In this document: positions 1 to 64,000 of the stretch, one piece after another
Layout: each line of letters starts with the position of its first letter
How positions within the stretch are numbered: position 1 is the stretch's first letter
Assembly (NCBI RefSeq): GCF_002161285.1
Contig: NZ_NFHH01000004.1
Coordinates: 62,001-126,000, forward strand
Source: Blautia sp. An81
GTDB lineage: Bacteria > Bacillota > Clostridia > Lachnospirales > Lachnospiraceae
Length of the DNA stretch: 64,000 bases
Direction: 5' to 3'
Notes under the pieces: generated by a model
What the model was told of the DNA's origin: nothing
The model's input: the letters and a program-made list of their open reading frames with translations, nothing else
Databases searched by the model: none
Position numbers and translations under genes: made by a program

Positions 1-432
1 GGCAGGACATCCAAAATACAGGATAGTGCCGGGAAGCTTTTCCTGTTCCATGATATCTTTCAGGAAAAGAACCCCTGCCAGAACTCCGCAGCCCAGGAGA
101 TTATGTCCGCAGCCGTGTCCTGCAGAAGAACTTGTGGGAGCTGGAGCGGCGATATCTGCTTTCTGAGACAAGCCGGGAAGGGCATCATATTCCCCCAGAA
201 AACCCAATATGGGTCTGCCATAGCCCCAGCGGGCAGTAAAAGCGGTGGGGAGCTTTTCAGAAGGTGCTGATATGGAAAATCCCTGCTCTTCCAGAATCGA
301 TTTCAAAAGACTGCTGGAGCGGTGTTCCTGGAAAGCAGTCTCTGCAAACTCCCAGATAGAATCTGCGGCAGAGATAATGAGAGACTGATATTTTTCAATG
401 AGAGAAGTATAGTCGATTTTTGATATGTTCAC
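1..432 (-). CDS. M20-family amidohydrolase, AbgB-like (3' end outside window)
   Basis: N-terminal 144 residues of a zinc amidohydrolase/peptidase of the M20 family, closest in motif style to aminobenzoyl-glutamate utilisation protein B. LGEYDALPGL (residues 79-88) and GHGCGHNLLG (105-114) are the usual metal-binding neighbourhood; the His and Asp/Glu ligands sit there. The start is taken as GTG at 432 because GGAGGT lies nine bases upstream and no ATG is better placed. The reading frame is open to the window edge, so the dimerisation domain and remaining ligands are not visible. The family hydrolyses N-acyl or peptide amide bonds in the cytosol; the substrate cannot be told from this part. 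Confidence 0.85.
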   Translation of the reverse strand, partial: MNISKIDYTSLIEKYQSLIISAADSIWEFAETAFQEHRSSSLLKSILEEQGFSISAPSEKLPTAFTARWGYGRPILGFLGEYDALPGLSQKADIAAPAPTSSSAGHGCGHNLLGCGVLAGVLFLKDIMEQEKLPGTILYFGCPA

Positions 433-589
433 TCTGATCGTACCTCCTTTTCAGGTATGCTATGACTACTATCATAACACATATAGATAAAAAGAGATAA
501 GGAGCATTACAAGAAAGAGAGAATTTTTGAAAAATTTCTGGGGAAATATAGCAGAAGGAAAATAGAAAGGAAATTTGGACATGAAAAAA

Positions 590-661
590 GCGCGAGACGG
601 GACTCGAACCCGCGGCCTCGACCTTGGCAAGGTCGCGCTCCACCAACTGAGCCACTCGCGC
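590..661 (-). tRNA. tRNA-Gly (anticodon GCC)
   Basis: A 72-nt cloverleaf on the minus strand. The acceptor arms GCGCGAG and CTCGCGC pair perfectly, the anticodon loop CTTGCCAAG carries GCC, and the T-arm has GGTTCGAGTCC. CCA is not encoded; the 3' end runs directly into a T tract (584-589) that can serve as terminator. It is a single gene with its own promoter. Confidence 0.97.
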
Positions 662-663
662 AT

Positions 664-693
664 GTTACCTGTGCTCTCGTGAGCACAGGTAAC
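664..693 (-). repeat. 13-bp perfect palindrome at the tRNA-Gly transcription start
   Basis: GTTACCTGTGCTC and GAGCACAGGTAAC form a perfect 13-bp inverted repeat around a 4-nt centre, two bases upstream of the mature tRNA 5' end. The predicted start site (about 687) falls inside it, so only about 7 bp of stem would be present in the RNA leader. It could be an operator or a leader hairpin affecting RNase P processing; neither is proven. Confidence 0.75.
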
Positions 694-722
694 AATATAC
701 TATATCTGGAATGGTTTGTCAA
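694..722 (-). promoter_or_regulatory. Sigma-A promoter of tRNA-Gly
   Basis: Minus-strand TTGACA (717-722) and TATATT (694-699) are separated by exactly 17 bp. The match to consensus is near perfect, as expected for a stable RNA gene. Confidence 0.85.
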
Positions 723-771
723 TGTTTTTTTGAAAATTTATATTGAAAAATTTTCAGCCAATCTTTGAAGC

Positions 772-1437
772 TTAAATATCGTGTTCAAACTTCCAGATGT
801 TATCCATTTTTCCGATTACTACCAGGATGTCCTCTTTACGGATCCGATATTCCGGAGAAATCTCTGTTTCCGTGCTGCCATCACTTTCAATGGCAATGAT
901 GTTCAGACCATATTTTTTTCGGATATCCAGACGTTCTATGCTGATCCCGGCGATACGGTCTGTAACAGGAATCTGCTGGATTTCAACCTCATTGCTCAGA
1001 GTGATAAAGTCCAGAAAATTGTTATTGGCGATCAGGCGTTTGCCAAGGCGGAGAGCCATATCCCGCTCCGGATATACTACCTCTGCACCGATTTTTTCCA
1101 GTACCGTTCCGTGGTCACTGCTGATCGCTTTGGAGATCACATGAGGAACGCCAAGACTTACCACATTTAGTGTAGTGAGAATACTGATATCAATTTTTTC
1201 ACCGATGCATACGATAACAGTATCACAGTTCTGGATACCGATCTCCTGAAGCGCTTCCTTTGAAAGATTGTCTGTGACAAAAGCATATTCCGTATAGTGG
1301 CGGAGCTCTCTTACTTTTTCTTCATTGCAGTCTACTACGATGACATCTTTTCCTGCTTCAGACAGGCTCATAGCAAGAGCTGTGCCAAAACGTCCAAGAC
1401 CAATTACACCAAAAGTTGAAGATTTTGTATTTTTCAT
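772..1437 (-). CDS. ktrA: KtrA/TrkA-type RCK regulator of potassium uptake
   Basis: Cytosolic gating ring subunit of the Ktr K+ transporter (221 aa). The Rossmann RCK_N domain starts with GxGxxG (GLGRFG, residues 13-18) and a beta-strand ending in Asp (VIVVD) that binds nucleotide. The C-terminal RCK_C domain covers about residues 135-221. The ATG at 1437 was preferred over one at 1461 because AAAGGAG lies just upstream. It is 16 bp downstream of ktrB and clearly co-transcribed. RCK_C domains of KtrA are known cyclic-di-AMP targets in Firmicutes; here a PII-like c-di-AMP receptor gene is the divergent neighbour. Confidence 0.93.
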   Translation of the reverse strand: MKNTKSSTFGVIGLGRFGTALAMSLSEAGKDVIVVDCNEEKVRELRHYTEYAFVTDNLSKEALQEIGIQNCDTVIVCIGEKIDISILTTLNVVSLGVPHVISKAISSDHGTVLEKIGAEVVYPERDMALRLGKRLIANNNFLDFITLSNEVEIQQIPVTDRIAGISIERLDIRKKYGLNIIAIESDGSTETEISPEYRIRKEDILVVIGKMDNIWKFEHDI

Positions 1438-1453
1438 AACTGTATTTTCTCCT

Positions 1454-2758
1454 TTAACCAATTGTAATAGATTCTTCTACATACCGGGCGGAAGGTGCCG
1501 GACGGTCTATCCACATGGAAAACAGGGTGAAAGCCCCCAGCCTTCCGATAAACATAACAAGAATAATGATAAATTTGCTCAGAGGGATCAGATTCGGCGT
1601 GATTCCTGTAGAAAGGCCTACAGTACCGAAGGCCGATACCACTTCAAACAAAATTTGTACAAAATCCAGGTCCGGTTCCAGGATACACAACAGGAAAGTG
1701 GCAATGCACACTACCAGGATGGACAGCAGGGAAATGACATAAGCCTTGCTGATTCTGTCTGCCGGTATGGAACGATGGAAGGCTTCAAAATTTTTCTTTG
1801 TCACCAGGCTGCGCACAGATTGCACCAGAACAAAGAAAGTGCTGGTCTTAATACCGCCTCCGGTGGATCCGGGGGAAGCACCGATAAACATCAGGATGAT
1901 AAGGACAAAAAGTCCTGCATTGGTAAAGTCTCCTATAGAATAAGTGGAAAAACCTGCCGTTCTTGCAGAAACACTGTGGAAAAAGGCACCCAACCAGGAA
2001 ATATTTTCTGTTGCTTTTAAGAGCAGGGTCCCCACTGCCAGCAGGATGACCGTAGTGGTGATCACCACTTTGGAGTGGAGCGTAAGTTTTTTGAAAGAAC
2101 GGTTCTTCAATATATCCAGTATTACCAGGAAACCCAGACCTCCGAAAATGATCAAAAAGCAGGTGGTAAAGTTCAGAAGGATATCCGATTGATAGGGAAT
2201 CATGTTTCGGAGTCCGCCGAAAATATCAAAGCCGGAATTATTAAATGCGGCAATGGAGTGGAAAATACTGGTACCAATGGCCCTTGGCAGAGGATAATCC
2301 TGAATGAAAACAATAAAGCTCAGCACTGCGCCGGCAAGTTCAAAGCAAAGGGTCATAAGAAGCACAGATTTTACCAGGCGTATGATTCCTTTTACTCCAG
2401 TTACATTCAGCCCCTCCTGGGCAAGAAGACGTCCCTTTATTCCAATGTGCTTTCCCACTGCCAGAATCAGGCCTACACCTACGGAAGTGACTCCCAGGCC
2501 TCCGATCTGAATGAGAAAAGCTACAACACCCTGGCCAAAAGGCGTAAAATGATCCGCAGTGTCTATGGCGATCAGGCCTGTGACACATACGGCGCTGGTA
2601 GAAGTAAACAGGGCGTCAATGAAGCTGACCTCTGCATCCGGTTTCACGGAGATTGGAAGCAGCAACAAGAACGTACCAAACAGGATTGCTGCGGCAAAGC
2701 CAAGGGTGATCAGCCGTCCTGCGGGCTGCCTTTTAAAAAAGTTAATGATGCGGTTCAT
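1454..2758 (-). CDS. ktrB: KtrB/TrkH-family potassium channel subunit
   Basis: Integral membrane subunit of the Ktr system (434 aa, normal length) that carries K+ through four covalently linked M-P-M repeats. The four selectivity-filter segments are visible: TSAVCVTGL, AAFNNSGF, SARTAGFS and SAFGTVGLS, each with the conserved glycine. It forms an operon with ktrA. The ATG at 2758 is the first in-frame start, but its upstream sequence is a poor ribosome site, while a strong AGGAGG lies about 35 bases further up with no in-frame start codon near it. The exact start is therefore less certain than the gene. Confidence 0.93.
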   Translation of the reverse strand: MNRIINFFKRQPAGRLITLGFAAAILFGTFLLLLPISVKPDAEVSFIDALFTSTSAVCVTGLIAIDTADHFTPFGQGVVAFLIQIGGLGVTSVGVGLILAVGKHIGIKGRLLAQEGLNVTGVKGIIRLVKSVLLMTLCFELAGAVLSFIVFIQDYPLPRAIGTSIFHSIAAFNNSGFDIFGGLRNMIPYQSDILLNFTTCFLIIFGGLGFLVILDILKNRSFKKLTLHSKVVITTTVILLAVGTLLLKATENISWLGAFFHSVSARTAGFSTYSIGDFTNAGLFVLIILMFIGASPGSTGGGIKTSTFFVLVQSVRSLVTKKNFEAFHRSIPADRISKAYVISLLSILVVCIATFLLCILEPDLDFVQILFEVVSAFGTVGLSTGITPNLIPLSKFIIILVMFIGRLGAFTLFSMWIDRPAPSARYVEESITIG

Positions 2759-2859
2759 GAGATTTCTGCCGTTTGCTGCGGCAAGTAACTCCTCCTCTCT
2801 GCTGTTGCATTTTTTTATGCCTGAAAGGCTGTTTTTTCAGAATCTTTCAGGATAGGACG

Positions 2860-2887
2860 ATTATAGCAGAAGATATAAAAAACTCAA
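2860..2887 (-). promoter_or_regulatory. Sigma-A promoter of ktrB-ktrA
   Basis: Minus-strand TTGAGT (2882-2887), 16-bp spacer, TATAAT (2860-2865). The leader of about 95 nt begins with the hairpin at 2820-2851. Confidence 0.65.
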
Positions 2888-2997
2888 GACATAATGAGGA
2901 AAATTAACAAAGACTTTACTTTTGAATTTTTATAGATTCTGAAAAATTTTAAAAGGATGAAAAGAGGGGAAGCGGTCTCTTTACTGGGATAAAGTCT

Positions 2998-3025
2998 TTG
3001 CTTTCAGAATAAATTGTGCTATAAT
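2998..3025 (+). promoter_or_regulatory. Promoter of the c-di-AMP receptor gene
   Basis: TTGCTT (2998-3003), 16-bp spacer, TATAAT (3020-3025), about 80 bp upstream of the start codon. Confidence 0.65.
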
Positions 3026-3109
3026 GAAATACAATAAAAATGGGGGCGAATATCAGCGCTTTCTGAATGAAAAGGCGGGGAAATCCGTTGAGAAGGAGGT
3101 TACTTGGCG

Positions 3110-3448
3110 ATGAAAATGATTTTTGCGATTGTGCGGAAGGAAGACGAAGGTTTTGTAATAGAACGTTTGAATAAAGAAAAAATCAGCGTAACGAAACTTT
3201 CCAGTACCGGAGGTTTTCTGAGAAAGGGAAATGCTACACTTATGATCGGTACAGAGGATGATAAAGTAGACTTTGTTATAAATGTGATCAAGGAGGAGTG
3301 CTCCAGGAGACAGGAAGTTATGATCAACCCATCTTATTCTTCAGGCTCAAAAGGTCCGGTACTGGGGTATACGGCACCTCCGGTAAGCGTTGAAGTGGGG
3401 GGCGCTACGGTCTTTGTGGTAAACGTGGAACAGTTCCTGAAATTATAG
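3110..3448 (+). CDS. PII-like cyclic-di-AMP receptor (PstA/DarA/YaaQ family)
   Basis: Small (112 aa) trimeric PII-like signal protein that binds cyclic-di-AMP in the DarA/PstA family. The N-terminus MKMIFAIVRKED matches the family's first strand, and the glycine-rich segment TGGFLRKGNATLMIG (about residues 30-44) is the conserved ligand-binding part. The ATG at 3110 was chosen over TTG at 3104 because it aligns with the family start and AGGAGG (3094-3099) is ten bases upstream. The family has no enzymatic activity and its output partner is unknown. Proximity to ktrAB, a c-di-AMP-controlled transporter, suggests a shared osmotic or potassium role (inference). Confidence 0.9.
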   Translation: MKMIFAIVRKEDEGFVIERLNKEKISVTKLSSTGGFLRKGNATLMIGTEDDKVDFVINVIKEECSRRQEVMINPSYSSGSKGPVLGYTAPPVSVEVGGATVFVVNVEQFLKL

Positions 3449-3591
3449 AAAAAATATCTCTGGGAAACCGGCAGATTTTCCAAATGCACCTTGAGAAAAT
3501 CTTTCTGAAATGATAGAATTATCTGACAGACTAATCTGTGAGACTGTGCGCTGCATAAGTCTTGAATACTAAGGAAAACGGAGGATTTTCT

Positions 3592-3978
3592 ATGAAGAAA
3601 CTGAAAGTAGTAAAGGGTGCAAAATGTATGGCCTGTCTGGAATGTGTAAGAGCCTGTTCCACAAGCTTTTATAAGGAATTTGATCCGGACAAATCCTGTA
3701 TTCAGATCGTGGACAAAAACGGCGATGCCAAGCCTATGGTCTGTGTACAGTGCGGCAAGTGTGCAAAAGCCTGTCCAGAAGAAGCCATCACACAGAATGC
3801 AAAAGGTGTGTATATGGTAAACAAGAAAAAATGTACAGGCTGCGGCAAGTGCGTAGAGGCCTGTCCATTCGGCGTTATGGTAAAGGCAGAGGAATCACCG
3901 GTGAGCAGCAAATGCATCGCCTGCGGTATCTGTGCAAAAGCCTGTCCAGCAGACGTTCTGGAGATTGTAGAAGCGTAA
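3592..3978 (+). CDS. Polyferredoxin with four 4Fe-4S motifs
   Basis: Soluble electron carrier of 128 aa. Four CxxCxxCxxxC motifs (starting near residues 12, 52, 79 and 104) give sixteen cysteines, enough for four [4Fe-4S] clusters, as in CooF/HycB-like electron-transfer subunits. The ATG at 3592 has GGAGG seven bases upstream; an in-frame ATG at 3562 has none. It is monocistronic, ended by the hairpin at 3998-4046, so its redox partner cannot be read from the neighbours. It could serve a hydrogenase, aldehyde oxidoreductase or similar enzyme encoded elsewhere. Confidence 0.9.
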   Translation: MKKLKVVKGAKCMACLECVRACSTSFYKEFDPDKSCIQIVDKNGDAKPMVCVQCGKCAKACPEEAITQNAKGVYMVNKKKCTGCGKCVEACPFGVMVKAEESPVSSKCIACGICAKACPADVLEIVEA

Positions 3979-3997
3979 TTTCAGCAAAAGAATACAT

Positions 3998-4046
3998 AGG
4001 AGCATGCCATATTCTCTCAGGGAATGGTATGCTCCTGAATTTTTTT
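3998..4046 (+). terminator. Rho-independent terminator after the polyferredoxin
   Basis: A 13-bp stem (AGGAGCATGCCAT with ATGGTATGCTCCT, one G-U pair) is followed by a run of seven T. Confidence 0.88.
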
Positions 4047-4073
4047 AGAAAGGAAAGTGTGGGGTGAAAAGTT

Positions 4074-4988
4074 ATGGAGAAGAAGGCAGAATGGCTTTGG
4101 TCCTGGTTTGACGGATTGAGACTGTCGCTGTTATGGACAAAACCGGAAGGCGAAGTAAAAGGTGTTCTCCAGATTTCCCATGGAATGTGTGAGAATAAAG
4201 AAAGGTATCTGCCGTTTATGGAATATCTGGCAGAAAAGGGATTCGCAGCAGTGATCCATGATCACAGAGGTCATGGGAAAAGCGTAAAGGAAAAAGAGGA
4301 CCTGGGATATACGTATGGCGGCAGAGATAAGGGAATTGTGGAAGATCTTCACCAGGTAACCTGCTGGATAAAAGAACATTTTCCAGGAACCCCTGTTTAT
4401 ATGCTGGGGCACAGTATGGGTTCTCTTGCAGCCAGGACGTATCTCAAGGAATACGACGGAGAACTGAAAAAGCTAATACTGACAGGGCCTCCCAGTGCAA
4501 ACCCTGGAGTAGATATGGGACTGGCGCTGGCTGGAATCCAGAAGAAGTTCAGGGGAGGGAGATACCGGAGCAAAGAGCTGCAGGTTCTTGCCTTTGGTCC
4601 CTATGCCGCTAAATTTCCAGGAGAGGGTACCAGTTCGGCATGGATCTGCTCAGATAAAGAAGTAGTAAAGGATTATGATGATTCAGAATACTGTGGATTT
4701 ATCTTTACTGCCGACGGTTTCCAGAGTCTGTTTCTTCTCTTAAAAGAAACCTACAGCAGGAAAGGATGGAAGATGAGAAATCCTGATCTGCCTGTTCTTT
4801 TTCTGGGAGGAGAGAAGGATCCATGCATAGGAGGGGGAAGACGGTTTGTAAAACAGCTTCAGTTTCTGCAAACAGTAGGATATAGAAAAGTAACCGGAAA
4901 GATGTATCCGGATATGCGTCATGAAATCCTTAACGAGACAGGAAAAGAGACAGTTTACAAAAATATTGTATCTTATCTGAACAAATGA
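4074..4988 (+). CDS. Alpha/beta hydrolase, lysophospholipase/monoacylglycerol-lipase type
   Basis: Cytosolic hydrolase of 304 aa of the Hydrolase_4 (S33-like) group. The nucleophile elbow is GHSMGS (about residues 114-119, Ser at 116); the oxyanion region is ISHGMCEN near residue 33; HDHRGHGKS follows at about 62-70. The acid is expected around GGEKDP (about 247) and the histidine is in MRHEILNE near the C-terminus. Such enzymes hydrolyse monoacylglycerols or lysophospholipids; the actual substrate is not decided by sequence. It stands alone between the polyferredoxin terminator and the dispersed repeat at 5003. The ribosome site is weak. Confidence 0.85.
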   Translation: MEKKAEWLWSWFDGLRLSLLWTKPEGEVKGVLQISHGMCENKERYLPFMEYLAEKGFAAVIHDHRGHGKSVKEKEDLGYTYGGRDKGIVEDLHQVTCWIKEHFPGTPVYMLGHSMGSLAARTYLKEYDGELKKLILTGPPSANPGVDMGLALAGIQKKFRGGRYRSKELQVLAFGPYAAKFPGEGTSSAWICSDKEVVKDYDDSEYCGFIFTADGFQSLFLLLKETYSRKGWKMRNPDLPVLFLGGEKDPCIGGGRRFVKQLQFLQTVGYRKVTGKMYPDMRHEILNETGKETVYKNIVSYLNK

Positions 4989-5002
4989 AATTTCTAAAAC
5001 GA

Positions 5003-5145
5003 GACTGTCGCATTAGTCATATGTTAGGAATATTTATACATTTTATGCGAATTTGCCGAGCATAGCTTTGAGACTATAGGCTCAAAGCGGCACAGGCTGA
5101 GCAATAAAATGTATAAATATTCTCGATTTTGCTTAATGCGACGGC
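5003..5145. repeat. Dispersed palindromic element, copy A (long form)
   Basis: Two arms (5003-5046 and 5103-5145) form an imperfect inverted repeat; the inner 19 bp (GAATATTTATACATTTTAT) and the outer GTCGCATTA are perfect. The 56-bp centre contains another hairpin, GCTTTGAG/CTCAAAGC. A shorter relative lies at 33454-33526 with the same outer and inner blocks. It sits between two convergent genes and contains the stop codon of the VanZ-like gene. It has the size of a non-autonomous miniature element or a bidirectional terminator; no transposase is nearby. Confidence 0.8.
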
Positions 5146-5621
5146 CCCGTAAATCCGTGACAGAAGAGCTGGACCAGAATAATACCGAAAAGAGCGCCCA
5201 TACTGTCAATGGCCACGTCTGTTTTGGAAGGACCCCGTCCGGCCACGAAGGACTGGTGGAATTCATCTGTACAGGCAAATGCCACGCAGAAGAGTCCGGC
5301 GAAAATAAAAAGCCAGAAGCCTCTCAGACCATACACATACAAAGGAAAAGAAATGCATATGGCCAGAATACAGTATTCTGTCATATGGGCCAGCTTTCGT
5401 ACTGGAAGTTCGATTTGGCCAGCATAGTATTCTTTGTCCGTCTCTGAAAGATTTTTTTCAAGGATCCGGTCTGCAACAGAAACAATACCGTAGCTGACTT
5501 TATAGCTGAGATTTCCAGAATCCACTCCCGTCTGGCTGGAAAAAGAGAAAATCATATACATGACCAGAAGGGCAGGGAGAAAGGAAAAAGGCTTTAAAAG
5601 ATAGATGATAAATTTTTTCAT
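5133..5621 (-). CDS. VanZ-family membrane protein
   Basis: VanZ-like membrane protein of 162 aa with about four transmembrane helices. An N-terminal helix is followed by the FSSQTGVDS segment and then by the conserved core with CTDEFHQSFVAGRGPSKTDVAID, the family signature, near residues 120-142. The ATG at 5621 follows AGAAAGGAAG; the longer frame up to 5684 lacks a ribosome site. Its last residues (GPSH) and stop codon are written by the right arm of the palindromic repeat. VanZ proteins have been linked to low-level teicoplanin resistance, but most stand-alone copies have no known role. Confidence 0.85.
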   Translation of the reverse strand: MKKFIIYLLKPFSFLPALLVMYMIFSFSSQTGVDSGNLSYKVSYGIVSVADRILEKNLSETDKEYYAGQIELPVRKLAHMTEYCILAICISFPLYVYGLRGFWLFIFAGLFCVAFACTDEFHQSFVAGRGPSKTDVAIDSMGALFGIILVQLFCHGFTGPSH

Positions 5622-5769
5622 ACGCTTCCTTTCTGCTGCAAGAGAGAGATTATACAAAAATCCAGAACTCTTTTTGTGCAGCAATGAAAATGCCGATAGA
5701 TAGATTTACTAAGAAAGAGTAACATTTTTTGTAGAAAATGTAAAGAATTCAAAAGAAGTCAGGAATGAA

Positions 5770-5798
5770 TTGACAATATCTATTCAGAGATTTATACT
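5770..5798 (+). promoter_or_regulatory. Sigma-A promoter of the T-box leader
   Basis: TTGACA (5770-5775), 17-bp spacer, TATACT (5793-5798). Transcription should start near 5805 and run into the T-box RNA. Confidence 0.85.
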
Positions 5799-5804
5799 GT
5801 GTAC

Positions 5805-6112
5805 CAGAGAAAAAGACAACGGCAGTGAAGAGAAGAGTACATTTACAGGTACGTTACAGAGAGCTTCGGCAGGTGAAAGGAAGCACGGGGAAGTAAATGG
5901 AAGATGGTCTCGGAGCCTCGCACCGACTGGGGATAATTCTCCACAGGCTGCGATGGGAGCGCCCATTACAGCGCCAGGGTATAAGGAAGATTCCCGTACC
6001 CGCAGAGGTCTTTGCCGCAAGGCGGAGATAAAGTAAGGTGGTACCGTGAGGCATATGCCCTCGCCCTTATGTTTGAAAGATGTCTTTCAGATATAAGGGC
6101 GGGGGCTTTTTT
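5805..6112 (+). ncRNA. T-box riboswitch leader, probable methionine specifier
   Basis: The T-box core AAGGTGGTACCGTG (6035-6048) is followed by a 14-bp terminator (6057-6070 with 6093-6106) and T6. Stem I is recognisable: CATTTAC (5840-5846) pairs with GTAAATG (5893-5899), and GAGA (5830-5833) with TCTC (5908-5911). Between them is a specifier loop with AGTA on the 5' side and GAAGATGG (5900-5907) on the 3' side. AUG (5904-5906) is followed by a purine, and the UGGU of the T-box fits a tRNA with discriminator A, as in tRNA-Met. UGG (Trp) or GAU (Asp) in other registers cannot be excluded. Uncharged tRNA would permit transcription of the symporter gene. Confidence 0.9.
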
Positions 6113-6157
6113 GTTCCTACAGGCGAAGAACCCTGCTGCCGAAAAGGAGGAAAAGAA

Positions 6158-7510
6158 ATGGACAAACAAGAAAAGAAAAAAACTGGGGAGGCCAAGTGGT
6201 CCGGAAGTCTGGGCTTTATCATGGCAGCGGCAGGTTCCGCCGTAGGTATGGGAAATTTATGGAGGTTTCCTATGCTGGTAGGGGAGAACGGAGGAGGAGC
6301 CTTTGTTCTGATTTATCTGATCTGTATTGTTCTGGTGGGAATCCCCATGATCATTGCAGAAGTTACTATTGGCCGGGCCGGAGGAAAAGATGCTTTCGGA
6401 AGCTATAAAGCTCTGAATCCAAAATGGGGCGGTGTAGGTATCCTGGCAGTGGTCACAAGTTTTATCGGTCTGTCTTATTATGCAGTATTAGGTGGCTGGG
6501 TAATCCGGTATATTTTTGCATCTGGGGCAAATACATCCAAAGACGGAGCAGCCTTTTTTGCAGATTTTACCGCCAATACAGAAAGTCAGATCATTTATTA
6601 TCTGATATTTATGGTTCTTACTGTGCTGATCGTTGCCAGAGGGGTTCAAAAGGGAATTGAAAAGGCATGTAAGATTATGATGCCCCTTCTTCTGGTGTGT
6701 ATTATCGTTGTTGCTATTCGTTCTTGTACCCTTCCCGGAGCAGGAGCCGGTATTGAGTTTTTCCTGAAACCAGATTTTTCCAAGCTGACACCGGGAGCCT
6801 TTCTGGGAGCTTTGGGACAGGTGTTCTTCTCTCTGTCTCTGGGAACAGGAGCTACGATTACTTACGGCGCTTACCTGGGAAAAGACCAGAAGATTGTCAA
6901 CAGCGCCTGCTGTATTGCAGGGTGTGATACTCTGGTAGCAATGCTGGCAGGATTCGCTATCCTTCCTGCTGTTTTTGCCTTCGGATTTGATCCGGAAAGC
7001 GGTCCAAGCCTGATGTTCCAGACCCTTCCTACAGTGTTTGGTGAAATGCCGGGAGGTCAGATCTTTGGTGTGATCTTCTTTATCCTGGTGCTGTTTGCAG
7101 CAGCTACCACAAGTATTGCTTATCTGGAAGTAGTGGTATCTTTTGCCATGAATACCTTTAAGGTTTCCAGGATAAAAGCATCGGTAATTTCTGGAATCTT
7201 GATTTCTATTGCAGGAGTTCCCAGTGCTCTCAGTTTTGGCCTCTGGAGTGATATAAAGATTGCAGGAAAAGGATTTTTTGACCTGGCTGACCATCTGGTT
7301 TCCAATGTTTCCCTGCCTATCGGAGCTATTCTGGCCTGCGTGTTCATTGGCTGGGTATGGAAGACCAAGAATGCAGTGAAAGAAATTACAAACAATGGAA
7401 AAGCTGCCTTCAAGCTGGCACCGGTGTGGTCTGCTCTGGTAAAATATGTTGTTCCTGTTCTTATTGGGATCATTTTCGTTACTTCCAGCGGCGTTCTGGA
7501 TATATTTTAA
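6158..7510 (+). CDS. NSS-family sodium:amino-acid symporter
   Basis: LeuT-fold Na+-coupled transporter of 450 aa with 11-12 predicted helices. The TM1 signature GFIMAAAGSAVGMGNLWRFP (about residues 16-35) carries the unwound segment that binds substrate and sodium. The ATG at 6158 has AAGGAGG upstream; the open frame before it crosses the T-box terminator. Control by a T-box makes amino-acid uptake during starvation the likely role, and the probable AUG specifier points to methionine, as for the NSS protein MetP of corynebacteria. Tryptophan remains an alternative, as for TnaT-type NSS proteins. The protein sequence alone does not fix the substrate. Confidence 0.92.
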   Translation: MDKQEKKKTGEAKWSGSLGFIMAAAGSAVGMGNLWRFPMLVGENGGGAFVLIYLICIVLVGIPMIIAEVTIGRAGGKDAFGSYKALNPKWGGVGILAVVTSFIGLSYYAVLGGWVIRYIFASGANTSKDGAAFFADFTANTESQIIYYLIFMVLTVLIVARGVQKGIEKACKIMMPLLLVCIIVVAIRSCTLPGAGAGIEFFLKPDFSKLTPGAFLGALGQVFFSLSLGTGATITYGAYLGKDQKIVNSACCIAGCDTLVAMLAGFAILPAVFAFGFDPESGPSLMFQTLPTVFGEMPGGQIFGVIFFILVLFAAATTSIAYLEVVVSFAMNTFKVSRIKASVISGILISIAGVPSALSFGLWSDIKIAGKGFFDLADHLVSNVSLPIGAILACVFIGWVWKTKNAVKEITNNGKAAFKLAPVWSALVKYVVPVLIGIIFVTSSGVLDIF

Positions 7511-7593
7511 TGTGCTTTTCCTGAAATTTTATGATATGATAGTAGGCAGAAAATCTTATTAAGGGATAAAATGATGTTAGAGAGGAGAAGCCT

Positions 7594-8445
7594 ATGAGTT
7601 TGGCAGACAAACTGTTTATTGATATGTGCCGGGATATTCTGGATAATGGTACAGATACAAAAGGAGAGAAGGTACGGCCTCATTGGGAGGATACCGGAGA
7701 GGCAGCCTATACCATCAAACGTTTTGGTGTGGTGAATCGTTATGACCTGAGAAAAGAGTTTCCAGCTTTGACTCTGCGGAAGACAGGGCTGAAAACCTGT
7801 ATGGACGAGATCCTCTGGATCTATCAGAGAAAATCCAACAATATCCACGATTTAAATGCCCATATCTGGGATGCCTGGGCAGACGAAGATGGCTCTATCG
7901 GTACCTGCTACGGAGATGTGGTGAGACGAAAATTCCTCTACAAAGGGGAAGAAGTAGACCAGATGGATTATGTGCTGAAGCAGCTGAAGGAGAATCCTTA
8001 CAGCAGGAGGATCATGACCAATCTGTATCAGTTTGAATATCTTCACAGCGGCGCCCTTGACCCATGCTGTTACAGTATGACCTATAATGTGACCAAGGAT
8101 AAAGATCAGGACAGACTGGTCCTGAACGGAGTGCTGAATCAGCGTTCTCAGGACGTGCTGGCGGCCAATAACTGGAATGTGTGCCAGTATGCTATCCTGC
8201 TTATGATGGTGGCTCAGGTTAATGACATGATTCCCGGAGAACTGGTCCATGTGATCGCCGACGCCCACATTTATGACAGGCATGTGCCGGTAATCGAGGA
8301 ACTGATCAGCAGAGAGACCTATCCTGCTCCAAAGGTTTACCTGAACCCTGAGATTAAAAACTTCTACGACTTTACTACAGCAGATCTGATCGTGGAAAAT
8401 TATCAGGCAGGGCCTCAGATTAAAAATATACCGATTGCGGTGTAA
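7594..8445 (+). CDS. thyA: Thymidylate synthase
   Basis: Converts dUMP and methylene-tetrahydrofolate to dTMP and dihydrofolate (283 aa). The nucleophile lies in DPCCYSMTYNV (about residues 158-168); the residue after the catalytic Cys is another Cys rather than the common His, in a sequence style closer to Bacillus subtilis ThyA than to the E. coli enzyme. dUMP-binding segments SRRIMTN, NQRSQDVL, NNWNVCQY and HIYDRH are present. AGAGAGGAG precedes the ATG. folA follows after 66 bp, the classical pairing that recycles dihydrofolate. Confidence 0.96.
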   Translation: MSLADKLFIDMCRDILDNGTDTKGEKVRPHWEDTGEAAYTIKRFGVVNRYDLRKEFPALTLRKTGLKTCMDEILWIYQRKSNNIHDLNAHIWDAWADEDGSIGTCYGDVVRRKFLYKGEEVDQMDYVLKQLKENPYSRRIMTNLYQFEYLHSGALDPCCYSMTYNVTKDKDQDRLVLNGVLNQRSQDVLAANNWNVCQYAILLMMVAQVNDMIPGELVHVIADAHIYDRHVPVIEELISRETYPAPKVYLNPEIKNFYDFTTADLIVENYQAGPQIKNIPIAV

Positions 8446-8511
8446 GTATGTTTTTTGAAAAAGACTGCTGAGAATACAGCAATATGGAACAGAGAACAGG
8501 AGAAAACAGAC

Positions 8512-9003
8512 ATGAATTTAATTGTAGCTGTGGATTCCAACTGGGAAATCGGAAAAGATAACAAACTGCTGGTGAGCATTCCCGCAGATATGAAGTTTTT
8601 CAGGACAACTACTACAGGAAAGGTAGTGATCATGGGAAGAAAAACTCTGGAGAGTTTTCCGAACGGACTGCCGCTGAAAAACAGAGTCAATATTGTTCTG
8701 ACAGGAAATAAAGATTATAAGGTGAAAGACGCTGTGGTGGTCCACAGCGTGGAAGAAGCTCTGGAAGAAGCCGGCAAATATCCTGCGGAAGATGTATATG
8801 TGATCGGCGGCGACAGCGTTTACCGCCAGATGCTTCCCTACTGCAGCAAGGCTCATGTGACCAAGATTGATTTTGCCTACCAGGCAGATACTTTCTTCCC
8901 AAATCTGGATGAAATGGAAGAGTGGAAGATTACAGAGGAAAGTGAAGAACAGACCTATTTTAATCTGGAGTATGCTTTTGTAACTTATGAAAAGAAAGAA
9001 TAA
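8512..9003 (+). CDS. folA: Dihydrofolate reductase
   Basis: NADPH-dependent reduction of dihydrofolate to tetrahydrofolate (163 aa, normal length). MNLIVAVDSNWEIGKDNKL is the standard N-terminus; IPADMKFFRTTTTGKVVIMGRKTLESFP holds the substrate acid and the cofactor loop; VYVIGGDSVYRQML (about residues 99-112) is the conserved GG motif. The ATG at 8512 fits the family start and has AGGAG upstream; the frame open from 8455 does not. It is the last gene of thyA-folA, closed by a bidirectional terminator. Confidence 0.96.
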   Translation: MNLIVAVDSNWEIGKDNKLLVSIPADMKFFRTTTTGKVVIMGRKTLESFPNGLPLKNRVNIVLTGNKDYKVKDAVVVHSVEEALEEAGKYPAEDVYVIGGDSVYRQMLPYCSKAHVTKIDFAYQADTFFPNLDEMEEWKITEESEEQTYFNLEYAFVTYEKKE

Positions 9004-9027
9004 GAGCCTGTATATCAGGCAATTATT

Positions 9028-9055
9028 AAAAACAGGGGCCGCAGCCCCTGTTTTT
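9028..9055. terminator. Bidirectional terminator between folA and ilvE
   Basis: A perfect 12-bp palindrome, AAAAACAGGGGC and GCCCCTGTTTTT with a 4-nt loop, serves both convergent genes. Confidence 0.92.
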
Positions 9056-9071
9056 ACGTCAAAAGAAATGT

Positions 9072-10097
9072 TTACTCAATCACTTTGATCCAGCCTTCCG
9101 GTGCTTCGATCCTTCCCATCTGGATGCCGGTCAGGGTATCGTACAGCTTCTGGGTAACAGGTCCCATAGCTTCCATACCGCTTGGGAAGCAGATGTCTTT
9201 TCCGTGGTCTACAATCTTTCCTACAGGAGAGATAACGGCGGCAGTTCCGCACAGACCGCATTCTGCAAATTCCGGTACTTCTTCAAAGAAGACTTCTCTT
9301 TCTTCTACTTCCATTCCCAGGTATTTCTCAGCTACATATTCCAGAGAACGGCGGGTGATAGAAGGCAGGATACTGTTGGATTTTGGTGTTACCAGCTTGT
9401 TGTCTTTGGTGATAAAGATAAAGTTGGCGCCGCCGGTTTCTTCTACCTTTGTTCTGGTGGCAGCGTCCAGATACATGTTTTCATCAAAGCCCTGGTTGTG
9501 AGCGTCTACGATAGCATGAAGGCTCATGGCGTAGTTCAGTCCTGCTTTGATATGTCCGGTTCCGTGAGGAGCAGCCCGGTCAAAATCACAGACACGGATG
9601 GTAATGGGTTTTGCCCCGCCTTTGAAGTAAGGGCCTACCGGTGTGGTAAATACACGGAACTGGTATTCATCTGCAGGTTTAACGCCGATCACAGGATTGC
9701 TTCCGAACATATAAGGACGGATATATAAAGTGGCTCCTGATCCGTAAGGAGGCACATAAGCTGCATTTGCTTTTACAGTCTGAACCACAGCGTCTACGAA
9801 ACGGTCTGCGGGGAATACGGGCATTTCCAGTCTCTTTGCGGAATTTACCATACGCTCTGCGTTTAAGTCAGGACGGAAGGTCACAATACGTCCGTCCTCT
9901 GTGGTGTAGGCTTTTAATCCTTCAAAGACAGACTGAGAATACTGGAGCACTCCTGCGCACTCGCTGATGGTTACCATATCATCCTGTGTTAAAACACCAT
10001 CATCCCAGGCTCCATCTTTAAAATTAGATACATAACGGTAATCGGTCTTCATATAAGCAAAGCCCAGATTTGACCAGTCAATGTTCTTTTTTTCCAT
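9072..10097 (-). CDS. ilvE: Branched-chain amino-acid aminotransferase
   Basis: Class IV PLP enzyme of 341 aa that makes or degrades leucine, isoleucine and valine with 2-oxoglutarate/glutamate. SQSVFEGLKAY, RPDLNAERM, the PLP-lysine region HGTGHIKAGLNYAMS, and EETGGANFIF followed by SILPSITRRS are all typical. The ATG at 10097 was chosen because GGAGG lies eight bases upstream; an ATG at 10112 overlaps that site. It is monocistronic, with its own promoter at 10171-10199, and I see no T-box in its leader. Confidence 0.95.
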   Translation of the reverse strand: MEKKNIDWSNLGFAYMKTDYRYVSNFKDGAWDDGVLTQDDMVTISECAGVLQYSQSVFEGLKAYTTEDGRIVTFRPDLNAERMVNSAKRLEMPVFPADRFVDAVVQTVKANAAYVPPYGSGATLYIRPYMFGSNPVIGVKPADEYQFRVFTTPVGPYFKGGAKPITIRVCDFDRAAPHGTGHIKAGLNYAMSLHAIVDAHNQGFDENMYLDAATRTKVEETGGANFIFITKDNKLVTPKSNSILPSITRRSLEYVAEKYLGMEVEEREVFFEEVPEFAECGLCGTAAVISPVGKIVDHGKDICFPSGMEAMGPVTQKLYDTLTGIQMGRIEAPEGWIKVIE

Positions 10098-10170
10098 TTT
10101 AGGTTCCTCCATTCCTGCCGCCAGATTGCGGTATGTATTATTTATAGATATAGTAAATTAAGTTTTTATC

Positions 10171-10199
10171 ATTATAAAACTTTAATGTGTGAATTGCAA
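10171..10199 (-). promoter_or_regulatory. Sigma-A promoter of ilvE
   Basis: Minus-strand TTGCAA (10194-10199), 17-bp spacer, TATAAT (10171-10176). Confidence 0.75.
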
Positions 10200-10210
10200 G
10201 AGAAGTTCCG

Positions 10211-10239
10211 TTGCTTTTTTATATTCTTTCATATATAAT
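10211..10239 (+). promoter_or_regulatory. Sigma-A promoter of xpaC-telA
   Basis: TTGCTT (10211-10216), 17-bp spacer, TATAAT (10234-10239). It lies back to back with the ilvE promoter. Confidence 0.75.
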
Positions 10240-10292
10240 CAAAAGTAAAAGCAGCCTTTCGGGGCGAAAATCTAAGATCAGGAAGTGAAATT

Positions 10293-11561
10293 ATGGCTGG
10301 AAATGACTGGAACAATCTAGGACGGGAAGTAAAGGATATTGTACAGCATGCAATAGATACAGGAGACTTCGGGAGACTGAACCGGGACCTGGGCGTGACA
10401 CTGGAGAATGCTCTTGGAAATGTGGCGGACAGCCTAAAAAATGCGGGACGGCGGGGAATGGGAAACTATGGGAACTATTCTCAAAATCCCGGCGGCCAGC
10501 CCTATGGACCGGGTAACGGGTACAGTACAAAATACAGTTACCGTCCCTTTGGAAGAAGCCATTCTTATGAAAAATATGACAGTTCATCCAGAAGGATGAA
10601 AGAGGCCAGAGAAGAATTTGCCCTTTTTGTAAATACGGGATGGGCCAGAGCTATGGGGATCTTGTTTACTACTCTGGGAATTGCCCTTACGCTTATGTTT
10701 GGGATAACTGTGGCATCTCTTGGGATTGCTTCTATTTTTATTGGCCCCCTGGCGGCAAAGATGGGCACAGTTCTGATGATTTTTCTCCCGGCTATGGCTA
10801 TCAGCCTTATCATGGCCATTTGCGGCAATCATCTGAGAAAGAAGATAAAAAGATTCCGTTCTTATGTAAAGACCCTGAACGGAAAACCTTATGGAACCAT
10901 TAAAGAACTGGCCAAAGGCGTCAGAAAATCAGAAAATTTTGTACGGAAAGATCTGAAGAAAATGATCAAAAAGCAGATGTTTCTGGAAGGCCACCTGGAT
11001 AAGGGGGAGACCTGCCTGATTGCCAGTGATGATGCTTATGACCAATATCTTGCAGCGGAGAAAAACGCTCAGCAGATGAAGGAGCAGGAGGCCGCAGACC
11101 CCAGGAAAAAGCTCTCAGAAGAAGTGAAGAAAGTCATTGAAGAGGGAGATCGTTATATCGAAGAAATCCGGAGAAGCAACGACGCTATTCCAGGAATCGA
11201 GGTTTCCAATAAAATGTACCATCTGGAAAATGTGATCCGCAGGATCTTCCAGAGAGTAGAGCAGCATCCGGAGCTCATTGATGACCTGCATAAATTTATG
11301 GACTATTATCTCCCCACTACTATGAAGCTCCTGAAAGCCTACGAGGAGCTGGATAAACAGGATGTAGAGGGTGAAAATATCAAGACGGCAAAGCAGGAGA
11401 TTGAAAATACCCTGGATACTATTAATACAGCCTTTGAGAATCTTCTGGACAGTTTTTATAAGGACACTGCATGGGATGTATCTACAGATATTTCAGTGTT
11501 GAAGACCATGCTGGCCCAGGAAGGCCTTACAGGAGACGATGATTTTAATAAGAAAGGATAA
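10293..11561 (+). CDS. xpaC: XpaC-like membrane protein (5-bromo-4-chloroindolyl phosphate hydrolysis family)
   Basis: 422-aa protein. Residues 1-110 are polar with a Gly/Tyr/Asn-rich stretch; about residues 115-185 hold three hydrophobic segments (GILFTTLGIALTLMFG onward). The remainder is a helical, charged XpaC domain with coiled-coil character. The name comes from a dye-hydrolysis phenotype in Bacillus; the true function is unknown. It lies 6 bp upstream of a telA-like gene, the arrangement also found for xpaC-yaaN in B. subtilis, where the pair is associated with envelope stress and toxic-anion tolerance. A membrane-tethered scaffold for the TelA protein is plausible (inference). Confidence 0.85.
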   Translation: MAGNDWNNLGREVKDIVQHAIDTGDFGRLNRDLGVTLENALGNVADSLKNAGRRGMGNYGNYSQNPGGQPYGPGNGYSTKYSYRPFGRSHSYEKYDSSSRRMKEAREEFALFVNTGWARAMGILFTTLGIALTLMFGITVASLGIASIFIGPLAAKMGTVLMIFLPAMAISLIMAICGNHLRKKIKRFRSYVKTLNGKPYGTIKELAKGVRKSENFVRKDLKKMIKKQMFLEGHLDKGETCLIASDDAYDQYLAAEKNAQQMKEQEAADPRKKLSEEVKKVIEEGDRYIEEIRRSNDAIPGIEVSNKMYHLENVIRRIFQRVEQHPELIDDLHKFMDYYLPTTMKLLKAYEELDKQDVEGENIKTAKQEIENTLDTINTAFENLLDSFYKDTAWDVSTDISVLKTMLAQEGLTGDDDFNKKG

Positions 11562-11567
11562 ATAGCC

Positions 11568-12710
11568 ATGAGTGATGAATTAAAAGATTTTACGGTGACG
11601 CCTACACTGACATTTGAACCTCTGAAAGAGGAGGCTCCTGTGGCAGAGATGAAAAAAGAAGAGCCTAAGGCTCCTGAAATGGATGACAGTATTCTTTCTC
11701 CGGAAGAGAGAAAGATGGTAGATGATTTTTCCAAGCAGATCGATATCCGTAATTCTGCGGCAATCCTTCAGTACGGAGCAGGAACCCAGAAGAAGATGGC
11801 GGACTTTTCCGAGGAAGCGCTGGATAAGGTTCGGACCAAGGATTTAGGCGAGGTGGGAGATCTGCTGGAAAATGTGGTCACCGAGCTGAAAAGCTTTGAT
11901 GCTGAAGAAGAACGGAAAGGTATTATAGGATTCTTTAAAAGAGGAACCGATAAGCTGGAGTCCATGAAGAATAAATATGCCAAGGCAGAGACCAACATCA
12001 GTAAAATCGTGGAGGTCCTGGAGAAACATCAGATTCAGCTTATGAAGGATGCGGCTACCATGGATAAAATGTATGCCCTGAACCTGAATTATTTCAAAGA
12101 GCTTTCCATGTATATCCTGGCAGGAAAGAAGAAACTGGAGGAGATCCGTACTACAGAACTGCCCCAGCTTGTAAACAAAGCACAGATGACCAATCTGCCG
12201 GAGGATGCCCAGGCGGCTAAGGATCTGGACTCCATGTGCACTCGTTTTGAGAAAAAAATTCATGACCTGGAGCTGACCAGGATGATCTGTATTCAGACAG
12301 CTCCTCAGATCCGTCTGGTTCAAGGGAACGATACCCAGATGGCAGAGAAGATTCAGTCTACCATTGTGAATACCATTCCTCTGTGGAAGAGCCAGATGGT
12401 CATAGCTCTGGGAATCGCCCATTCCACAGAAGCGGCAAAAGCTCAGCGTGAAGTAACAGATATGACTAATGCCCTTCTTCAGAAAAATGCAGAGACTCTC
12501 AAGCTTGCTACAGTGGAAGCTGCCAGAGAGTCAGAGAGAGGAATTGTGGATATTGAAACACTGAAAAAGACTAACGAATCCCTTATCAGCACCTTTGATG
12601 AAGTGATGAATATCCAGAAGGAAGGACGAGAGAAGAGAAGAGCTGCAGAGGCGGAGATCTATCGTCTGGAGGGTGAATTAAAGGAAAAACTTCTGCAGAT
12701 ACAGAAATAA
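11568..12710 (+). CDS. telA: TelA/KlaA-family toxic-anion resistance protein
   Basis: 380-aa soluble, almost wholly helical protein of the TelA family (tellurite resistance, YaaN-like). Residues 1-45 are acidic and proline-rich, followed by the family core from about 45 (LSPEERKMVDDFSKQIDIRN) to the end with long coiled coils. No catalytic motif is known for the family. It is in an operon with xpaC, 6 bp apart. Members often sit with stress genes, but the biochemical role is unresolved. Confidence 0.9.
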   Translation: MSDELKDFTVTPTLTFEPLKEEAPVAEMKKEEPKAPEMDDSILSPEERKMVDDFSKQIDIRNSAAILQYGAGTQKKMADFSEEALDKVRTKDLGEVGDLLENVVTELKSFDAEEERKGIIGFFKRGTDKLESMKNKYAKAETNISKIVEVLEKHQIQLMKDAATMDKMYALNLNYFKELSMYILAGKKKLEEIRTTELPQLVNKAQMTNLPEDAQAAKDLDSMCTRFEKKIHDLELTRMICIQTAPQIRLVQGNDTQMAEKIQSTIVNTIPLWKSQMVIALGIAHSTEAAKAQREVTDMTNALLQKNAETLKLATVEAARESERGIVDIETLKKTNESLISTFDEVMNIQKEGREKRRAAEAEIYRLEGELKEKLLQIQK

Positions 12711-12794
12711 GGGACAGAATTTTGAACGGACAGGAGTTCCCCAATATTCTGGAAATATGAAATATAAGCTTTCATGGGAATGGAGGAAAAGGAC

Positions 12795-13847
12795 ATGTAT
12801 CGTGATCATACCAGAGTGGTGCAGATCGGAGACAGGAAGATCGGAGGAGGAAATCCTATTCTGATCCAGTCTATGACCAATACCAAGACGGAAGATATAG
12901 AAGGAACCGTAAAACAGATCCTGGCCCTGGAGGCGGCTGGATGTGAGATTATCCGCTGTACGGTGCCTACCATAGAGGCGGCCAGAGCTGTAAAAGAGAT
13001 AAAAAAACAGATCCATATCCCCCTGGTGGCAGATATCCATTTTGATTACAAGATGGCTATAGCGGCTATGGAAAACGGCGCCGATAAGATTCGGATCAAC
13101 CCGGGAAATATCGGGGGAAAAGAAAAGATCAAGGCGGTAGTGGACACTGCCAGGGAGAGAAATATTCCCATACGGGTAGGGGTCAACAGCGGTTCTCTGG
13201 AAAAGGAACTGGTAAAAAAATATGACGGGGTTACGGCAGAAGGACTGGTGGAAAGCGCCCTTGATAAGGTGAAGATCATTGAAGACCTGGGGTATGACAA
13301 CCTGGTGATCAGTATCAAATCTTCAGATGTGATGATGTGCGTAAAAGCCCATGAACTTCTGGCAGAGCAGACCAGCTATCCTCTTCATGTGGGAATCACA
13401 GAAGCCGGGACTCTTTATTCCGGAAATATCAAGTCTGCCGTGGGACTGGGGATTATCCTTTACCAGGGAATCGGAGATACCATCCGGGTATCTCTTACGG
13501 GAGATCCTGTGGAGGAGATTAAGTCTGCCAAGAGGATCCTGAAGACTCTGAACTTGAGAAAGGGCGGGGTGGAAGTAGTGTCCTGTCCTACCTGCGGACG
13601 GACCCAGATCGATCTTATCGGACTGGCAAATCAGGTAGAGACCATGGTACAGGAGTTCCCTCTGGATATTAAGGTGGCGGTCATGGGCTGTGTGGTAAAC
13701 GGTCCGGGAGAAGCCAAAGAGGCAGACATCGGCATTGCAGGCGGCAAAGGCGAGGGCCTTCTGATCAAGAAGGGAGAAATCGTCAGAAAGGTACCTGAGG
13801 ATCAGCTTTTGCAGGTGCTCCGTCAGGAACTGGAGAATTGGAAGTAA
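12795..13847 (+). CDS. ispG: 4-hydroxy-3-methylbut-2-enyl diphosphate synthase (IspG/GcpE)
   Basis: Penultimate enzyme of the MEP isoprenoid pathway, a [4Fe-4S] protein converting methylerythritol cyclodiphosphate to HMBPP (350 aa). The TIM barrel covers most of the protein (PILIQSMTNTKTED near the start, VADIHFDYKMA, KIRINPGNIG). The cluster ligands are CPTCGR and GCVVNGPGEA in the C-terminal third. The ATG at 12795 has GGAGG eight bases upstream, while ATGs at 12774 and 12780 do not. It is followed 19 bp later by polC, so the two may be co-transcribed. An anaerobe with the MEP route is implied. Confidence 0.96.
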   Translation: MYRDHTRVVQIGDRKIGGGNPILIQSMTNTKTEDIEGTVKQILALEAAGCEIIRCTVPTIEAARAVKEIKKQIHIPLVADIHFDYKMAIAAMENGADKIRINPGNIGGKEKIKAVVDTARERNIPIRVGVNSGSLEKELVKKYDGVTAEGLVESALDKVKIIEDLGYDNLVISIKSSDVMMCVKAHELLAEQTSYPLHVGITEAGTLYSGNIKSAVGLGIILYQGIGDTIRVSLTGDPVEEIKSAKRILKTLNLRKGGVEVVSCPTCGRTQIDLIGLANQVETMVQEFPLDIKVAVMGCVVNGPGEAKEADIGIAGGKGEGLLIKKGEIVRKVPEDQLLQVLRQELENWK

Positions 13848-13866
13848 ACAAAGGAGGCATTGCTTC

Positions 13867-16800
13867 ATGGAGAAAGCATTTCTGGAGGTGTTCCGGAATC
13901 TGGAGCTTGTGGGAGAGCTGCGGGCTCTCCTGGAGGAAGTAGTGGTAACGAAAGTTTCCATTAACCAGAAAAGGGATCATGTCCGGATTTATATCCGCAG
14001 CAGGCAGTGGATTCATAAGAAATATATTTACACCCTGGAGCATACCATTGCATCCCAATGTTTTCCAGGGGTGCCTATGAAAGTGAAAATCCTGGAGAGG
14101 TTTGACCTCTCCAGTCAGTATACGCCGGAAATCTTTCTGGATGCGTACCGCTCTTCCATGGCGCTGGAACTGAAACATTACAGCATTCTGGTATTTAATA
14201 TGTTCCGGAATGCTGTTATTACGTTTCCCCAGACAGATACCATGCACATGGTCCTTGAATCCAATGTGCTGGCAAAAAGCAAAGAGAATGAGCTTATCCA
14301 GTACATAGAAAAGGTCTTTTGCGAGCGCTGCGCCTTTTCTTTGAAGGTGGAGGCAGAGTACCAGGAAGCCAAAGAAAGCAAGGTTCGGAAAAACAGTGAG
14401 CTCCAGCTTCAGCAGGAGGCGGCTCATATTATAGAGATGTCCTCTTTCGGAAAGCATCAGGAAGAAGACTCCATGGAGGCTGAAGGAGAGGATATCAGGG
14501 AGAAACAGGAGGCTGCAGGGACAGAGAATAAAACTGGAGAGAAAAAAGAAAGTTCCGGAGATGGAACAAAGAAGACAGAGAAAAACGGGAAGCAGGAAAA
14601 GGAAGGAAAATCCGGGAAATCCTTTAAAGGTGATAAAGGAAGAGCCAGAGGAGACCGGAGTTTCTCTGACTTTAAGAGGAGCGTAAAGCGTTCCGACAAT
14701 CCCGACGTGCTCTACGGAAGGGACTTTGAAGACGAGGCTATTCCCTTGGAAAATATCCAGACGGAGATGGGAGAAGTCTGTGTCCGGGGACAGATCATGA
14801 CACTGGAGACCAGAGAAATCCGGAACGAAAAGACCATTATCATCTTTTCCATTACGGATTTCAGCGACTCTATTACTGTGAAAATGTTTGCCAGAAATGA
14901 CCAGGTAGGAGAAATCCTGGAAGGGATCAAGGCCAAGGCTTTTATTAAACTGAAGGGAGTCACTACTATTGACCGGTACGACAGTGAACTGACCATTGGT
15001 TCTGTAGTGGGGATCAAGAAAATCCCCAGTTTTGAGAACAGCCGGACAGATAACAGCCCGGAGAAAAGAGTAGAGCTCCACTGTCATACCAAGATGAGCG
15101 ATATGGACGGAGTGTCCGATGCAAAAGCAATCATCAAAAGAGCTTACGAGTGGGGCCATAAGGCCATTGCCATTACAGACCATGGTGTGGTCCAGGCCTT
15201 TCCGGAGGCCAACCACTGTTTCGACGCCTGGGGAGGTGTGGTTCCTCAGGATTCAGATTTTAAGGTGATCTATGGCATGGAGGCTTATCTGGTAGACGAT
15301 CTGAAAGGAATCGTAGACAACAGCCAGGGCCAGTCCCTTCAAGGAACCTATGTGGTCTTTGATATAGAGACCACGGGTTTTTCTGCCATGAAAGATAAAA
15401 TCATAGAGATCGGCGCTGTCCGGGTGGAGGATGGAAAAATCACAGACCGGTTTTCTCAGTTTGTGAATCCACAGATTCCCATTCCTTTCCGGATCCAGCA
15501 GCTTACCAGCATCAATGACAGTATGGTACAGGACGCGTCCACTATCGACAAGGTACTGCCGGAATTTGAACAGTTCTGCCAGGGGGCAGTGATGGTGGCC
15601 CACAATGCCGGTTTTGATATGAGTTTTATCAAAAAGAATTATGAAGACCTGGGAATTGACAGAGATGATACCATTGTGGATACTGTGGGAATGGCCCGAT
15701 TCCTCCTTCCACAGTTGAACCGGTTTAAGCTGGATACAGTGGCAAAAGCTGTGGGTGTATCTCTGCAGAACCATCACCGGGCAGTAGATGACGCCGAGTG
15801 TACGGCAGAGATTTTTGTGAAATTTATTAAAATGTGTGAGGAGAGAGACATTTTTAATCTGGACCAGCTCAACGAGAAAGGGGCAGTGTCTGTCCACACT
15901 ATCCAGAAAATGCCTACATATCATGCTATTATCCTGGCGAAAAATGATATAGGAAGGGTAAATCTTTATCATCTGGTATCGGATTCCCACCTGATCTACT
16001 ACAACCGGAGGCCAAGAGTGCCCAAGAGCCTGTACCTGAAATACCAGGAGGGGCTGATGATTGGTTCAGCCTGTGAGGCGGGAGAACTTTACCAGGCTGT
16101 ATTAAACGGCAGACCAGATGCTGAGATTGCCAGAATCGTAAATTTCTATGATTATCTGGAAATCCAGCCCATTGGAAACAACGCCTTTATGCTCCGGGAT
16201 CCGGACCGTGATGATATTCAGACAGAGGAAGACCTTCAGGAAATCAACCGGAAGATTGTGAAGCTGGGAGAGTCTTTTAATAAGCCGGTAGTGGCTACCT
16301 GTGACGTCCATTTCCTGGATCCGGAAGACGAGGTATACCGTCGTATCATCATGGCAGGAAAGGGCTTTGACGATGCGGACCAGCAGGCTCCGCTATACCT
16401 GCGGACCACAGAGGAAATGCTGGAGGAATTTTCTTATCTGGGAAGAGAAAAGGCAGAAGAAATCGTTATTACCAATACCAATAAGATTGCAGATATGGTG
16501 GAGAAAATATCCCCTATCCATAAGGGAAAATGCCCGCCGGTTATCGAGAACTCCGACAATATGCTCAGAGAAATCTGCTACAATAAAGCTCATGAGATTT
16601 ATGGGGAAAACCTTCCCAAGGTGGTTGAAGAGCGTCTGGAGAGAGAGTTGAATTCCATTATCTCCAACGGCTATGCAGTTATGTATATGATCGCACAGAA
16701 GCTGGTGTGGAAGAGCAACAGTGACGGTTATCTTGTAGGGTCCAGAGGTTCAGTAGGATCCTCTTTTGCGGCTACTATGTCGGGAATCACAGAGGTAAAT

Positions 16801-18426
16801 CCTCTAAGTCCCCATTACTACTGTCCCAACTGCCACTACGCAGATTTTGATTCCGAGGAAGTCCGGGCCTACTCAGGAAGAGCAGGATGTGATATGCCGG
16901 ATAAAAACTGTCCCGTGTGCGGACAGCCTTTAAAGAAAGAGGGATTTGACATTCCCTTTGAGACTTTCCTGGGATTTAAGGGAGACAAGGAGCCGGATAT
17001 CGACCTGAATTTCTCCGGCGATTACCAGGGAAAAGCCCACCGCTATGTAGAGGTTATTTTCGGCGCAGGACAGACTTTTAAGGCCGGAACCATCGGCACC
17101 CTGGCGGAGAAAACAGCTTTCGGATATGTAAAGAATTACTATGAAGAACGGGGACAGAGAAAGCGGTACTGCGAGATCAACCGTATTGTCCAGGGCTGCA
17201 CAGGTGTGCGCCGGACCACAGGCCAGCACCCAGGCGGTATTATCGTTCTTCCCATTGGATGGGACATTGAAGAATTTACCCCGGTGCAGCATCCGGCCAA
17301 CGATATGAACAGCGACATTATCACCACCCATTTTGATTACCATTCCATTGATTCCAACCTGCTGAAGCTGGATATTCTGGGACACGATGATCCAACCATG
17401 ATCCGTATGCTGGAGGACCTGACAGGGATCAATGCCAGGGAAATACCCCTGGATTCCAAGGAGGTTATGTCCCTGTTTAAGAATACAGACGCCCTTGGAA
17501 TCACCCCGGAGGATATCCGTGGCTGCCCTCTTGGCTGCCTGGGAATTCCAGAGTTTGGAACAGAATTTGCCATGCAGATGTTAATTGACGCAAAGCCTAC
17601 TTCTTTCTCGGATCTGGTCCGTATTTCAGGACTTTCCCATGGTACGGACGTATGGCTGGGAAATGCCCAGGATCTGATCAAATCCGGGACAGCGACCATT
17701 GCCACCTGTATCTGTACTCGAGACGATATTATGATCTATCTGATCAACAAGGGGCTGGAGCATGGTCTGGCATTTACCATTATGGAAAGTGTCCGTAAAG
17801 GAAAAGGACTGAAGCCGGAATGGGAAGAAGAAATGAAAAATCACGGAGTCCCGGACTGGTATATTGGTTCCTGTAAGAAGATTAAGTATATGTTCCCAAA
17901 AGCCCATGCGGCGGCTTATGTTATGATGGGGTGGAGGATCGCTTACTGCAAGATTTTCTATCCGCTGGCTTACTATGCGGCCTATTTCAGTATCCGGGCC
18001 ACTGCCTTTTCCTATGAGCTGATGTGCCAGGGAAAGGAAAAGCTGGAATATTTCATGGATGACTATGAGAAGAGAAAAGATACCCTCAGCAAAAAGGAAC
18101 AGGATACTTATAAGGATATGAAAAATGTCCAGGAAATGTATGCCAGAGGTTTTGAGTTTATGCCTATTGATATTTACAAGGCAAACGCCCACACCTTCCA
18201 GATCATAGAGGGAAAACTTATGCCCGCTCTGGATACCATAGAGGGACTGGGAGATAGGGCGGCAGACGCCGTGGTGGCTGCAGCAGAGGAGGGACCCTTC
18301 CTGTCCCTGGATGACTTCCGGAACAGGACAAAGGTGACGGCTTCTACCATAGATCTGATGAACGACCTGGGCCTTTTCGGGAACCTGCCCAAGTCCAATC
18401 AGTTGTCATTATTTGATTTCCAATAA
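13867..18426 (+). CDS. polC: DNA polymerase III alpha subunit, Gram-positive PolC type
   Basis: Replicative polymerase with built-in proofreading (1519 aa). In order: N-terminal domain; a lysine/glutamate-rich linker (about 190-285); OB fold (about 300-395); the first part of the PHP domain (RVELHCHTKMSDMDGV, about 398-413); an inserted DEDDh exonuclease (FDIETTGF at about 498, VAHNAGFDMSF, HHRAVDDAECT); the second PHP part; and the polymerase core with PDIDLNFSGDYQ catalytic aspartates near 1043. Zinc-site cysteines (CPNCHYADF, CPVCGQ) precede the palm. It has full length and intact motifs. It starts with ATG after AAAGGAGG, 19 bp after ispG. Confidence 0.97.
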   Translation: MEKAFLEVFRNLELVGELRALLEEVVVTKVSINQKRDHVRIYIRSRQWIHKKYIYTLEHTIASQCFPGVPMKVKILERFDLSSQYTPEIFLDAYRSSMALELKHYSILVFNMFRNAVITFPQTDTMHMVLESNVLAKSKENELIQYIEKVFCERCAFSLKVEAEYQEAKESKVRKNSELQLQQEAAHIIEMSSFGKHQEEDSMEAEGEDIREKQEAAGTENKTGEKKESSGDGTKKTEKNGKQEKEGKSGKSFKGDKGRARGDRSFSDFKRSVKRSDNPDVLYGRDFEDEAIPLENIQTEMGEVCVRGQIMTLETREIRNEKTIIIFSITDFSDSITVKMFARNDQVGEILEGIKAKAFIKLKGVTTIDRYDSELTIGSVVGIKKIPSFENSRTDNSPEKRVELHCHTKMSDMDGVSDAKAIIKRAYEWGHKAIAITDHGVVQAFPEANHCFDAWGGVVPQDSDFKVIYGMEAYLVDDLKGIVDNSQGQSLQGTYVVFDIETTGFSAMKDKIIEIGAVRVEDGKITDRFSQFVNPQIPIPFRIQQLTSINDSMVQDASTIDKVLPEFEQFCQGAVMVAHNAGFDMSFIKKNYEDLGIDRDDTIVDTVGMARFLLPQLNRFKLDTVAKAVGVSLQNHHRAVDDAECTAEIFVKFIKMCEERDIFNLDQLNEKGAVSVHTIQKMPTYHAIILAKNDIGRVNLYHLVSDSHLIYYNRRPRVPKSLYLKYQEGLMIGSACEAGELYQAVLNGRPDAEIARIVNFYDYLEIQPIGNNAFMLRDPDRDDIQTEEDLQEINRKIVKLGESFNKPVVATCDVHFLDPEDEVYRRIIMAGKGFDDADQQAPLYLRTTEEMLEEFSYLGREKAEEIVITNTNKIADMVEKISPIHKGKCPPVIENSDNMLREICYNKAHEIYGENLPKVVEERLERELNSIISNGYAVMYMIAQKLVWKSNSDGYLVGSRGSVGSSFAATMSGITEVNPLSPHYYCPNCHYADFDSEEVRAYSGRAGCDMPDKNCPVCGQPLKKEGFDIPFETFLGFKGDKEPDIDLNFSGDYQGKAHRYVEVIFGAGQTFKAGTIGTLAEKTAFGYVKNYYEERGQRKRYCEINRIVQGCTGVRRTTGQHPGGIIVLPIGWDIEEFTPVQHPANDMNSDIITTHFDYHSIDSNLLKLDILGHDDPTMIRMLEDLTGINAREIPLDSKEVMSLFKNTDALGITPEDIRGCPLGCLGIPEFGTEFAMQMLIDAKPTSFSDLVRISGLSHGTDVWLGNAQDLIKSGTATIATCICTRDDIMIYLINKGLEHGLAFTIMESVRKGKGLKPEWEEEMKNHGVPDWYIGSCKKIKYMFPKAHAAAYVMMGWRIAYCKIFYPLAYYAAYFSIRATAFSYELMCQGKEKLEYFMDDYEKRKDTLSKKEQDTYKDMKNVQEMYARGFEFMPIDIYKANAHTFQIIEGKLMPALDTIEGLGDRAADAVVAAAEEGPFLSLDDFRNRTKVTASTIDLMNDLGLFGNLPKSNQLSLFDFQ

Positions 18427-18454
18427 ATTTTCAGCAGCTATCAGAGAGAGCAAT

Positions 18455-18516
18455 GCGAGAAAAGTGGGTATTGGAGATCCTTTATGTAAGAAAATCCACT
18501 TTTTTTCGCTTTTCTA
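18455..18516 (+). terminator. Probable terminator of polC
   Basis: GCGAGAAAAGTGG (18455-18467) can pair with CCACTTTTTTTCGC (18496-18509) around a 28-nt loop, followed by more T. The long loop makes this less certain. Confidence 0.45.
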
Positions 18517-18584
18517 TTCCCTTTTTCGAGAAATTTGGTACAATAGTAGGGGTAAAAAATAAATCATAAAGAAAGGTGAATAAT

Positions 18585-19454
18585 ATGCAGGAGTACAAAC
18601 CATTTAAAGAAGGAAAAGTTCGTCAGGTCTTTGATATCGGAGAAAATCTGGTAATCTATGCAACAGACAGAATTTCCGCATTTGACTATATTCTGAAGAA
18701 CACCATTACAAACAAGGGCGTGGTCCTTACAAAAATGTCCAAATTCTGGTTTGACTTTACAAAGGATATCGTTCCGAACCATATGATTTCCACAGATGTA
18801 AAAGACATGCCGGAATTCTTCCAGAAACCGGAGTTTGAAGGACATGTGATGATGTGCAAGAAGCTGGAAATGCTTCCTATCGAATGTATCGTAAGAGGTT
18901 ATATTACAGGAAGCGGCTGGGCCAGCTATCAGAAAGACGGCACTGTCTGCGGAATCAAGCTGCCGGAAGGTCTGCAGGAATCAGACAAGCTGCCGGAGCC
19001 TATCTACACACCAAGTACAAAGGCTGAGCTGGGAGACCATGACGAGAATGTTTCCTTTGAGGCTACTGTAGAAATCCTGGAGAAATCTTATCCGGGAAAA
19101 GGAAGAGAGTATGCAGAAAAAATCCGTGATTATACTCTTGCATTATATAAAAAATGCGCAGAATACGCTCTTACAAAGAACATTATCATTGCAGATACTA
19201 AATTTGAGTTTGGTTTAAATGAGAATGGAGAAGTAGTTCTGGGCGATGAAATGCTGACACCGGACAGCTCCAGATTCTGGCCTCTGGAAGGCTACAAGCC
19301 GGGACAGGGACAGCCTTCCTTTGATAAGCAGTATGTTCGTGACTGGCTGAAGGCACATCCGGACAGCGATTTCTTACTGCCAGATGATGTGATTGAAAAG
19401 ACAGTAGATAAGTATGTAGAAGCTTACGAACTGCTTTCCGGCGAGAAATTCTAA
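18585..19454 (+). CDS. purC: Phosphoribosylaminoimidazole-succinocarboxamide synthase (SAICAR synthetase)
   Basis: ATP-dependent ligation of aspartate to CAIR in purine synthesis (289 aa). The N-terminal KPFKEGKVRQVFDIG is the ATP-binding hairpin; YATDRISAFDYI, ECIVRGYITGSGW, IIADTKFEFG and LGDEMLTPDSSRFW are diagnostic. The ATG at 18585 has AAAGG nearby and matches the family; a GTG at 18576 overlaps the ribosome site. purB and purA are also in the window but not adjacent, so the pur genes are dispersed here. Confidence 0.96.
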   Translation: MQEYKPFKEGKVRQVFDIGENLVIYATDRISAFDYILKNTITNKGVVLTKMSKFWFDFTKDIVPNHMISTDVKDMPEFFQKPEFEGHVMMCKKLEMLPIECIVRGYITGSGWASYQKDGTVCGIKLPEGLQESDKLPEPIYTPSTKAELGDHDENVSFEATVEILEKSYPGKGREYAEKIRDYTLALYKKCAEYALTKNIIIADTKFEFGLNENGEVVLGDEMLTPDSSRFWPLEGYKPGQGQPSFDKQYVRDWLKAHPDSDFLLPDDVIEKTVDKYVEAYELLSGEKF

Positions 19455-19496
19455 AGAGAAAAAGTGCTTTCAATAAAAATTAAAAATGCAGAGATG

Positions 19497-19531
19497 GAAC
19501 CCCTCGAAGGCCATAGGCCTTCGGGGGGTTC
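19497..19531 (+). terminator. Terminator-like hairpin after purC
   Basis: A 16-bp stem (GAACCCCTCGAAGGCC with GGCCTTCGGGGGGTTC) around a 3-nt loop, 42 bp after purC. The T run behind it is short. From 19532 to 19793 I see no gene. Confidence 0.6.
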
Positions 19532-19793
19532 TTACATAGAAGGATATGGTAGCTGCTTTATTCTGAGCGTATGCCAGGATCTGCCCTGCGGCGGTTTTTA
19601 TACCGTCCCCAAAGAAACACCAGAGTCATTCTTCCATTATGAGGGATGGGGAGTCTTTAAATCAAAAGAAATCCTGGCCGCTCAGCTCCGCAAAACAGGC
19701 CGTAGCATGCCGCTGTTCGCAAAGAGTATATCATATGCGAAACAGATTCTTTTCATTAAAATTTCTCCTATTATCTTATTTATGAAATACATA

Positions 19794-19823
19794 TTGTACT
19801 TATTTTCCAGCTTATGCTATAAT
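19794..19823 (+). promoter_or_regulatory. Promoter of toxin mRNA (RNA I)
   Basis: TTGTAC (19794-19799), 18-bp spacer, TATAAT (19818-19823). The leader is only about 40 nt. Confidence 0.7.
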
Positions 19824-19869
19824 GACACCGTTGCCCCTCCTATATTGGCACAGGAAGGAGGGTTGTCAT

Positions 19870-19962
19870 ATGGGAGATTTTTTCATCACTTTTATTATCT
19901 CTGTTACGGCAGGTGTGGCTTGCCACCTCATCTGCAAATGGCTGGACAGAGATAAGAGGTAA
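19870..19962 (+). CDS. Small hydrophobic toxin, Fst-like (type I toxin-antitoxin)
   Basis: 30-residue peptide with one transmembrane helix (about residues 4-23, FFITFIISVTAGVACHLIC) followed by KWLD and a charged tail (RDKR). This is the layout of Fst/Ldr-type membrane toxins. The start is sound: AAGGAGGG is seven bases before ATG. It is in a non-coding context with two convergent promoters, a shared terminator and direct repeats, as in the par locus of plasmid pAD1. Overproduction of such peptides damages membranes; the natural role of chromosomal copies is unclear. Family assignment is by layout and short motif, not by a database search. Confidence 0.72.
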   Translation: MGDFFITFIISVTAGVACHLICKWLDRDKR

Positions 19963-20002
19963 AAGCAACCAGCCTAGGGCATAAGCCACCCTGCCAAAAC
20001 GG

Positions 20003-20079
20003 AATAGAAAACCCTGGAGACCGCCATCTCCAGGGTTTTCATTTTGCCATATGGGCTTGGGCTTTCATCACTTTTGCCT
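20003..20079 (-). ncRNA. Antisense antitoxin RNA (RNA II-like)
   Basis: Inferred transcript of about 75 nt from the minus promoter at 20086-20114 to the shared hairpin. Its 5' part is copied from DRb (CATATGGG at 20048-20055 and TTTCATCACTTTT at 20063-20075), which repeats the toxin start region DRa (19867-19874 and 19881-19893). It can therefore pair with the toxin initiation region in addition to the shared terminator. Confidence 0.6.
20007..20040. terminator. Bidirectional terminator shared by toxin and antitoxin RNAs
   Basis: A perfect 14-bp stem, GAAAACCCTGGAGA with TCTCCAGGGTTTTC, around a 6-nt loop, placed between the convergent promoters. Confidence 0.8.
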
Positions 20080-20085
20080 ATTGGC

Positions 20086-20114
20086 ATTATAGCATATGTG
20101 CTTTTTCTTTGCAA
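20086..20114 (-). promoter_or_regulatory. Promoter of antitoxin RNA (RNA II)
   Basis: Minus-strand TTGCAA (20109-20114), 17-bp spacer, TATAAT (20086-20091). It is stronger than the toxin promoter by spacer length and -10 match. Confidence 0.72.
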
Positions 20115-20205
20115 TATACCCTTATACTATAAAAACCCGGAAAACGCATTTATTGTAATTGCAAATTGGATGAGAAACTACTTTCTCAGATTTTTTAAAA
20201 GATAT

Positions 20206-21306
20206 CTATTCCCCTAAAACCTCCCGAAAGGCTTCCAGCAGTTCATCATTTTTCTCCGGGCTCATGACGCAGAACCGGATATAAGAGGAATCCAGGAATG
20301 GGAAAGTTGCACAGTCCCGGATCATCAGTCCTTTACGGATACAGTGGTCGAAGATCATATCGGAAGTTACATCTTCCCGGAGAATCCTGACCAGGAGAAA
20401 GTTGGTGCAGGAGGGGTAGACTTTCACAGTTTTCCAGGAGGACAGAGTCTCATACATCCGCTGACGCTCCTCGGTAATGAGTGCTTTAGTCTTATCAATA
20501 TAATCTTTATCTGAGAACATAATGCAGCCGGCGATTTCCGCCAGACTGTTGATGGTCCAGGGATTTTTCTTGGTATTGATATACTTCAGAAGATCCGGGT
20601 TTCCTGTTACCGCATAGCCCAGCCGCAGGCCGGGAGCGGCGAAAAATTTGGAGATCCCACGAAGGACAATAAGATTGTTATAGTTGTTGGTGAGAGGGAT
20701 TGAGGAAATCTTGCTTCCTTCAGGAGTAAATTCCTCGTAGGTCTCGTCCACCATTACAGAGATTCCATGCTGGAGGGCGCAGTCCAGGATCTTCCGCATG
20801 TCTTTTCTGGCAACAGCGGTGGAAGTGGGGTTGTTGGGATTGCACAGCACCAGCAAATCCAGGCTGTCATTGAGCTGTCTGCAGAAATCCTCCACATCCA
20901 TCTGGAAATTATTTTCTTCTTTCAGAGGATAGTAGAGAGTATGTCCCCCTTCCAGAGAAATCTCCCGCTCATATTCTGAATAGGTAGGTCCCAGGATCAG
21001 GGCTTTTTTAGGATGAGTCGTCTGGATAAAAAGGGAGATCAGTTCTGTGGAGCCGTTGCCCACGATGATGTTTTCAAAGTTTGCCCCGGTATAGGCGCAG
21101 ATACTTTTCCGAAGCTGAGTGTACTCCCGGTCCGGGTAGCTGGTAATGGCATCTACATGTTTCGCCAGGGTATCCCGAAGAAGAGGGGAGATCCCCAGGG
21201 GATTCACATTGGCGGAAAAACTGGTAATATCTTCTTTCTTTATATGGTATATTTCTTCGATTTTTTCCAGGTCGCTGCCGTGGAAATGGTCTTTATGTTT
21301 CAGCAT
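20206..21306 (-). CDS. PLP-dependent class I/II aminotransferase, CobD/HisC-like
   Basis: 366-aa fold-type I PLP enzyme. The N-terminus (HGSDLEKIEEIY, FSANVNPLGISP) resembles threonine-phosphate decarboxylase CobD, while the overall family also includes histidinol-phosphate aminotransferase. The PLP features are GNGSTELI (phosphate loop), CNPNNPTS, the Asp in VMVDETYEEF and the Schiff-base Lys in GISKFFAAPGLRLGY (about residues 229-243). The ATG at 21306 has GGGAGG seven bases upstream. No cobalamin or histidine genes are adjacent, so the substrate is undecided. Confidence 0.88.
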   Translation of the reverse strand: MLKHKDHFHGSDLEKIEEIYHIKKEDITSFSANVNPLGISPLLRDTLAKHVDAITSYPDREYTQLRKSICAYTGANFENIIVGNGSTELISLFIQTTHPKKALILGPTYSEYEREISLEGGHTLYYPLKEENNFQMDVEDFCRQLNDSLDLLVLCNPNNPTSTAVARKDMRKILDCALQHGISVMVDETYEEFTPEGSKISSIPLTNNYNNLIVLRGISKFFAAPGLRLGYAVTGNPDLLKYINTKKNPWTINSLAEIAGCIMFSDKDYIDKTKALITEERQRMYETLSSWKTVKVYPSCTNFLLVRILREDVTSDMIFDHCIRKGLMIRDCATFPFLDSSYIRFCVMSPEKNDELLEAFREVLGE

Positions 21307-21448
21307 GATAGCGCCTCCCTGCAAGGTTTTTCCAAGAGCCATGTCGTGTATTCGAGTTGCACGGCAGACCTTTGTAGTGTATAATCCATAGTAGCAGAAT
21401 ATTGCGGAGAGTTCAATAAAAATATACAGACAGGGTAAGGGTGATAAT

Positions 21449-24400
21449 TTGAAAGCACGAATGGAACAACTGATAAACGGAAGATTTGAATATGAAGTGC
21501 CCGGGCTCCTTCTCTCCCAGGAAAAGCTGGTGTTTTCCGTAACGCCGGAGGAAAAATTTAAAGGAGAGCTGCAGTTTGCGGCAGAAGATAAAAGAAGAAT
21601 TAAGGGAATGGCCTATTCCTCTCACAGGAGGCTGCTCCTTGGAAAAGAAAGGTTCTCCGGAGAGCAGCCGGTGCTGCCCTATGGGGTAGATGCCAAAGGT
21701 TTAAAAAGTGGTGATAAAATAGAGGGGGAAATCGTTTTAAGCACCAGTATCGGAGAATACAGGGTGCCTTTTTCGATTGCGGTAAAAACCCCGGAAGTCA
21801 GGACTTCTCAGGGGGCTGTACGGACCCTGGAAGATTTCGTGAAGCTGGCAAAAGAAGACTTCAGAGAAGCCTATCAGCTCTTTGTGGAGCCTTCTTTTAT
21901 CAGTCTTCTGGCAGGTCGGGAGGGTTTGCTCCCCTGTTATCGGGCTATGGTAAAAACCCCTGCGCCCTATCAGAATCTGGAAGAGTTTCTCATAAGCGGT
22001 GATTTAAAAGAACCGGTAAGTCTGAGCCTGGAAAGGGACAGTCTGGAGCTTTATGAAGTTCAGTCTTCTTTAAAGGACACCCTGAGGATACGCCGCAGCG
22101 GCTGGGGCTTTTTAAGAGCGGAGATTTCTGTAGAAGGAGATTTCCTGGAAGTAGAGAAAAAGAATATTCACGACGGGCACTTTATCGGAAGTGTCTATGA
22201 ACTGGAATATATCATCCGCCGGGAGTATCTGGGAAGAGGGAATAATTTCGGCAGGATCCGGATTAAAACAGTATACCAGACCCTTACCTATGAGATTATG
22301 GCCTCTAAGGGGAAGAAGCTTCAGGTAAATGTGGCTTCTTATGAGAAGAAGAAATGTTTGGAAGCCTCCAAAGATTTCCTTATGATGCGGATTGGAAAAC
22401 TGCCTCTGGAACAGTGGGGTGCCAGGACAAAGGAACTGCTGGCAGATATGAAGGATAAGGGCTACTATTCTGTGGAATGCCAGCTGTTCGAAGCTTATGC
22501 AGCAGTTCTGGATAAGCGGCCTTACGAGGCAAAAATCCTCTTGGATTCCCTGGAGAATAATCAGAGGGTGAAGAATGAAGAGATTCTGGAAGGGGCCTTT
22601 CTTTATCTGTGTGAATTGGCAGGCAGAAGCGTTCTTCCCAGAAAGGAAGTTCTGGAAAGACTCCGCCAGCTTCACCAGAGAAGAAATGACAGCTACCTTC
22701 TTCTGGCTATGATCTTTGAGCTGGATTCCCAGGAGATAAGGCCACAGTCTAGAAAGATGTTTCTCCTGGAGGAGGAGTACCGTACAGGATGCAGAAGCCC
22801 GTTTCTGTACCTGGAAGCCTGCAGTTTGGCGGCCCAGGACGGCTCTGTGTTCCGGAAGATGAACAGCTTTACCCTTCAGGTCTATATGTTCGCAAAGAAA
22901 TACGGACTTCTCACAGAGGAGATGGCTTTTCGGGCAGTGGATCTGGCCGGCCAGATGAAGCATTTTTCCAGACCAGTCTATAAGATTCTGGAATACATTT
23001 ATGACCTGTATCCCTCTTCCCATACTGTGTCAGGAATCTGCCAGCACATTATGAAGGGAGAGCCCAGACGGGAAGAATATTTTAAGTGGTATGAATTGGC
23101 AGTAGAAGCAGATCTGAAGATTACAGGGCTCTATGAGTATTATGTGGAGACCATGAGCCGGAACTATCAGAAAGTGCTGCCGAAGGTCATACGGCTGTAT
23201 TTTGGATATAATAATACATTAAGTGATAACAAGAAGGCATTTGTTTACAGCAATGTGATCCGGAATAAGGAGCTGGATAAAGAGACCTACAACGCCTACC
23301 GGAGCAACATGGAAAAATTTGCCTGTGAAAAGATTAAAGAGGGCAGGATTAACGAAGATTTTGCTGTTGTATATCAGGAATTCTGCGTGAATTCCCAAGA
23401 TGAAAATATAAGAGCAGCTCTGGCCAGAGTGCTCTTTACCTACAGACTGTACTGCGATGATCCCAAGATCCGGAAGGTGATCGTCAGCCATGGGGCTCTT
23501 AAAGAAGAGCAGGTTTATCTGTGTACAGACAGGACTGCTTACATTTCTCTGTATACAAAAGATGCAGCAGTTATTTTTGAAGACAGCAGTCAGAGACGCT
23601 ATGCCGGCACAGTGGACTACAATATCCACAGTCTTTTGGACATTGAGGAGCTGGCGCCTAAACTGGCCAAAGATGGCCTTCGGAATCCGGGTATGCTGCT
23701 CCACACCTGCGGAGAATACAGCCATGAAAATCAGGTGACCAGTGAGAATATTTCCAGCTTTCAGGCAGTCCTTAACCAGGAAGTTTTCCGGGAGGATTAC
23801 CGGCAGGAAATCCGCAGACGCCTTCTGATGTATTATGAGACAAATATGGATAACCGGAATCTGAGAGAGTCTCTCAGAGAAATGGATTTCCGGGGATTTG
23901 CCAGAGTAAATAAAAGCCTTCTCATCACCATCCTGGTAAAGCAGGACATGTTTGTGGGAGCCTATGACTTAATCTGTGAGTATGGTTATGAGGAAATAGA
24001 AATGCCCATCCTCCTCAGACTCTGCAGCCAGATGATCCTGAACCTGGAGTACGAATACGAGGAAGAACTGCTGCTTTTGACAGAATACATTGTAAAAAAC
24101 GGGATTTACGATGAGGTGCTTCTAAGATATCTGGTAAAACACTTTGAAGGCCCTGTAGAGGAAACCCTGAAACTGTGGAAACGAGCCATGGGATTTGGGG
24201 TGGATTGTTACCAGTTAGAAGAAAAAATCCTGGTGTACAGTATGTTTACCAGGTGTTATCCCCAGGAAGGACTTACAGTTTTGAAGGAGTATATCCGTCA
24301 GGGAGGCAGAGAACAGGTGATCCTGGCCTATCTGACCTTTGAATCTTATGGATATTTTGTGGGAGGAAGACAAGTAGATCCATTCCTGTTCGAAGCCCTG

Positions 24401-24988
24401 GAAAAGATTACGGAAAAAGACTGGGAGAGCGATATTATCTGCCGTCTGGCCCTTTTGAAAAACTATGCATCTGAGAATGAATGGAATCAGGAAAGAAAGG
24501 AAAGGGCGGAAAAAATCCTTCAGGAATGTGCCGGCCAGCGGCTGAAATTTGCCTTTTTCAGAAACCTTCCTAAGGAGCTTCTCCAGTTCTGCCAGATGGA
24601 AGATAAGGTTTTCGTACAGTGCAAGGCAGGTCCCGGGGCTAAGGTCACTCTTCATTACTTTGTAGAAGACTCTCAGGGTACAGGAGAAGAAAGAGCAGAG
24701 CCGGTGAAAGAGAGATATCAGGGGATTTATAATAAAGAGTTTGTTTTGTTCTACGGAGAACGGCTCCATTATTACTTTGAAATCAATAGGAAGGGAGAAA
24801 TTTCCCGAACACAGGAAGAAGTGCTTACTGTAGAAGAAGGAGAGACATCTGGAAGCAGCAAATATCAGATGCTCAACGCTATGCTGAAAATGAAAGACCA
24901 GGGCCGGCAAAAAGAGCTGGAAACCATGACCGCAGAATACGTAAAGAAGGAATATCAGGCTTCTGCCCTGTTTCCCCTTATGGACTAA
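21449..24988 (+). CDS. DUF5717-type giant protein of unknown function
   Basis: 1179-aa protein without signal peptide or membrane helix. The first about 290 residues look beta-rich and Ig-like (repeated short strand patterns around IVLSTSIGEYRVPFSIAV and the segment ending VYQTLTYEIMASKG); about 300-1000 is helical with TPR-like periodicity (LLAMIFELDSQEI, IYDLYPSSHTV); the last about 150 return to a beta pattern. I recognise it as the DUF5717 family of Lachnospiraceae. TTG at 21449 is used because AAGG lies eight bases upstream; ATG at 21461 is possible. It is first of three tightly packed genes. No enzymatic motif was seen; a scaffold role is inferred. Confidence 0.8.
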   Translation: MKARMEQLINGRFEYEVPGLLLSQEKLVFSVTPEEKFKGELQFAAEDKRRIKGMAYSSHRRLLLGKERFSGEQPVLPYGVDAKGLKSGDKIEGEIVLSTSIGEYRVPFSIAVKTPEVRTSQGAVRTLEDFVKLAKEDFREAYQLFVEPSFISLLAGREGLLPCYRAMVKTPAPYQNLEEFLISGDLKEPVSLSLERDSLELYEVQSSLKDTLRIRRSGWGFLRAEISVEGDFLEVEKKNIHDGHFIGSVYELEYIIRREYLGRGNNFGRIRIKTVYQTLTYEIMASKGKKLQVNVASYEKKKCLEASKDFLMMRIGKLPLEQWGARTKELLADMKDKGYYSVECQLFEAYAAVLDKRPYEAKILLDSLENNQRVKNEEILEGAFLYLCELAGRSVLPRKEVLERLRQLHQRRNDSYLLLAMIFELDSQEIRPQSRKMFLLEEEYRTGCRSPFLYLEACSLAAQDGSVFRKMNSFTLQVYMFAKKYGLLTEEMAFRAVDLAGQMKHFSRPVYKILEYIYDLYPSSHTVSGICQHIMKGEPRREEYFKWYELAVEADLKITGLYEYYVETMSRNYQKVLPKVIRLYFGYNNTLSDNKKAFVYSNVIRNKELDKETYNAYRSNMEKFACEKIKEGRINEDFAVVYQEFCVNSQDENIRAALARVLFTYRLYCDDPKIRKVIVSHGALKEEQVYLCTDRTAYISLYTKDAAVIFEDSSQRRYAGTVDYNIHSLLDIEELAPKLAKDGLRNPGMLLHTCGEYSHENQVTSENISSFQAVLNQEVFREDYRQEIRRRLLMYYETNMDNRNLRESLREMDFRGFARVNKSLLITILVKQDMFVGAYDLICEYGYEEIEMPILLRLCSQMILNLEYEYEEELLLLTEYIVKNGIYDEVLLRYLVKHFEGPVEETLKLWKRAMGFGVDCYQLEEKILVYSMFTRCYPQEGLTVLKEYIRQGGREQVILAYLTFESYGYFVGGRQVDPFLFEALEKITEKDWESDIICRLALLKNYASENEWNQERKERAEKILQECAGQRLKFAFFRNLPKELLQFCQMEDKVFVQCKAGPGAKVTLHYFVEDSQGTGEERAEPVKERYQGIYNKEFVLFYGERLHYYFEINRKGEISRTQEEVLTVEEGETSGSSKYQMLNAMLKMKDQGRQKELETMTAEYVKKEYQASALFPLMD

Positions 24989-25003
24989 AGGAGGCGAGAG
25001 AAT

Positions 25004-26251
25004 ATGAATGAGACAAGAAACATCATTGCAGGACTGGAAATCGGAAAAGAACAGTCTCAGCTCTGCTATTTTGACCGGAAAGAGCGGGAGCCTATCTCTG
25101 TTTCCGTAAAGGCAGGCAGCAATCAGTATCTCTTTCCGACTCTGCTGTCCAAGAGGCAGGGAAAAGAAATCTGGCATTATGGGATAGAAGCGGAATATTT
25201 TTCCAGACAGGAAATGGAACTTCCAGTAACAGGCCTGCTGGGAATCTGGAATCAGGACCAGGAAGTGGAAATAGACGGTGAAAAATATACACCGGGAAAA
25301 CTGATGGAAATTTATCTCAGAGGATGCATCTCGCTTCTGGGGATCGGAGAGCCGGTACGGCAGATCAAGGCAGTGATGGTTACTGTTCCCAGGCTTTCTC
25401 CTGCTGTTATCCAGGCGGTTTATCAGGCAGGAGCTCAGATGGGATTTTCCAGAAGTCAGATCTGGGTCCAGGATTATGATGAGAGCTTTTATTATTATGT
25501 AATGAATCACAGGAAGGACAACTGGACCAGGAAGATTGGCTGGTTTCTTTTTGAAAAAGATAAGGTGTCTTTTGCCAGACTGGTGGTGGATAACCAGCGG
25601 AGACCGGCAACGGCATGGATCGAGCATGGAAAGAGCGCAGAGCTTGCCCAGGACCCTCAGGAAAGAGATGAGAATTTTTTCCGTCTGATTTCTCAGTCCT
25701 GCGGAAACGATACTTATTCCAGCATTTATATGGTGGGAGATGGGTTTGACCAGGAGTGGGCAAAACGCTCTACCCCTTATCTCTGCCGGAATCAGCGCCA
25801 TGTATTTTACGGCAATAACCTTTATGTAAAAGGGGCCTGCTACGGCGGCAAGGAGAAATGCGGAGAGGAAAATCTCAAGGGATATCTTTATCTCAGCCCT
25901 TCTCTGGTAAGAAAAAATGTGAGCATGGATGTGATTACAGGGGGCTCTCTGAAATCATATCTGCTGGTGGAAGCAGGGAAGAACTGGTATGAGATCCATA
26001 CCTATCTGGAGATAATCTTAGATGATAAGGAAGACTTGGAATTTACGGTGATCCCCATGGAAGGCGGCGCCAGGACCAGATTTTCCATGAAGCTGCCGGG
26101 ACTTCCAAAACGCCCCAACAAGACCACCAGGATTGGCCTGACGATCTATTATGAATCAGAAGAGATGTGCGTGGTCCGGGCTGAAGATATGGGATTTGGA
26201 GACCTTTATCCTTCTTCAGGAATGGTCTGGACAGAAAAGGTATCGTGGTAA
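25004..26251 (+). CDS. DUF5716-type protein with degenerate Hsp70/actin-like fold
   Basis: 415-aa soluble protein. AGLEIGKEQSQLCYFDRKE (about residues 9-27) resembles the phosphate-1 loop of Hsp70/actin ATPases; VMVTVPRLSPAVIQAVYQAG followed by WVQDYDESFYYYVM (about 125-166) matches the Hsp70 segment VTVPA...EPTAAAL; MVGDGFDQEW (about 245) is near the adenosine motif. The phosphate-2 loop (DLGGGT in Hsp70) is replaced by FLFEKDK, so ATP hydrolysis may be lost. The last about 120 residues are beta-rich. It follows the DUF5717 gene by 15 bp and has AAAGGAGG. The fold call is from motif reading only. Confidence 0.72.
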   Translation: MNETRNIIAGLEIGKEQSQLCYFDRKEREPISVSVKAGSNQYLFPTLLSKRQGKEIWHYGIEAEYFSRQEMELPVTGLLGIWNQDQEVEIDGEKYTPGKLMEIYLRGCISLLGIGEPVRQIKAVMVTVPRLSPAVIQAVYQAGAQMGFSRSQIWVQDYDESFYYYVMNHRKDNWTRKIGWFLFEKDKVSFARLVVDNQRRPATAWIEHGKSAELAQDPQERDENFFRLISQSCGNDTYSSIYMVGDGFDQEWAKRSTPYLCRNQRHVFYGNNLYVKGACYGGKEKCGEENLKGYLYLSPSLVRKNVSMDVITGGSLKSYLLVEAGKNWYEIHTYLEIILDDKEDLEFTVIPMEGGARTRFSMKLPGLPKRPNKTTRIGLTIYYESEEMCVVRAEDMGFGDLYPSSGMVWTEKVSW

Positions 26252-26263
26252 AGGAGGCGCACA

Positions 26264-27037
26264 ATGGGAAGTTATATTTTATGTCAGGTGAAACGGGCCT
26301 CTATGCCCTATTACATTGAGAACATCAGTACAAACATCTACAGCATTGAAGAGCTGTGTTATTATTTTTACCACAATATTTATCTTTTAGATGAAACAAT
26401 CTTAAATGAGCACCTGTGTGACTGGATACGGAAGGAACTGGGACTGGAAAGACTTTACCGGAGGTTGTATAAGGTGCTGGAAGACGAGGAAGGAACCTCA
26501 GAATTTATTCTGGCGGTGTTTAAAGAAATCAATTATCTGTCCCACCAGGAGTTTAAGAAGCTCAATGAAAATCTGAACCTGCTTCAGCAGCAGCCGGCAG
26601 TCCAGAGAGAGAAGAAAAAAGGAGACTATCTGGTAGAGAATAAAATGTATGTAAATGCCCTGCGGATTTACGAAAATGCGCTGAGAAAAGAGGATAAAGA
26701 AGGCCTGGGACAGCAGTTCAACGGAGGGATCTACCACAATATGGGCTGTGCCTATATGTATCTTTTCCAGTTTAAAGAGGCTTCTGAATGTTTCCTGAAG
26801 GCCTACAGGCTTCTGAACACCCGGCAGGCTCTGAAACATTATCTTACGGCCTGCTGTCTGATGGATGAAAGTTCTTTTTCCAGCATCTGCCGGGAAATGG
26901 AAGCCTCCGGGGAGCTGGAAGAAGAGGTAAGGAACAGTCTGAAAGAGGCGGGAGAACAGGCGCCGCCTCCCCAGGGAGAGCCTCAGGAACTTTTGGGACA
27001 GTTTATCCGTGATTATCACCGGAGCACAGGCTTTTAG
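26264..27037 (+). CDS. TPR-containing protein of unknown function
   Basis: 257-aa soluble protein. Residues 1-110 are helical and unassigned; about 118-210 contain two to three tetratricopeptide-like repeats (LVENKMYVNALRIYENALRK; YHNMGCAYMYLFQFKEASECF). The C-terminus is acidic and proline-rich (GEQAPPPQGEPQE). AAAGGAGG is placed before ATG, 12 bp after the DUF5716 gene, so all three genes should be made as one set. The TPR surface probably binds one of its operon partners (inference). Confidence 0.75.
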   Translation: MGSYILCQVKRASMPYYIENISTNIYSIEELCYYFYHNIYLLDETILNEHLCDWIRKELGLERLYRRLYKVLEDEEGTSEFILAVFKEINYLSHQEFKKLNENLNLLQQQPAVQREKKKGDYLVENKMYVNALRIYENALRKEDKEGLGQQFNGGIYHNMGCAYMYLFQFKEASECFLKAYRLLNTRQALKHYLTACCLMDESSFSSICREMEASGELEEEVRNSLKEAGEQAPPPQGEPQELLGQFIRDYHRSTGF

Positions 27038-27039
27038 TG

Positions 27040-27068
27040 TTGTGTTTTTTTCGATGATGATATATAAT
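27040..27068 (+). promoter_or_regulatory. Promoter of purB
   Basis: TTGTGT (27040-27045), 17-bp spacer, TATAAT (27063-27068), just after the TPR gene's stop codon. Confidence 0.7.
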
Positions 27069-27108
27069 GCAAGAAGTTTTGAAAAAAGAAAGCAGAGAGG
27101 TAGATAGT

Positions 27109-28542
27109 ATGAGTACAGACAGATATGTAAGTCCATTGTCCGAGCGTTATGCCAGCAAAGAAATGCAGTATATTTTTTCTCCGGATATGAAATTCCGCAC
27201 CTGGAGAAGACTGTGGATCGCTCTGGCAGAGACAGAGAAAGAGCTGGGACTGAACATTACCCAGGAACAGATCGATGAGCTGAAAGCCCATGCAGACGAC
27301 ATTAATTACGATGTTGCCAAAGCCAGAGAAAAGGAAGTGCGCCATGACGTAATGTCTCATGTATATGCTTACGGCGTACAGTGCCCCAAGGCGAAGGGAA
27401 TCATTCATCTGGGCGCTACAAGCTGCTACGTAGGAGACAATACAGACATTATCGTTATGACAGAGGCATTAAAACTGGTTCGGAAAAAACTGCTCAATGT
27501 GATTGCCGAGCTGGCTAAATTTGCCGATGCAAATAAGGACCTTCCTACACTGGCATTTACTCATTTTCAGCCTGCACAGCCTACGACAGTTGGAAAAAGA
27601 GCTACTTTGTGGATGCAGGAATTTTTAATGGATTTAGAGGATCTGGACTATGTGCTCAGCACTATGAAACTTCTGGGCTCTAAAGGAACTACAGGAACTC
27701 AGGCCAGCTTCCTGGAGCTTTTTGACGGAGATCAGGAGACTATTGACAAGATCGATCCTATGATTGCTGAGAAAATGGGATTCAAAGCCTGCTATCCTGT
27801 ATCCGGACAGACTTATTCCAGAAAAGTAGATACCAGAGTCCTGAATATTCTGGCAGGAATTGCTGCCAGCGCCCATAAATTCTCCAATGATATCCGTCTT
27901 CTTCAGCACCTGAAAGAAGTGGAAGAGCCTTTTGAAAAGAGCCAGATCGGTTCCTCTGCTATGGCTTATAAGAGAAATCCTATGCGCAGCGAGCGTATTG
28001 CCTCTCTGTCCAGATTTGTAATGGTAGACGCATTAAATCCTGCGATCACCTCTGCTACCCAGTGGTTTGAGAGAACCCTGGACGATTCCGCTAACAAACG
28101 TCTTTCCATTCCGGAAGGATTCCTGGCTGTTGACGGTATCCTGGATCTGTGCCTGAACGTAGTGGACGGACTGGTGGTATATCCTAAGGTTATTGAAAAA
28201 CGGTTAAGAAGCGAGCTGCCTTTCATGGCTACAGAGAACATTATGATGGATGCTGTAAAGGCAGGAGGGGACCGTCAGGAACTTCACGAAAAAATCCGTG
28301 AGCTGTCTATGGTTGCAGCAAGAAATGTAAAGGCAGAAGGAAAAGAGAATAATCTTCTGGAGCTGATCGCTGCTGATCCAGCTTTTAATATGTCTTTGGA
28401 GGACCTGGAGAAGACCATGGATCCTGCAAAATATACAGGACGGGCTTCTGTACAGGTAGACGCTTTCCTGAAGAACGTGGTAAATCCTGTGCTTGAGGCT
28501 AACAAAGAGGTCCTTGGCATGACAGCAGAGATTAATGTATAA
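27109..28542 (+). CDS. purB: Adenylosuccinate lyase
   Basis: Catalyses two fumarate-releasing steps of purine synthesis (SAICAR to AICAR; adenylosuccinate to AMP), 477 aa. The superfamily signature [15 protein letters not shown] (about residues 282-296) contains the flexible catalytic loop; [14 protein letters not shown] and [15 protein letters not shown] hold the catalytic and binding residues. The start at 27109 ([14 protein letters not shown]) fits the family and has a GAGAGG ribosome site; the frame from 27067 would begin at the promoter. It ends at a long terminator hairpin. Confidence 0.96.
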
Positions 28543-28603
28543 GCAGGAAAACAGTGACCGGGATAACTGAATAATACCATCAATGAAATAAAGAAAAATG
28601 GAT

Positions 28604-28676
28604 AAGGCTGCCTGAAGAAAAGCAGGAGAGGAAAGCAACTGGTATTTCCTTGTCCGGCTTTTCGGGCGGCCTTTTT
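28604..28676 (+). terminator. Terminator of purB
   Basis: AAGGCTGCCTGAAGAAAAGC pairs with GCTTTTCGGGCGGCCTT, with an inner GAGGAAA/TTTCCTT stem, then T5. Confidence 0.7.
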
Positions 28677-28698
28677 CCTTCCAGAAAAGGAGAGAAAT

Positions 28699-29991
28699 AT
28701 GAGAGATAAAAGCAAGGGGAATCCCCGGGCACTGCTGCCCATCGGGGTGTTTCTGGTAATCTTTTTAGGCGCAGGGATTTTGTCCGGGGATTTCTATACA
28801 ATGCCTGCTATTGTAGGATTCCTGATCGCCTTGACCGTAGCTTTCTGCCAGAACCGGCGGCTGCGGTTTGCAGATAAACTGACTATTATATCTAAAGGTA
28901 TCGGAGAAGAAAATATTGTGACCATGTGTCTGATTTTTCTGGCTGCAGGTGCTTTTTCAGGAACTATCAGTGCAGCGGGAGGAGTAGAGAGTACCGTAAA
29001 TCTGGGACTTTCCCTGATGCCTCCTTCTGTGGCGGTAATGGGGCTGTTTATTATCGGCTGCTTTATTTCCGTGTCTATGGGAACCTCTGTTGGGACCATT
29101 ACGGCCATGGCCCCTATCGGTGTGGGAATTGCCCAGGAAACAGGTCTGGGAGCTCCTCTCTGCCTGGGAGCCGTGGTCTGCGGAGCCATGTTCGGAGATA
29201 ATCTGTCTATGATCTCAGATACCACCATTGCGGCAGTCCGTACCCAGGGCTGTGAGATGAAGGATAAATTTAAAGAAAACTTTCTCATTGTCCTTCCGGC
29301 GGCAATTATTACTGCTATAATCTTTTTCTTTGTGGCGAGAGCCCAGTCAGGAAATCTTGTGCTGGATAAATCTTCCTATGAGTATGAGATCATAAAGGTA
29401 ATCCCCTATCTGGTAGTGCTTATCGGGGCTCTTATTGGAGTCAATGTGTTTGTGATCCTTATTGCAGGAACTATTTTGTCTGCCATTGTAGGAGTGGCTA
29501 CGGGAGCCTTTGCCTTTGGAGAACTGTTCCAGAAAATGGGAGAGGGCGTTACCAGCATGTATGATATTACCGTAATCTCTATTATCGTGGCGGCTATTGT
29601 GGCTCTGGTCCGGGAATACGGAGGTATTCAGTTTATTTTAAATGTGATCAAAAGCAAAATCAGCGGAGCCCGGGGAGGAGAATTCGGCATATCTGTCCTG
29701 GTGTTTTTAGTAGACTGCTGTACAGCGAATAATACAGTAGCCATTGTTATGGCAGGGCCTATTGCAAAGGAAATCAGCGACGAATTTCATATTTCCCCTA
29801 AGCGCAGCGCCTCTCTTCTGGATATTTTTGCTTCAGTAGGACAGGGTGTTATTCCTTACGGTGCTCAGCTTCTTACAGCAGCAGGAATGGCGGCTATATC
29901 TCCTGTGGAGATCATGCCTTATCTTTATTACCCCATTTTAATGGGAGTCAGCGCCGTGCTGTTTATTTTATTCAGGAGCAGGAAAAATTAA
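28699..29991 (+). CDS. NhaC-family sodium/proton antiporter-like transporter
   Basis: 430-aa membrane protein with about 11 helices. The fold and motifs (SVSMGTSVGTITAMAPIGVGIA near residues 113-134; GAMFGDNLSMISDTTIAA near 156-173; DCCTANNTVAIVMAG near 341) are typical of the NhaC/ArsB-like ion transporter group. Members exchange Na+ for H+ or for organic acids, as in malate-lactate antiporters, so the exact substrates are open. AAAGGAG precedes ATG. Monocistronic between two terminators. Confidence 0.88.
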   Translation: MRDKSKGNPRALLPIGVFLVIFLGAGILSGDFYTMPAIVGFLIALTVAFCQNRRLRFADKLTIISKGIGEENIVTMCLIFLAAGAFSGTISAAGGVESTVNLGLSLMPPSVAVMGLFIIGCFISVSMGTSVGTITAMAPIGVGIAQETGLGAPLCLGAVVCGAMFGDNLSMISDTTIAAVRTQGCEMKDKFKENFLIVLPAAIITAIIFFFVARAQSGNLVLDKSSYEYEIIKVIPYLVVLIGALIGVNVFVILIAGTILSAIVGVATGAFAFGELFQKMGEGVTSMYDITVISIIVAAIVALVREYGGIQFILNVIKSKISGARGGEFGISVLVFLVDCCTANNTVAIVMAGPIAKEISDEFHISPKRSASLLDIFASVGQGVIPYGAQLLTAAGMAAISPVEIMPYLYYPILMGVSAVLFILFRSRKN

Positions 29992-30036
29992 TCCCTTCTG
30001 TAGTGGTGATAGAGAAAATTTTATAAAGAGAATATG

Positions 30037-30070
30037 AAAGCGGTCTATCTTGTAGGATGGACCGCTTTTC
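30037..30070 (+). terminator. Terminator of the NhaC-like gene
   Basis: A 13-bp stem AAAGCGGTCTATC with GATGGACCGCTTT, 6-nt loop; T4 starts within the stem end. Confidence 0.7.
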
Positions 30071-30221
30071 CATGCCTGCTGCGGGCCAGGTTAAAAATCT
30101 ATAAAGATAAAATTTTCAGGGAACCTTTTTCCTTACTTATCCATCTAATCTATGTAAACAGGAAAACTGTTTGAAAATTACCTGGCCGGGTATGAAGGAA
30201 AAAGATAACAGAGGAGAGACC

Positions 30222-30704
30222 ATGAAGAAAGAGGAGTTTATAGAAGAAGTAAGGGCGGTGGAAGAAATGCTGTATCACACAGCTCTTTCTGTTCTGCGCA
30301 ATGAGACGGATACGGCGGATGCAGTCCAGGAAGCTCTTCTGAAGGCCTACGAAAATCTGCCTTCTCTCAGAGAAGAGCGGTATTTCAGAAGCTGGCTTGT
30401 GCGGATCCTTCTTAATGAATGTTACAGGATTCAGAGACATCAGAAGAAGATCTTAGCTTATGAGGAGTATATGGATCAGGAAGAGGCAGAGCAGGCGGCT
30501 TCTTATTCGGAGCTGTATCAGGCAATCCTGCTTCTTCCAAGAGAACAAAGAGTAGCAGTATCACTGTTTTATATTGATGGATTTTCTATTGAAGAAATTT
30601 CCAGGATCACGGGAACAAGAAAATCTACAGTGAAGACCCGCCTTTACAGGGCAAGAACCAGACTCAGAGAGCTTTTAGGAGATAAGGAGGAAGTGACATG
30701 CTGA
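30222..30704 (+). CDS. ECF-type RNA polymerase sigma factor
   Basis: 160-aa sigma-70 family factor with only regions 2 and 4. Region 2 (about residues 8-75) has DTADAVQEALLKAYENL and FRSWLVRILLNECYR for -10 recognition; region 4 (about 100-155) has LLPREQRVAVSLFYIDGFSIEEIS and an HTH ending TVKTRLYRARTRLRELL for -35 recognition. The start at 30222 has GAGGAG upstream. The next gene overlaps by 7 bp and encodes a membrane anti-sigma-like partner. Target promoters are not identified. Confidence 0.92.
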   Translation: MKKEEFIEEVRAVEEMLYHTALSVLRNETDTADAVQEALLKAYENLPSLREERYFRSWLVRILLNECYRIQRHQKKILAYEEYMDQEEAEQAASYSELYQAILLLPREQRVAVSLFYIDGFSIEEISRITGTRKSTVKTRLYRARTRLRELLGDKEEVTC

Positions 30705-31888
30705 AACGGGAAAAATGGAGTGGGCCAAATCCGGACGCTGCTTTTCACAGAAAATTTGAAGATATATTGGAACAAATAGAACAGAAACCAGAGCCGGTAA
30801 AGAAGAAAAATTTTTTAAAAACAGGAGCAGCCATAGGCGGAACAGTGGCAGCCTGCGGAGCGTTGTTTTTCGGAGTATGTGCGGCAAATCCTGTATGGGC
30901 ATCGAATCTGCCTGTTGTGGGAAGTATTTTTAAATCCCAGGCGGAAAAGCTTCAGTACAAAGGGGATTATGAAAACTATGTAAAGCCTGCAGGAGAAGCA
31001 GGGGGATCCCTTACTGCCAGCAGTAGCGGGATTACTATGACGCTTTCAGAAACTTACTGCAGTCCAAAGGCGTTGTACATTTCCTATGTGATGGAGTCGG
31101 AGACACCTTTTGAGGAGACACGAGAGGAAAGCACAGGACCTGTATTGATTTTGGAAGGGCAGGCGGAGTACAGCTTTGAATCGGAGACGGACTATGTTTT
31201 TGCCTATCCTACAGGAGACTATGTGGATGACTACACATATGAGGGTGTGGTCCGTTTGGATCTGCCAGGCAGAGGAGCAGAAGCAGGAGAAAATATCCAG
31301 GTAGACCTGAAGATCAGCCAGGTGGTAGGAGATTTGAAAAATCCGGATACTCTTGACATAGGATATACCCAGGAGGAACTGGAAGCTATGTCGGATGAGC
31401 AGTGGGAGAAAGCAATGAAAGAGATTGAGACTGCCGCCCAAGAAGAAGGCTGGGATACCTGGCCGAATACTCATGAGCAGTGGTTTGTAGAAGGCAACTG
31501 GGAGTTTCAGATAGAAGTAAGCCCTGACGATTCCAGGGTACAGACTGTAGAGATCAATGAGACAAATGAACAGGGGATCGGCCTGGAATCTGTGATGGTA
31601 ACACCTTTTGAAATTTCGGTAAAGGAACTCTATACAGGAGAAGCGGATCCGGCAGATTATTACGCTGCTCTGTTGGATGCAGAGGGCAAAATGATCCGGA
31701 TGGCAGAGGGCAACTCTGAAGCCCTCCCCATATATGGCCATGATATTTCTACAGTAACTGTTTATATCTGCGATTATGTGGAATATATGGATGAGCTCAA
31801 GGGGCAGGCAGACCAGCCGGGATTTCAGGAATTGCTGGAAGAACGGGCAGTGTATAAAAAAGAAGTACATTTTGAAGAGCAGGATTAA
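30698..31888 (+). CDS. DUF4179 membrane anti-sigma-like protein
   Basis: 396-aa protein: a short cytosolic segment (1-38), one transmembrane helix (about 44-64, TGAAIGGTVAACGALFFGVC), and a large extracytoplasmic beta-rich domain. The sequence just after the helix (ANPVWASNLPVVGSIFKS) is the usual start of DUF4179. It overlaps the sigma gene (ATGCTGA), so translational coupling is expected. By position and topology it should restrain the sigma factor and sense an envelope signal; no zinc-finger HxxxCxxC motif is seen in the cytosolic part, so the binding mode is unknown. Confidence 0.85.
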   Translation: MLKREKWSGPNPDAAFHRKFEDILEQIEQKPEPVKKKNFLKTGAAIGGTVAACGALFFGVCAANPVWASNLPVVGSIFKSQAEKLQYKGDYENYVKPAGEAGGSLTASSSGITMTLSETYCSPKALYISYVMESETPFEETREESTGPVLILEGQAEYSFESETDYVFAYPTGDYVDDYTYEGVVRLDLPGRGAEAGENIQVDLKISQVVGDLKNPDTLDIGYTQEELEAMSDEQWEKAMKEIETAAQEEGWDTWPNTHEQWFVEGNWEFQIEVSPDDSRVQTVEINETNEQGIGLESVMVTPFEISVKELYTGEADPADYYAALLDAEGKMIRMAEGNSEALPIYGHDISTVTVYICDYVEYMDELKGQADQPGFQELLEERAVYKKEVHFEEQD

Positions 31889-31971
31889 GGGGAAAGCCAT
31901 GTATAATTTTTTAAATACAGGATACCCTGAGTTGGAATAACAGAAGCAGCAGTTTAGAATCCAGATATAAG

Positions 31972-32007
31972 AATCAATAGCTGGCTGCTTGCAGCGAGTT
32001 ATTGATT
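31972..32007. terminator. Hairpin between the anti-sigma gene and purA
   Basis: AATCAATAGCTGGCTGC with GCAGCGAGTTATTGATT forms an imperfect stem. The T tract is poor, and the purA -35 box lies in its right arm, so it may act as an operator as well as a terminator. Confidence 0.5.
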
Positions 32008-32030
32008 TCTGTCGGAAAATGTAGTATGAT
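32002..32030 (+). promoter_or_regulatory. Promoter of purA
   Basis: TTGATT (32002-32007), 17-bp spacer, TATGAT (32025-32030). Confidence 0.6.
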
Positions 32031-32083
32031 ACTGTAGTAATTGATAAGATTTATCAAGTCTTGAAAGCAGGAGGAATTAAGAA

Positions 32084-33364
32084 ATGGTAAAAGCAGTAGT
32101 AGGGGCCAACTGGGGTGACGAAGGAAAAGGTAAGATTACCGATATGCTTGCGCAGGAGTCGGACATCATTGTCAGATTTCAGGGTGGCGCCAACGCAGGT
32201 CATACGATTGTAAATAATTACGGGAAATTCGCACTTCATACCCTTCCTTCCGGTGTGTTTTACGACCATACTACCAGCGTGATCGGAAACGGTGTGGCGT
32301 TGAATATCCCGGTACTGTTTAAGGAGATTCAGTCAATTGTGGAGAAGGGCGTTCCTATGCCAAAGATCAAGGTGTCTGACAGGGCACAGATGGTGATGTC
32401 CTATCATATTAAATTTGATGAATATGAGGAAGAACGTCTGGGAAAACATTCTTTTGGCTCCACAAAATCAGGAATCGCACCTTTCTATTCAGATAAATAC
32501 GCAAAGATCGGCTTCCAGGTCAGCGAACTTTTTGAAGATGAGGCAGAGCTTCGGGAGAAAGTAGAAAATGTCTGCGAGAAGAAAAATGTTACACTGGAGC
32601 ACTTATATCACAAACCTGCTCTGAATCCGGACGACATTATGGAAGAACTGCGTCAGTACAGAGAGATGATTGAGCCTTACGTATGTGATGTTTCTCTGTA
32701 TCTGTGGAACGCCCTGAAAGAGGGTAAGGAAATCCTTTTAGAGGGACAGTTAGGTTCTCTGAAAGATCCGGACCACGGTATCTATCCAATGGTAACCTCT
32801 TCTTCTACTCTGGCAGCTTACGGCGCCGTGGGAGCAGGAGTTCCCCCCTATGAGATAAAAAAAGTAATCACTGTATGCAAGGCATATTCCAGTGCTGTAG
32901 GAGCAGGAGCTTTCGTATCTGAGATTTTCGGAGAAGAGGCAGATGAGCTGAGACGCAGAGGCGGCGACGGCGGAGAATACGGTGCAACTACCGGACGCCC
33001 AAGAAGAATGGGATGGTTTGACTGTGTGGCTTCTAAATATGGCTGCCGTATCCAGGGAACCACAGACGTGGCCTTTACGGTACTGGACGTACTGGGATAC
33101 TTGGACGAGATCCCTGTATGTGTGGGATATGAAATTGACGGGGAAGTGACTACAGAATTCCCTACAACACATCTTCTGGAAAAGGCAAAACCGGTACTGG
33201 AAGTCCTGCCGGGATGGAAATGCGATATCAGAGGCATTAAGAAATATGAAGATCTTCCGGAGAACTGCCGGAAATATATTGAGTTCGTAGAGGAGAAGCT
33301 GGGATTCCCCATCACCATGATCTCCAACGGACCAAGCAGAGAGGATATTATCTATAGAAAATAA
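32084..33364 (+). CDS. purA: Adenylosuccinate synthetase
   Basis: GTP-dependent synthesis of adenylosuccinate from IMP and aspartate, the first committed step to AMP (426 aa). GANWGDEGKGKITDML (residues 7-22) is the IMP/GTP P-loop with the catalytic Asp; GGANAGHTI carries the catalytic His; EGQLGSLKDPDHGIYPMVTSSS and TTGRPRRMGWFD are typical. AGGAGG precedes ATG. It works with purB (27.1 kb) but is transcribed alone. Confidence 0.96.
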   Translation: MVKAVVGANWGDEGKGKITDMLAQESDIIVRFQGGANAGHTIVNNYGKFALHTLPSGVFYDHTTSVIGNGVALNIPVLFKEIQSIVEKGVPMPKIKVSDRAQMVMSYHIKFDEYEEERLGKHSFGSTKSGIAPFYSDKYAKIGFQVSELFEDEAELREKVENVCEKKNVTLEHLYHKPALNPDDIMEELRQYREMIEPYVCDVSLYLWNALKEGKEILLEGQLGSLKDPDHGIYPMVTSSSTLAAYGAVGAGVPPYEIKKVITVCKAYSSAVGAGAFVSEIFGEEADELRRRGGDGGEYGATTGRPRRMGWFDCVASKYGCRIQGTTDVAFTVLDVLGYLDEIPVCVGYEIDGEVTTEFPTTHLLEKAKPVLEVLPGWKCDIRGIKKYEDLPENCRKYIEFVEEKLGFPITMISNGPSREDIIYRK

Positions 33365-33453
33365 CAGCATATGCCGAGAAGAGGCAATGCAGTTTAGCTG
33401 GATAGTCATAAAACAGTAAAATTTAAAAAGAAAATTTTATAAGACTTTAGGAG

Positions 33454-33526
33454 AGGAGCTGCCGTATTAGTCATATGTCAGGAATATGTATAACTATTCT
33501 CGACTTTGATTAATGTGACAGCTCCT
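33454..33526. repeat. Dispersed palindromic element, copy B (short form)
   Basis: Arms AGGAGCTGCCGTATTAGTCA... and ...TTGATTAATGTGACAGCTCCT pair imperfectly, ending in T4. The blocks TATTAGTCATATGT, GGAATATxTATA and TATTCTCGA are shared with copy A at 5003-5145. It lies between the convergent purA and Fic genes and may terminate both. Confidence 0.8.
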
Positions 33527-33548
33527 TTTATCCTCGATGGACAATGAC

Positions 33549-34541
33549 TTAAATCTTTATATATCTTTGATTTCTGCTGTTCGGCTTATCAGGAATTGTC
33601 ATCCTGATGAGATTTAATTCAATAGCAGGATGCAGATAATTTCTGCGGAAGCCCTCTCTGGATTTTAGCCCCAACTTTTCCATAAGAGCTTTACTTTTAT
33701 AAGGAATATCATATTCCATGACTTCAAGCAGCTTTTTAACCTCTTCTGAAAGATGTTCGTTTTCTTCACTGATCTGCACGGAAATTTCATCCAGAATCGC
33801 ATCAATTTGAGACAACATAAACTCGATAAAAATTGTAGATTCTCCAGCAACATGACACTTAGCAATGGCTTCGTAGTATTCGTCCTGGAACTTCTCAACC
33901 TGGCTTTCAATGGGAATATATTCAAATATTGGTTTCCATTTGGAAAGAATAGCCGTGTGCCACAACCTTGCCATTCTGCCATTACCATCTGAAAATGGAT
34001 GGATAAATACAAACTCATAGTGAAATACGCTGCTCAAAATCAATGGGTGAACATCCTTTCGTGCAGCGTTCATCCAGAAGAACAATTTCTCCATAAGCTG
34101 TGGAACAAACTGTGCCGGAGGAGCCATGAAGATGCATTGATCGCCGTTGAAAACACCTTCTTCGCCCGAACGAAAATCACCGGACTCCTCTACAAGGTAC
34201 TTAGTCATAATCCCGTGGAACTGTTTCAAATGCCGAATATTATAGGGATCAATTTGTGAAAGCCGTTCATACGCAGCATAGGCATTCTTTACTTCTTGGA
34301 TTTCTTTTTGCTCACCCAGTACAGCCCTTCCGTTGATTACATCTCTGACCTGTCCCAAAGTCAGAGAACTGGCCTCGATCTTCAAAGAGGAATGAATCGA
34401 TTTGATTTTATTATTCTTTCTCAAATGCGGTTTTGCTTCCAGATTGTTAGTAGCTGTTATGCGCCCTATTTTTTCAGAAATAGATGATACATATGACAGT
34501 ATTTCATTTGTTATTGTAAAAGGCGGCTTATATTCTCCCAT
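33549..34541 (-). CDS. Fic-domain protein (probable AMP-transferase)
   Basis: 330-aa protein of the Fic family, which usually transfers AMP from ATP to a protein hydroxyl. The active-site motif HPFSDGNGRMAR (about residues 180-191) is intact, with the catalytic His. Upstream, SSLKIEAS (about 51-58) matches the class II inhibitory helix (S/T)xxxE(G/N) except that the last position is Ala. The C-terminal about 80 residues look like a winged helix. GGAGG is seven bases before ATG. It stands alone; no antitoxin partner gene is adjacent, which fits a self-inhibited class II Fic protein. Confidence 0.9.
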   Translation of the reverse strand: MGEYKPPFTITNEILSYVSSISEKIGRITATNNLEAKPHLRKNNKIKSIHSSLKIEASSLTLGQVRDVINGRAVLGEQKEIQEVKNAYAAYERLSQIDPYNIRHLKQFHGIMTKYLVEESGDFRSGEEGVFNGDQCIFMAPPAQFVPQLMEKLFFWMNAARKDVHPLILSSVFHYEFVFIHPFSDGNGRMARLWHTAILSKWKPIFEYIPIESQVEKFQDEYYEAIAKCHVAGESTIFIEFMLSQIDAILDEISVQISEENEHLSEEVKKLLEVMEYDIPYKSKALMEKLGLKSREGFRRNYLHPAIELNLIRMTIPDKPNSRNQRYIKI

Positions 34542-34687
34542 AAAAACACCTCCACAGTCTTACGTATTATCTTGCGTACTATCTTTCTTTATTATACAAG
34601 TATCTTAAGAAGATTTCAATGTTCATATCGAATTATATATTTTTCTTTTCCGTTACCATTAGAGAAAAATAATTGATCGGAAATTTA

Positions 34688-34732
34688 TATCCCCCTGCCG
34701 GGCTTGTAGGACTGTTAATTTTTTGATAAACT
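34688..34732 (+). promoter_or_regulatory. Shared operator/promoter, site a (aspartoacylase-methyltransferase gene)
   Basis: ATCCCC-N5-GGGCTTGT (34689-34707) overlaps the -35 box TTGTAG (34704-34709); after a 17-bp spacer comes TAAACT (34727-34732). The same arrangement occurs at 36679-36722 and 40967-41010. The leader to the ATG at 34841 is about 100 nt. It also holds AGGGGACAGTCCCT (near 34777) and a possible second promoter. Confidence 0.7.
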
Positions 34733-34840
34733 AACCCTCAGTATAGGAGGAGTGTCTGAACCTTTATACACAAAAGAGGGGACAGTCCCTTGCCAAAAAC
34801 TTGTATTACTTTAGGATAGAACAGAGATAAGGACGGAGAA

Positions 34841-36535
34841 ATGAGCGAAAACGGAATTTTTCAGTTAGGAACTTTCAGTGTAAGACCAGGAGAAAAAGCC
34901 AGTGGATTCCTGTCTGTGGCAGATGGAGAATTTCAGCTTCCTGTTACTATTTTAAACGGAGAAGAGCCGGGAAAGACGGTACTGATCACTGCGGGGATCC
35001 ATGCAGAAGAATATGTAGGGATCCAGGCGGCTGTAGAACTGGCCGACAGGCTGAAAACAGAAAAAATTGCAGGAACAGTAGTGATCGTAAAGGTTATCAA
35101 CCGGGAAGCTTTTGAAAACAGAAGCGGCAGTTTCGGATATGAGGACGGGAAGAATCTCAACCGGGTATTCCCTGGAAACAGGGAGGGAACCCAGATGGAG
35201 CGGCTGGCCTGGGGAATCGAAAAGGAACTTTTTCCTATAGCAGATTATTATATTGACCTTCACAGCGGAGACAGCTATGAACAGCTTGCCCCCTATGTGT
35301 ATTATGCAGGACAGGCTTCAGAAGAGACGGTAAAAATCTCCAGGGAGATGGCCCAGCAGGTGGACGTACCCTACATGGTCTGCTCTACAGTGGCCAAGGG
35401 AGGCTGTTATAACTATGCGGCTTACGCCTACGGGATCCCCAGTATTCTCATTGAAAGAGGAGGCATGGGAGCCTGGACCAGAGAGGAATCCCATTCTACA
35501 CGGAGGGACGTGCGGAATATCCTCTGCCATCTGGGGGTTTATCTGGGACAGAAAGACTATAGGATCTATTATCCTCTGGAAGTAAGGGACATTATTTACC
35601 AGTCTGCTTCCCAGAACGGCCTGTGGTATCCAAACAAAATGCCGGGAGATATGATCCGGGCAGGCGAGGTCCTGGGAATGGTCAAGGATTATCAGGGCCA
35701 TATTCTGGAAGTGGCTTATGGAGAAAACGATGGGGTGATCCTCTACCAGACAGGAAGTCTTCAGGTAGAAGAATCCGGCCCAATGATCGCCTATGGAAAG
35801 ATTTCCCGGGAGAAGGATAACCGGAAAGAGCGGATCACCAACTATTGGACAAAACGCAGCAGCGGCTTTAAGGAACAGAGGAAGGCGGAGCTCCATGATC
35901 CCATTGCCGAAAGATGGCAGGAAGAGATTGAAAAGTATCTTCCCCAGGGGAATCTGCGGATTCTGGACGTAGGCTGCGGCACAGGATTCTTTACGATTCT
36001 TTTGTCGAAAATGGGACACGAGGTTACAGGAACAGACCTGACTCCGGATATGATCCGCTATGCCAGAGAACTGGCGGAAGAAGAAAATGCCGGCTGTCAG
36101 TTTCTGATCATGGACGGGGAAAGTCTCGACTTTGAGGACGAGACTTTTGACGTTGTGATATCCAGAAACCTTACCTGGACTTTGCCGGATACGGCCAGGG
36201 CTTACAAAGACTGGCTGCGGGTGCTGAAAAAAGGCGGGATCCTGCTGAACTTTGATGCTAACTACGGGGCGGTAAATTTTGCAGATACTTCTAAACTTCC
36301 CAAAAACCATACCCACAATAAACTGGGACTGGATATGATGGCAGAATGTGAGGAGATTAAGCGCCAGCTTCCTATCAGCAGCCGTGTCCGTCCTGCCTGG
36401 GATGTGGAGACCCTGGGAAACCTGGGGGTGGAGCAGTTGTCTGTAGATTTCGGCGTCAGCAGGAAAATCTATACAGTAAAAGATGAATTTTATAATCCGG
36501 ATGCGCTGTTTGCCCTTTTTGCAGTAAAGGCATAA
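34841..36535 (+). CDS. Aspartoacylase/succinylglutamate-desuccinylase fused to a SAM methyltransferase
   Basis: 564-aa two-domain protein. Residues about 1-325 are an M14-type AstE/AspA zinc deacylase: ITAGIHAEEYVGIQAA supplies His and Glu ligands, DLHSGDS the third ligand, and ILIERGG the catalytic Glu. Residues about 340-564 are a class I methyltransferase: ILDVGCGTGFFTILLSKMG (SAM loop, about 377) and ISRNLTWTLPD. Methyltransferases with this last motif are often found beside Nik/Opp-type transporters (my recollection). It lies upstream of two such operons and shares their operator, so it may modify the transported ligand or a metal chelator (inference). The fusion junction shows no frameshift. 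Confidence 0.85.
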   Translation: MSENGIFQLGTFSVRPGEKASGFLSVADGEFQLPVTILNGEEPGKTVLITAGIHAEEYVGIQAAVELADRLKTEKIAGTVVIVKVINREAFENRSGSFGYEDGKNLNRVFPGNREGTQMERLAWGIEKELFPIADYYIDLHSGDSYEQLAPYVYYAGQASEETVKISREMAQQVDVPYMVCSTVAKGGCYNYAAYAYGIPSILIERGGMGAWTREESHSTRRDVRNILCHLGVYLGQKDYRIYYPLEVRDIIYQSASQNGLWYPNKMPGDMIRAGEVLGMVKDYQGHILEVAYGENDGVILYQTGSLQVEESGPMIAYGKISREKDNRKERITNYWTKRSSGFKEQRKAELHDPIAERWQEEIEKYLPQGNLRILDVGCGTGFFTILLSKMGHEVTGTDLTPDMIRYARELAEEENAGCQFLIMDGESLDFEDETFDVVISRNLTWTLPDTARAYKDWLRVLKKGGILLNFDANYGAVNFADTSKLPKNHTHNKLGLDMMAECEEIKRQLPISSRVRPAWDVETLGNLGVEQLSVDFGVSRKIYTVKDEFYNPDALFALFAVKA

Positions 36536-36556
36536 ATGAAAAAACTGAGCATCTTA

Positions 36557-36591
36557 ACGGGGGGATGGGGTTATCTCCCCGTATTTTTTTT
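36557..36591 (+). terminator. Terminator after the deacylase-methyltransferase gene
   Basis: ACGGGGGGAT with ATCTCCCCGT, 6-nt loop, then an A and T8. Confidence 0.85.
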
Positions 36592-36678
36592 GCCTGAAAG
36601 AAAAGAGAATAGAGAAAAAAGCCGGGATTTCAGGGATCTGCAGGCAGGACCGGACAGACACAAAAAACTGAAAAACGG

Positions 36679-36722
36679 AACCCCTGCCCGGGCTTGTGGC
36701 GAAAAAAAGCAGATGCTATACT
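36679..36722 (+). promoter_or_regulatory. Shared operator/promoter, site b (first ABC operon)
   Basis: AACCCC-N5-GGGCTTGT (36679-36697) overlaps TTGTGG (36694-36699); 17-bp spacer; TATACT (36717-36722). The start codon is 34 bp downstream. Confidence 0.78.
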
Positions 36723-36755
36723 CCTTCCATACTTAAGAAAGCGAGGAGAAAATGT

Positions 36756-38102
36756 ATGAAAAAGAAACTCATTGCTGCTTTATGCACCCTTGCTGTAAGT
36801 GTCGGACTTTTGTCAGGCTGCAGTCAGGGGGCTGAATCAGATGCTGGAAGGGAGACATCTGCACAGGAAGAAACAGCCGGAGGTGCAGCAGAGGAGAATA
36901 CACAGAAGGAAGAAGTAGTGGTTACTATGCCCGCAACTTCAGAACCGGAATCCGGCTTTGACCCGGCTTTTGGCTGGGGGGCCGGAGAACACGTTCACGA
37001 ACCTCTGATCCAGAGTACGCTGACGGTTACTACCCAGGATCTGCAGATGGATAAGGATCTGGCCACAGATTACAGTGTCAGCGAAGATGGTATGACCTGG
37101 ACAGTGACCATCCGGGACGATGTAAAATTTACAGACGGGGAGCCCCTTACCGCCCGGGATGCAGCCTTTACTTACAATAACTGTAAAGAAAAAAGTTCAG
37201 TAAATGACTTTACCATGCTGGAAGAAGCTGTGGCCGTAGACGATACTACAGTAGAGTTCCATATGACCAGGCCCTATTCCATCTGGCCTTATACCATGGC
37301 TATCGTAGGAATCGTTCCGGAACATGCCTATGATGAAAATTATGGACAGAACCCCATAGGTTCTGGCCGTTACATCATGAAGCAGTGGGACAAAGGACAG
37401 CAGGTGATTTTTGAGGAAAATCCAGATTATTACGGAGAGGAGCCGAAGATCAAAAAGCTGACAGTTCTCTTTATGGAGGAAGACGCAGCCCTGGCTGCGG
37501 CTATGGCCGGAGAGGTAGACGTAGCCCATACGGCGGCTTCTTACAGCGACCAGAGCGTGGAGGGATATGAGCTTTTCAGTGTGCAGACCGTAGATAACAG
37601 AGGTTTTAACCTGCCATGCAGTACGCCTCAGGAAAAAGACGGCGTTACCTATGGAAATGAATTTACCTCAGATGTAAATGTAAGAAGAGCCATCAATATC
37701 GGCATTGACCGCCAGGAGATGATAGACAATGTATTAAACGGCTATGGAACCGCTGCCTATAGTGTATGCGACAAGATGCCCTGGTATAATCCGGAAAGCG
37801 AAGTAGAATATGACCCGGAAGAAGCAAAGAAGATCTTAGAGGACGCCGGCTGGAAGAAAGGTACTGACGGAATCCGCAAGAAGGATGGAGTAAGGGCGGA
37901 ATTCACTCTGATGTTCAGCAATGGAGATTCTGTACGCCAGGCTTTGGCGGAAGATACGGCCAATCAGCTCCGGGAACTGGGAATTGAAGTGACCACCGAA
38001 GGAGCAGGCTGGGATGTGGCTTATGACCGGGCAGAATCAGAGCCTCTTATGTGGGGCTGGGGAGCCCATACGCCTATGGAACTTTATAATATTTACCATA
38101 CC
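36756..38102 (+). pseudogene. Nik/Dpp-type substrate-binding lipoprotein, C-terminus deleted
   Basis: Family 5 solute-binding lipoprotein with lipobox LLSGC (Cys about residue 22). About 448 residues are homologous in style up to TPMELYNIYHT; then the frame runs out of phase into permease DNA and stops at 38177. Compared with the 529-aa paralogue at 44456, about 100 C-terminal residues are missing, including part of lobe I. The likely ligand class is peptide, nickel or a metal chelate. The ATG at 36756 follows GCGAGGAG. The junction is near 38097-38105. It may be translated but should not be a working binding protein. Confidence 0.82.
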
Positions 38103-38760
38103 CTGGGTGATTTCCGGGATCCTGGGCCTTTTTCTGGGTGTAGTGGCAGGTATGAACCGGGGGAAACTGATAGATAAAGCAATCCAGGGATACTGTCTGG
38201 TGATTTCCAGTACGCCGGCATTCTGGCTGGCGCTGCTGCTCCTGCTTGTTTTCGGAGTATGGCTTCGTCTGTTTCCCATTGGCCTCAGCGTGCCTATCGG
38301 AGTGGAAGCCAGCGGAGTGACCCTGGCAGACCGGATCTATCATGCCATACTCCCGGCGCTGACCTTAAGCATTACAGGTGTCTCCAACATCGCCCTGCAC
38401 ACCCGGGAAAAAATGGCGGATATCATGGAAAGCGATTATGTTTTGTTTGCCAGGATGCGGGGGGAGAAAGGATGGCGCCTGTTTAAATATTACGGGTTCC
38501 GGAACGTGCTCCTGCCTGCCATTACCCTCCAGTTTGCCTCCATCAGTGAGATATTCGGAGGCTCTGTGCTTGTGGAACAGGTATTTTCCTATCCGGGTCT
38601 GGGACAGGCGGCGGTAGCTGCCGGCCTTGGGAGCGATATGCCTCTGCTGATGGCGATTACCATTGTCAGCGCCCTTTTTGTCTTTGGAGGAAACCTGGCG
38701 GCCAATATACTTTACGGACTTATTGATCCCAGGATCCGGAGAGGGGGTAAGGTAAAATGA
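38103..38760 (+). pseudogene. Nik/Dpp-type permease (NikB/DppB), N-terminus deleted
   Basis: In-frame from IPWVISGILGLFLG to the normal C-terminus LIDPRIRRGGK, with the EAA-loop region (SDYVLFARMRGEKGW) intact. The first about 100 residues, including TM1 and the periplasmic loop, are absent: the DNA before 38103 is binding-protein sequence read in another frame. The apparent start at 38014 is therefore false. The stop overlaps the next start (ATGA). Together with the preceding gene this shows a single deletion of roughly 0.6 kb. Confidence 0.82.
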
Positions 38761-39383
38761 AGATGTGGAACCGGAGACAGAGAATTCTGATAGGACTGGG
38801 CTTTTCTGTTGTTTTTCTGGCAGTAATCTGCATATGGGGAAGCATGAGCACAGAAGAAGCCAGGGTGACAGATTTTTCCAGGAAGAATATAGCCCCCTGC
38901 CTGGAATATATTTTCGGCACCGACTGGCTGGGAAGGGATATGCTGGCAAGGACGCTGAAAGGCGTGGTCATAGGCGTGGCCCTTACACACTGGCCTTCCC
39001 TGGCCAGACTGATACGGGCGGAAGTGATCCAGCTCAGGGAGAGCCCTTATATCCAGATTTCCCGCAAACTGGGGAAGAGCAGCTGGTATATTGCCAGGAA
39101 ACATATGCTGCCTCATCTTGTGCCTCAGTTTATCGTAGGCCTGGCACTGATGTTTCCCCATGCGATCCTTCATGAGTCCAGCATTACTTTTCTGGGATTC
39201 GGCCTGTCTACGGAGCAGCCGGCCATTGGTATCGTACTTTCAGAGGCCATGCAGTACCTGATCACAGGAAAATGGTGGCTGGCTTTATTTCCCGGGCTTT
39301 TGCTGGTATTTACCGTGGTACTATTCTATATCCTGGGAGAGAGCCTGAGGAAAATGCTGGATCCCGGAAGTATCCATCAGTAA
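38757..39383 (+). pseudogene. Nik/Dpp-type permease (NikC/DppC) with internal in-frame deletion
   Basis: 208-aa product, about 70-75 residues shorter than the family. The normal start (one TM helix, then YIFGTDWLGRDMLARTLKG) jumps directly to VVIGVALTHWPSLARLIRAE, so the stretch that should hold the second and third helices is missing; the junction is near 38955-38965. The EAA loop (SPYIQISRKLGKSSWYIARKH) and C-terminus are present. A functional pore is unlikely. This is a second lesion, independent of the one at 38.1 kb. Confidence 0.75.
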
Positions 39384-39404
39384 AGAAGCCAGGAGGAGAA
39401 AAGC

Positions 39405-40322
39405 ATGGAAAAAGAGACAGTCCTGAAAATCGAACATATGAATATTGTTTTTACCCAGTATGACAGAGGAATGCATCAGACAGAACTCCCGGTCATCCGG
39501 AACCTGGACGTAGAAGTCCGAAGAGGAGAAGTGGTAGCGGTGGTAGGCTCCAGCGGATCCGGGAAAAGTCTCCTGGCCCATGGGGTAATGGGAGTTCTGC
39601 CCTATAACGCCCGTATGGGAGGAGATATCCAGTATCTGGGAGAGAAACTTACCAAAGAAAGGATAGAAAAACTCAGAGGAAAGGAAATCGTTATGGTACC
39701 CCAGAGCATTTCTTCCCTGAATCCCCTGATGAAGATCGGACCTCAGATACGGAAAGGGAAAAAAGATCCGGCGTCCCAAGAGAAGCTGAAAGCTATTTTC
39801 AGACGTTACGATCTGGAAGAAAAGACAGAGGAGCTTTATCCTTTTGAGCTGTCCGGAGGGATGAACCGGAGAGTGCTGATCTCTACGGCAGTGATGGAAG
39901 AACCCAGACTGGTCATCGCTGACGAACCTACTCCGGGTCTGGATAAGAAAACAGCAAAACGTGCCATGGAACATTTCCGAAATCTGGCGGACATGGGCGC
40001 TGCCGTTCTGGTGATCACCCATGATCTGGAACTGGCTCTGGAGACCGTGGACCGGATTGCGGTATTTTACGGGGGAACCACTATTGAGGAGGCCAGGGCA
40101 GAAGACTTCCAGAGAGAAGAGAACCTTCGGCACCCCTATACGAAAGCCTTATGGAGGGCTATGCCCAGGCATGGATTTCAATATATTGAAGGAAGCCAGC
40201 CTTATGTGAAAAACCTTCCCAAAGGGTGTATCTTCAGCCCCAGGTGCAGCCAGTGCCAGGAGGCCTGCAGAGGAGAAATCCCCTACCGGGAAGTAAGAGG
40301 CGGAAAGGTGGAAATAAGATGA
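39405..40322 (+). CDS. ABC transporter ATPase (DppD/NikD type)
   Basis: 305-aa ATPase of the peptide/nickel importer group. Walker A GSSGSGKS (about residues 45-52), signature LSGGMNRR (about 158), Walker B LVIADEPT (about 173-180), switch His in VITHDLE, and the C-terminal oligopeptide-type Cys motif CIFSPRCSQCQEAC. All motifs are intact although its two permease partners are truncated. AGGAGG precedes ATG. It may now be orphaned or could serve the second operon (inference). Confidence 0.88.
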   Translation: MEKETVLKIEHMNIVFTQYDRGMHQTELPVIRNLDVEVRRGEVVAVVGSSGSGKSLLAHGVMGVLPYNARMGGDIQYLGEKLTKERIEKLRGKEIVMVPQSISSLNPLMKIGPQIRKGKKDPASQEKLKAIFRRYDLEEKTEELYPFELSGGMNRRVLISTAVMEEPRLVIADEPTPGLDKKTAKRAMEHFRNLADMGAAVLVITHDLELALETVDRIAVFYGGTTIEEARAEDFQREENLRHPYTKALWRAMPRHGFQYIEGSQPYVKNLPKGCIFSPRCSQCQEACRGEIPYREVRGGKVEIR

Positions 40323-40957
40323 AACTGGAAGTCAAGAATCTTTCTTATCAATATACAAAGAAAGGGAGAAAAATCCTGAAGGACTTCAGCCTGACTGTAG
40401 AAAACACAGAGCGGGTAGGGCTGGCCGCACCAAGCGGATATGGGAAAACCACTTTGTGCAAGCTTCTTTCCGGATACCTGGAGCCGGATCAGGGGGAAAT
40501 CCTTCTGGACGGAAAGCCTATATCCTCCTATGGAGGCTACTGTCCGGTGCAGATGATCTGGCAGCAGCCGGAGTTTGCCCTGAATCCCAGACTGCGGGTC
40601 AAAGAAGCCATCCGGGAGGGAGATCAGATAGAAGAAAGAATCCTTCGGGAACTTGGGATAGAAGAAGACTGGATGAATCGTTTCCCTGCAGAATTGTCCG
40701 GGGGAGAGCTGCAGCGGTTCAGTATTGCCAGGGCCCTGGGAAAGAGGACCAGATTTTTGCTGGCGGATGAGATCACGACTATGCTGGACCTGATCACCCA
40801 GAGTCAGATATGGCACTTTTTGCTGAAAGAGGCAGAGAAGCGGAAAATCGGACTGATCGTAGTCAGCCACGATTCGGAACTGCTGGACCGGGTATGTACC
40901 AGGATCATACCTCTGGAAGAGGAAAAGGGAGAACAAAGTGGGCAGGCCCCCTCTTAA
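40319..40957 (+). CDS. ABC transporter ATPase (DppF/NikE type)
   Basis: 212-aa ATPase. Walker A APSGYGKT (about residues 34-41), Q-loop IWQQPEFALNP, signature LSGGELQRF (about 129), Walker B FLLADEITTM (the usual P after E is replaced by Ile), and VVSHDSE. The start overlaps the previous stop (ATGA at 40319-40322), so translation is coupled. It is last in the decayed operon. It is shorter than typical DppF because the C-terminal Cys-rich extension is absent. Confidence 0.85.
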   Translation: MKLEVKNLSYQYTKKGRKILKDFSLTVENTERVGLAAPSGYGKTTLCKLLSGYLEPDQGEILLDGKPISSYGGYCPVQMIWQQPEFALNPRLRVKEAIREGDQIEERILRELGIEEDWMNRFPAELSGGELQRFSIARALGKRTRFLLADEITTMLDLITQSQIWHFLLKEAEKRKIGLIVVSHDSELLDRVCTRIIPLEEEKGEQSGQAPS

Positions 40958-40965
40958 ATAAAAAA

Positions 40966-41010
40966 CAACCCCCCATGGGGCTTGTGAGAATTTTTTGAAG
41001 GTTTTATACT
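40966..41010 (+). promoter_or_regulatory. Shared operator/promoter, site c (second ABC operon)
   Basis: ACAACCCC-N5-GGGCTTGT overlaps TTGTGA (40982-40987); 17-bp spacer; TATACT (41005-41010). This copy is the most symmetric: the left half ACAACCCC mirrors GGGCTTGT with one mismatch. Confidence 0.8.
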
Positions 41011-41050
41011 TTAAAAAGTGAATTTACAAAGCTGATAAGGGTGGTAAAGA

Positions 41051-41995
41051 ATGAAAAAATACGCAATAAGACGATTTATACAATTAATCCCGATTCTCCT
41101 GGGCATTACCCTGCTGTCCTTCATTCTGACGAATATAGGTACTACAGACGTGATCGATACCATGGAAAGCAATCAGGGCGTGGTCATGTCAGAAGAAGAA
41201 AAAGATCAGCTCCGCCAGGAGATTGGCCTGGACAAGCCTCTGGCTCAGCAGTATGTTATCTGGCTGGGTAATGTACTGAGAGGAGATATGGGAGAATCTT
41301 TTGTATCCGGGAAAGATGTATTCGACACATTTATATCAAAACTTCCGGCGACGATCTACCTGACGGTCACGTCCATCTTTCTGACCGTATTAATCTCTAT
41401 ACCTCTGGGAATCCTGTCAGCAGTAAAACAAAATAAATTTCTGGATTATCTGATACGGTTTTTGAGTTTCATCGGGAATTCCCTGCCGAACTTTTTTGTG
41501 TCTCTGCTGCTGATCTATTTCTTTTCCCTGAAGTTGAAGCTCCTTCCTGTAATGGGAAATAACAGCGGATGGAAAAGCATTATCCTTCCAACCCTGACTC
41601 TTGCCATAGCCATGTCCTCCAAATATACCCGGCAGGTAAGAGCCACGGTTCTGGAAGAATTGAACAAGGACTATGTGCAGGGCGCCAGAGCACGGGGGAT
41701 CCGTGAGAATAAGATATTGACTTTCAGTGTGCTGAAAGCCTCCATGCTCACTATCGTTACCCTGCTGGCCCTGTCCATCGGATCCCTTCTGGGAGGAACG
41801 GCCATTGTAGAATCCATCTTTATGTGGGACGGGGTGGGGAAAATGGCGGTAGACGCCATCACCATGAGGGATTATCCCATCATACAGGCCTACGTGATCT
41901 GGATGGCGGTCATTTATGTGGTAGTGAATCTGATCACAGATCTGATCTATCATTATCTTGATCCAAGGATCCGTCTGGGACAGGAGGAAGCATAG
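41051..41995 (+). CDS. ABC transporter permease (NikB/DppB type)
   Basis: 314-aa permease, full length with six helices; TM1 at residues 9-29, large periplasmic loop with LDKPLAQQYVIWLGNVLRGDMGESF, EAA loop near KDYVQGARARGIRENK (about 208-223), C-terminus HYLDPRIRLG. It is the intact counterpart of the broken permease at 38103. First gene of a five-gene operon starting 41 bp after the -10 box of site c. Confidence 0.92.
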   Translation: MKKYAIRRFIQLIPILLGITLLSFILTNIGTTDVIDTMESNQGVVMSEEEKDQLRQEIGLDKPLAQQYVIWLGNVLRGDMGESFVSGKDVFDTFISKLPATIYLTVTSIFLTVLISIPLGILSAVKQNKFLDYLIRFLSFIGNSLPNFFVSLLLIYFFSLKLKLLPVMGNNSGWKSIILPTLTLAIAMSSKYTRQVRATVLEELNKDYVQGARARGIRENKILTFSVLKASMLTIVTLLALSIGSLLGGTAIVESIFMWDGVGKMAVDAITMRDYPIIQAYVIWMAVIYVVVNLITDLIYHYLDPRIRLGQEEA

Positions 41996-42861
41996 TGGAA
42001 GAAAAGAAGATTACTGTAAGAAAACAGAAAATAAAAAAAGACTATACAAAGATAAAACTGGCCGTTTACGGCGCATTGACTCTTCTGCTCATTCTGGTGG
42101 CAGTCTTTGCGCCTTATATAACGCCCTATGATCCTTATGAACAGGACCTTGGCAATGCCCTTCTGGCTCCATGCAGGGAATATCTGCTGGGGACAGACCG
42201 GTACGGAAGAGATATGCTCTCCAGGGTGATCATGGGAGCCAGATCCTCTATTTCTTCAGCGGTGCTTCTGGTGGTGATCATCACAGTTGCAGGAAGCATC
42301 GTGGGGATTCTCTGCGGCTACTGCCAGGGAAAGCTGGATTCCTTTCTCATGCGTCTCTCAGATATTTTCCTGGCCTTTCCGGGAATGGTCTTTGCCATTG
42401 CCGCAGCCAGTGTCATGAGCGGAGGCATCATGAACGCCGTAGCAGCCCTGGCCTTTATATCCTGGCCAAAATATGCAAGGATTGCCAGAAGTCAGGTGCT
42501 GACTATAAAGAATGCGCCCTATATTTCGGCGGCCCGGCTGGCAGGTTCCGGGACAGGGAAGATCATCTTAAAACATATTGTCCCCAATATCGCCGGTCCG
42601 GTGATCGTAACGGCGGTTCTGGATATCGGGACCATGATGATGGAAATCGCCGGACTGTCGTTTCTGGGTCTGGGAGCTACGCCGCCTACTGCAGAGTGGG
42701 GTTCCATGATGAGCAATGGAAGAAGTATGCTCCAGACGTCTCCATGGGTGATCCTGGCTCCCGGCTGCGCTATTTTTCTTACGGTTATGGTCTTTAACCT
42801 TCTGGGAGATACCGTAAGGGATATATTAGATCCCAGACAGAGCAGGAGGAACAGATCATGA
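41995..42861 (+). CDS. ABC transporter permease (NikC/DppC type)
   Basis: 288-aa permease, full length. An N-terminal helix (about 20-42) is followed by YLLGTDRYGRDMLSRVIMGARSSI, the standard periplasmic motif, and an EAA loop around NAPYISAARLAGSGTGKII (about 184-202). The GTG start shares one base with the previous TAG stop (41993-41995), and the next gene overlaps by ATGA, so the three genes are translationally coupled. Comparison with this gene shows what is missing in 38757-39383. Confidence 0.92.
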   Translation: MEEKKITVRKQKIKKDYTKIKLAVYGALTLLLILVAVFAPYITPYDPYEQDLGNALLAPCREYLLGTDRYGRDMLSRVIMGARSSISSAVLLVVIITVAGSIVGILCGYCQGKLDSFLMRLSDIFLAFPGMVFAIAAASVMSGGIMNAVAALAFISWPKYARIARSQVLTIKNAPYISAARLAGSGTGKIILKHIVPNIAGPVIVTAVLDIGTMMMEIAGLSFLGLGATPPTAEWGSMMSNGRSMLQTSPWVILAPGCAIFLTVMVFNLLGDTVRDILDPRQSRRNRS

Positions 42862-43643
42862 CACAGCCATTATTAGATATGCAGCATGTAGACATCAGTT
42901 ACGGAGGAAAGCCGGTAGTCCAGGATCTGTCTCTTCAGATGGCACCAGGAGAGATCCTTGGAATAGTAGGAGAATCCGGCAGCGGAAAAAGCACGGTGCT
43001 CAAGGCGGCTATGGGGCTGCTGGAAAACTCCGGAGCCGTGACCAGAGGCGATATTTACTATAAAGGACAGAATGTCACCGACAGCAGAGAAAATGAACTC
43101 CGAAAGCTCCGGGGACCTGAAATGGGCATGATTTTTCAGAACACAGGGGCCTCCATGTGCCCGATCCGGACCATTGAGGACCAGCTTTATGAAAGTGTTC
43201 TGGAACATGAAAAGATCAGCCGTAAAGAGATTAAAGAAAGGGCCCTGAAATTATTTGAGACTATGCGTCTTACAGACGGAGAAAGAATCCTGAAAAGTTA
43301 TCCCTTTGAACTGTCAGGAGGAATGAATCAGAGAGTGGGGATCATGATGGCCATGGTGCCAAATCCCCGGCTTCTGTTGGCCGATGAGCCTACCAGTGCC
43401 CTGGACGTTACTGTCCAGGCCCAGGTGGTGAAAGAGATGATGAAAATGCGGGAGCTCTATGGGACAGCCATTGCCATTGTTACCCATAACATCGGCGTTG
43501 TAGAATATATGGCGGATAAAGTGGCTGTCATGTATCAGGGAAAGCTGGTAGAATACGGCAGGAAAGAAGATGTGATCCGCCATCCCCGGGAACCCTATAC
43601 CAGGAAGCTTATCGGTGCGGTTCCCCGGCTGGACAGAGGATAA
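42858..43643 (+). CDS. ABC transporter ATPase (NikD/DppD type)
   Basis: 261-aa ATPase: Walker A GESGSGKS (about residues 37-44), Q-loop MIFQNTGASMCPI, signature LSGGMNQRV (about 150), Walker B LLLADEPTSALD, switch His VTHNIG, and an HPREPYTRKLIGAVP tail typical of peptide/nickel ATPases. Overlaps the permease stop by 4 bp. It energises import with the next gene product. Confidence 0.92.
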   Translation: MTQPLLDMQHVDISYGGKPVVQDLSLQMAPGEILGIVGESGSGKSTVLKAAMGLLENSGAVTRGDIYYKGQNVTDSRENELRKLRGPEMGMIFQNTGASMCPIRTIEDQLYESVLEHEKISRKEIKERALKLFETMRLTDGERILKSYPFELSGGMNQRVGIMMAMVPNPRLLLADEPTSALDVTVQAQVVKEMMKMRELYGTAIAIVTHNIGVVEYMADKVAVMYQGKLVEYGRKEDVIRHPREPYTRKLIGAVPRLDRG

Positions 43644-43647
43644 AGCT

Positions 43648-44403
43648 ATGGAAAAAATATTGGAAGTAACAAATCTGAAAAAAACATTTTATAAGAATAA
43701 AACGCCCTTTACAGCAGTAAATGAGATCAGCTTTACTCTGAACAGAGGCGAATGTCTGGGGCTTGTAGGAGAAAGCGGATGCGGAAAAAGTACTACAGCA
43801 AAGATGATCACCCGGCTTTTGGAGCCGGACAGCGGCAGTATCCGTCTGGACGGAGAGGAAATCCTGGGACAGAAAGGGAAAAAGAAAAAAGAACTGTATA
43901 CAAAGATGCAGATGATTTTCCAGATTCCCCAGGATTCCTTTGATCCCCGCTGTACTTTGGGAGACGGGATCATGGAGAGCATGCGCAATCACGGCATGAA
44001 ACGGAAAGACGCCAGAAAAAGGATGTATGAGCTTCTGGAACTGGCAGAACTGGACAAAAGTTTTGTTTCCAGATATCCCCATGAGGTAAGCGGCGGGCAG
44101 TGTCAGAGAGCGGCCATAGCCAGAGCTCTGGCTGTAGATCCCAGGATTCTGATCTGTGATGAGGCTACCAGCGCTTTGGACGTTACCATACAGGCCCAGA
44201 TTATGGATCTGCTCAGCAGACTTCAGAGAGATAGAGGACTGTCTATCCTTCTGATCTGTCATGACCTGGCTCTGGTGCAGAAGCTCTGCCAGAGAGTCCT
44301 GGTGATGTATAAAGGCAGTATTATAGAAACGGGTATGACAGATGAGGTGATACGGCATCCCAGGGAAGAATATACAAAGAGCCTTATAGATTCTGTATTT
44401 TAA
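43648..44403 (+). CDS. ABC transporter ATPase (NikE/DppF type)
   Basis: 251-aa ATPase: Walker A GESGCGKST (about residues 38-46), Q-loop MIFQIPQDSFDPR, signature VSGGQCQRA (about 147), Walker B ILICDEATSALD, ICHDLAL, and HPREEYTKSLI tail. The start at 43648 is 4 bp after the previous stop; the longer frame from 43615 overlaps that gene and has no ribosome site. Confidence 0.92.
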   Translation: MEKILEVTNLKKTFYKNKTPFTAVNEISFTLNRGECLGLVGESGCGKSTTAKMITRLLEPDSGSIRLDGEEILGQKGKKKKELYTKMQMIFQIPQDSFDPRCTLGDGIMESMRNHGMKRKDARKRMYELLELAELDKSFVSRYPHEVSGGQCQRAAIARALAVDPRILICDEATSALDVTIQAQIMDLLSRLQRDRGLSILLICHDLALVQKLCQRVLVMYKGSIIETGMTDEVIRHPREEYTKSLIDSVF

Positions 44404-44455
44404 AGTCCAAAGTTTTGCAAAAATCAGCGGAAGGATTATCAGGAAAGGAGAAAAA

Positions 44456-46045
44456 ATGAAACCAAAAAACATATGGAAAAAGGCGTGGGGTGCTGTTCTG
44501 GCGCTGACTATGAGCGCCGGACTGCTGGCAGGCTGCGGTTCTTCCGGGGAGGAGGACAGCCAGGATAGATCACAGTCTGAGTCCTCTTCAGGAGAAAAAG
44601 TTTTTTATTACGGAGACACCACTTTTAATGCGGAAAATGACGAGTCTGATGTGAACCCTCACAACGGATATTCAGGCTGGGCCTGTATCCGCTATGGCAT
44701 AGGGGAAACCTTATTCCGCTATTCCGATACCATGGAGCTGGAGCCCTGGCTGGCCACAGAATATGAGAATGTAGATGAAAATACCTGGAGGATTACCCTG
44801 AGAGACGGGGTAACCTTCACCAGCGGCAGGGAACTGGATGCCCAGGCCGTGAAGGAATGCCTGGAGCATCTGGTGGAGGTTCATGAGAGAGCTAAAGGGA
44901 ATCTGAAGATCCAGGAGATCACAGCAGACGGGATGACTCTGACTATCAGGACTACGGAGCCGGTACCGGCCCTGATGAATTATCTGGCCGATCCCTACGG
45001 CTGCATTATTGATATGGAAGCCGGCATTACTGATGACGGAAACGTAGTGGGCACCGGTCCATATATTGCCACAGAAGTGGTTACAGATCAGGGACTGACT
45101 TTGGTAAAAAATGAAAATTACTGGGATGGGATGCCGAATCTGGACACCATATATGTACAGACCATCAGTGATGGAGATACCCTTACTATGGCTCTTCAGT
45201 CAGGAGAGCTGGATGCGGCTTACGGTCTTCCTTACTCCAGTTTGTCCCTGTTCTCAGAAGAGCCCTATACGATTTCTTCTGTAGAAACCTCCAGATCTTT
45301 CTTTGCACAGATGAATTATGCCACAGAGGCTCTCCAGGACGAAAGAGTAAGAGAAGCCATTGCCTGCGGCATTGACAAAGAAAGCTTTACAGAGGTACTG
45401 ATGGAAGGCAACGGTTCCGCCGCTGTAGGCCCTTTCCCGTCAAACTTTACTTTTGGGGACGATGCAGTTACCGCACCGGAATATGATCCGGACAGGGCTA
45501 AAGAACTTCTGGCGGAAGCAGGATGGACAGATACGGACGGAGACGGTTATGTGGACAAGGACGGAGAGAACCTGACTATTCGCTGGCTTACTTATCCCAG
45601 CCGTCAGGAACTGCCCCTTCTGGCAGAAAGCGTTCAGGCAACTCTGGGAGAGATTGGCATTGACGTTGAAGTAAACAGTACGGCAAATCATCTGGATGTT
45701 ATTGAAACCGGCGAGTGGGACATCTACGCCAGTGCCTTTGTCTGCGCACCTACAGGAGATCCGGAATACTTCTTTACCACCCACTGCCTGGATTCTTCCA
45801 CCCACAACAGAGGGGGATATCACAGTGACAGACTGGAAGAGCTGGAAGCCCAGATGAGCACTACTTTTGACGCAGAAGAGAGAGCTTCTCTGGCTGTGGA
45901 AATGACTCAGACGATTCTGGACGACAATGCTTTTATCTTTGCTTCCCATCTGCGGATGTCTATTGTTTCAGGAGAAGGGGTCACAGGTCTGGAGGCTCAT
46001 CCCTGTGACTATTATGAGATAACTGTGGATCTGGATAAAAATTAA
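44456..46045 (+). CDS. Nik/Dpp-type substrate-binding lipoprotein
   Basis: 529-aa family 5 solute-binding lipoprotein. Signal peptide with lipobox LLAGC (Cys about residue 25), a Ser/Glu-rich tether, then the binding domain (ETLFRYSDTMELEPWLATEYENV, YDPDRAKELLAEAGWTD). The layout and the short flexible loops recall NikA/CntA proteins, which bind nickel as a chelate; a peptide ligand is also possible. It is the last gene of the intact operon, 52 bp after the ATPase, with AGGAAAGGAG before ATG. Confidence 0.9.
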   Translation: MKPKNIWKKAWGAVLALTMSAGLLAGCGSSGEEDSQDRSQSESSSGEKVFYYGDTTFNAENDESDVNPHNGYSGWACIRYGIGETLFRYSDTMELEPWLATEYENVDENTWRITLRDGVTFTSGRELDAQAVKECLEHLVEVHERAKGNLKIQEITADGMTLTIRTTEPVPALMNYLADPYGCIIDMEAGITDDGNVVGTGPYIATEVVTDQGLTLVKNENYWDGMPNLDTIYVQTISDGDTLTMALQSGELDAAYGLPYSSLSLFSEEPYTISSVETSRSFFAQMNYATEALQDERVREAIACGIDKESFTEVLMEGNGSAAVGPFPSNFTFGDDAVTAPEYDPDRAKELLAEAGWTDTDGDGYVDKDGENLTIRWLTYPSRQELPLLAESVQATLGEIGIDVEVNSTANHLDVIETGEWDIYASAFVCAPTGDPEYFFTTHCLDSSTHNRGGYHSDRLEELEAQMSTTFDAEERASLAVEMTQTILDDNAFIFASHLRMSIVSGEGVTGLEAHPCDYYEITVDLDKN

Positions 46046-46059
46046 AAGGGGCTAATCAT

Positions 46060-46731
46060 ATGTACCGTATATTTATCATAGAAGATGATCCGGGGATCGC
46101 CCGGGGGATCCAGAAGCAGATGGAGTCCTGGAACCTGGAAGCCCGGTGTGCCTCAGATTTTGAAAAGATCATGGAGGAATTTTCTGACTATCACCCTCAT
46201 CTGGTCCTGCTGGATATTTCTCTGCCTTTTTACAATGGCTATTACTGGTGCCAGGAGATCCGGAAGATTTCCCGGGTGCCGGTGATCTTTATCTCTTCCG
46301 CCTCAGATAACATGAATATTGTTATGGCCATGCAGATGGGCGGGGATGACTTTATTGCCAAGCCTTTTGACCAGATGGTGATGACCGCCAAGATCCAGGC
46401 TGTGCTGAGGAGAACTTATGACTACGGAGGAGAGCAGGCTTTTCTGGAACATAAAGGCGCTGTTTTAAATATGGCAGACGCTTCTCTATCCTATGAAGGG
46501 GAAAAGATCGATCTGACAAAAAACGAGTACCGGATCCTTCAGACCCTTCTGGAAAACAAGGGAAAGATCATCAGTCGGGAGCGGCTTATGGAGAAACTCT
46601 GGGAAAGCGACAGTTTTGTAGATGAAAATACTTTAAGCGTGAATGTAAACCGTCTGCGGAAAAAGCTGGAGAAGGCAGGCCTGACAGATTTTATTACCAC
46701 CAAAATTGGCATGGGGTATCTGATCGGATAA
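46060..46731 (+). CDS. bceR: OmpR-family response regulator, BceR type
   Basis: 223-aa response regulator. Receiver domain 1-118 with acidic EDD (9-11), phospho-Asp in LVLLDISLP (about 52) and Lys in AKPFD (about 103); DNA-binding winged helix about 125-223 (LTKNEYRILQTLLEN, VDENTLSVNVNRLRKKL). It sits 14 bp after the binding-protein gene and 10 bp before its kinase. Regulators of this kind activate Bce-type transporters on sensing peptide antibiotics; a matching operator lies at 47720-47756. Confidence 0.93.
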   Translation: MYRIFIIEDDPGIARGIQKQMESWNLEARCASDFEKIMEEFSDYHPHLVLLDISLPFYNGYYWCQEIRKISRVPVIFISSASDNMNIVMAMQMGGDDFIAKPFDQMVMTAKIQAVLRRTYDYGGEQAFLEHKGAVLNMADASLSYEGEKIDLTKNEYRILQTLLENKGKIISRERLMEKLWESDSFVDENTLSVNVNRLRKKLEKAGLTDFITTKIGMGYLIG

Positions 46732-46741
46732 GGAGAGCGGT

Positions 46742-47734
46742 ATGAAAGTTTTGACTGCATATATAAAACAGCACAAAAGAACTGCGGCCTTTTATTTTAT
46801 AGCTATGGCAGTGTTTTTTGTCCTTTTGTTTTTCTACAGGCTGCCGCCGGCAGCCTGGGCTTACGGGGCAGTGCTCTGTTTGTTTTTTGGTCTGGTCCTG
46901 GCAGTGCCGGATTACCTGAGATTCCGGAAAAAGCACCGGGAACTGAGACAGATGGGAGAGCAGCAGGAGATAACCGGTGCAGAACTCCTGCCGGTACCGG
47001 AAGGCCTTCTGGAACAGGATTATCAGGATCTGATCGCCAGACTTTGGGAAAAGGAGAAAGATACCCAGGACAGGCAAAACCGCCGGTACCAGGATATGAG
47101 CGATTACTATACCATGTGGGCCCACCAGGTGAAAACCCCTATTGCCGCATTAAAGCTGAGCCTGGAAAATGAAGACAGTACCCTGGCCAGAGAAGTACGG
47201 GGAGAGGTAGTCCGGATCGATCAGTATGTGGATATGGCCATGTGCTATCTCCGGCTGGATTCTGAGACAACAGATTACGTTTTTGAAGAGTGTGAGATGG
47301 ATCAGATCCTCCGCCAGGCAGTGCGGAAGTTTTCCTCTTCTTTTATCCAGAAGAAGATCCGGCTGGAATATGAGCCAATGGACTGGAAGGTAGTTACCGA
47401 TGAGAAATGGCTTCTTTTTGTTATTGAACAGGTACTTTCAAACAGTTTAAAATATACCAGGTCCCAGGGAAAAGTTTCTATAGAAAGAGAAAAAGAACAG
47501 ATTCTTTGTATCCGTGATAACGGTATCGGCATTGCCCCGGAGGATATTCCCAGGATCTTTGAAAAGGGCTATACCGGCTATAACGGCAGAAGCGACAAAA
47601 AAGCCAGCGGCCTTGGCCTGTATCTCTGCCGCCGGATCTGCAGCAATCTGGGGTACCGGATCTGGGCCTCTTCCTCTGTGGGAGAGGGCACTGCAATTTA
47701 TATAGATCTTAAGAGGCGTCTTACAAAAATGTAA
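46742..47734 (+). CDS. bceS: Intramembrane-sensing histidine kinase, BceS type
   Basis: 330-aa kinase with two helices at residues 16-55 and almost no extracellular loop, the hallmark of intramembrane-sensing BceS-like kinases that listen to their ABC transporter. The His box is MWAHQVKTPIAALKL (about residues 121-135) and the ATPase domain has N (VLSNSLKYT), G1 (DNGIGIAPEDI) and G2 (ASGLGLYL). The end of the gene overlaps the palindromic operator that serves the next operon. Confidence 0.92.
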   Translation: MKVLTAYIKQHKRTAAFYFIAMAVFFVLLFFYRLPPAAWAYGAVLCLFFGLVLAVPDYLRFRKKHRELRQMGEQQEITGAELLPVPEGLLEQDYQDLIARLWEKEKDTQDRQNRRYQDMSDYYTMWAHQVKTPIAALKLSLENEDSTLAREVRGEVVRIDQYVDMAMCYLRLDSETTDYVFEECEMDQILRQAVRKFSSSFIQKKIRLEYEPMDWKVVTDEKWLLFVIEQVLSNSLKYTRSQGKVSIEREKEQILCIRDNGIGIAPEDIPRIFEKGYTGYNGRSDKKASGLGLYLCRRICSNLGYRIWASSSVGEGTAIYIDLKRRLTKM

Positions 47735-47756
47735 GACCATAACAGGGAAATGTAAG
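47720..47756 (+). promoter_or_regulatory. BceR-type operator upstream of the BceAB-like genes
   Basis: CTTACA-AAAA-TGTAAG (47720-47735) is a perfect palindrome of the TTACA-N4-TGTAA type known for BceR-like regulators; it overlaps the stop codon of the kinase gene. A second TGTAAG occurs 21 bp further (47751-47756). An inverted pair GGGAAATGT/ACATTTCCC (47745-47753, 47773-47781) lies between the operator and the -10 box. Confidence 0.75.
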
Positions 47757-47789
47757 CTGAATCGATGGCGGCACATTTCCCTTAATTGC

Positions 47790-47795
47790 TATAAT
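47790..47795 (+). promoter_or_regulatory. -10 box of the BceAB-like operon (no good -35)
   Basis: TATAAT at 47790-47795; the position 17 bp upstream reads GGCGGC, not a -35 box. This fits a promoter that needs the response regulator. Confidence 0.65.
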
Positions 47796-47824
47796 GGCCT
47801 TGTAAAAAACAAGGAGGAAACAAC

Positions 47825-48586
47825 ATGGCGATATTAGAAGTGATAAATCTAAAAAAAACCTATACCACCCGTTTCGGCGGCAGTCAGGTGCGGGCGTTAA
47901 AAAACGTAAATTTTACTGTGGAAAACGGAGAATACGCAGCAGTGATGGGCGAATCCGGTTCCGGAAAGACGACTCTGCTGAATATCCTGGCGGCTCTGGA
48001 CCGGCCCAGTTACGGTACCGTGCTCCTGGACGGACGGGATATTACCAAGCTGAAGGATAAGGAGCTGTCCGGTTTCCGGAGAGATAATCTGGGATTTGTA
48101 TTCCAGGATTTTAACCTTCTGGATACCTTTTCTGTCCGGGACAATATTTATCTGCCTCTGGTACTGGAAGGAAAACACTACCGGGAAATGGAAGCAAAGA
48201 TCCTTCCTGTAGCCCGGAAGCTGGGAATTGCAGACATACTGGAGAAATATCCCTATGAAATCTCCGGCGGACAGAAACAGCGGGCGGCAGTGGCCAGAGC
48301 GCTGATCACCAATCCCCGGCTGATCCTGGCGGATGAGCCTACAGGAGCCCTGGACTCCCGATCTACAGAGGAACTTTTGGACCTGTTCTCTGCCATACAT
48401 GCCGAAGGGCATACCATTCTTATGGTGACCCATTCGGTGAAAGCAGCCAGCCGGGCTGGCCGTGTGCTCTTTATAAAGGACGGGGAGGTCTTCCATCAGT
48501 TATATCGGGGAAACAGTACCAATCAGGAGATGTATGAGAAAATTTCCAATACACTGACTGCCCTGGCGGGAGGTGAAAGACTGTGA
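47825..48586 (+). CDS. bceA: Bce-type ABC transporter ATPase
   Basis: 253-aa ATPase of the MacB/LolD-like group paired with a FtsX-type permease. Walker A GESGSGKTT (about residues 41-49), signature ISGGQKQRA (about 146), Walker B LILADEPTGALDS, VTHSVKAASRAGR. AAGGAGG before ATG. It overlaps the permease gene by 4 bp. With the permease it removes or frees lipid II-cycle targets from peptide antibiotics and signals to the kinase. Confidence 0.93.
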   Translation: MAILEVINLKKTYTTRFGGSQVRALKNVNFTVENGEYAAVMGESGSGKTTLLNILAALDRPSYGTVLLDGRDITKLKDKELSGFRRDNLGFVFQDFNLLDTFSVRDNIYLPLVLEGKHYREMEAKILPVARKLGIADILEKYPYEISGGQKQRAAVARALITNPRLILADEPTGALDSRSTEELLDLFSAIHAEGHTILMVTHSVKAASRAGRVLFIKDGEVFHQLYRGNSTNQEMYEKISNTLTALAGGERL

Positions 48587-50628
48587 AAAAGAGACTTTAT
48601 CCCCGGCTTGCCTGGCAGGGAATCTGTAAAAACGGAAAGATTTATTTTCCGTATCTGGCAGCTGGCATTTTTGTGGTCATGGTTTTTTATCTCATCGGCT
48701 TTCTCTCCAGCGACCCGGTGGTCCGGGAAATGGACGGAGGAGAACAGATGCAGATTGTTCTCTCACTGGGAACAGTGGTTATGGGAATCTTCTCTGTTAT
48801 CTTTCTCTTCTATACCAATTCTTTTCTCATGAAGAGAAGAAAAAAGGAACTGGGCCTGTATCATGTTTTGGGCATGGGAAGAAGGAATATCGGGATTGTA
48901 CTGATCTGGGAAAACCTTATGACAGGAGGCATCTCTCTGGGAGCGGGACTCCTTGGAGGAATTCTGTTTTCTAAGGTGGGACAGCTTGCTATGATCTATC
49001 TCCTTGAAGGAGAGGTGAACTTTTCTTTTTCTGTAAATACAGAAATCCTTTTCCTTACCCTGAAAGTTTATGGAGCTATCTTTTTCCTGATTCTGGTATA
49101 CGGAATCCTTCAGATATTCAGGACCAAACCTCTGGATCTTCTGAAAAGTGAGAGCCTGGGAGAGCGTCCTCCTAAAGCCAATTGGCTGACTGCAATCCTG
49201 GGAACTGTTCTTCTGGCAGGGGCCTACTTCCTGTCCATAACGGTGAAAGAGCCTGTAGCCATTGTCTGGCTTTTCTTTGTGGCGGTGATCATGGTAATCG
49301 GGGCCACTTACCTGCTCTTTATGGCAGGATCCGTTACCCTGTGCAAAATACTGAAAAAGAATAAGAAATATTACTATAAGACGAACCATTTTGTATCCCT
49401 GTCTTCTATGATGTTCCGTATGAAAAGAAACGGAGCCGGTCTTGCCTCTATCTGTATCCTGTCTACCATGGTCCTGGTCATGGTGTCCGGTACAGTCAGC
49501 CTGTTTCTGGGAACAGAGGACAGCCTTCGCTCCAGATATCCCAGAAACCTGGTGGTAAATACTCCGTCTCTGGAAGAAGGGGTTGTAAGTCAGGTAAGCC
49601 AGATCGTAGAAGGAGCTTTGAAAAAATATGGAGTTCAGGAAGAAAATGTTCTCCACTACCGACAGCTTGTAATGTCCGGTATGGTAGAAGAAAACCAGGT
49701 GATCCTGGACTACGCAAATAAGGGGAAATTCTCTTACACAGAATATGAGAATGTCCGTCAAATTATTGTGGTGCCTGTGGAAGACTATAACCGGATCATG
49801 GGAACAGATGAGACTCTGGACAGACAGGAAATCCTGGTGTGCAATACAAAGTCAGGCTTTAAGGAAGATTATCAGGAACTGACCCTGGAAGGACTGGGGA
49901 CCTGGAAGATCAAAGACCAGGTAGATTTTGTAGACAACGGAGTAGACGCCATGCAGATCATTCCTACCACCTATCTCTTTGTATCGGATGTAAGTGTGAT
50001 GGTGGAAATGTATCAGAGTTATCCTAAGGCCGGGGAAACGTTTGAATTCTGGAATTACTATGGAACAGATCTGGACTGCAGCGATGAGACCCAGAGCCTT
50101 ATTGCCCAGGAGATCAGCGCAGGACTTCAGAGCCTGGGAGAACAGGATCCTGCTTTTTCCGGAACTACTGTAGAGTGTGTAGGGGTAGAGCGGATGGATT
50201 TTTATTCTACGTATGCAGGACTGTTCTTCCTGGGGATCCTGCTGGGCATCGTGTTCCTTCTGGGGATGGTGCTGATCATGTATTATAAGCAGGTGTCAGA
50301 AGGCTATGAAGACCAGAGCAGATTTGAGATCCTCCAGAAGGTAGGCATGACCGAAAGGGAAATCCGGAAAAGCGTCAATTCTCAGGTCCTTACGGTGTTT
50401 TTCATGCCTCTGATCTGGGCGGGGATCCACACAGCCTTTGCTTTTCCGATGATCTACCGGCTGCTGCAGCTTTTCAGTCTTCACAATATGTGGCTTCTTA
50501 TCGGAATCACCGGAGGATGCTTCCTGGGATTCGGACTGGTGTATGTGCTGATGTATCTGCTGACGTCAAAAAGCTATTATAAGATCGTCAGGGGCGGAAG
50601 TTTTTCTTCACGTAGGCAGAGGGGGTAA
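48583..50628 (+). CDS. bceB: Bce-type ABC transporter permease (FtsX-like)
   Basis: 681-aa permease with ten expected helices: one at 20-40, three around 57-175 (first FtsX unit), two around 200-250, one near 285-310, a large extracellular domain of about 220 residues (310-540), then the second FtsX unit to the end. The GTG start is used after GGAGGTGA. The length and big extracellular loop are the BceB/VraG signature, and define antibiotic recognition. Its 3' end overlaps the convergent yesN-like gene by 41 bp. Confidence 0.92.
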   Translation: MKKRLYPRLAWQGICKNGKIYFPYLAAGIFVVMVFYLIGFLSSDPVVREMDGGEQMQIVLSLGTVVMGIFSVIFLFYTNSFLMKRRKKELGLYHVLGMGRRNIGIVLIWENLMTGGISLGAGLLGGILFSKVGQLAMIYLLEGEVNFSFSVNTEILFLTLKVYGAIFFLILVYGILQIFRTKPLDLLKSESLGERPPKANWLTAILGTVLLAGAYFLSITVKEPVAIVWLFFVAVIMVIGATYLLFMAGSVTLCKILKKNKKYYYKTNHFVSLSSMMFRMKRNGAGLASICILSTMVLVMVSGTVSLFLGTEDSLRSRYPRNLVVNTPSLEEGVVSQVSQIVEGALKKYGVQEENVLHYRQLVMSGMVEENQVILDYANKGKFSYTEYENVRQIIVVPVEDYNRIMGTDETLDRQEILVCNTKSGFKEDYQELTLEGLGTWKIKDQVDFVDNGVDAMQIIPTTYLFVSDVSVMVEMYQSYPKAGETFEFWNYYGTDLDCSDETQSLIAQEISAGLQSLGEQDPAFSGTTVECVGVERMDFYSTYAGLFFLGILLGIVFLLGMVLIMYYKQVSEGYEDQSRFEILQKVGMTEREIRKSVNSQVLTVFFMPLIWAGIHTAFAFPMIYRLLQLFSLHNMWLLIGITGGCFLGFGLVYVLMYLLTSKSYYKIVRGGSFSSRRQRG

Positions 50629-52114
50629 GCCCCGTACACTTTTTAAAGATTTTACTGAAATAATACGGGGTGTTTCCGCAGCCAACCAGCTCGGCAACAT
50701 CCTGTATTTTTTCGCCTCCGCTGGAAGCCAGGATTTCCTTTGCTTTCTGAACACGGAGATTCATAAGAAAACCGGAAAATTTTTCGCCGGTTTCTTTTGT
50801 AAAGCAGCGGCTGACATAACTGACATTCATGTAAAGATAGTTTTCCGAGATCCATTTCAAGGTCAGATCCGGGTTCTTGTAATGCTCCTGGATATAGTCT
50901 ATGAGTTTCGTAATAAAAGGGCTGTACTGCCGGGAACTGAAAGAAGAAACGGATATGACTTTCTGGATATAGTCCAGGACCAGAACCGGGATTTGTGCCA
51001 TATTTTCTTCTTTGTGCAGGTTGTAAAGGAAATCTGTGATCTCAGGAAGGATCCCGGAGGGCAGATGGGTTCCCAGGGAAATAATAATATTATCTGCAAG
51101 CTGCAGGAGAAAATCCTTGTTGGAGACGGAGGTCAGAATGCTTTTCAGCTCCCGCAGACTGCTTTCACGTTCCTCGGAATTTCCGGCAGAGAGCAGAGGA
51201 ACAAGATGGTTTATCTTTTCCACAATCTGTCCGTAGTTAAAGGTGGGAACTTTTCCGGTGCCTTCAATGAAATACATGGTGTCATAGCGCTTTATTCTTT
51301 TGATCAGCATAGTCAGCAGAGATTTCAGATCCGGGTATTTCTGCCGCTGATAATCAACGGAAACGGTCTCGCCGGGAAAGGATACCGACTGAAAATAAGC
51401 ATCCAGTTCCTCATAGGAGGATTCTCCGTTAGTAAAGAAAAACAGAAGAATATTTTTGATATATATGAGGTAAACCTCTGTATCCGGCATACTTTCCTGG
51501 CGGAAAGTATGGAATTCTTTCAGACAGAGATCCAGATTTTTTTCTTCCAGGTAATAGACACAGCAGAACTGATAAGGGACATTTGTCAGATCCAGATAAT
51601 GCTCGTAGGACTCAAAAAAAGAATCCGACAGAGAGATTAAAGATACGCCTTCCCGGATCATGTTCTGGATCAGTGTTTTATGGAGATCTTTCAGTAAAGC
51701 TCCGTTTGGACCTTTTTCACTGTCTCGCTCAGAGACTGCCTGATAATAATCCCTGGTTACATCCTGGATACAGTCAATAATCTGCTCTTCCGTGCAGGGC
51801 TTCAGCAGATAATGACGAACGCTGCATTTCATGGCTCTTTTTGCATAGTCAAATTCTCCATAGCCGGACAAGATGATAAACTGGGTATTAAGATCTGTAC
51901 GGCTGATCCGTTCAATCAGCTCCAGTCCTGAAATGCCTGGCATCCGGATATCGGTCATAACAATATCCGGACACTCGTCCAGAATGGTATGATAGGCGTC
52001 TACTCCGTCGGTACAGGTGCCGATAAGCCGGATATCATATTTTTCCCAATCAATAATATTGGCAATAGCCTGGCAGATCATTTCTTCATCATCTACAATC
52101 AGCAGTTTTAACAT
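50588..52114 (-). CDS. YesN-type response regulator with AraC DNA-binding domain
   Basis: 508-aa regulator. Receiver domain 1-120 (LLIVDDEEMI, phospho-Asp in DIVMTDIRMPG, Lys in LLKPC); a linker of about 280 residues without known motif; AraC/XylS double HTH about 400-508 (LKWISENYLYMNVSYVSRCFTKETGEKFSGFL; IQDVAELVGCGNTPYYFSKIFKKCTGLTPSAY). It is the partner of the YesM-type kinase 4 bp upstream and probably activates the divergent glucuronide importer operon at 54.1 kb (inference from position). Its end overlaps bceB by 41 bp. Confidence 0.92.
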   Translation of the reverse strand: MLKLLIVDDEEMICQAIANIIDWEKYDIRLIGTCTDGVDAYHTILDECPDIVMTDIRMPGISGLELIERISRTDLNTQFIILSGYGEFDYAKRAMKCSVRHYLLKPCTEEQIIDCIQDVTRDYYQAVSERDSEKGPNGALLKDLHKTLIQNMIREGVSLISLSDSFFESYEHYLDLTNVPYQFCCVYYLEEKNLDLCLKEFHTFRQESMPDTEVYLIYIKNILLFFFTNGESSYEELDAYFQSVSFPGETVSVDYQRQKYPDLKSLLTMLIKRIKRYDTMYFIEGTGKVPTFNYGQIVEKINHLVPLLSAGNSEERESSLRELKSILTSVSNKDFLLQLADNIIISLGTHLPSGILPEITDFLYNLHKEENMAQIPVLVLDYIQKVISVSSFSSRQYSPFITKLIDYIQEHYKNPDLTLKWISENYLYMNVSYVSRCFTKETGEKFSGFLMNLRVQKAKEILASSGGEKIQDVAELVGCGNTPYYFSKIFKKCTGLTPSAYVKKNFRP

Positions 52115-52118
52115 ATTC

Positions 52119-53906
52119 TTACTCCTTCTTTTTACAGGGAATGCGGATCTCAGCTACCGCACATTCTTCATAGGTTTCTTCATCTTCAATATTATAAAGC
52201 AGCAGTCCGTAGGGCTCTCCGTAAGTCAGCTGAAGCCTGCGGTGGATATTCAGGATACCGATACCAAATCCGTGAGGCTGTATTTCGCCGCTCTGCAGTT
52301 TCTCCATGCAATTTTCTTCAAAGGAAGATCCGGTATTGGTGATCCGGATGATCAGCAGCCCCAGGACTTCCCTGCAGACAATGGAAATATAGCAGGTTTC
52401 TGAGGATTCTTCCAGGCCGTACCGTATGGCGTTTTCCAGCAGAGGCTGAATGGTGAATTTGGGTATGAAAACTCCCAGGAGATCGGAAGGCACATCTGCG
52501 GAAAAATCCAGCCGGCGTTGATAGCGGATTTTCTGTATGGTAATATAGTTGTTTACGATCTGCATTTCCTGATCCAGAGTAAAATCTTCAGAATTTTTTC
52601 CAAGAGAGAAGCGCAGCAGACTGCCCAGAGCTGTGGTGATCTGAGAAATTTCTTCGGACTTGATCATTTTCGCTCTCCAGTTAATGGATTCCAGAGTATT
52701 GTAGAGAAAATGAGGATCCATCTGGCTTTCCATAGCTTTTAGCTGGGCTTCCTTTTTTAAAATCTCGTTTACATAATTTTCCTGGATCAGAGTCTGGATC
52801 TTTTCTACCATAGAATCAAAATTTTTATAGAGAAGGCCGATTTCATCTTCCTGGTATTTTCTGGGCGCCTCCGGCACCTGATAGTTTCCTTCTCCAAAAC
52901 TTTTCATATTTTCCATCAGCCGGTCAAAGCGATAGAAGATGGCAAGTATGACTTTTACAGCCAGATAGCTGACCACAGCCAGAGCAGCCACCATAATAAG
53001 CAGGAAGAGCCTTCCTGATAAAGTGACGGTTTTGTAAACAGAACTGTACGATACGGTAGAAATATAATCCCAGTCATAGAGAGGGATTTTTCCCCGGACG
53101 GCGAATAAGGTCTCTTTGCCGGCTTTTTCAATTCCGTAATCTCCCGACAGATCTTTGGAAAGTTCCACTGCCTGACGGTCGGAGAGTGTGCTTCCATTAT
53201 AGATCAAAGCATCGCCGTCAAACAGGAGACAGGACATATCATCATAATCTGAGTGGGAACTGACTGCCGTCTCAGTAAGAGCGGCGGGGTTCAGAGAAAT
53301 GATCAGAACTCCTAAAGGCTCCAGGCTCAGTTTGTCGATTTTTCGCAGTTCCTTTACAATAAATATTCCATACTGGGATCCGAAGTCGGGTACCACAGTA
53401 GTAGCTCCCTCCCGGCTCTGGGCTCTGGCGATCAGGGAGGAGCGGAGCTGGTAGGGAACTTCCATAAAAGAGGACAGGGAAGTGGAAATGATCTCCTGAT
53501 CCTGGATAATGGACATATAGGAAATAGAATCATTCTGAAAGGCAAAGAGATAGCCGGATAATTCATTATAGATCCTGGTGTTGTATATCTGCCGCTGTGA
53601 TCCCTGCTCTAATTCTTTCATTTCTTCCAGATTGGTCTGGATCACCTGGCTGGCTAAAATCGAGTCTATGATGGAATCCACAGACTGAAGCTGACTGGAG
53701 ATATCCGAGGCTGCATAGGTCATGGAAGCAACAATAGACTGATACAGCCTTTTTTCATAAGATCTGGATGTAAAGGCCATAGTCGCCAGTCCGGAAAGAA
53801 AAAGAATAAAAAATCCGGAAAATATAACAATCAGTATTTTGTATTTCAGACTCAGGTCATAGAAGCACCTGTCAAGAGTTTTAAAGGGATTTTTGCGTAT
53901 GTTCAT
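52119..53906 (-). CDS. YesM-type sensor histidine kinase
   Basis: 595-aa membrane kinase. TM1 at about 24-45, an extracellular Cache-like sensor domain (about 46-290), TM2 about 300-320, a HAMP domain (FYRFDRLMENMKSFGEGNYQ), then the His_kinase domain with phospho-His in MDPHFLYNTLESINW (about 396-410) and HATPase (PLLENAIRYGLEE; GFGIGILNIHRRL). YesM/YesN pairs usually sense extracellular oligosaccharides, often through the solute-binding protein. The adjacent divergent operon encodes such a binding protein. Confidence 0.92.
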   Translation of the reverse strand: MNIRKNPFKTLDRCFYDLSLKYKILIVIFSGFFILFLSGLATMAFTSRSYEKRLYQSIVASMTYAASDISSQLQSVDSIIDSILASQVIQTNLEEMKELEQGSQRQIYNTRIYNELSGYLFAFQNDSISYMSIIQDQEIISTSLSSFMEVPYQLRSSLIARAQSREGATTVVPDFGSQYGIFIVKELRKIDKLSLEPLGVLIISLNPAALTETAVSSHSDYDDMSCLLFDGDALIYNGSTLSDRQAVELSKDLSGDYGIEKAGKETLFAVRGKIPLYDWDYISTVSYSSVYKTVTLSGRLFLLIMVAALAVVSYLAVKVILAIFYRFDRLMENMKSFGEGNYQVPEAPRKYQEDEIGLLYKNFDSMVEKIQTLIQENYVNEILKKEAQLKAMESQMDPHFLYNTLESINWRAKMIKSEEISQITTALGSLLRFSLGKNSEDFTLDQEMQIVNNYITIQKIRYQRRLDFSADVPSDLLGVFIPKFTIQPLLENAIRYGLEESSETCYISIVCREVLGLLIIRITNTGSSFEENCMEKLQSGEIQPHGFGIGILNIHRRLQLTYGEPYGLLLYNIEDEETYEECAVAEIRIPCKKKE

Positions 53907-54143
53907 CAGTATTTTCCTCCACTGAAATTATAGATTATGAAAAAAGAAAGCACAATTCTTTTCAGTTCCGGGGAATAAATAAAGTAATGAAATTACCGGA
54001 AAAGTCATTTTCTTACAGGCAGCAGTAAAAAAATTGCGAAAGAAAGTCATGTTTCTAAATTTCTTTTCGTCATTTTTTTGCTTATAATTGGGTTATCCAA
54101 AAACAAAGATGCATCTTGAACAAAAATTATGGAGGAATGTAAA

Positions 54144-55448
54144 GTGAAAAAGAAATCTTTAAAGAAAGCAGCAGTTCTTGCCATAGCAGGCGCTATGGCG
54201 GTAACATCCCTGGCAGCATGCGGTGGCTCCGGCAGCGGAAAGGATAGCGAAGGAGGAAGTTCTGATTCCCTCACAATGGCATGGTGGGGCAATCAGGTAA
54301 GAAATGAGCGCACCCAGCAGGCTCTGGACGCATACAAGGAAGAGAGCGGCATAACAGTAAGCGGTCAGTTCTATCAGTGGGGCGATTATTGGAGCAAAAT
54401 GGCAACCTCTGCAGCAGGAAAGAAGATGCCGGATGTGATCCAGATGGATATGTCTTACATTCAGCAGTATGTAGATAAAGGACAGCTTCTTGATCTGACA
54501 CCATATATTGAAGACGGAACCCTGGATACCTCCAATATTTCAGAAGACATTGTGAATATGGGTAAAGTAGGAGACGGTATCTATGGCATTGCTGCCGGAA
54601 CCAGTGCTTCCTGTATGTTTTATAATAAGACCCTTTTAGACGAGCTGGGAATCACCATTAATGACAACATGACTTTGGACGAATTTATTGATATTTCTAA
54701 ACAGGTATATGAGGAGACCGGATATCGTTCCAACCTGTACCACTATGGCCTGTATATGGATATGTATGCAAGAGCCAACGATATCCAGGCCAGCGACAAA
54801 TTAGGGGGCGACAGCGCAGATGACTATCTGCCATACTTTGAAACACTGGAGACCGGCATTAAAGAGGGATGGCAGATCTCTCCAAGCCAGGCGGCAGATA
54901 CAGACAGTGTAGAGGAAGATCCTATGGTATACGGGTCAAATCCGGATAACATGACCTGGTGCACCATTAACGGTTCTGCACAGCTTACCGCATATCAGGC
55001 AGCAGCACCGGAAGGAACAGAGATTGCTCTGACGACTATTCCTACAACCGATCCTCAAAAATCTAACTATGTAAAACCTGCTATGTACTTTTCTGTAAGT
55101 GCAGATACAGCCAATCCGGAAGAAGCTGTAAAACTGCTGAACTATCTGACCAACTCTGAGACAGCCTATGATATTCTGCTTGCAGAAAGAGGCGTACCTG
55201 CTTCCACAGCTATTTCTGAGGCGATCATGGACAAATTAAGTCCTGCAGAGCAGGAAAATGCAAACTTTGTAAATAATGTGATCGCACCGAATTCCAGCCC
55301 GATGCCTCCGTTCCCTGTAGAAGGAAGCACAGAGGCCCAGGATCTTTTAAGAAAACTGGAAGAAAAGGTAAAATACGGAGAATATACAGCCCAGCAGGCT
55401 GCAGATGAATACTTCACAGAAGCGAATAAAATGCTTCAGGGTGAATAA
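54144..55448 (+). CDS. Sugar-binding lipoprotein (ABC importer, family 1)
   Basis: 434-aa extracellular solute-binding protein. Signal peptide with lipobox LAAC (Cys about residue 26) and Gly/Ser-rich tether, then the MalE-type fold (LTMAWWGNQVRNERTQQALDAYKEE; GSAQLTAYQAAAPEGTEIALTTIPT). GTG at 54144 is the better start: GGAGG at 54131-54135 is eight bases away, while ATG at 54129 overlaps it. A TATAAT (54083-54088) is present upstream with a weak -35. By context it binds aldouronic (methylglucuronoyl-xylo) oligosaccharides. Confidence 0.9.
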   Translation: MKKKSLKKAAVLAIAGAMAVTSLAACGGSGSGKDSEGGSSDSLTMAWWGNQVRNERTQQALDAYKEESGITVSGQFYQWGDYWSKMATSAAGKKMPDVIQMDMSYIQQYVDKGQLLDLTPYIEDGTLDTSNISEDIVNMGKVGDGIYGIAAGTSASCMFYNKTLLDELGITINDNMTLDEFIDISKQVYEETGYRSNLYHYGLYMDMYARANDIQASDKLGGDSADDYLPYFETLETGIKEGWQISPSQAADTDSVEEDPMVYGSNPDNMTWCTINGSAQLTAYQAAAPEGTEIALTTIPTTDPQKSNYVKPAMYFSVSADTANPEEAVKLLNYLTNSETAYDILLAERGVPASTAISEAIMDKLSPAEQENANFVNNVIAPNSSPMPPFPVEGSTEAQDLLRKLEEKVKYGEYTAQQAADEYFTEANKMLQGE

Positions 55449-55463
55449 AGAAAACCAGGCTTG

Positions 55464-55503
55464 GAGCCGCTGCCCTTTGCATAAGGCGGCAGCGGCTCTT
55501 TTT
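55464..55503 (+). terminator. Internal terminator/attenuator between binding-protein and permease genes
   Basis: GAGCCGCTGCC with GGCAGCGGCTC, 13-nt loop, then T5. It would lower permease expression relative to the binding protein. Confidence 0.82.
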
Positions 55504-55505
55504 GT

Positions 55506-55550
55506 GCGATACGCCCGGCAAGCGGCTGCCGTGCTTGCACGAGCAGACAT
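55506..55550 (+). repeat. 45-bp direct repeat, copy 1
   Basis: Perfectly identical to 55594-55638. Begins GCGATACGCCCGGCAAGC and ends GAGCAGACAT; contains GCAAGC/GCTTGC inverted arms. GC-rich compared with the flanking genes. Confidence 0.9.
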
Positions 55551-55593
55551 TTGCAGGGCAACGGACAACGAACGGCTTTGCCGTGAGCTGGCA

Positions 55594-55638
55594 GCGATAC
55601 GCCCGGCAAGCGGCTGCCGTGCTTGCACGAGCAGACAT
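55594..55638 (+). repeat. 45-bp direct repeat, copy 2
   Basis: Second perfect copy, 88 bp after the first, separated by 43 bp that include the small hairpin ACGGCTTTGCCGT. It ends 43 bp before the permease start codon. Confidence 0.9.
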
Positions 55639-55680
55639 CTGGTAAAACTCCGATGATGAGAAAGGAGAAATGGTTTTTTC

Positions 55681-56583
55681 ATGAATAAAAGCAGTAAATT
55701 TTATCGGTTTATAAATAAAGAAAAAAATGTAGGCGTGATCTTCTGCCTGCCCTTTATTGTCGGCTTTCTGGTATTTCTGATCGTACCTATGGGAATCTCA
55801 TTGTATTATTCCTTCTGCGATTACGACATACTGTCTCCGCCGGAATTTGTGGGATTAAAGAACTACATAGAAATGTTTACCCAGGATGAAGTATTCTGGC
55901 ACTCTGTAAAAGCAACCTTTTATTTTGCTCTGGTATCTGTGCCTCTTCGTCTGATCTTTGCGCTGCTGGTAGCCATGATCCTTGTACGGCCCACGAAAGC
56001 AACAGGATTTTACAGAGCTGCCTATTATCTGCCTTCGATCATCGGGGGTTCTGTTGCTGTGGCGATCCTGTGGAAAAGAATGTTTGCACCGGACGGCGTG
56101 ATCAACAGCCTTTTAGGACTGATCGGAATTGATACAAACTTTGCATGGCTCAGTGACACAAGAACAGCAATCTGGACTCTGATCATTCTGGCTATCTGGC
56201 AGTTCGGATCTTCTATGCTGATCTTTCTGTCTGCTTTAAAGCAGATACCCAAAGAATTATATGAAGCGGCTGATGTAGATGGCGCAAATAAGTTCACAAA
56301 ATTTTTCAAGGTTACCCTGCCTCTTCTGACACCGACGATTTTCTTTAATCTGGTTATGCAGATCATCAACGGATTCCTGGCCTTTACCCAGAGTTTGATC
56401 ATTACCCAGGGAAAACCTATGGATACCACACTTTTCTATGCGGTATATATGTATCAGCAGTCCTTTAATTTCAATCAGGCGGGATATGCATCTGCAATGG
56501 CATGGGTAATGCTGCTGCTGATCGCAGTGATCACCTTTATTTTATTTAAGACCAAAAGATTCTGGGTTTATGAACAGGAGTGA
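55681..56583 (+). CDS. Sugar ABC transporter permease (MalF/UgpA type)
   Basis: 300-aa permease with six helices; TM1 at about 17-37 and an EAA loop ELYEAADVDGANKFTKFFKVTLPLL (about 196-220) that docks the shared ATPase. No ATPase gene is nearby, as usual for CUT1 importers of Firmicutes that share an MsmX-like ATPase. AAAGGAG is placed before ATG. It follows the repeat-rich spacer. Confidence 0.92.
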   Translation: MNKSSKFYRFINKEKNVGVIFCLPFIVGFLVFLIVPMGISLYYSFCDYDILSPPEFVGLKNYIEMFTQDEVFWHSVKATFYFALVSVPLRLIFALLVAMILVRPTKATGFYRAAYYLPSIIGGSVAVAILWKRMFAPDGVINSLLGLIGIDTNFAWLSDTRTAIWTLIILAIWQFGSSMLIFLSALKQIPKELYEAADVDGANKFTKFFKVTLPLLTPTIFFNLVMQIINGFLAFTQSLIITQGKPMDTTLFYAVYMYQQSFNFNQAGYASAMAWVMLLLIAVITFILFKTKRFWVYEQE

Positions 56584-56588
56584 TAGAA

Positions 56589-57434
56589 GTGAAAGCGAAA
56601 AAAAGAACAGGTACGATTATTTATCATATTTTAGTATGCGGTTTCGGACTGCTGATGCTTTATCCGCTGTTTTGGATGTTTATGAGTTCTTTTAAAGACA
56701 CCAATACCATCTTTACAACAGCCAGAAGTCTGATCCCGGATCCTTTTACTCTGGAAAACTATGCAAATGGATGGAAGGGATTTGCGGGGGTATCTTTTGC
56801 TACCTTCTTTAAAAATTCTCTTTTTGTAGCAGTTTTAGGCACGATCGGTACGCTGGCTTCTTCTGCCTGTGTGGCCTTTGGTTTTGCCAGATGTCAGTTC
56901 AGGGGGAAGAAACTTCTCTTTGGCGCTATGCTGGCTTCTATGATGCTGCCGGGACAGATCCTGATGGTTCCCCAGTATCTCTGGTATGAGAAACTGGGCT
57001 GGGTAGGAAGCTTTGCTCCACTGATCGTTCCTTTCTGTTTTGCGATTCAGGGATTCTTTGTTTATCTGATGATGAACTTTATTCAGGGTATTCCGAGAGA
57101 GCTGGACGAGGCGGCAAAGATCGACGGCTGCTCTTATTATGGGATCTTCGGAAGGATCATTCTTCCGCTGATGTCCCCGGCTCTTATTACCGGCGCTATT
57201 TTCTCCTTTATGTGGAGATGGGATGACTTTATGTCTGCTCTGCTTTACATTGATGATCCGTACAAATATCCGGTGTCTCTTGCACTGAAACTGTTCTGTG
57301 ATCCGGGTTCTTCTTCCGATTACGGAGCAATGTTCGCTATGGCTACTTTGTCCATTATTCCCATTGTACTGATCTTTATTTTCTTCCAGAAATATCTGGC
57401 AGACGGAATCGCTACATCAGGCTTGAAAGGATAA
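56589..57434 (+). CDS. Sugar ABC transporter permease (MalG/UgpE type)
   Basis: 281-aa permease with six helices and EAA loop ELDEAAKIDGCSYYGIFGRIILPLM (about 182-206). GTG at 56589 is preferred because AGGAG of the preceding gene's end is eight bases upstream; another GTG at 56580 overlaps the previous stop region. It forms the channel with the 55681 gene product. Confidence 0.9.
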   Translation: MKAKKRTGTIIYHILVCGFGLLMLYPLFWMFMSSFKDTNTIFTTARSLIPDPFTLENYANGWKGFAGVSFATFFKNSLFVAVLGTIGTLASSACVAFGFARCQFRGKKLLFGAMLASMMLPGQILMVPQYLWYEKLGWVGSFAPLIVPFCFAIQGFFVYLMMNFIQGIPRELDEAAKIDGCSYYGIFGRIILPLMSPALITGAIFSFMWRWDDFMSALLYIDDPYKYPVSLALKLFCDPGSSSDYGAMFAMATLSIIPIVLIFIFFQKYLADGIATSGLKG

Positions 57435-57443
57435 TATCATATT

Positions 57444-59429
57444 ATGAGAAATTGGGAACAGGCGTGGCTGGCTTATCAGCCCAATGAAGACTATAGAGAT
57501 AAGAATATTTTCCGTTCCTATTATACAAAGGAGTACGGAAACTGCTGCAAAAGAGCAGAAGAGGAGATAAGTATCGCTTCAAAAGCTCTTTTTGGTACAG
57601 AATCAGAAAAAGTTTCAGAAAAGGAAGAAGCAGGGATCGTCCTGGAAAAAAATCCTGGGCTGTCAACGGGAGAGGAAGGCTATTTTATACAGGTATCAGA
57701 TTCTCAGGCAGTGATTCAAAGCGCAGGAGAAAAAGGAATTTTATACGGGACTTTCCGCCTTCTTTTCATGGCTTCTGCAGGTGAAAGCATCCGTGGTCTG
57801 GAAATCAGAGAGAAGCCGGAAAATCCTTTTCGGATGCTGAACATGTGGGATAATATAGACGGTACTATAGAGAGAGGTTATGCAGGGAACTCTTTTCTCT
57901 ATGAAAAAGGAGAAATCCAGATCACGGACAGGACCAGAGATTTTGCCCGGCTTATGGCCTCTGTGGGAATCAATGCCATTGCTATCAATAATGTAAACGT
58001 GAGAGACGGGGCAGAGTGGCTGATCACCCAGCGCCACAGAGAAAAATTAAAAGCCCTGGCTGAAATCCTGGGAGACTATGGGGTATCCATGTATCTGTCC
58101 ATTGATTTTGCGGCGCCTATGACTATAGATGGCCTGGCGCTCAGTGATCCGTTGGATTCCCAGGTAAGACAGTGGTGGAAAGAGAAAGCCAGAGAACTGT
58201 TTGAGGATATTCCCAATCTGGGGGGATTTCTGGTGAAAGCAGATTCCGAAGGCCGTCCCGGACCTTTTGCCTATGGAAGAAACCATGCAGATGGGGCCAA
58301 TATGCTGGCAGAAGCCGTACAGCCTTATGGAGGAACTATTATCTGGCGGTGCTTTGTATACAACTGCCAGCAGGACTGGAGAGACGAGAAGACAGACAGA
58401 GCAAAAGCGGGATATGACAATTTTGCTCCTTTGGACGGAATGTTTGCAGATAATGTGATCCTTCAGATCAAGAATGGTCCTATTGATTTTCAGGTAAGGG
58501 AACCGGTCCATCCTCTTTTCGGCCATCTTTCCAGGACAAATCAGATTCTGGAAGTTCAGGCAGCCCAGGAGTATACAGGACAGCAGATCGATGTGTGTTA
58601 CCTGGTTCCTATGTGGAAAGAAGTTTTGGATTTTACTACCGGATGTGGAAAGGAACAGGATACGGTAGCAGACATTGTGTCGGGCAGGACTTTCGGACAG
58701 GTACGCTGCGGCATGTCGGCAGTATCTAATACAGGAAAGGATCCAAACTGGACAGGCCATGACCTGGCTGGAGCCAATTTCTTCGGATTTGGCCGTCTGG
58801 CCTGGAATTCTTCTCTTGACAGTGGAGAAATTGCCAGAGAATGGACGAAACTCCAGATCACCAGAGATCCTCAGGCTGTGGAACTGATCACAGGAATCCT
58901 TCTGCGGTCCAGAGAAGTGTATGAAAAATACACAGCGCCTCTGGGAATCGGTTTTATGGTGAATCCCTCCTATCACTATGGACCAAATCCGGAAGGGTAT
59001 GAATATTCTCCCTGGGGAACTTATCACCGGGCGGATCATCTGGCTATCGGTGTGGACAGAAGCGATACAGGAACCGGATACAGTGAGCAGTATTTTGAGA
59101 AAAATGCCTGTGTTTATCGGAACAAAGAAACCTGCCCGGAGAATCTTCTCCTGTTCTTCCATCGGCTGCCCTATACCTATCGGCTCTCTTCGGGGAAAAC
59201 TCTGATCCAGCATGTGTATGATATCCATTTTGAAGGATATGAGGACGTAGAGAAGATGGAACAGGAATGGATTTCTCTGGAAGGAAAGATCCCGCAAAAG
59301 ATATATGAAAGAGTGAAAGAGCGGTTTGACCGCCAGAAAAAGAACAGCAGAGAATGGCGGGATGTGATTAACAGCTTTTTCTACCGCAAGTCCATGATTC
59401 CTGATGAAAAGGGACGGAAATTATATTAA
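57444..59429 (+). CDS. aguA: GH67 alpha-glucuronidase
   Basis: 661-aa cytosolic glycoside hydrolase of family 67 (no signal peptide). It cleaves the alpha-1,2 bond of (4-O-methyl)glucuronic acid on the non-reducing xylose of xylo-oligosaccharides. The N-terminal domain (1-125) is followed by the TIM barrel: NMWDNIDGTIERGYAG, VKADSEGRPGPF with the general acid Glu (about 266), and QIKNGPIDFQVREPVHPLFG (about 341-360) with the catalytic Asp and Glu. The C-terminal helical domain is intact. It starts 9 bp after the permease gene, so import and cleavage are coupled. Xylanase and xylosidase genes must lie elsewhere. Confidence 0.95.
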   Translation: MRNWEQAWLAYQPNEDYRDKNIFRSYYTKEYGNCCKRAEEEISIASKALFGTESEKVSEKEEAGIVLEKNPGLSTGEEGYFIQVSDSQAVIQSAGEKGILYGTFRLLFMASAGESIRGLEIREKPENPFRMLNMWDNIDGTIERGYAGNSFLYEKGEIQITDRTRDFARLMASVGINAIAINNVNVRDGAEWLITQRHREKLKALAEILGDYGVSMYLSIDFAAPMTIDGLALSDPLDSQVRQWWKEKARELFEDIPNLGGFLVKADSEGRPGPFAYGRNHADGANMLAEAVQPYGGTIIWRCFVYNCQQDWRDEKTDRAKAGYDNFAPLDGMFADNVILQIKNGPIDFQVREPVHPLFGHLSRTNQILEVQAAQEYTGQQIDVCYLVPMWKEVLDFTTGCGKEQDTVADIVSGRTFGQVRCGMSAVSNTGKDPNWTGHDLAGANFFGFGRLAWNSSLDSGEIAREWTKLQITRDPQAVELITGILLRSREVYEKYTAPLGIGFMVNPSYHYGPNPEGYEYSPWGTYHRADHLAIGVDRSDTGTGYSEQYFEKNACVYRNKETCPENLLLFFHRLPYTYRLSSGKTLIQHVYDIHFEGYEDVEKMEQEWISLEGKIPQKIYERVKERFDRQKKNSREWRDVINSFFYRKSMIPDEKGRKLY

Positions 59430-59442
59430 ATAAATGATACAG

Positions 59443-59488
59443 AATGCTCTCATACAGATTTTGGCCAGTCTGGATGAGGGCATTTTTT
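59443..59488 (+). terminator. Terminator of the glucuronide operon
   Basis: AATGCTCTCATACAGA with TCTGGATGAGGGCATT, 10-nt loop, T6. Confidence 0.85.
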
Positions 59489-59597
59489 CTTTTGGGGGAA
59501 ATATATATCTTATGAATAGTCGCTGCAGGATACTTGTGTTATACTTAAGGCTATATGAGAGATATGATAAAGAATCAGACAAGGAGCGTATCAGCTT

Positions 59598-60626
59598 ATG
59601 ACAGTCACTATGGTAAAAAAACTGAATCCATATTTTGAGATCATCGGCCTTCTCTATGACAGCGTCCGTCCGGAATCTGCGGAAGAAGAAGCATGGAAAA
59701 AGTCTGCCCGGAACCGGGGACTAAATCCGGAAGAGCTTAACAGGAAGATAGGACCTGTTATAAGAAAATACCATGCCGCTTTTCAAAAATACAGGACAGG
59801 CAGGGAGATGGAAGACTTTGACTTTTTCTTTATGCATGAGGAACCGGAGTTTGCCCTTTTTTTCCAGAGTATCTGCGGAGAGCATCCGGAATGGTTTGAA
59901 GGGGAGCTGAAAGAAGAGCAGAAAGGAGAAGTCCAACTGGCTTTCCTCCGGGAATTTTCAGAAGAAGAGCAGATCACAGAGCCGCCGGCCTTTGAGAAAA
60001 TGGTAAGAATCCTGGAAAGGGCCGGTTACAGCGGCGGCCTGGGATGGAAGTTTCTGCTTTTTCTCCAGGAGCCGGTGAAAAAACTGCAGAATCTTTCCCG
60101 GATCTTAAAGGCAAACTTCTCTGCATTTGAAAAAGCAAAAGAAGCCGTTCAAAAGCCGCTGGAAAAGTTGATGGAAGATTTTCAGAAAGGTATGGAAAAG
60201 GAGTATCTGATCGCTAAAATTTCCGGGGATGTTACAGCTTTTCCAACCTTGGTATGCTCGGGAGCAGAGGTCATCAGTTCAAATCCGGAAAGCACCACGG
60301 CCTATATCGGCCTGTTTGTAAAGGACATTTATAAAATGCTGGAAAAGAGCAGAAACAACAGAAAACACCTGCTCCCTGTGCTGAAAGCTCTCAGTGACAG
60401 CAGCAAATTTGAAATCCTTCAGTCTCTGCTCATATCTCCAAAATACAATCTGGAGATCGCAGAGGAATTAAAACTATCGCCCCCTACTGTGTCCCATCAT
60501 ATGAGCGTGCTTTTGGAAAACGGACTGGTAGATGTAGAGAAAAAAGAGGGAAAAGTATATTATACTCTTTCCAAAGAAAGGCTCAGAGAAGCGGTGGGAG
60601 AACTGGAGAAGATTTTTTCTATATGA
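59598..60626 (+). CDS. ArsR-type winged-helix regulator with long N-terminal domain
   Basis: 342-aa regulator. The last about 85 residues are an ArsR winged helix (LKALSDSSKFEILQSLLIS; LEIAEELKLSPPTVSHHMSVLLENGLV; KVYYTLSK). The first about 250 residues are a helical domain without recognised motif; no metal-binding Cys cluster is seen. Such long ArsR-like proteins are often next to MFS exporters and may sense their substrates; here the MFS gene is 1.5 kb downstream beyond the nuclease-like gene. TATACT at 59540 is a possible -10 box. Confidence 0.85.
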   Translation: MTVTMVKKLNPYFEIIGLLYDSVRPESAEEEAWKKSARNRGLNPEELNRKIGPVIRKYHAAFQKYRTGREMEDFDFFFMHEEPEFALFFQSICGEHPEWFEGELKEEQKGEVQLAFLREFSEEEQITEPPAFEKMVRILERAGYSGGLGWKFLLFLQEPVKKLQNLSRILKANFSAFEKAKEAVQKPLEKLMEDFQKGMEKEYLIAKISGDVTAFPTLVCSGAEVISSNPESTTAYIGLFVKDIYKMLEKSRNNRKHLLPVLKALSDSSKFEILQSLLISPKYNLEIAEELKLSPPTVSHHMSVLLENGLVDVEKKEGKVYYTLSKERLREAVGELEKIFSI

Positions 60627-60628
60627 TG

Positions 60629-60673
60629 AAGAGGCCCCGTAACTGACAAAAGAAGCAATGGCGGGGCCCTCTT
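60629..60673 (+). terminator. Hairpin after the ArsR-type gene
   Basis: AAGAGGCCCCG with CGGGGCCCTCTT around a 22-nt loop; short T run. Confidence 0.6.
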
Positions 60674-60767
60674 GTAACAAATGGACAGGGGAAAGCAGCA
60701 GATAATATCTTGCAGCAGGTCTTGTCGGGCCAGCAGGCACCTCGGCTGTACCATTCAAAGCGAGAGT

Positions 60768-60904
60768 ACGGTTCAAATCCCAGAAATCCAATCTTAACCG
60801 TTCAAATATGTTTATTAGTACGGTTCCAACACAAAAAATCAAATCTTAACCGTCCCAATTATAAATAGGTACGGTTCTATAGTCAAAATGTATTTTCCAA
60901 CCGT
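60768..60904. repeat. Three-unit inverted-repeat array ACGGTT-N22-AACCGT
   Basis: ACGGTT occurs at 60768, 60820 and 60871, each followed 28 bp later by AACCGT (60796, 60848, 60899). Units repeat every 51-52 bp. The left half is GTACGGTTC in all three; the first two units share ATCTTAACCGT on the right. The array ends 45 bp before the start codon of the nuclease-like gene. From 60674 to 60767 I see no gene. Confidence 0.85.
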
Positions 60905-60949
60905 AATTTTTTAAATATGAAACGTGTTTTAGCAGAAAGGGGAACTTAT

Positions 60950-61744
60950 ATGGCAAATCTTAAAGAGAGCTTACTAAAAGAGCAGAACAGACTGGAGAAA
61001 ATATTAAGAAAAGCGGAGAAACAGTTGAAAGATGCTCCTCAGGGGACAATGCGTCTGTCCAGCAGTAAGAAACAGGTTCAATATTATCACTGTATGCCGG
61101 GAGAAAAGAAAAATGGCAGGTATCTTCCGAAAACAGAAGAGCAACTGATCCAAAGGCTTGATCAGAAATCTTATGATGAAAAGGTGGCAAAACTGGCAGG
61201 AAAAAGACTGGCGCAGATCAGAAGAATAACAAAAGATTATGAGGAAGACGAGATTGAAAAGCTGTTTTCAGATGAACATATAGAAAGAAAAAAACTGATC
61301 AGCCCCATTGTGCCTACCTGGGAACAGCGGGTAGAAAAGTGGGTATCTGAAGATTACATAGGGAAAGAATTTCAGGAAGGTACGCCTGTGATCCTGACGG
61401 AGAAAGGCGAGCGTGTACGTTCTAAGTCCGAAAAAATACTGGCGGACTATTTTTACCGGAACAAGATCGCCTATAAATATGAATGTCCCCTTCATCTGAA
61501 AGGATATGGGATGGTTTATCCGGATTTTACATTTTTATCAAGAAAAACAAAACAGGAAATTTATTGGGAGCATGACGGCAGAATGGATGATTCTGTGTAT
61601 GCCCAAAACGCAGTCCGAAAAATCCTGGCATATGAGGAAAACGGAATATATCCCGGTGAGAGCCTGATTCTTACTTTTGAAACAGAAAAAAACGTATTGA
61701 ATACAAGAATCATAGAAAGGCTTGTTCACAGATATTTATTATGA
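60950..61744 (+). CDS. PD-(D/E)XK nuclease-like protein of unknown function
   Basis: 264-aa soluble protein. Residues 1-60 are a coiled coil with a basic stretch (RLSSSKKQVQYYHC); about 155-264 look like a PD-(D/E)XK fold: Glu in VRSKSEKILADYF, Asp in MVYPDFTFL, and EIYWEHDGRMDD with Glu and His in place of the usual ExK. The pattern is common in Clostridia, but I know of no described function. ATG at 60950 has AAAGGGG seven bases upstream. It is preceded by the ACGGTT/AACCGT array and separates the ArsR gene from an MFS exporter, so it may have been inserted (inference). Confidence 0.7.
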   Translation: MANLKESLLKEQNRLEKILRKAEKQLKDAPQGTMRLSSSKKQVQYYHCMPGEKKNGRYLPKTEEQLIQRLDQKSYDEKVAKLAGKRLAQIRRITKDYEEDEIEKLFSDEHIERKKLISPIVPTWEQRVEKWVSEDYIGKEFQEGTPVILTEKGERVRSKSEKILADYFYRNKIAYKYECPLHLKGYGMVYPDFTFLSRKTKQEIYWEHDGRMDDSVYAQNAVRKILAYEENGIYPGESLILTFETEKNVLNTRIIERLVHRYLL

Positions 61745-62108
61745 CCTATGAAGAAGCGAAGGTTGGCGTGCTGACGACCACAATTCAACGAATGACTTGT
61801 CGGAATTTCCATCTGTGACATTGTTGTCAGTCAGCGCAGCCACCGCTACGTTTCCTTCTGCTGCCTTGCAGACTGGAAAATTCATTCAGTGTTATGAATT
61901 TGAACGTAATCGTGGCAGCATACTGGCATGGAAAATATTTGACATATATCTAATTTTGTCCTATCATATATTTTATGAATATCTAATTGAAAGAATACGC
62001 ACAAACCTGCAGACTAAAATATACAAAGGGGAAGTTCCTACGGATTTGTGTGTTTTTTATTCTTAATAAATTAGATAAATATAAAACATATTAGAAAGGA
62101 ATAAAATT
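61745..62108. other. Intergenic region without a convincing gene
   Basis: About 360 bp. Short open frames on both strands (for example 61797-62066 plus; a 48-codon minus frame ending near 61742) lack ribosome sites and homologous features. The first half is GC-richer than the AT-rich second half (61920-62100), which probably holds the promoter of the MFS gene. It may be the remnant edge of an insertion. Confidence 0.5.
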
Positions 62109-63362
62109 ATGAAACCAAAACTTTTCCACAGAAATTTTTCTCTTCTCATAGCCGGACAGGCCAGTTCCCTTCTGGGAAACGGGATCCTGGATTTTGCCAT
62201 GTCCATGTATGTCCTGGAGAAGACCGGATCGGCGGCGGTATACGCAGGGTTTCTCACAGCTTCTATGATCCCCTCCATTTTATTTTCTCCTCTGGGAGGG
62301 ATCCTGGCGGACCGGGGTAACAAACGGAATATTATGGCTGGCCTGGATTTTCTGGCCGGTCTGGGCGTACTGACAGCAGCGGTATTTATGAGAGAAGAAA
62401 ACAGTCTTGCCATGATCTGCGGCCTTTTACTTTTTGAATCTGTACTTGGCGCCTTTGAGACCCCTGCAGTCCAGTCCTGTATCCCATTTATGCAGAAAGG
62501 AGAAAATCTGGTCAGGGCAAATGCGGTGGTGATCCAGATCAATGCCTTGTCGGCTTTCTTTTCTCCTATACTGGGAAGCCTGGTCTACACGGCTTTTGGT
62601 CTGAAACCGGTGCTGTACGCCGGAGTGGTCTGTTTTCTCTTTACCGCATGTTTTGAATGCTTTATAGAGATTCCCGGTCCAAAATATGAAAAACAAGGAC
62701 GGGAAAATCCTCTGCTGCTGGTGAAAGAAGATTTTCTGGACAGTCTCCGGCTTATAACCAGGGAGCGGCCGGCCATTCTGAAAATGCTGTTGGTGATCAG
62801 TGTGGTCACATGTCTGCTCCAGGGGGTAAGCGCAGTGGGATTCCCCTATATTATCCGTAATGTCCTGGGATTGAGTTCTATTTACTATGGGTTCTCGGAA
62901 AGCGCTGTGGGCCTGGCAGCCATAGCAGGAGGAATCCTGGCCGGTCTGGCGGCTTCAAAAATCCACGGGGAAAATATTTACCTGATCATAGGCGCCCTGG
63001 GATTCTTTCTTATCCCGCCGGGAATTTTATTCCTTCTATCAGGGAATCCTTATATCCGATATGGAACCCTGGTGTTGTTTTCTGTGCTGCTCCAGCTGGC
63101 TGCCTGTGGTTTTTCCATTTTTGCCACCTCTCTTATCCAGAGACTGACTCCGGGAAATATGATGGGAAAGGTTTCCGCATATACAAGCGCTTTTACCCAG
63201 TGTATCCAGCCCCTGGGGCAGATCCTGTACGGATTTCTTTTTGACAGTTTTTCCGGAGGCGTTGCCTGGATCCTCATCCTTACCGGAACCATTCTGGGAG
63301 GCTTTGGACTTGCTGTAAAAGGATTCTTCCGGAAAACGGAAAGAGAATTTGCTGAAAATTAA
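62109..63362 (+). CDS. MFS transporter, probable drug/siderophore exporter
   Basis: 417-aa protein with about 12 helices. The A-motif between TM2 and TM3 is GGILADRGNKRN (about residues 64-75). The overall style is that of EntS/MdtG/MefA-like exporters (LLIAGQASSLLGNGILDFAM at the start). AGAAAGG precedes ATG. Likely regulated by the ArsR-type gene at 59.6 kb, by analogy with adjacent ArsR-MFS pairs; the exported compound is unknown. Confidence 0.88.
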   Translation: MKPKLFHRNFSLLIAGQASSLLGNGILDFAMSMYVLEKTGSAAVYAGFLTASMIPSILFSPLGGILADRGNKRNIMAGLDFLAGLGVLTAAVFMREENSLAMICGLLLFESVLGAFETPAVQSCIPFMQKGENLVRANAVVIQINALSAFFSPILGSLVYTAFGLKPVLYAGVVCFLFTACFECFIEIPGPKYEKQGRENPLLLVKEDFLDSLRLITRERPAILKMLLVISVVTCLLQGVSAVGFPYIIRNVLGLSSIYYGFSESAVGLAAIAGGILAGLAASKIHGENIYLIIGALGFFLIPPGILFLLSGNPYIRYGTLVLFSVLLQLAACGFSIFATSLIQRLTPGNMMGKVSAYTSAFTQCIQPLGQILYGFLFDSFSGGVAWILILTGTILGGFGLAVKGFFRKTEREFAEN

Positions 63363-63524
63363 CATTGTACGAGGAATCTATAGAGCAACTAAATATTATC
63401 AGAAAAATAGTATAAATTAACTCTGGTTTTTCTTTGAAAAAATGGTAAATTTTAAGTATGGGGCAGAGGAGAGAGAAATAGTTCTCTGTAGCTCTGCACA
63501 AATTTCAGGAAGGAGCGTGATACT

Positions 63525-64000
63525 ATGAGCGACCCATTTTCCGGGTTTGAGAAAAAAAGAGATTATCTGATCTGCATCGATTCAGACGGCTGTGCCATTG
63601 ACAGTATGGATATTAAACACTTCAGGTGTTTTGGTCCCTGCATGGTAAAAGAGTGGGGGCTGGAGGCTTATGAGAAGGAGCTTCTGGAAAGCTGGAATGA
63701 GGTAAATCTCTATTCCATGACAAGAGGGATCAACCGTTTTAAAGGACTGGTGAAGGCTCTCACGGAAGTACAGGAAAAATACCAGTCGGTAGAAGGACTG
63801 GAAACATTGGTGAAATGGGTGGAAGAATCCGATGAATTGTCCAATCCGGCTTTGGAGAAAGCAGTAGAAGAGACCGGAAATATCTGTCTGAAAAAAGCCC
63901 TGGCCTGGTCTCAGGCGGTAAATGCCTCCATTAAAGAGCTGCCAAAGGAAGAGGTAAAGCCTTTTGAAGGTGTGAAGGAAGGTATAGAAATGCTCCATGA
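63525..64000 (+). CDS. HAD-superfamily hydrolase (3' end outside window)
   Basis: First 158 residues of a HAD-like phosphatase. Motif I is ICIDSDGCAIDSMDIKH (about residues 17-33) with nucleophile Asp and general acid Asp, followed by the helical cap (about 30-140) with RCFGPCMVKEWGLE. Motifs II-IV lie beyond the window. AGGAAGGAG is placed before ATG. A GC-rich hairpin (GCAGAGGAGAG with CTCTGTAGCTCTGC) lies in the leader. The substrate is unknown. Confidence 0.85.
   Translation, partial: MSDPFSGFEKKRDYLICIDSDGCAIDSMDIKHFRCFGPCMVKEWGLEAYEKELLESWNEVNLYSMTRGINRFKGLVKALTEVQEKYQSVEGLETLVKWVEESDELSNPALEKAVEETGNICLKKALAWSQAVNASIKELPKEEVKPFEGVKEGIEMLH

Follow-up and report, generated by a model that had tools for sequence, protein, structure and literature searches.

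An operator shared by three promoters

The window, a 64,000-nt stretch of a Blautia sp. An81 contig (NZ_NFHH01000004.1), carries a deacylase-methyltransferase gene and two importer operons, each preceded by an operator and promoter:

34688..34707, +, operator 1, TATCCCCCTGCCGGGCTTGT; its last 4 bases open the -35 box TTGTAG (34704-34709)
34727..34732, +, -10 box TAAACT (17-bp spacer to its -35 box)
34841..36535, +, fusion of an AstE/AspA-type deacylase with a class I methyltransferase (Pfam PF24827, 98.3 bits; PF08241, 91.6 bits)
36678..36697, +, operator 2, GAACCCCTGCCCGGGCTTGT; -35 box TTGTGG (36694-36699)
36717..36722, +, -10 box TATACT (17-bp spacer to its -35 box)
36756..40957, +, importer operon A: binding protein, 2 permeases, 2 ATPases (Pfam); internally deleted
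40966..40985, +, operator 3, CAACCCCCCATGGGGCTTGT; -35 box TTGTGA (40982-40987)
41005..41010, +, -10 box TATACT behind operator 3 (17-bp spacer to its -35 box)
41051..46045, +, importer operon B (Pfam)
41051-41995 and 41995-42861, +, operon B permeases
42858-43643 and 43615-44403, +, operon B ATPases
44456-46045, +, operon B binding protein

A response-regulator gene lies behind operon B (46060-46731).

An earlier note on this DNA had described the inverted repeat CCCC-N5-GGGCTTGT over three -35 boxes. We read it at all three places, starting at 34691, 36681 and 40969, with the spacer of exactly 17 bp that the note had given (TTGTAG to TAAACT, TTGTGG to TATACT, and TTGTGA to TATACT). The ACAA left arm in its title is found at site 3 only, the corresponding bases being ATAT and GGAA at sites 1 and 2. 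The operator overlaps the -35 box at all three sites, the usual position for a repressor, and is centred near -41.5, where class II activators have their sites. An Rfam scan of the window returned T-box, tRNA and borderline sRNA matches, and no match at the operator sites.

The deacylase-methyltransferase gene behind its site is conserved in Blautia relatives; comparison with the loci L157 and L028 revealed the deletions in operon A. All four operon A proteins that were run scored under the NCBIfam nickel cut-offs (e.g., 170.2 against 393 for the nikA model). NCBIfam nickel models were run on three of the five operon B subunits: the permease at 41051-41995 scored 374.5 with NF045470, "nickel ABC transporter permease", over its cut-off of 350, and the binding protein (363.5 against 600) and the ATPase at 42858-43643 fell under theirs. 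A curated nickel cut-off was thus passed by one window protein only. The genomic context supports nickel or cobalt, not peptide, as the likely substrate of the importers.

The motif is rare in the genome and recurs in the family

We ran the genome-wide scan that the earlier note had called for, its concern being a motif frequent in unrelated promoters. The pattern CCCN5GGGCTTGT (11 specified bases) had four exact matches in 4,315,088 bases and none for the reversed control; three are the window sites, and the fourth lies upstream of a methyltransferase gene beside luxS. The scan thus does not refute the note's reading, since the single further exact match stands before another methyltransferase gene. 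Extended to include the -10 box (16 specified bases), the pattern matched the window's three sites alone at zero, one or two mismatches; three mismatches added 18 matches, with a reversed control total of 26. With mismatches allowed, the short motif by itself lost its signal: one mismatch gave 60 matches versus 39 in the genome (18 of the 60 from one tandem array on contig 77), and two mismatches gave six in the window against 4.9 expected.

Across 397 genomes of the family we found 63 sites, compared with six for the reversed control. Of them, 47 precede a nickel/cobalt-type importer, an associated methyltransferase or a gene of the CsoR/RcnR family. The other 16, which count against the regulon reading, do not (G106, G061, G306, G152, G191, G163, G316:C112, G214:C61, G284, G155, G147, G369, G281:C8, G310:C1b, G258 and G202). 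This 47/16 split was made post hoc from BLAST labels and our own reading, and includes weak labels at 24-29% identity (G118, G169:C116 and G261:C18).

Conservation extends beyond the bases used in the search. The left arm in relatives reads TA[T/A]CCCCC, and among 42 distinct linked sites the flanking positions outside the search pattern were A in 95%, T or A in 100% and C in 100%. The distance from site to -10 box is almost fixed (17/18 bp); a dyad upstream of a CsoR-containing operon (L257) stands at a differing distance from a -10-like hexamer. At the class level, five of the 12 loci read fit, five do not, and two, a membrane protein of the own family, stay unassigned.

A candidate regulator of the CsoR/RcnR family

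No obvious regulator gene adjoins the sites, in agreement with the earlier note; our candidate is encoded on a separate contig. It is a member of an InrS-like clade of the CsoR/RcnR family (contig 9, G000:C9, ~477-827) and scores 100.6 bits against PF02583 (curated cut-off 22.8). InrS of Synechocystis, a protein of the same fold family, is among its two best solved matches (E = 8.9e-22). The two share a His-rich N-terminal part and aligned Cys, His and Cys residues, and both genomes are without nikR (for the InrS host, according to a review). A His-rich stretch is present for the N-terminal InrS ligand, the counterpart of InrS His21 not being fixed by the alignment; a Glu is retained at the aligned position of InrS Glu98, the residue that by a review's account couples metal to DNA binding.

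The clade was present in 121 of the 397 family genomes at a cut-off of E 1e-20 picked post hoc. It occurred in 37/37 genomes with linked sites versus 84/360 others (Fisher p = 9.6e-22, the genomes being related), and, when all 49 motif genomes are counted, in 40 (p = 2.5e-15, for genomes again related). Nine motif genomes are without it at that threshold; G281 and G369 lie near the cut-off, and 84 genomes had the clade and no linked site at the stringency used. In 12 genomes a clade gene is part of an operon that bears a site or is divergent from one (G195, G179, G148, G347, G203, G338, G238, G227, G321, G292, G036 and G098). One clade gene adjoins a CO dehydrogenase gene (657.6 against a cut-off of 478), and the predicted start/RBS of csoR is covered by a perfect palindrome in two genomes (G340 and G161). 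No operator was found upstream of the contig-9 regulator gene itself, nor at the scanned Pseudobutyrivibrio loci with the same transporter-methyltransferase operon, where HypB follows the methyltransferases.

The operator layout matches the type 2 operator of CsoR, the copper sensor of Streptomyces lividans, as outlined in PMC3902906: two C/G tracts, an N5 spacer, a length of ~21 nt and A/T-rich ends. The right end differs, being CTTGT and shared with the -35 box here but a symmetric TATAT there, as do the targets, which are importers here and copper efflux there. InrS represses an efflux gene, nrsD (as reviewed), whereas all four of our exact sites stand before genes for importers or methyltransferases; a search with the exact pattern, which divergent operators would escape, found none before an efflux gene in this genome. 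NikR regulons do include NikABCDE- and NikMQO-type importers as these targets do; we rejected NikR as the regulator, as it is absent from this genome and has two weak matches among the 397 family genomes.

That the three window promoters share a regulator and form a regulon is well supported by the sequence comparisons. We consider it highly probable that the InrS-like nickel sensor on contig 9 has its DNA site in the motif, and that the regulon comprises four promoters, whatever the sign of control. We infer from the sequences that the contig-9 protein binds the sites, that nickel is its ligand, and in which direction it acts. Under these promoters would stand both Nik-type importers and two methyltransferase genes, one being the deacylase fusion and the other the neighbour of luxS. 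The earlier note had proposed a common repressor; the common regulator and single regulon stand, upheld by the rarity of the motif, its conservation in the family, the 37/37 co-occurrence and the linkage of the clade to the same transporter types. The repressor sign is not established, with a centre near -41.5 and InrS reported, in a review, to enhance import genes.

Activation or repression

In the mechanism we favour, with about even confidence, the metal-free protein would bind around -41.5, where its site reaches onto a weak -35 box, and activate; nickel would release it. Uptake genes should be expressed under nickel scarcity and silent in its abundance, the role that NikR has elsewhere. 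Three things make us lean toward activation: the site centre at about -41.5, the example of InrS, and two operons that combine csoR with a transporter. It would also keep the ligand-releases-DNA behaviour reported for relatives and resemble InrS at the cyanobacterial nik operon, where a review places a site upstream of nik and enhanced nickel-import genes.

The same regulator and regulon could work with the opposite sign, the nickel-bound protein binding DNA, covering the -35 box and repressing, which we regard as possible but doubtful. The position over the -35 box at 3/3 window sites suits it, as does the perfect palindrome at csoR in the two genomes: it covers the start/RBS, and therefore the bound form should repress there. 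Such NikR- or Fur-like logic would be an inverted allostery for the CsoR/RcnR family. Nickel weakens DNA binding in RcnR (by a review's account) and metals weaken that of InrS at nrsD (according to an abstract), the residue aligned with Glu98 is retained, and the near-fixed 17/18-bp geometry, like the centre, suits an activator.

With either sign, the locus is probably part of a NikR-independent nickel-uptake regulon, and many relatives appear to share the predicted switch, nearly all seemingly without NikR. A 2009 survey (PMC2667541) reported NikR from fewer than half of the organisms with NikABCDE and inferred that control independent of NikR exists; the present analysis adds a candidate for the regulator, along with a sharply defined operator and a regulon that can be tested. 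It would also tie uncharacterised methyltransferases and a deacylase to nickel acquisition. More tentatively, it is conceivable that throughout the Lachnospiraceae a CsoR/RcnR-family sensor has turned into a dedicated nickel-uptake regulator in NikR's place, as a class II apo-activator at -41.5 or with inverted, nickel-co-repressed allostery, and with a chelator pathway in its regulon. If the chelator part were true, the methyltransferase/deacylase pathway would make or process an unrecognised nickel chelator. This is a large gut-bacterial family, some members of which have the nickel enzyme CO dehydrogenase, and the predicted switch offers a natural test of one metalloregulator fold serving uptake instead of efflux.

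Other metals and other regulators

It is unlikely that the clade member responds to cobalt or some metal other than nickel and that the importers carry cobalt or a non-nickel metal chelate. The best scores of NikM-like targets are with cobalt CbiM models (all under cut-off), Fec-type targets resemble B12/siderophore permeases, and family sequence alone leaves the metal choice unfixed, as a review states. Nickel is nevertheless favoured by the aligned InrS ligand set, the nickel permease model that was passed, the CO dehydrogenase neighbour and HypB in Pseudobutyrivibrio.

Less probable still, another regulator might bind the motif, such as the response regulator encoded after operon B, or a LysR-type protein, one of which follows the L039 methyltransferases and another of which sits in the L172 operon. 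Neither type recurred in the site-bearing loci read as the CsoR-family gene does, and we rejected the response regulator and the L039 LysR as the common regulator on that ground; the type 2 CsoR layout and the clade co-occurrence also point to the contig-9 sensor.

It is scarcely credible that the repeats represent terminators, or G/C-rich sequence that arose by chance, without a common regulator, and we rejected this view: some family matches are terminator-like (GGGCTTTTTTT) and mismatches in the short motif abolish its excess, but exact matches number 4 versus 0 in the genome and 63 versus 6 in the family, an unselected flank is conserved, and the distance to the -10 box is near-fixed.

Operators in the window and across the Blautia genome

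The earlier note had placed one shared operator before a deacylase–methyltransferase fusion gene and two Nik/Dpp-type ABC importer operons, and all three sites were found there, each as TTGTRR, a 17-bp spacer, and TAAACT or TATACT.

34688..34707 (+), operator site 1
34841..36535, deacylase–methyltransferase fusion gene
36678..36697 (+), operator site 2
36756..40957, importer operon A
40966..40985 (+), operator site 3
41051..46045, importer operon B

The ACAA left arm ascribed to the operator is present at site 3 and absent from the other two. Across the whole genome (4,315,088 bases, 82 contigs), CCCN5GGGCTTGT had four exact matches and the reversed pattern none; with the −10 included, the window sites were the sole matches at zero to two mismatches. 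Distinctiveness was lost for the short motif without the −10 when one mismatch was allowed (60 vs. 39). The fourth exact match (G000:C1:237752, locus L001; TATACT, 18-bp spacer) precedes a gene for a methyltransferase of 251 aa; a gene read as luxS runs divergently from it. Frequent occurrence at unrelated promoters would have spoken against a regulon, and the sole exact match outside the window instead precedes a gene of the same set. An unrelated tandem array at G000:C77:14191-17054 holds 18 near-identical one-mismatch matches in two blocks, spaced ∼71–77 bp.

With the −10 requirement dropped, the scan covered 33 distinct sites, drawn from the window, L001, L025–L030, L039, and 20 genus regions. 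Ahead of Nik, methyltransferase, or deacylase genes, the site was followed by a −10-like hexamer after a 17- or 18-bp spacer, with an equal or better TATAAT match elsewhere at some of them; most other matches had no such hexamer. When TTGT was no longer required and any C/G-tract dyad was accepted, these gene types again showed this spacing; the dyads preceding csoR in L263 and a CsoR-containing operon in L257 departed from it.

Conservation of the motif in relatives

In Blautia relatives (L025–L030), these sites recur ahead of the corresponding genes wherever the contig reaches. Within the genus, 20 genomes together held 42 exact matches to the 11-base motif, vs. seven for the reversed control. 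In 397 family genomes, which span 334 genera and are not independent, the motif with its −10 (≤1 mismatch) occurred at 63 places in 49 genomes, vs. six for the reversed control. We read the downstream gene at all 63 sites and called linked those before Nik/Dpp-type importers, NikM-type or Fec-type transporters, CsoR-family genes, methyltransferases (alone or deacylase-fused), or DJ-1-like genes leading or beside Nik/CsoR genes. Linked sites made up 47 of the 63, in 37 genomes; several of the remaining 16 were terminator look-alikes. The 42 distinct linked sites are also conserved outside the search pattern, just before CCC (A, 95%; T or A, 100%; C, 100%), giving the consensus TA[T/A]CCCCC-N3-GGGCTTGT.

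In a class-level sample (383 genomes, ≤2 mismatches), 23 genomes had matches, compared with four control matches. Five of the 12 loci read fit, all from families other than that of Blautia: two NikM-like loci, two whose methyltransferase matches are weak, and L357. In the last, which belongs to a different family of Clostridia, the site is followed by a 121-aa His-rich small protein and a binding-protein gene read as peptide/nickel type.

A candidate regulator of the CsoR/RcnR family

CsoR type 2 operators, as described in PMC3902906, consist of two C/G tracts with five bases between them, within ∼21 nt; our motif shares this layout. In a dozen genomes, a CsoR/RcnR-family (PF02583-type) gene lies within a site-bearing operon or next to one. 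The Blautia genome has three such genes, one beside a gene read as a copper ATPase, one beside a gene read as an iron-only hydrogenase, and a third (contig 9, L103) that carries HSHSHTHTHT and is a relative of the site-linked csoR-type genes.

Searched with the 82-aa core of the L103 protein, the same 397 genomes gave matches at 1e-12 in 299, and our chosen clade cut-off (best E ≤ 1e-20) retained 121. The clade was present in 40 of the 49 motif genomes (Fisher p 2.5e-15), in all 37 with linked sites (p 9.6e-22, the genomes being related and not independent), and in three of the 12 with only non-linked sites. In a FastTree phylogeny of 85 clade sequences plus outgroups, nickel-linked members were scattered across the clade.

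A conserved small gene (75–97 aa) precedes csoR in Blautia and relatives (L225 69-362; L141 7747-7977; L229; L238); the L141 copy has no Pfam match, and in G202 such a gene follows a site by itself. In L148, L153, L173, and L147, Nik or csoR operons that carry the operator include a DJ-1/PfpI-like gene, either as the first gene or further inside.

Proposed connection to nickel

The best solved-structure matches of the regulator were 6ahx (an unnamed protein) and InrS (5fmn, E 8.9e-22), whose Cys, His, and Cys are aligned in it. According to PMC7055735, InrS binds nickel through His21, Cys53, His78, and Cys82; its host lacks nikR, and there InrS has a site upstream of nik and acts to enhance the import genes. 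Clade genes adjoin Nik ABC genes and, in three genomes (G036, G011, and G098), NikM/Q/O-type genes. Another (G050) adjoins a CO dehydrogenase gene (TIGR01702, 657.6 vs. cut-off 478) and a neighbor that we take to be acetyl-CoA synthase. NuoB-like and antiporter-like genes beside clade genes are read as a putative membrane hydrogenase. Of the operon B proteins, the first permease scores above the cut-off of a curated nickel model, and the binding protein scores below the cut-off of its own.

Methyltransferases and Nik-type transporters share an operon at three Pseudobutyrivibrio loci, in Mesosutterella, and elsewhere (e.g., L031, L036, L038, and L040); in Staphylococcus, the methyltransferase is not in an operon with a Nik-type transporter. 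HypB follows the methyltransferases in Pseudobutyrivibrio (225.6 vs. 121.2). For the deacylase domain of 34841-36535, the nearest match is N-acetyl-diaminobutanoate deacetylase DoeB, with a score well short of the cut-off (106.3 vs. 402.7). Together, methyltransferases and window deacylase possibly form a nickel-chelator pathway.

Among the open-access matches listed, there was no report describing a nickel-uptake regulon of CsoR/RcnR type from Lachnospiraceae or Clostridia; a 2009 survey infers NikR-independent control of NikABCDE.

Sign of control

If transcription is taken to start 7 nt downstream of the −10, the center of the dyad falls near −41.5. Class II activators sit near −41.5 over a weak −35. 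In one relative (G340, L263 ∼8295-8320, minus strand), a perfect C6/G6 palindrome with TATA-like ends overlies the predicted csoR start and RBS, and csoR is followed by an EamA-family gene (PF00892); G161 (L326) has a like palindrome over its predicted csoR start and RBS, with an EamA-type second gene judged by eye only. The bound form should therefore repress at these two csoR genes and, if the EamA protein exports nickel, the apo-protein would be the DNA-binding form. These palindromes, together with InrS at nik, make us lean toward apo-activation, with nickel co-repression of the import genes as the less likely alternative. Activation by the metal-free regulator is a reading to which we would give an even chance.

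Damage to operon A

Operon A is internally deleted at 38102-38104, where ∼665 bp are missing (the last part of the binding protein through the beginning of the first permease), and at 38945-38963, where ∼199 bp of the second permease are missing at a 19-bp repeat (reference L157/L028). Its operator and promoter are intact. In L025, ∼2.1 kb of the same operon is missing. Elsewhere in the window, 19824-20050 is a borderline Rfam match to the Streptococcus sRNA SpF66 (42.3 vs. 42 bits).
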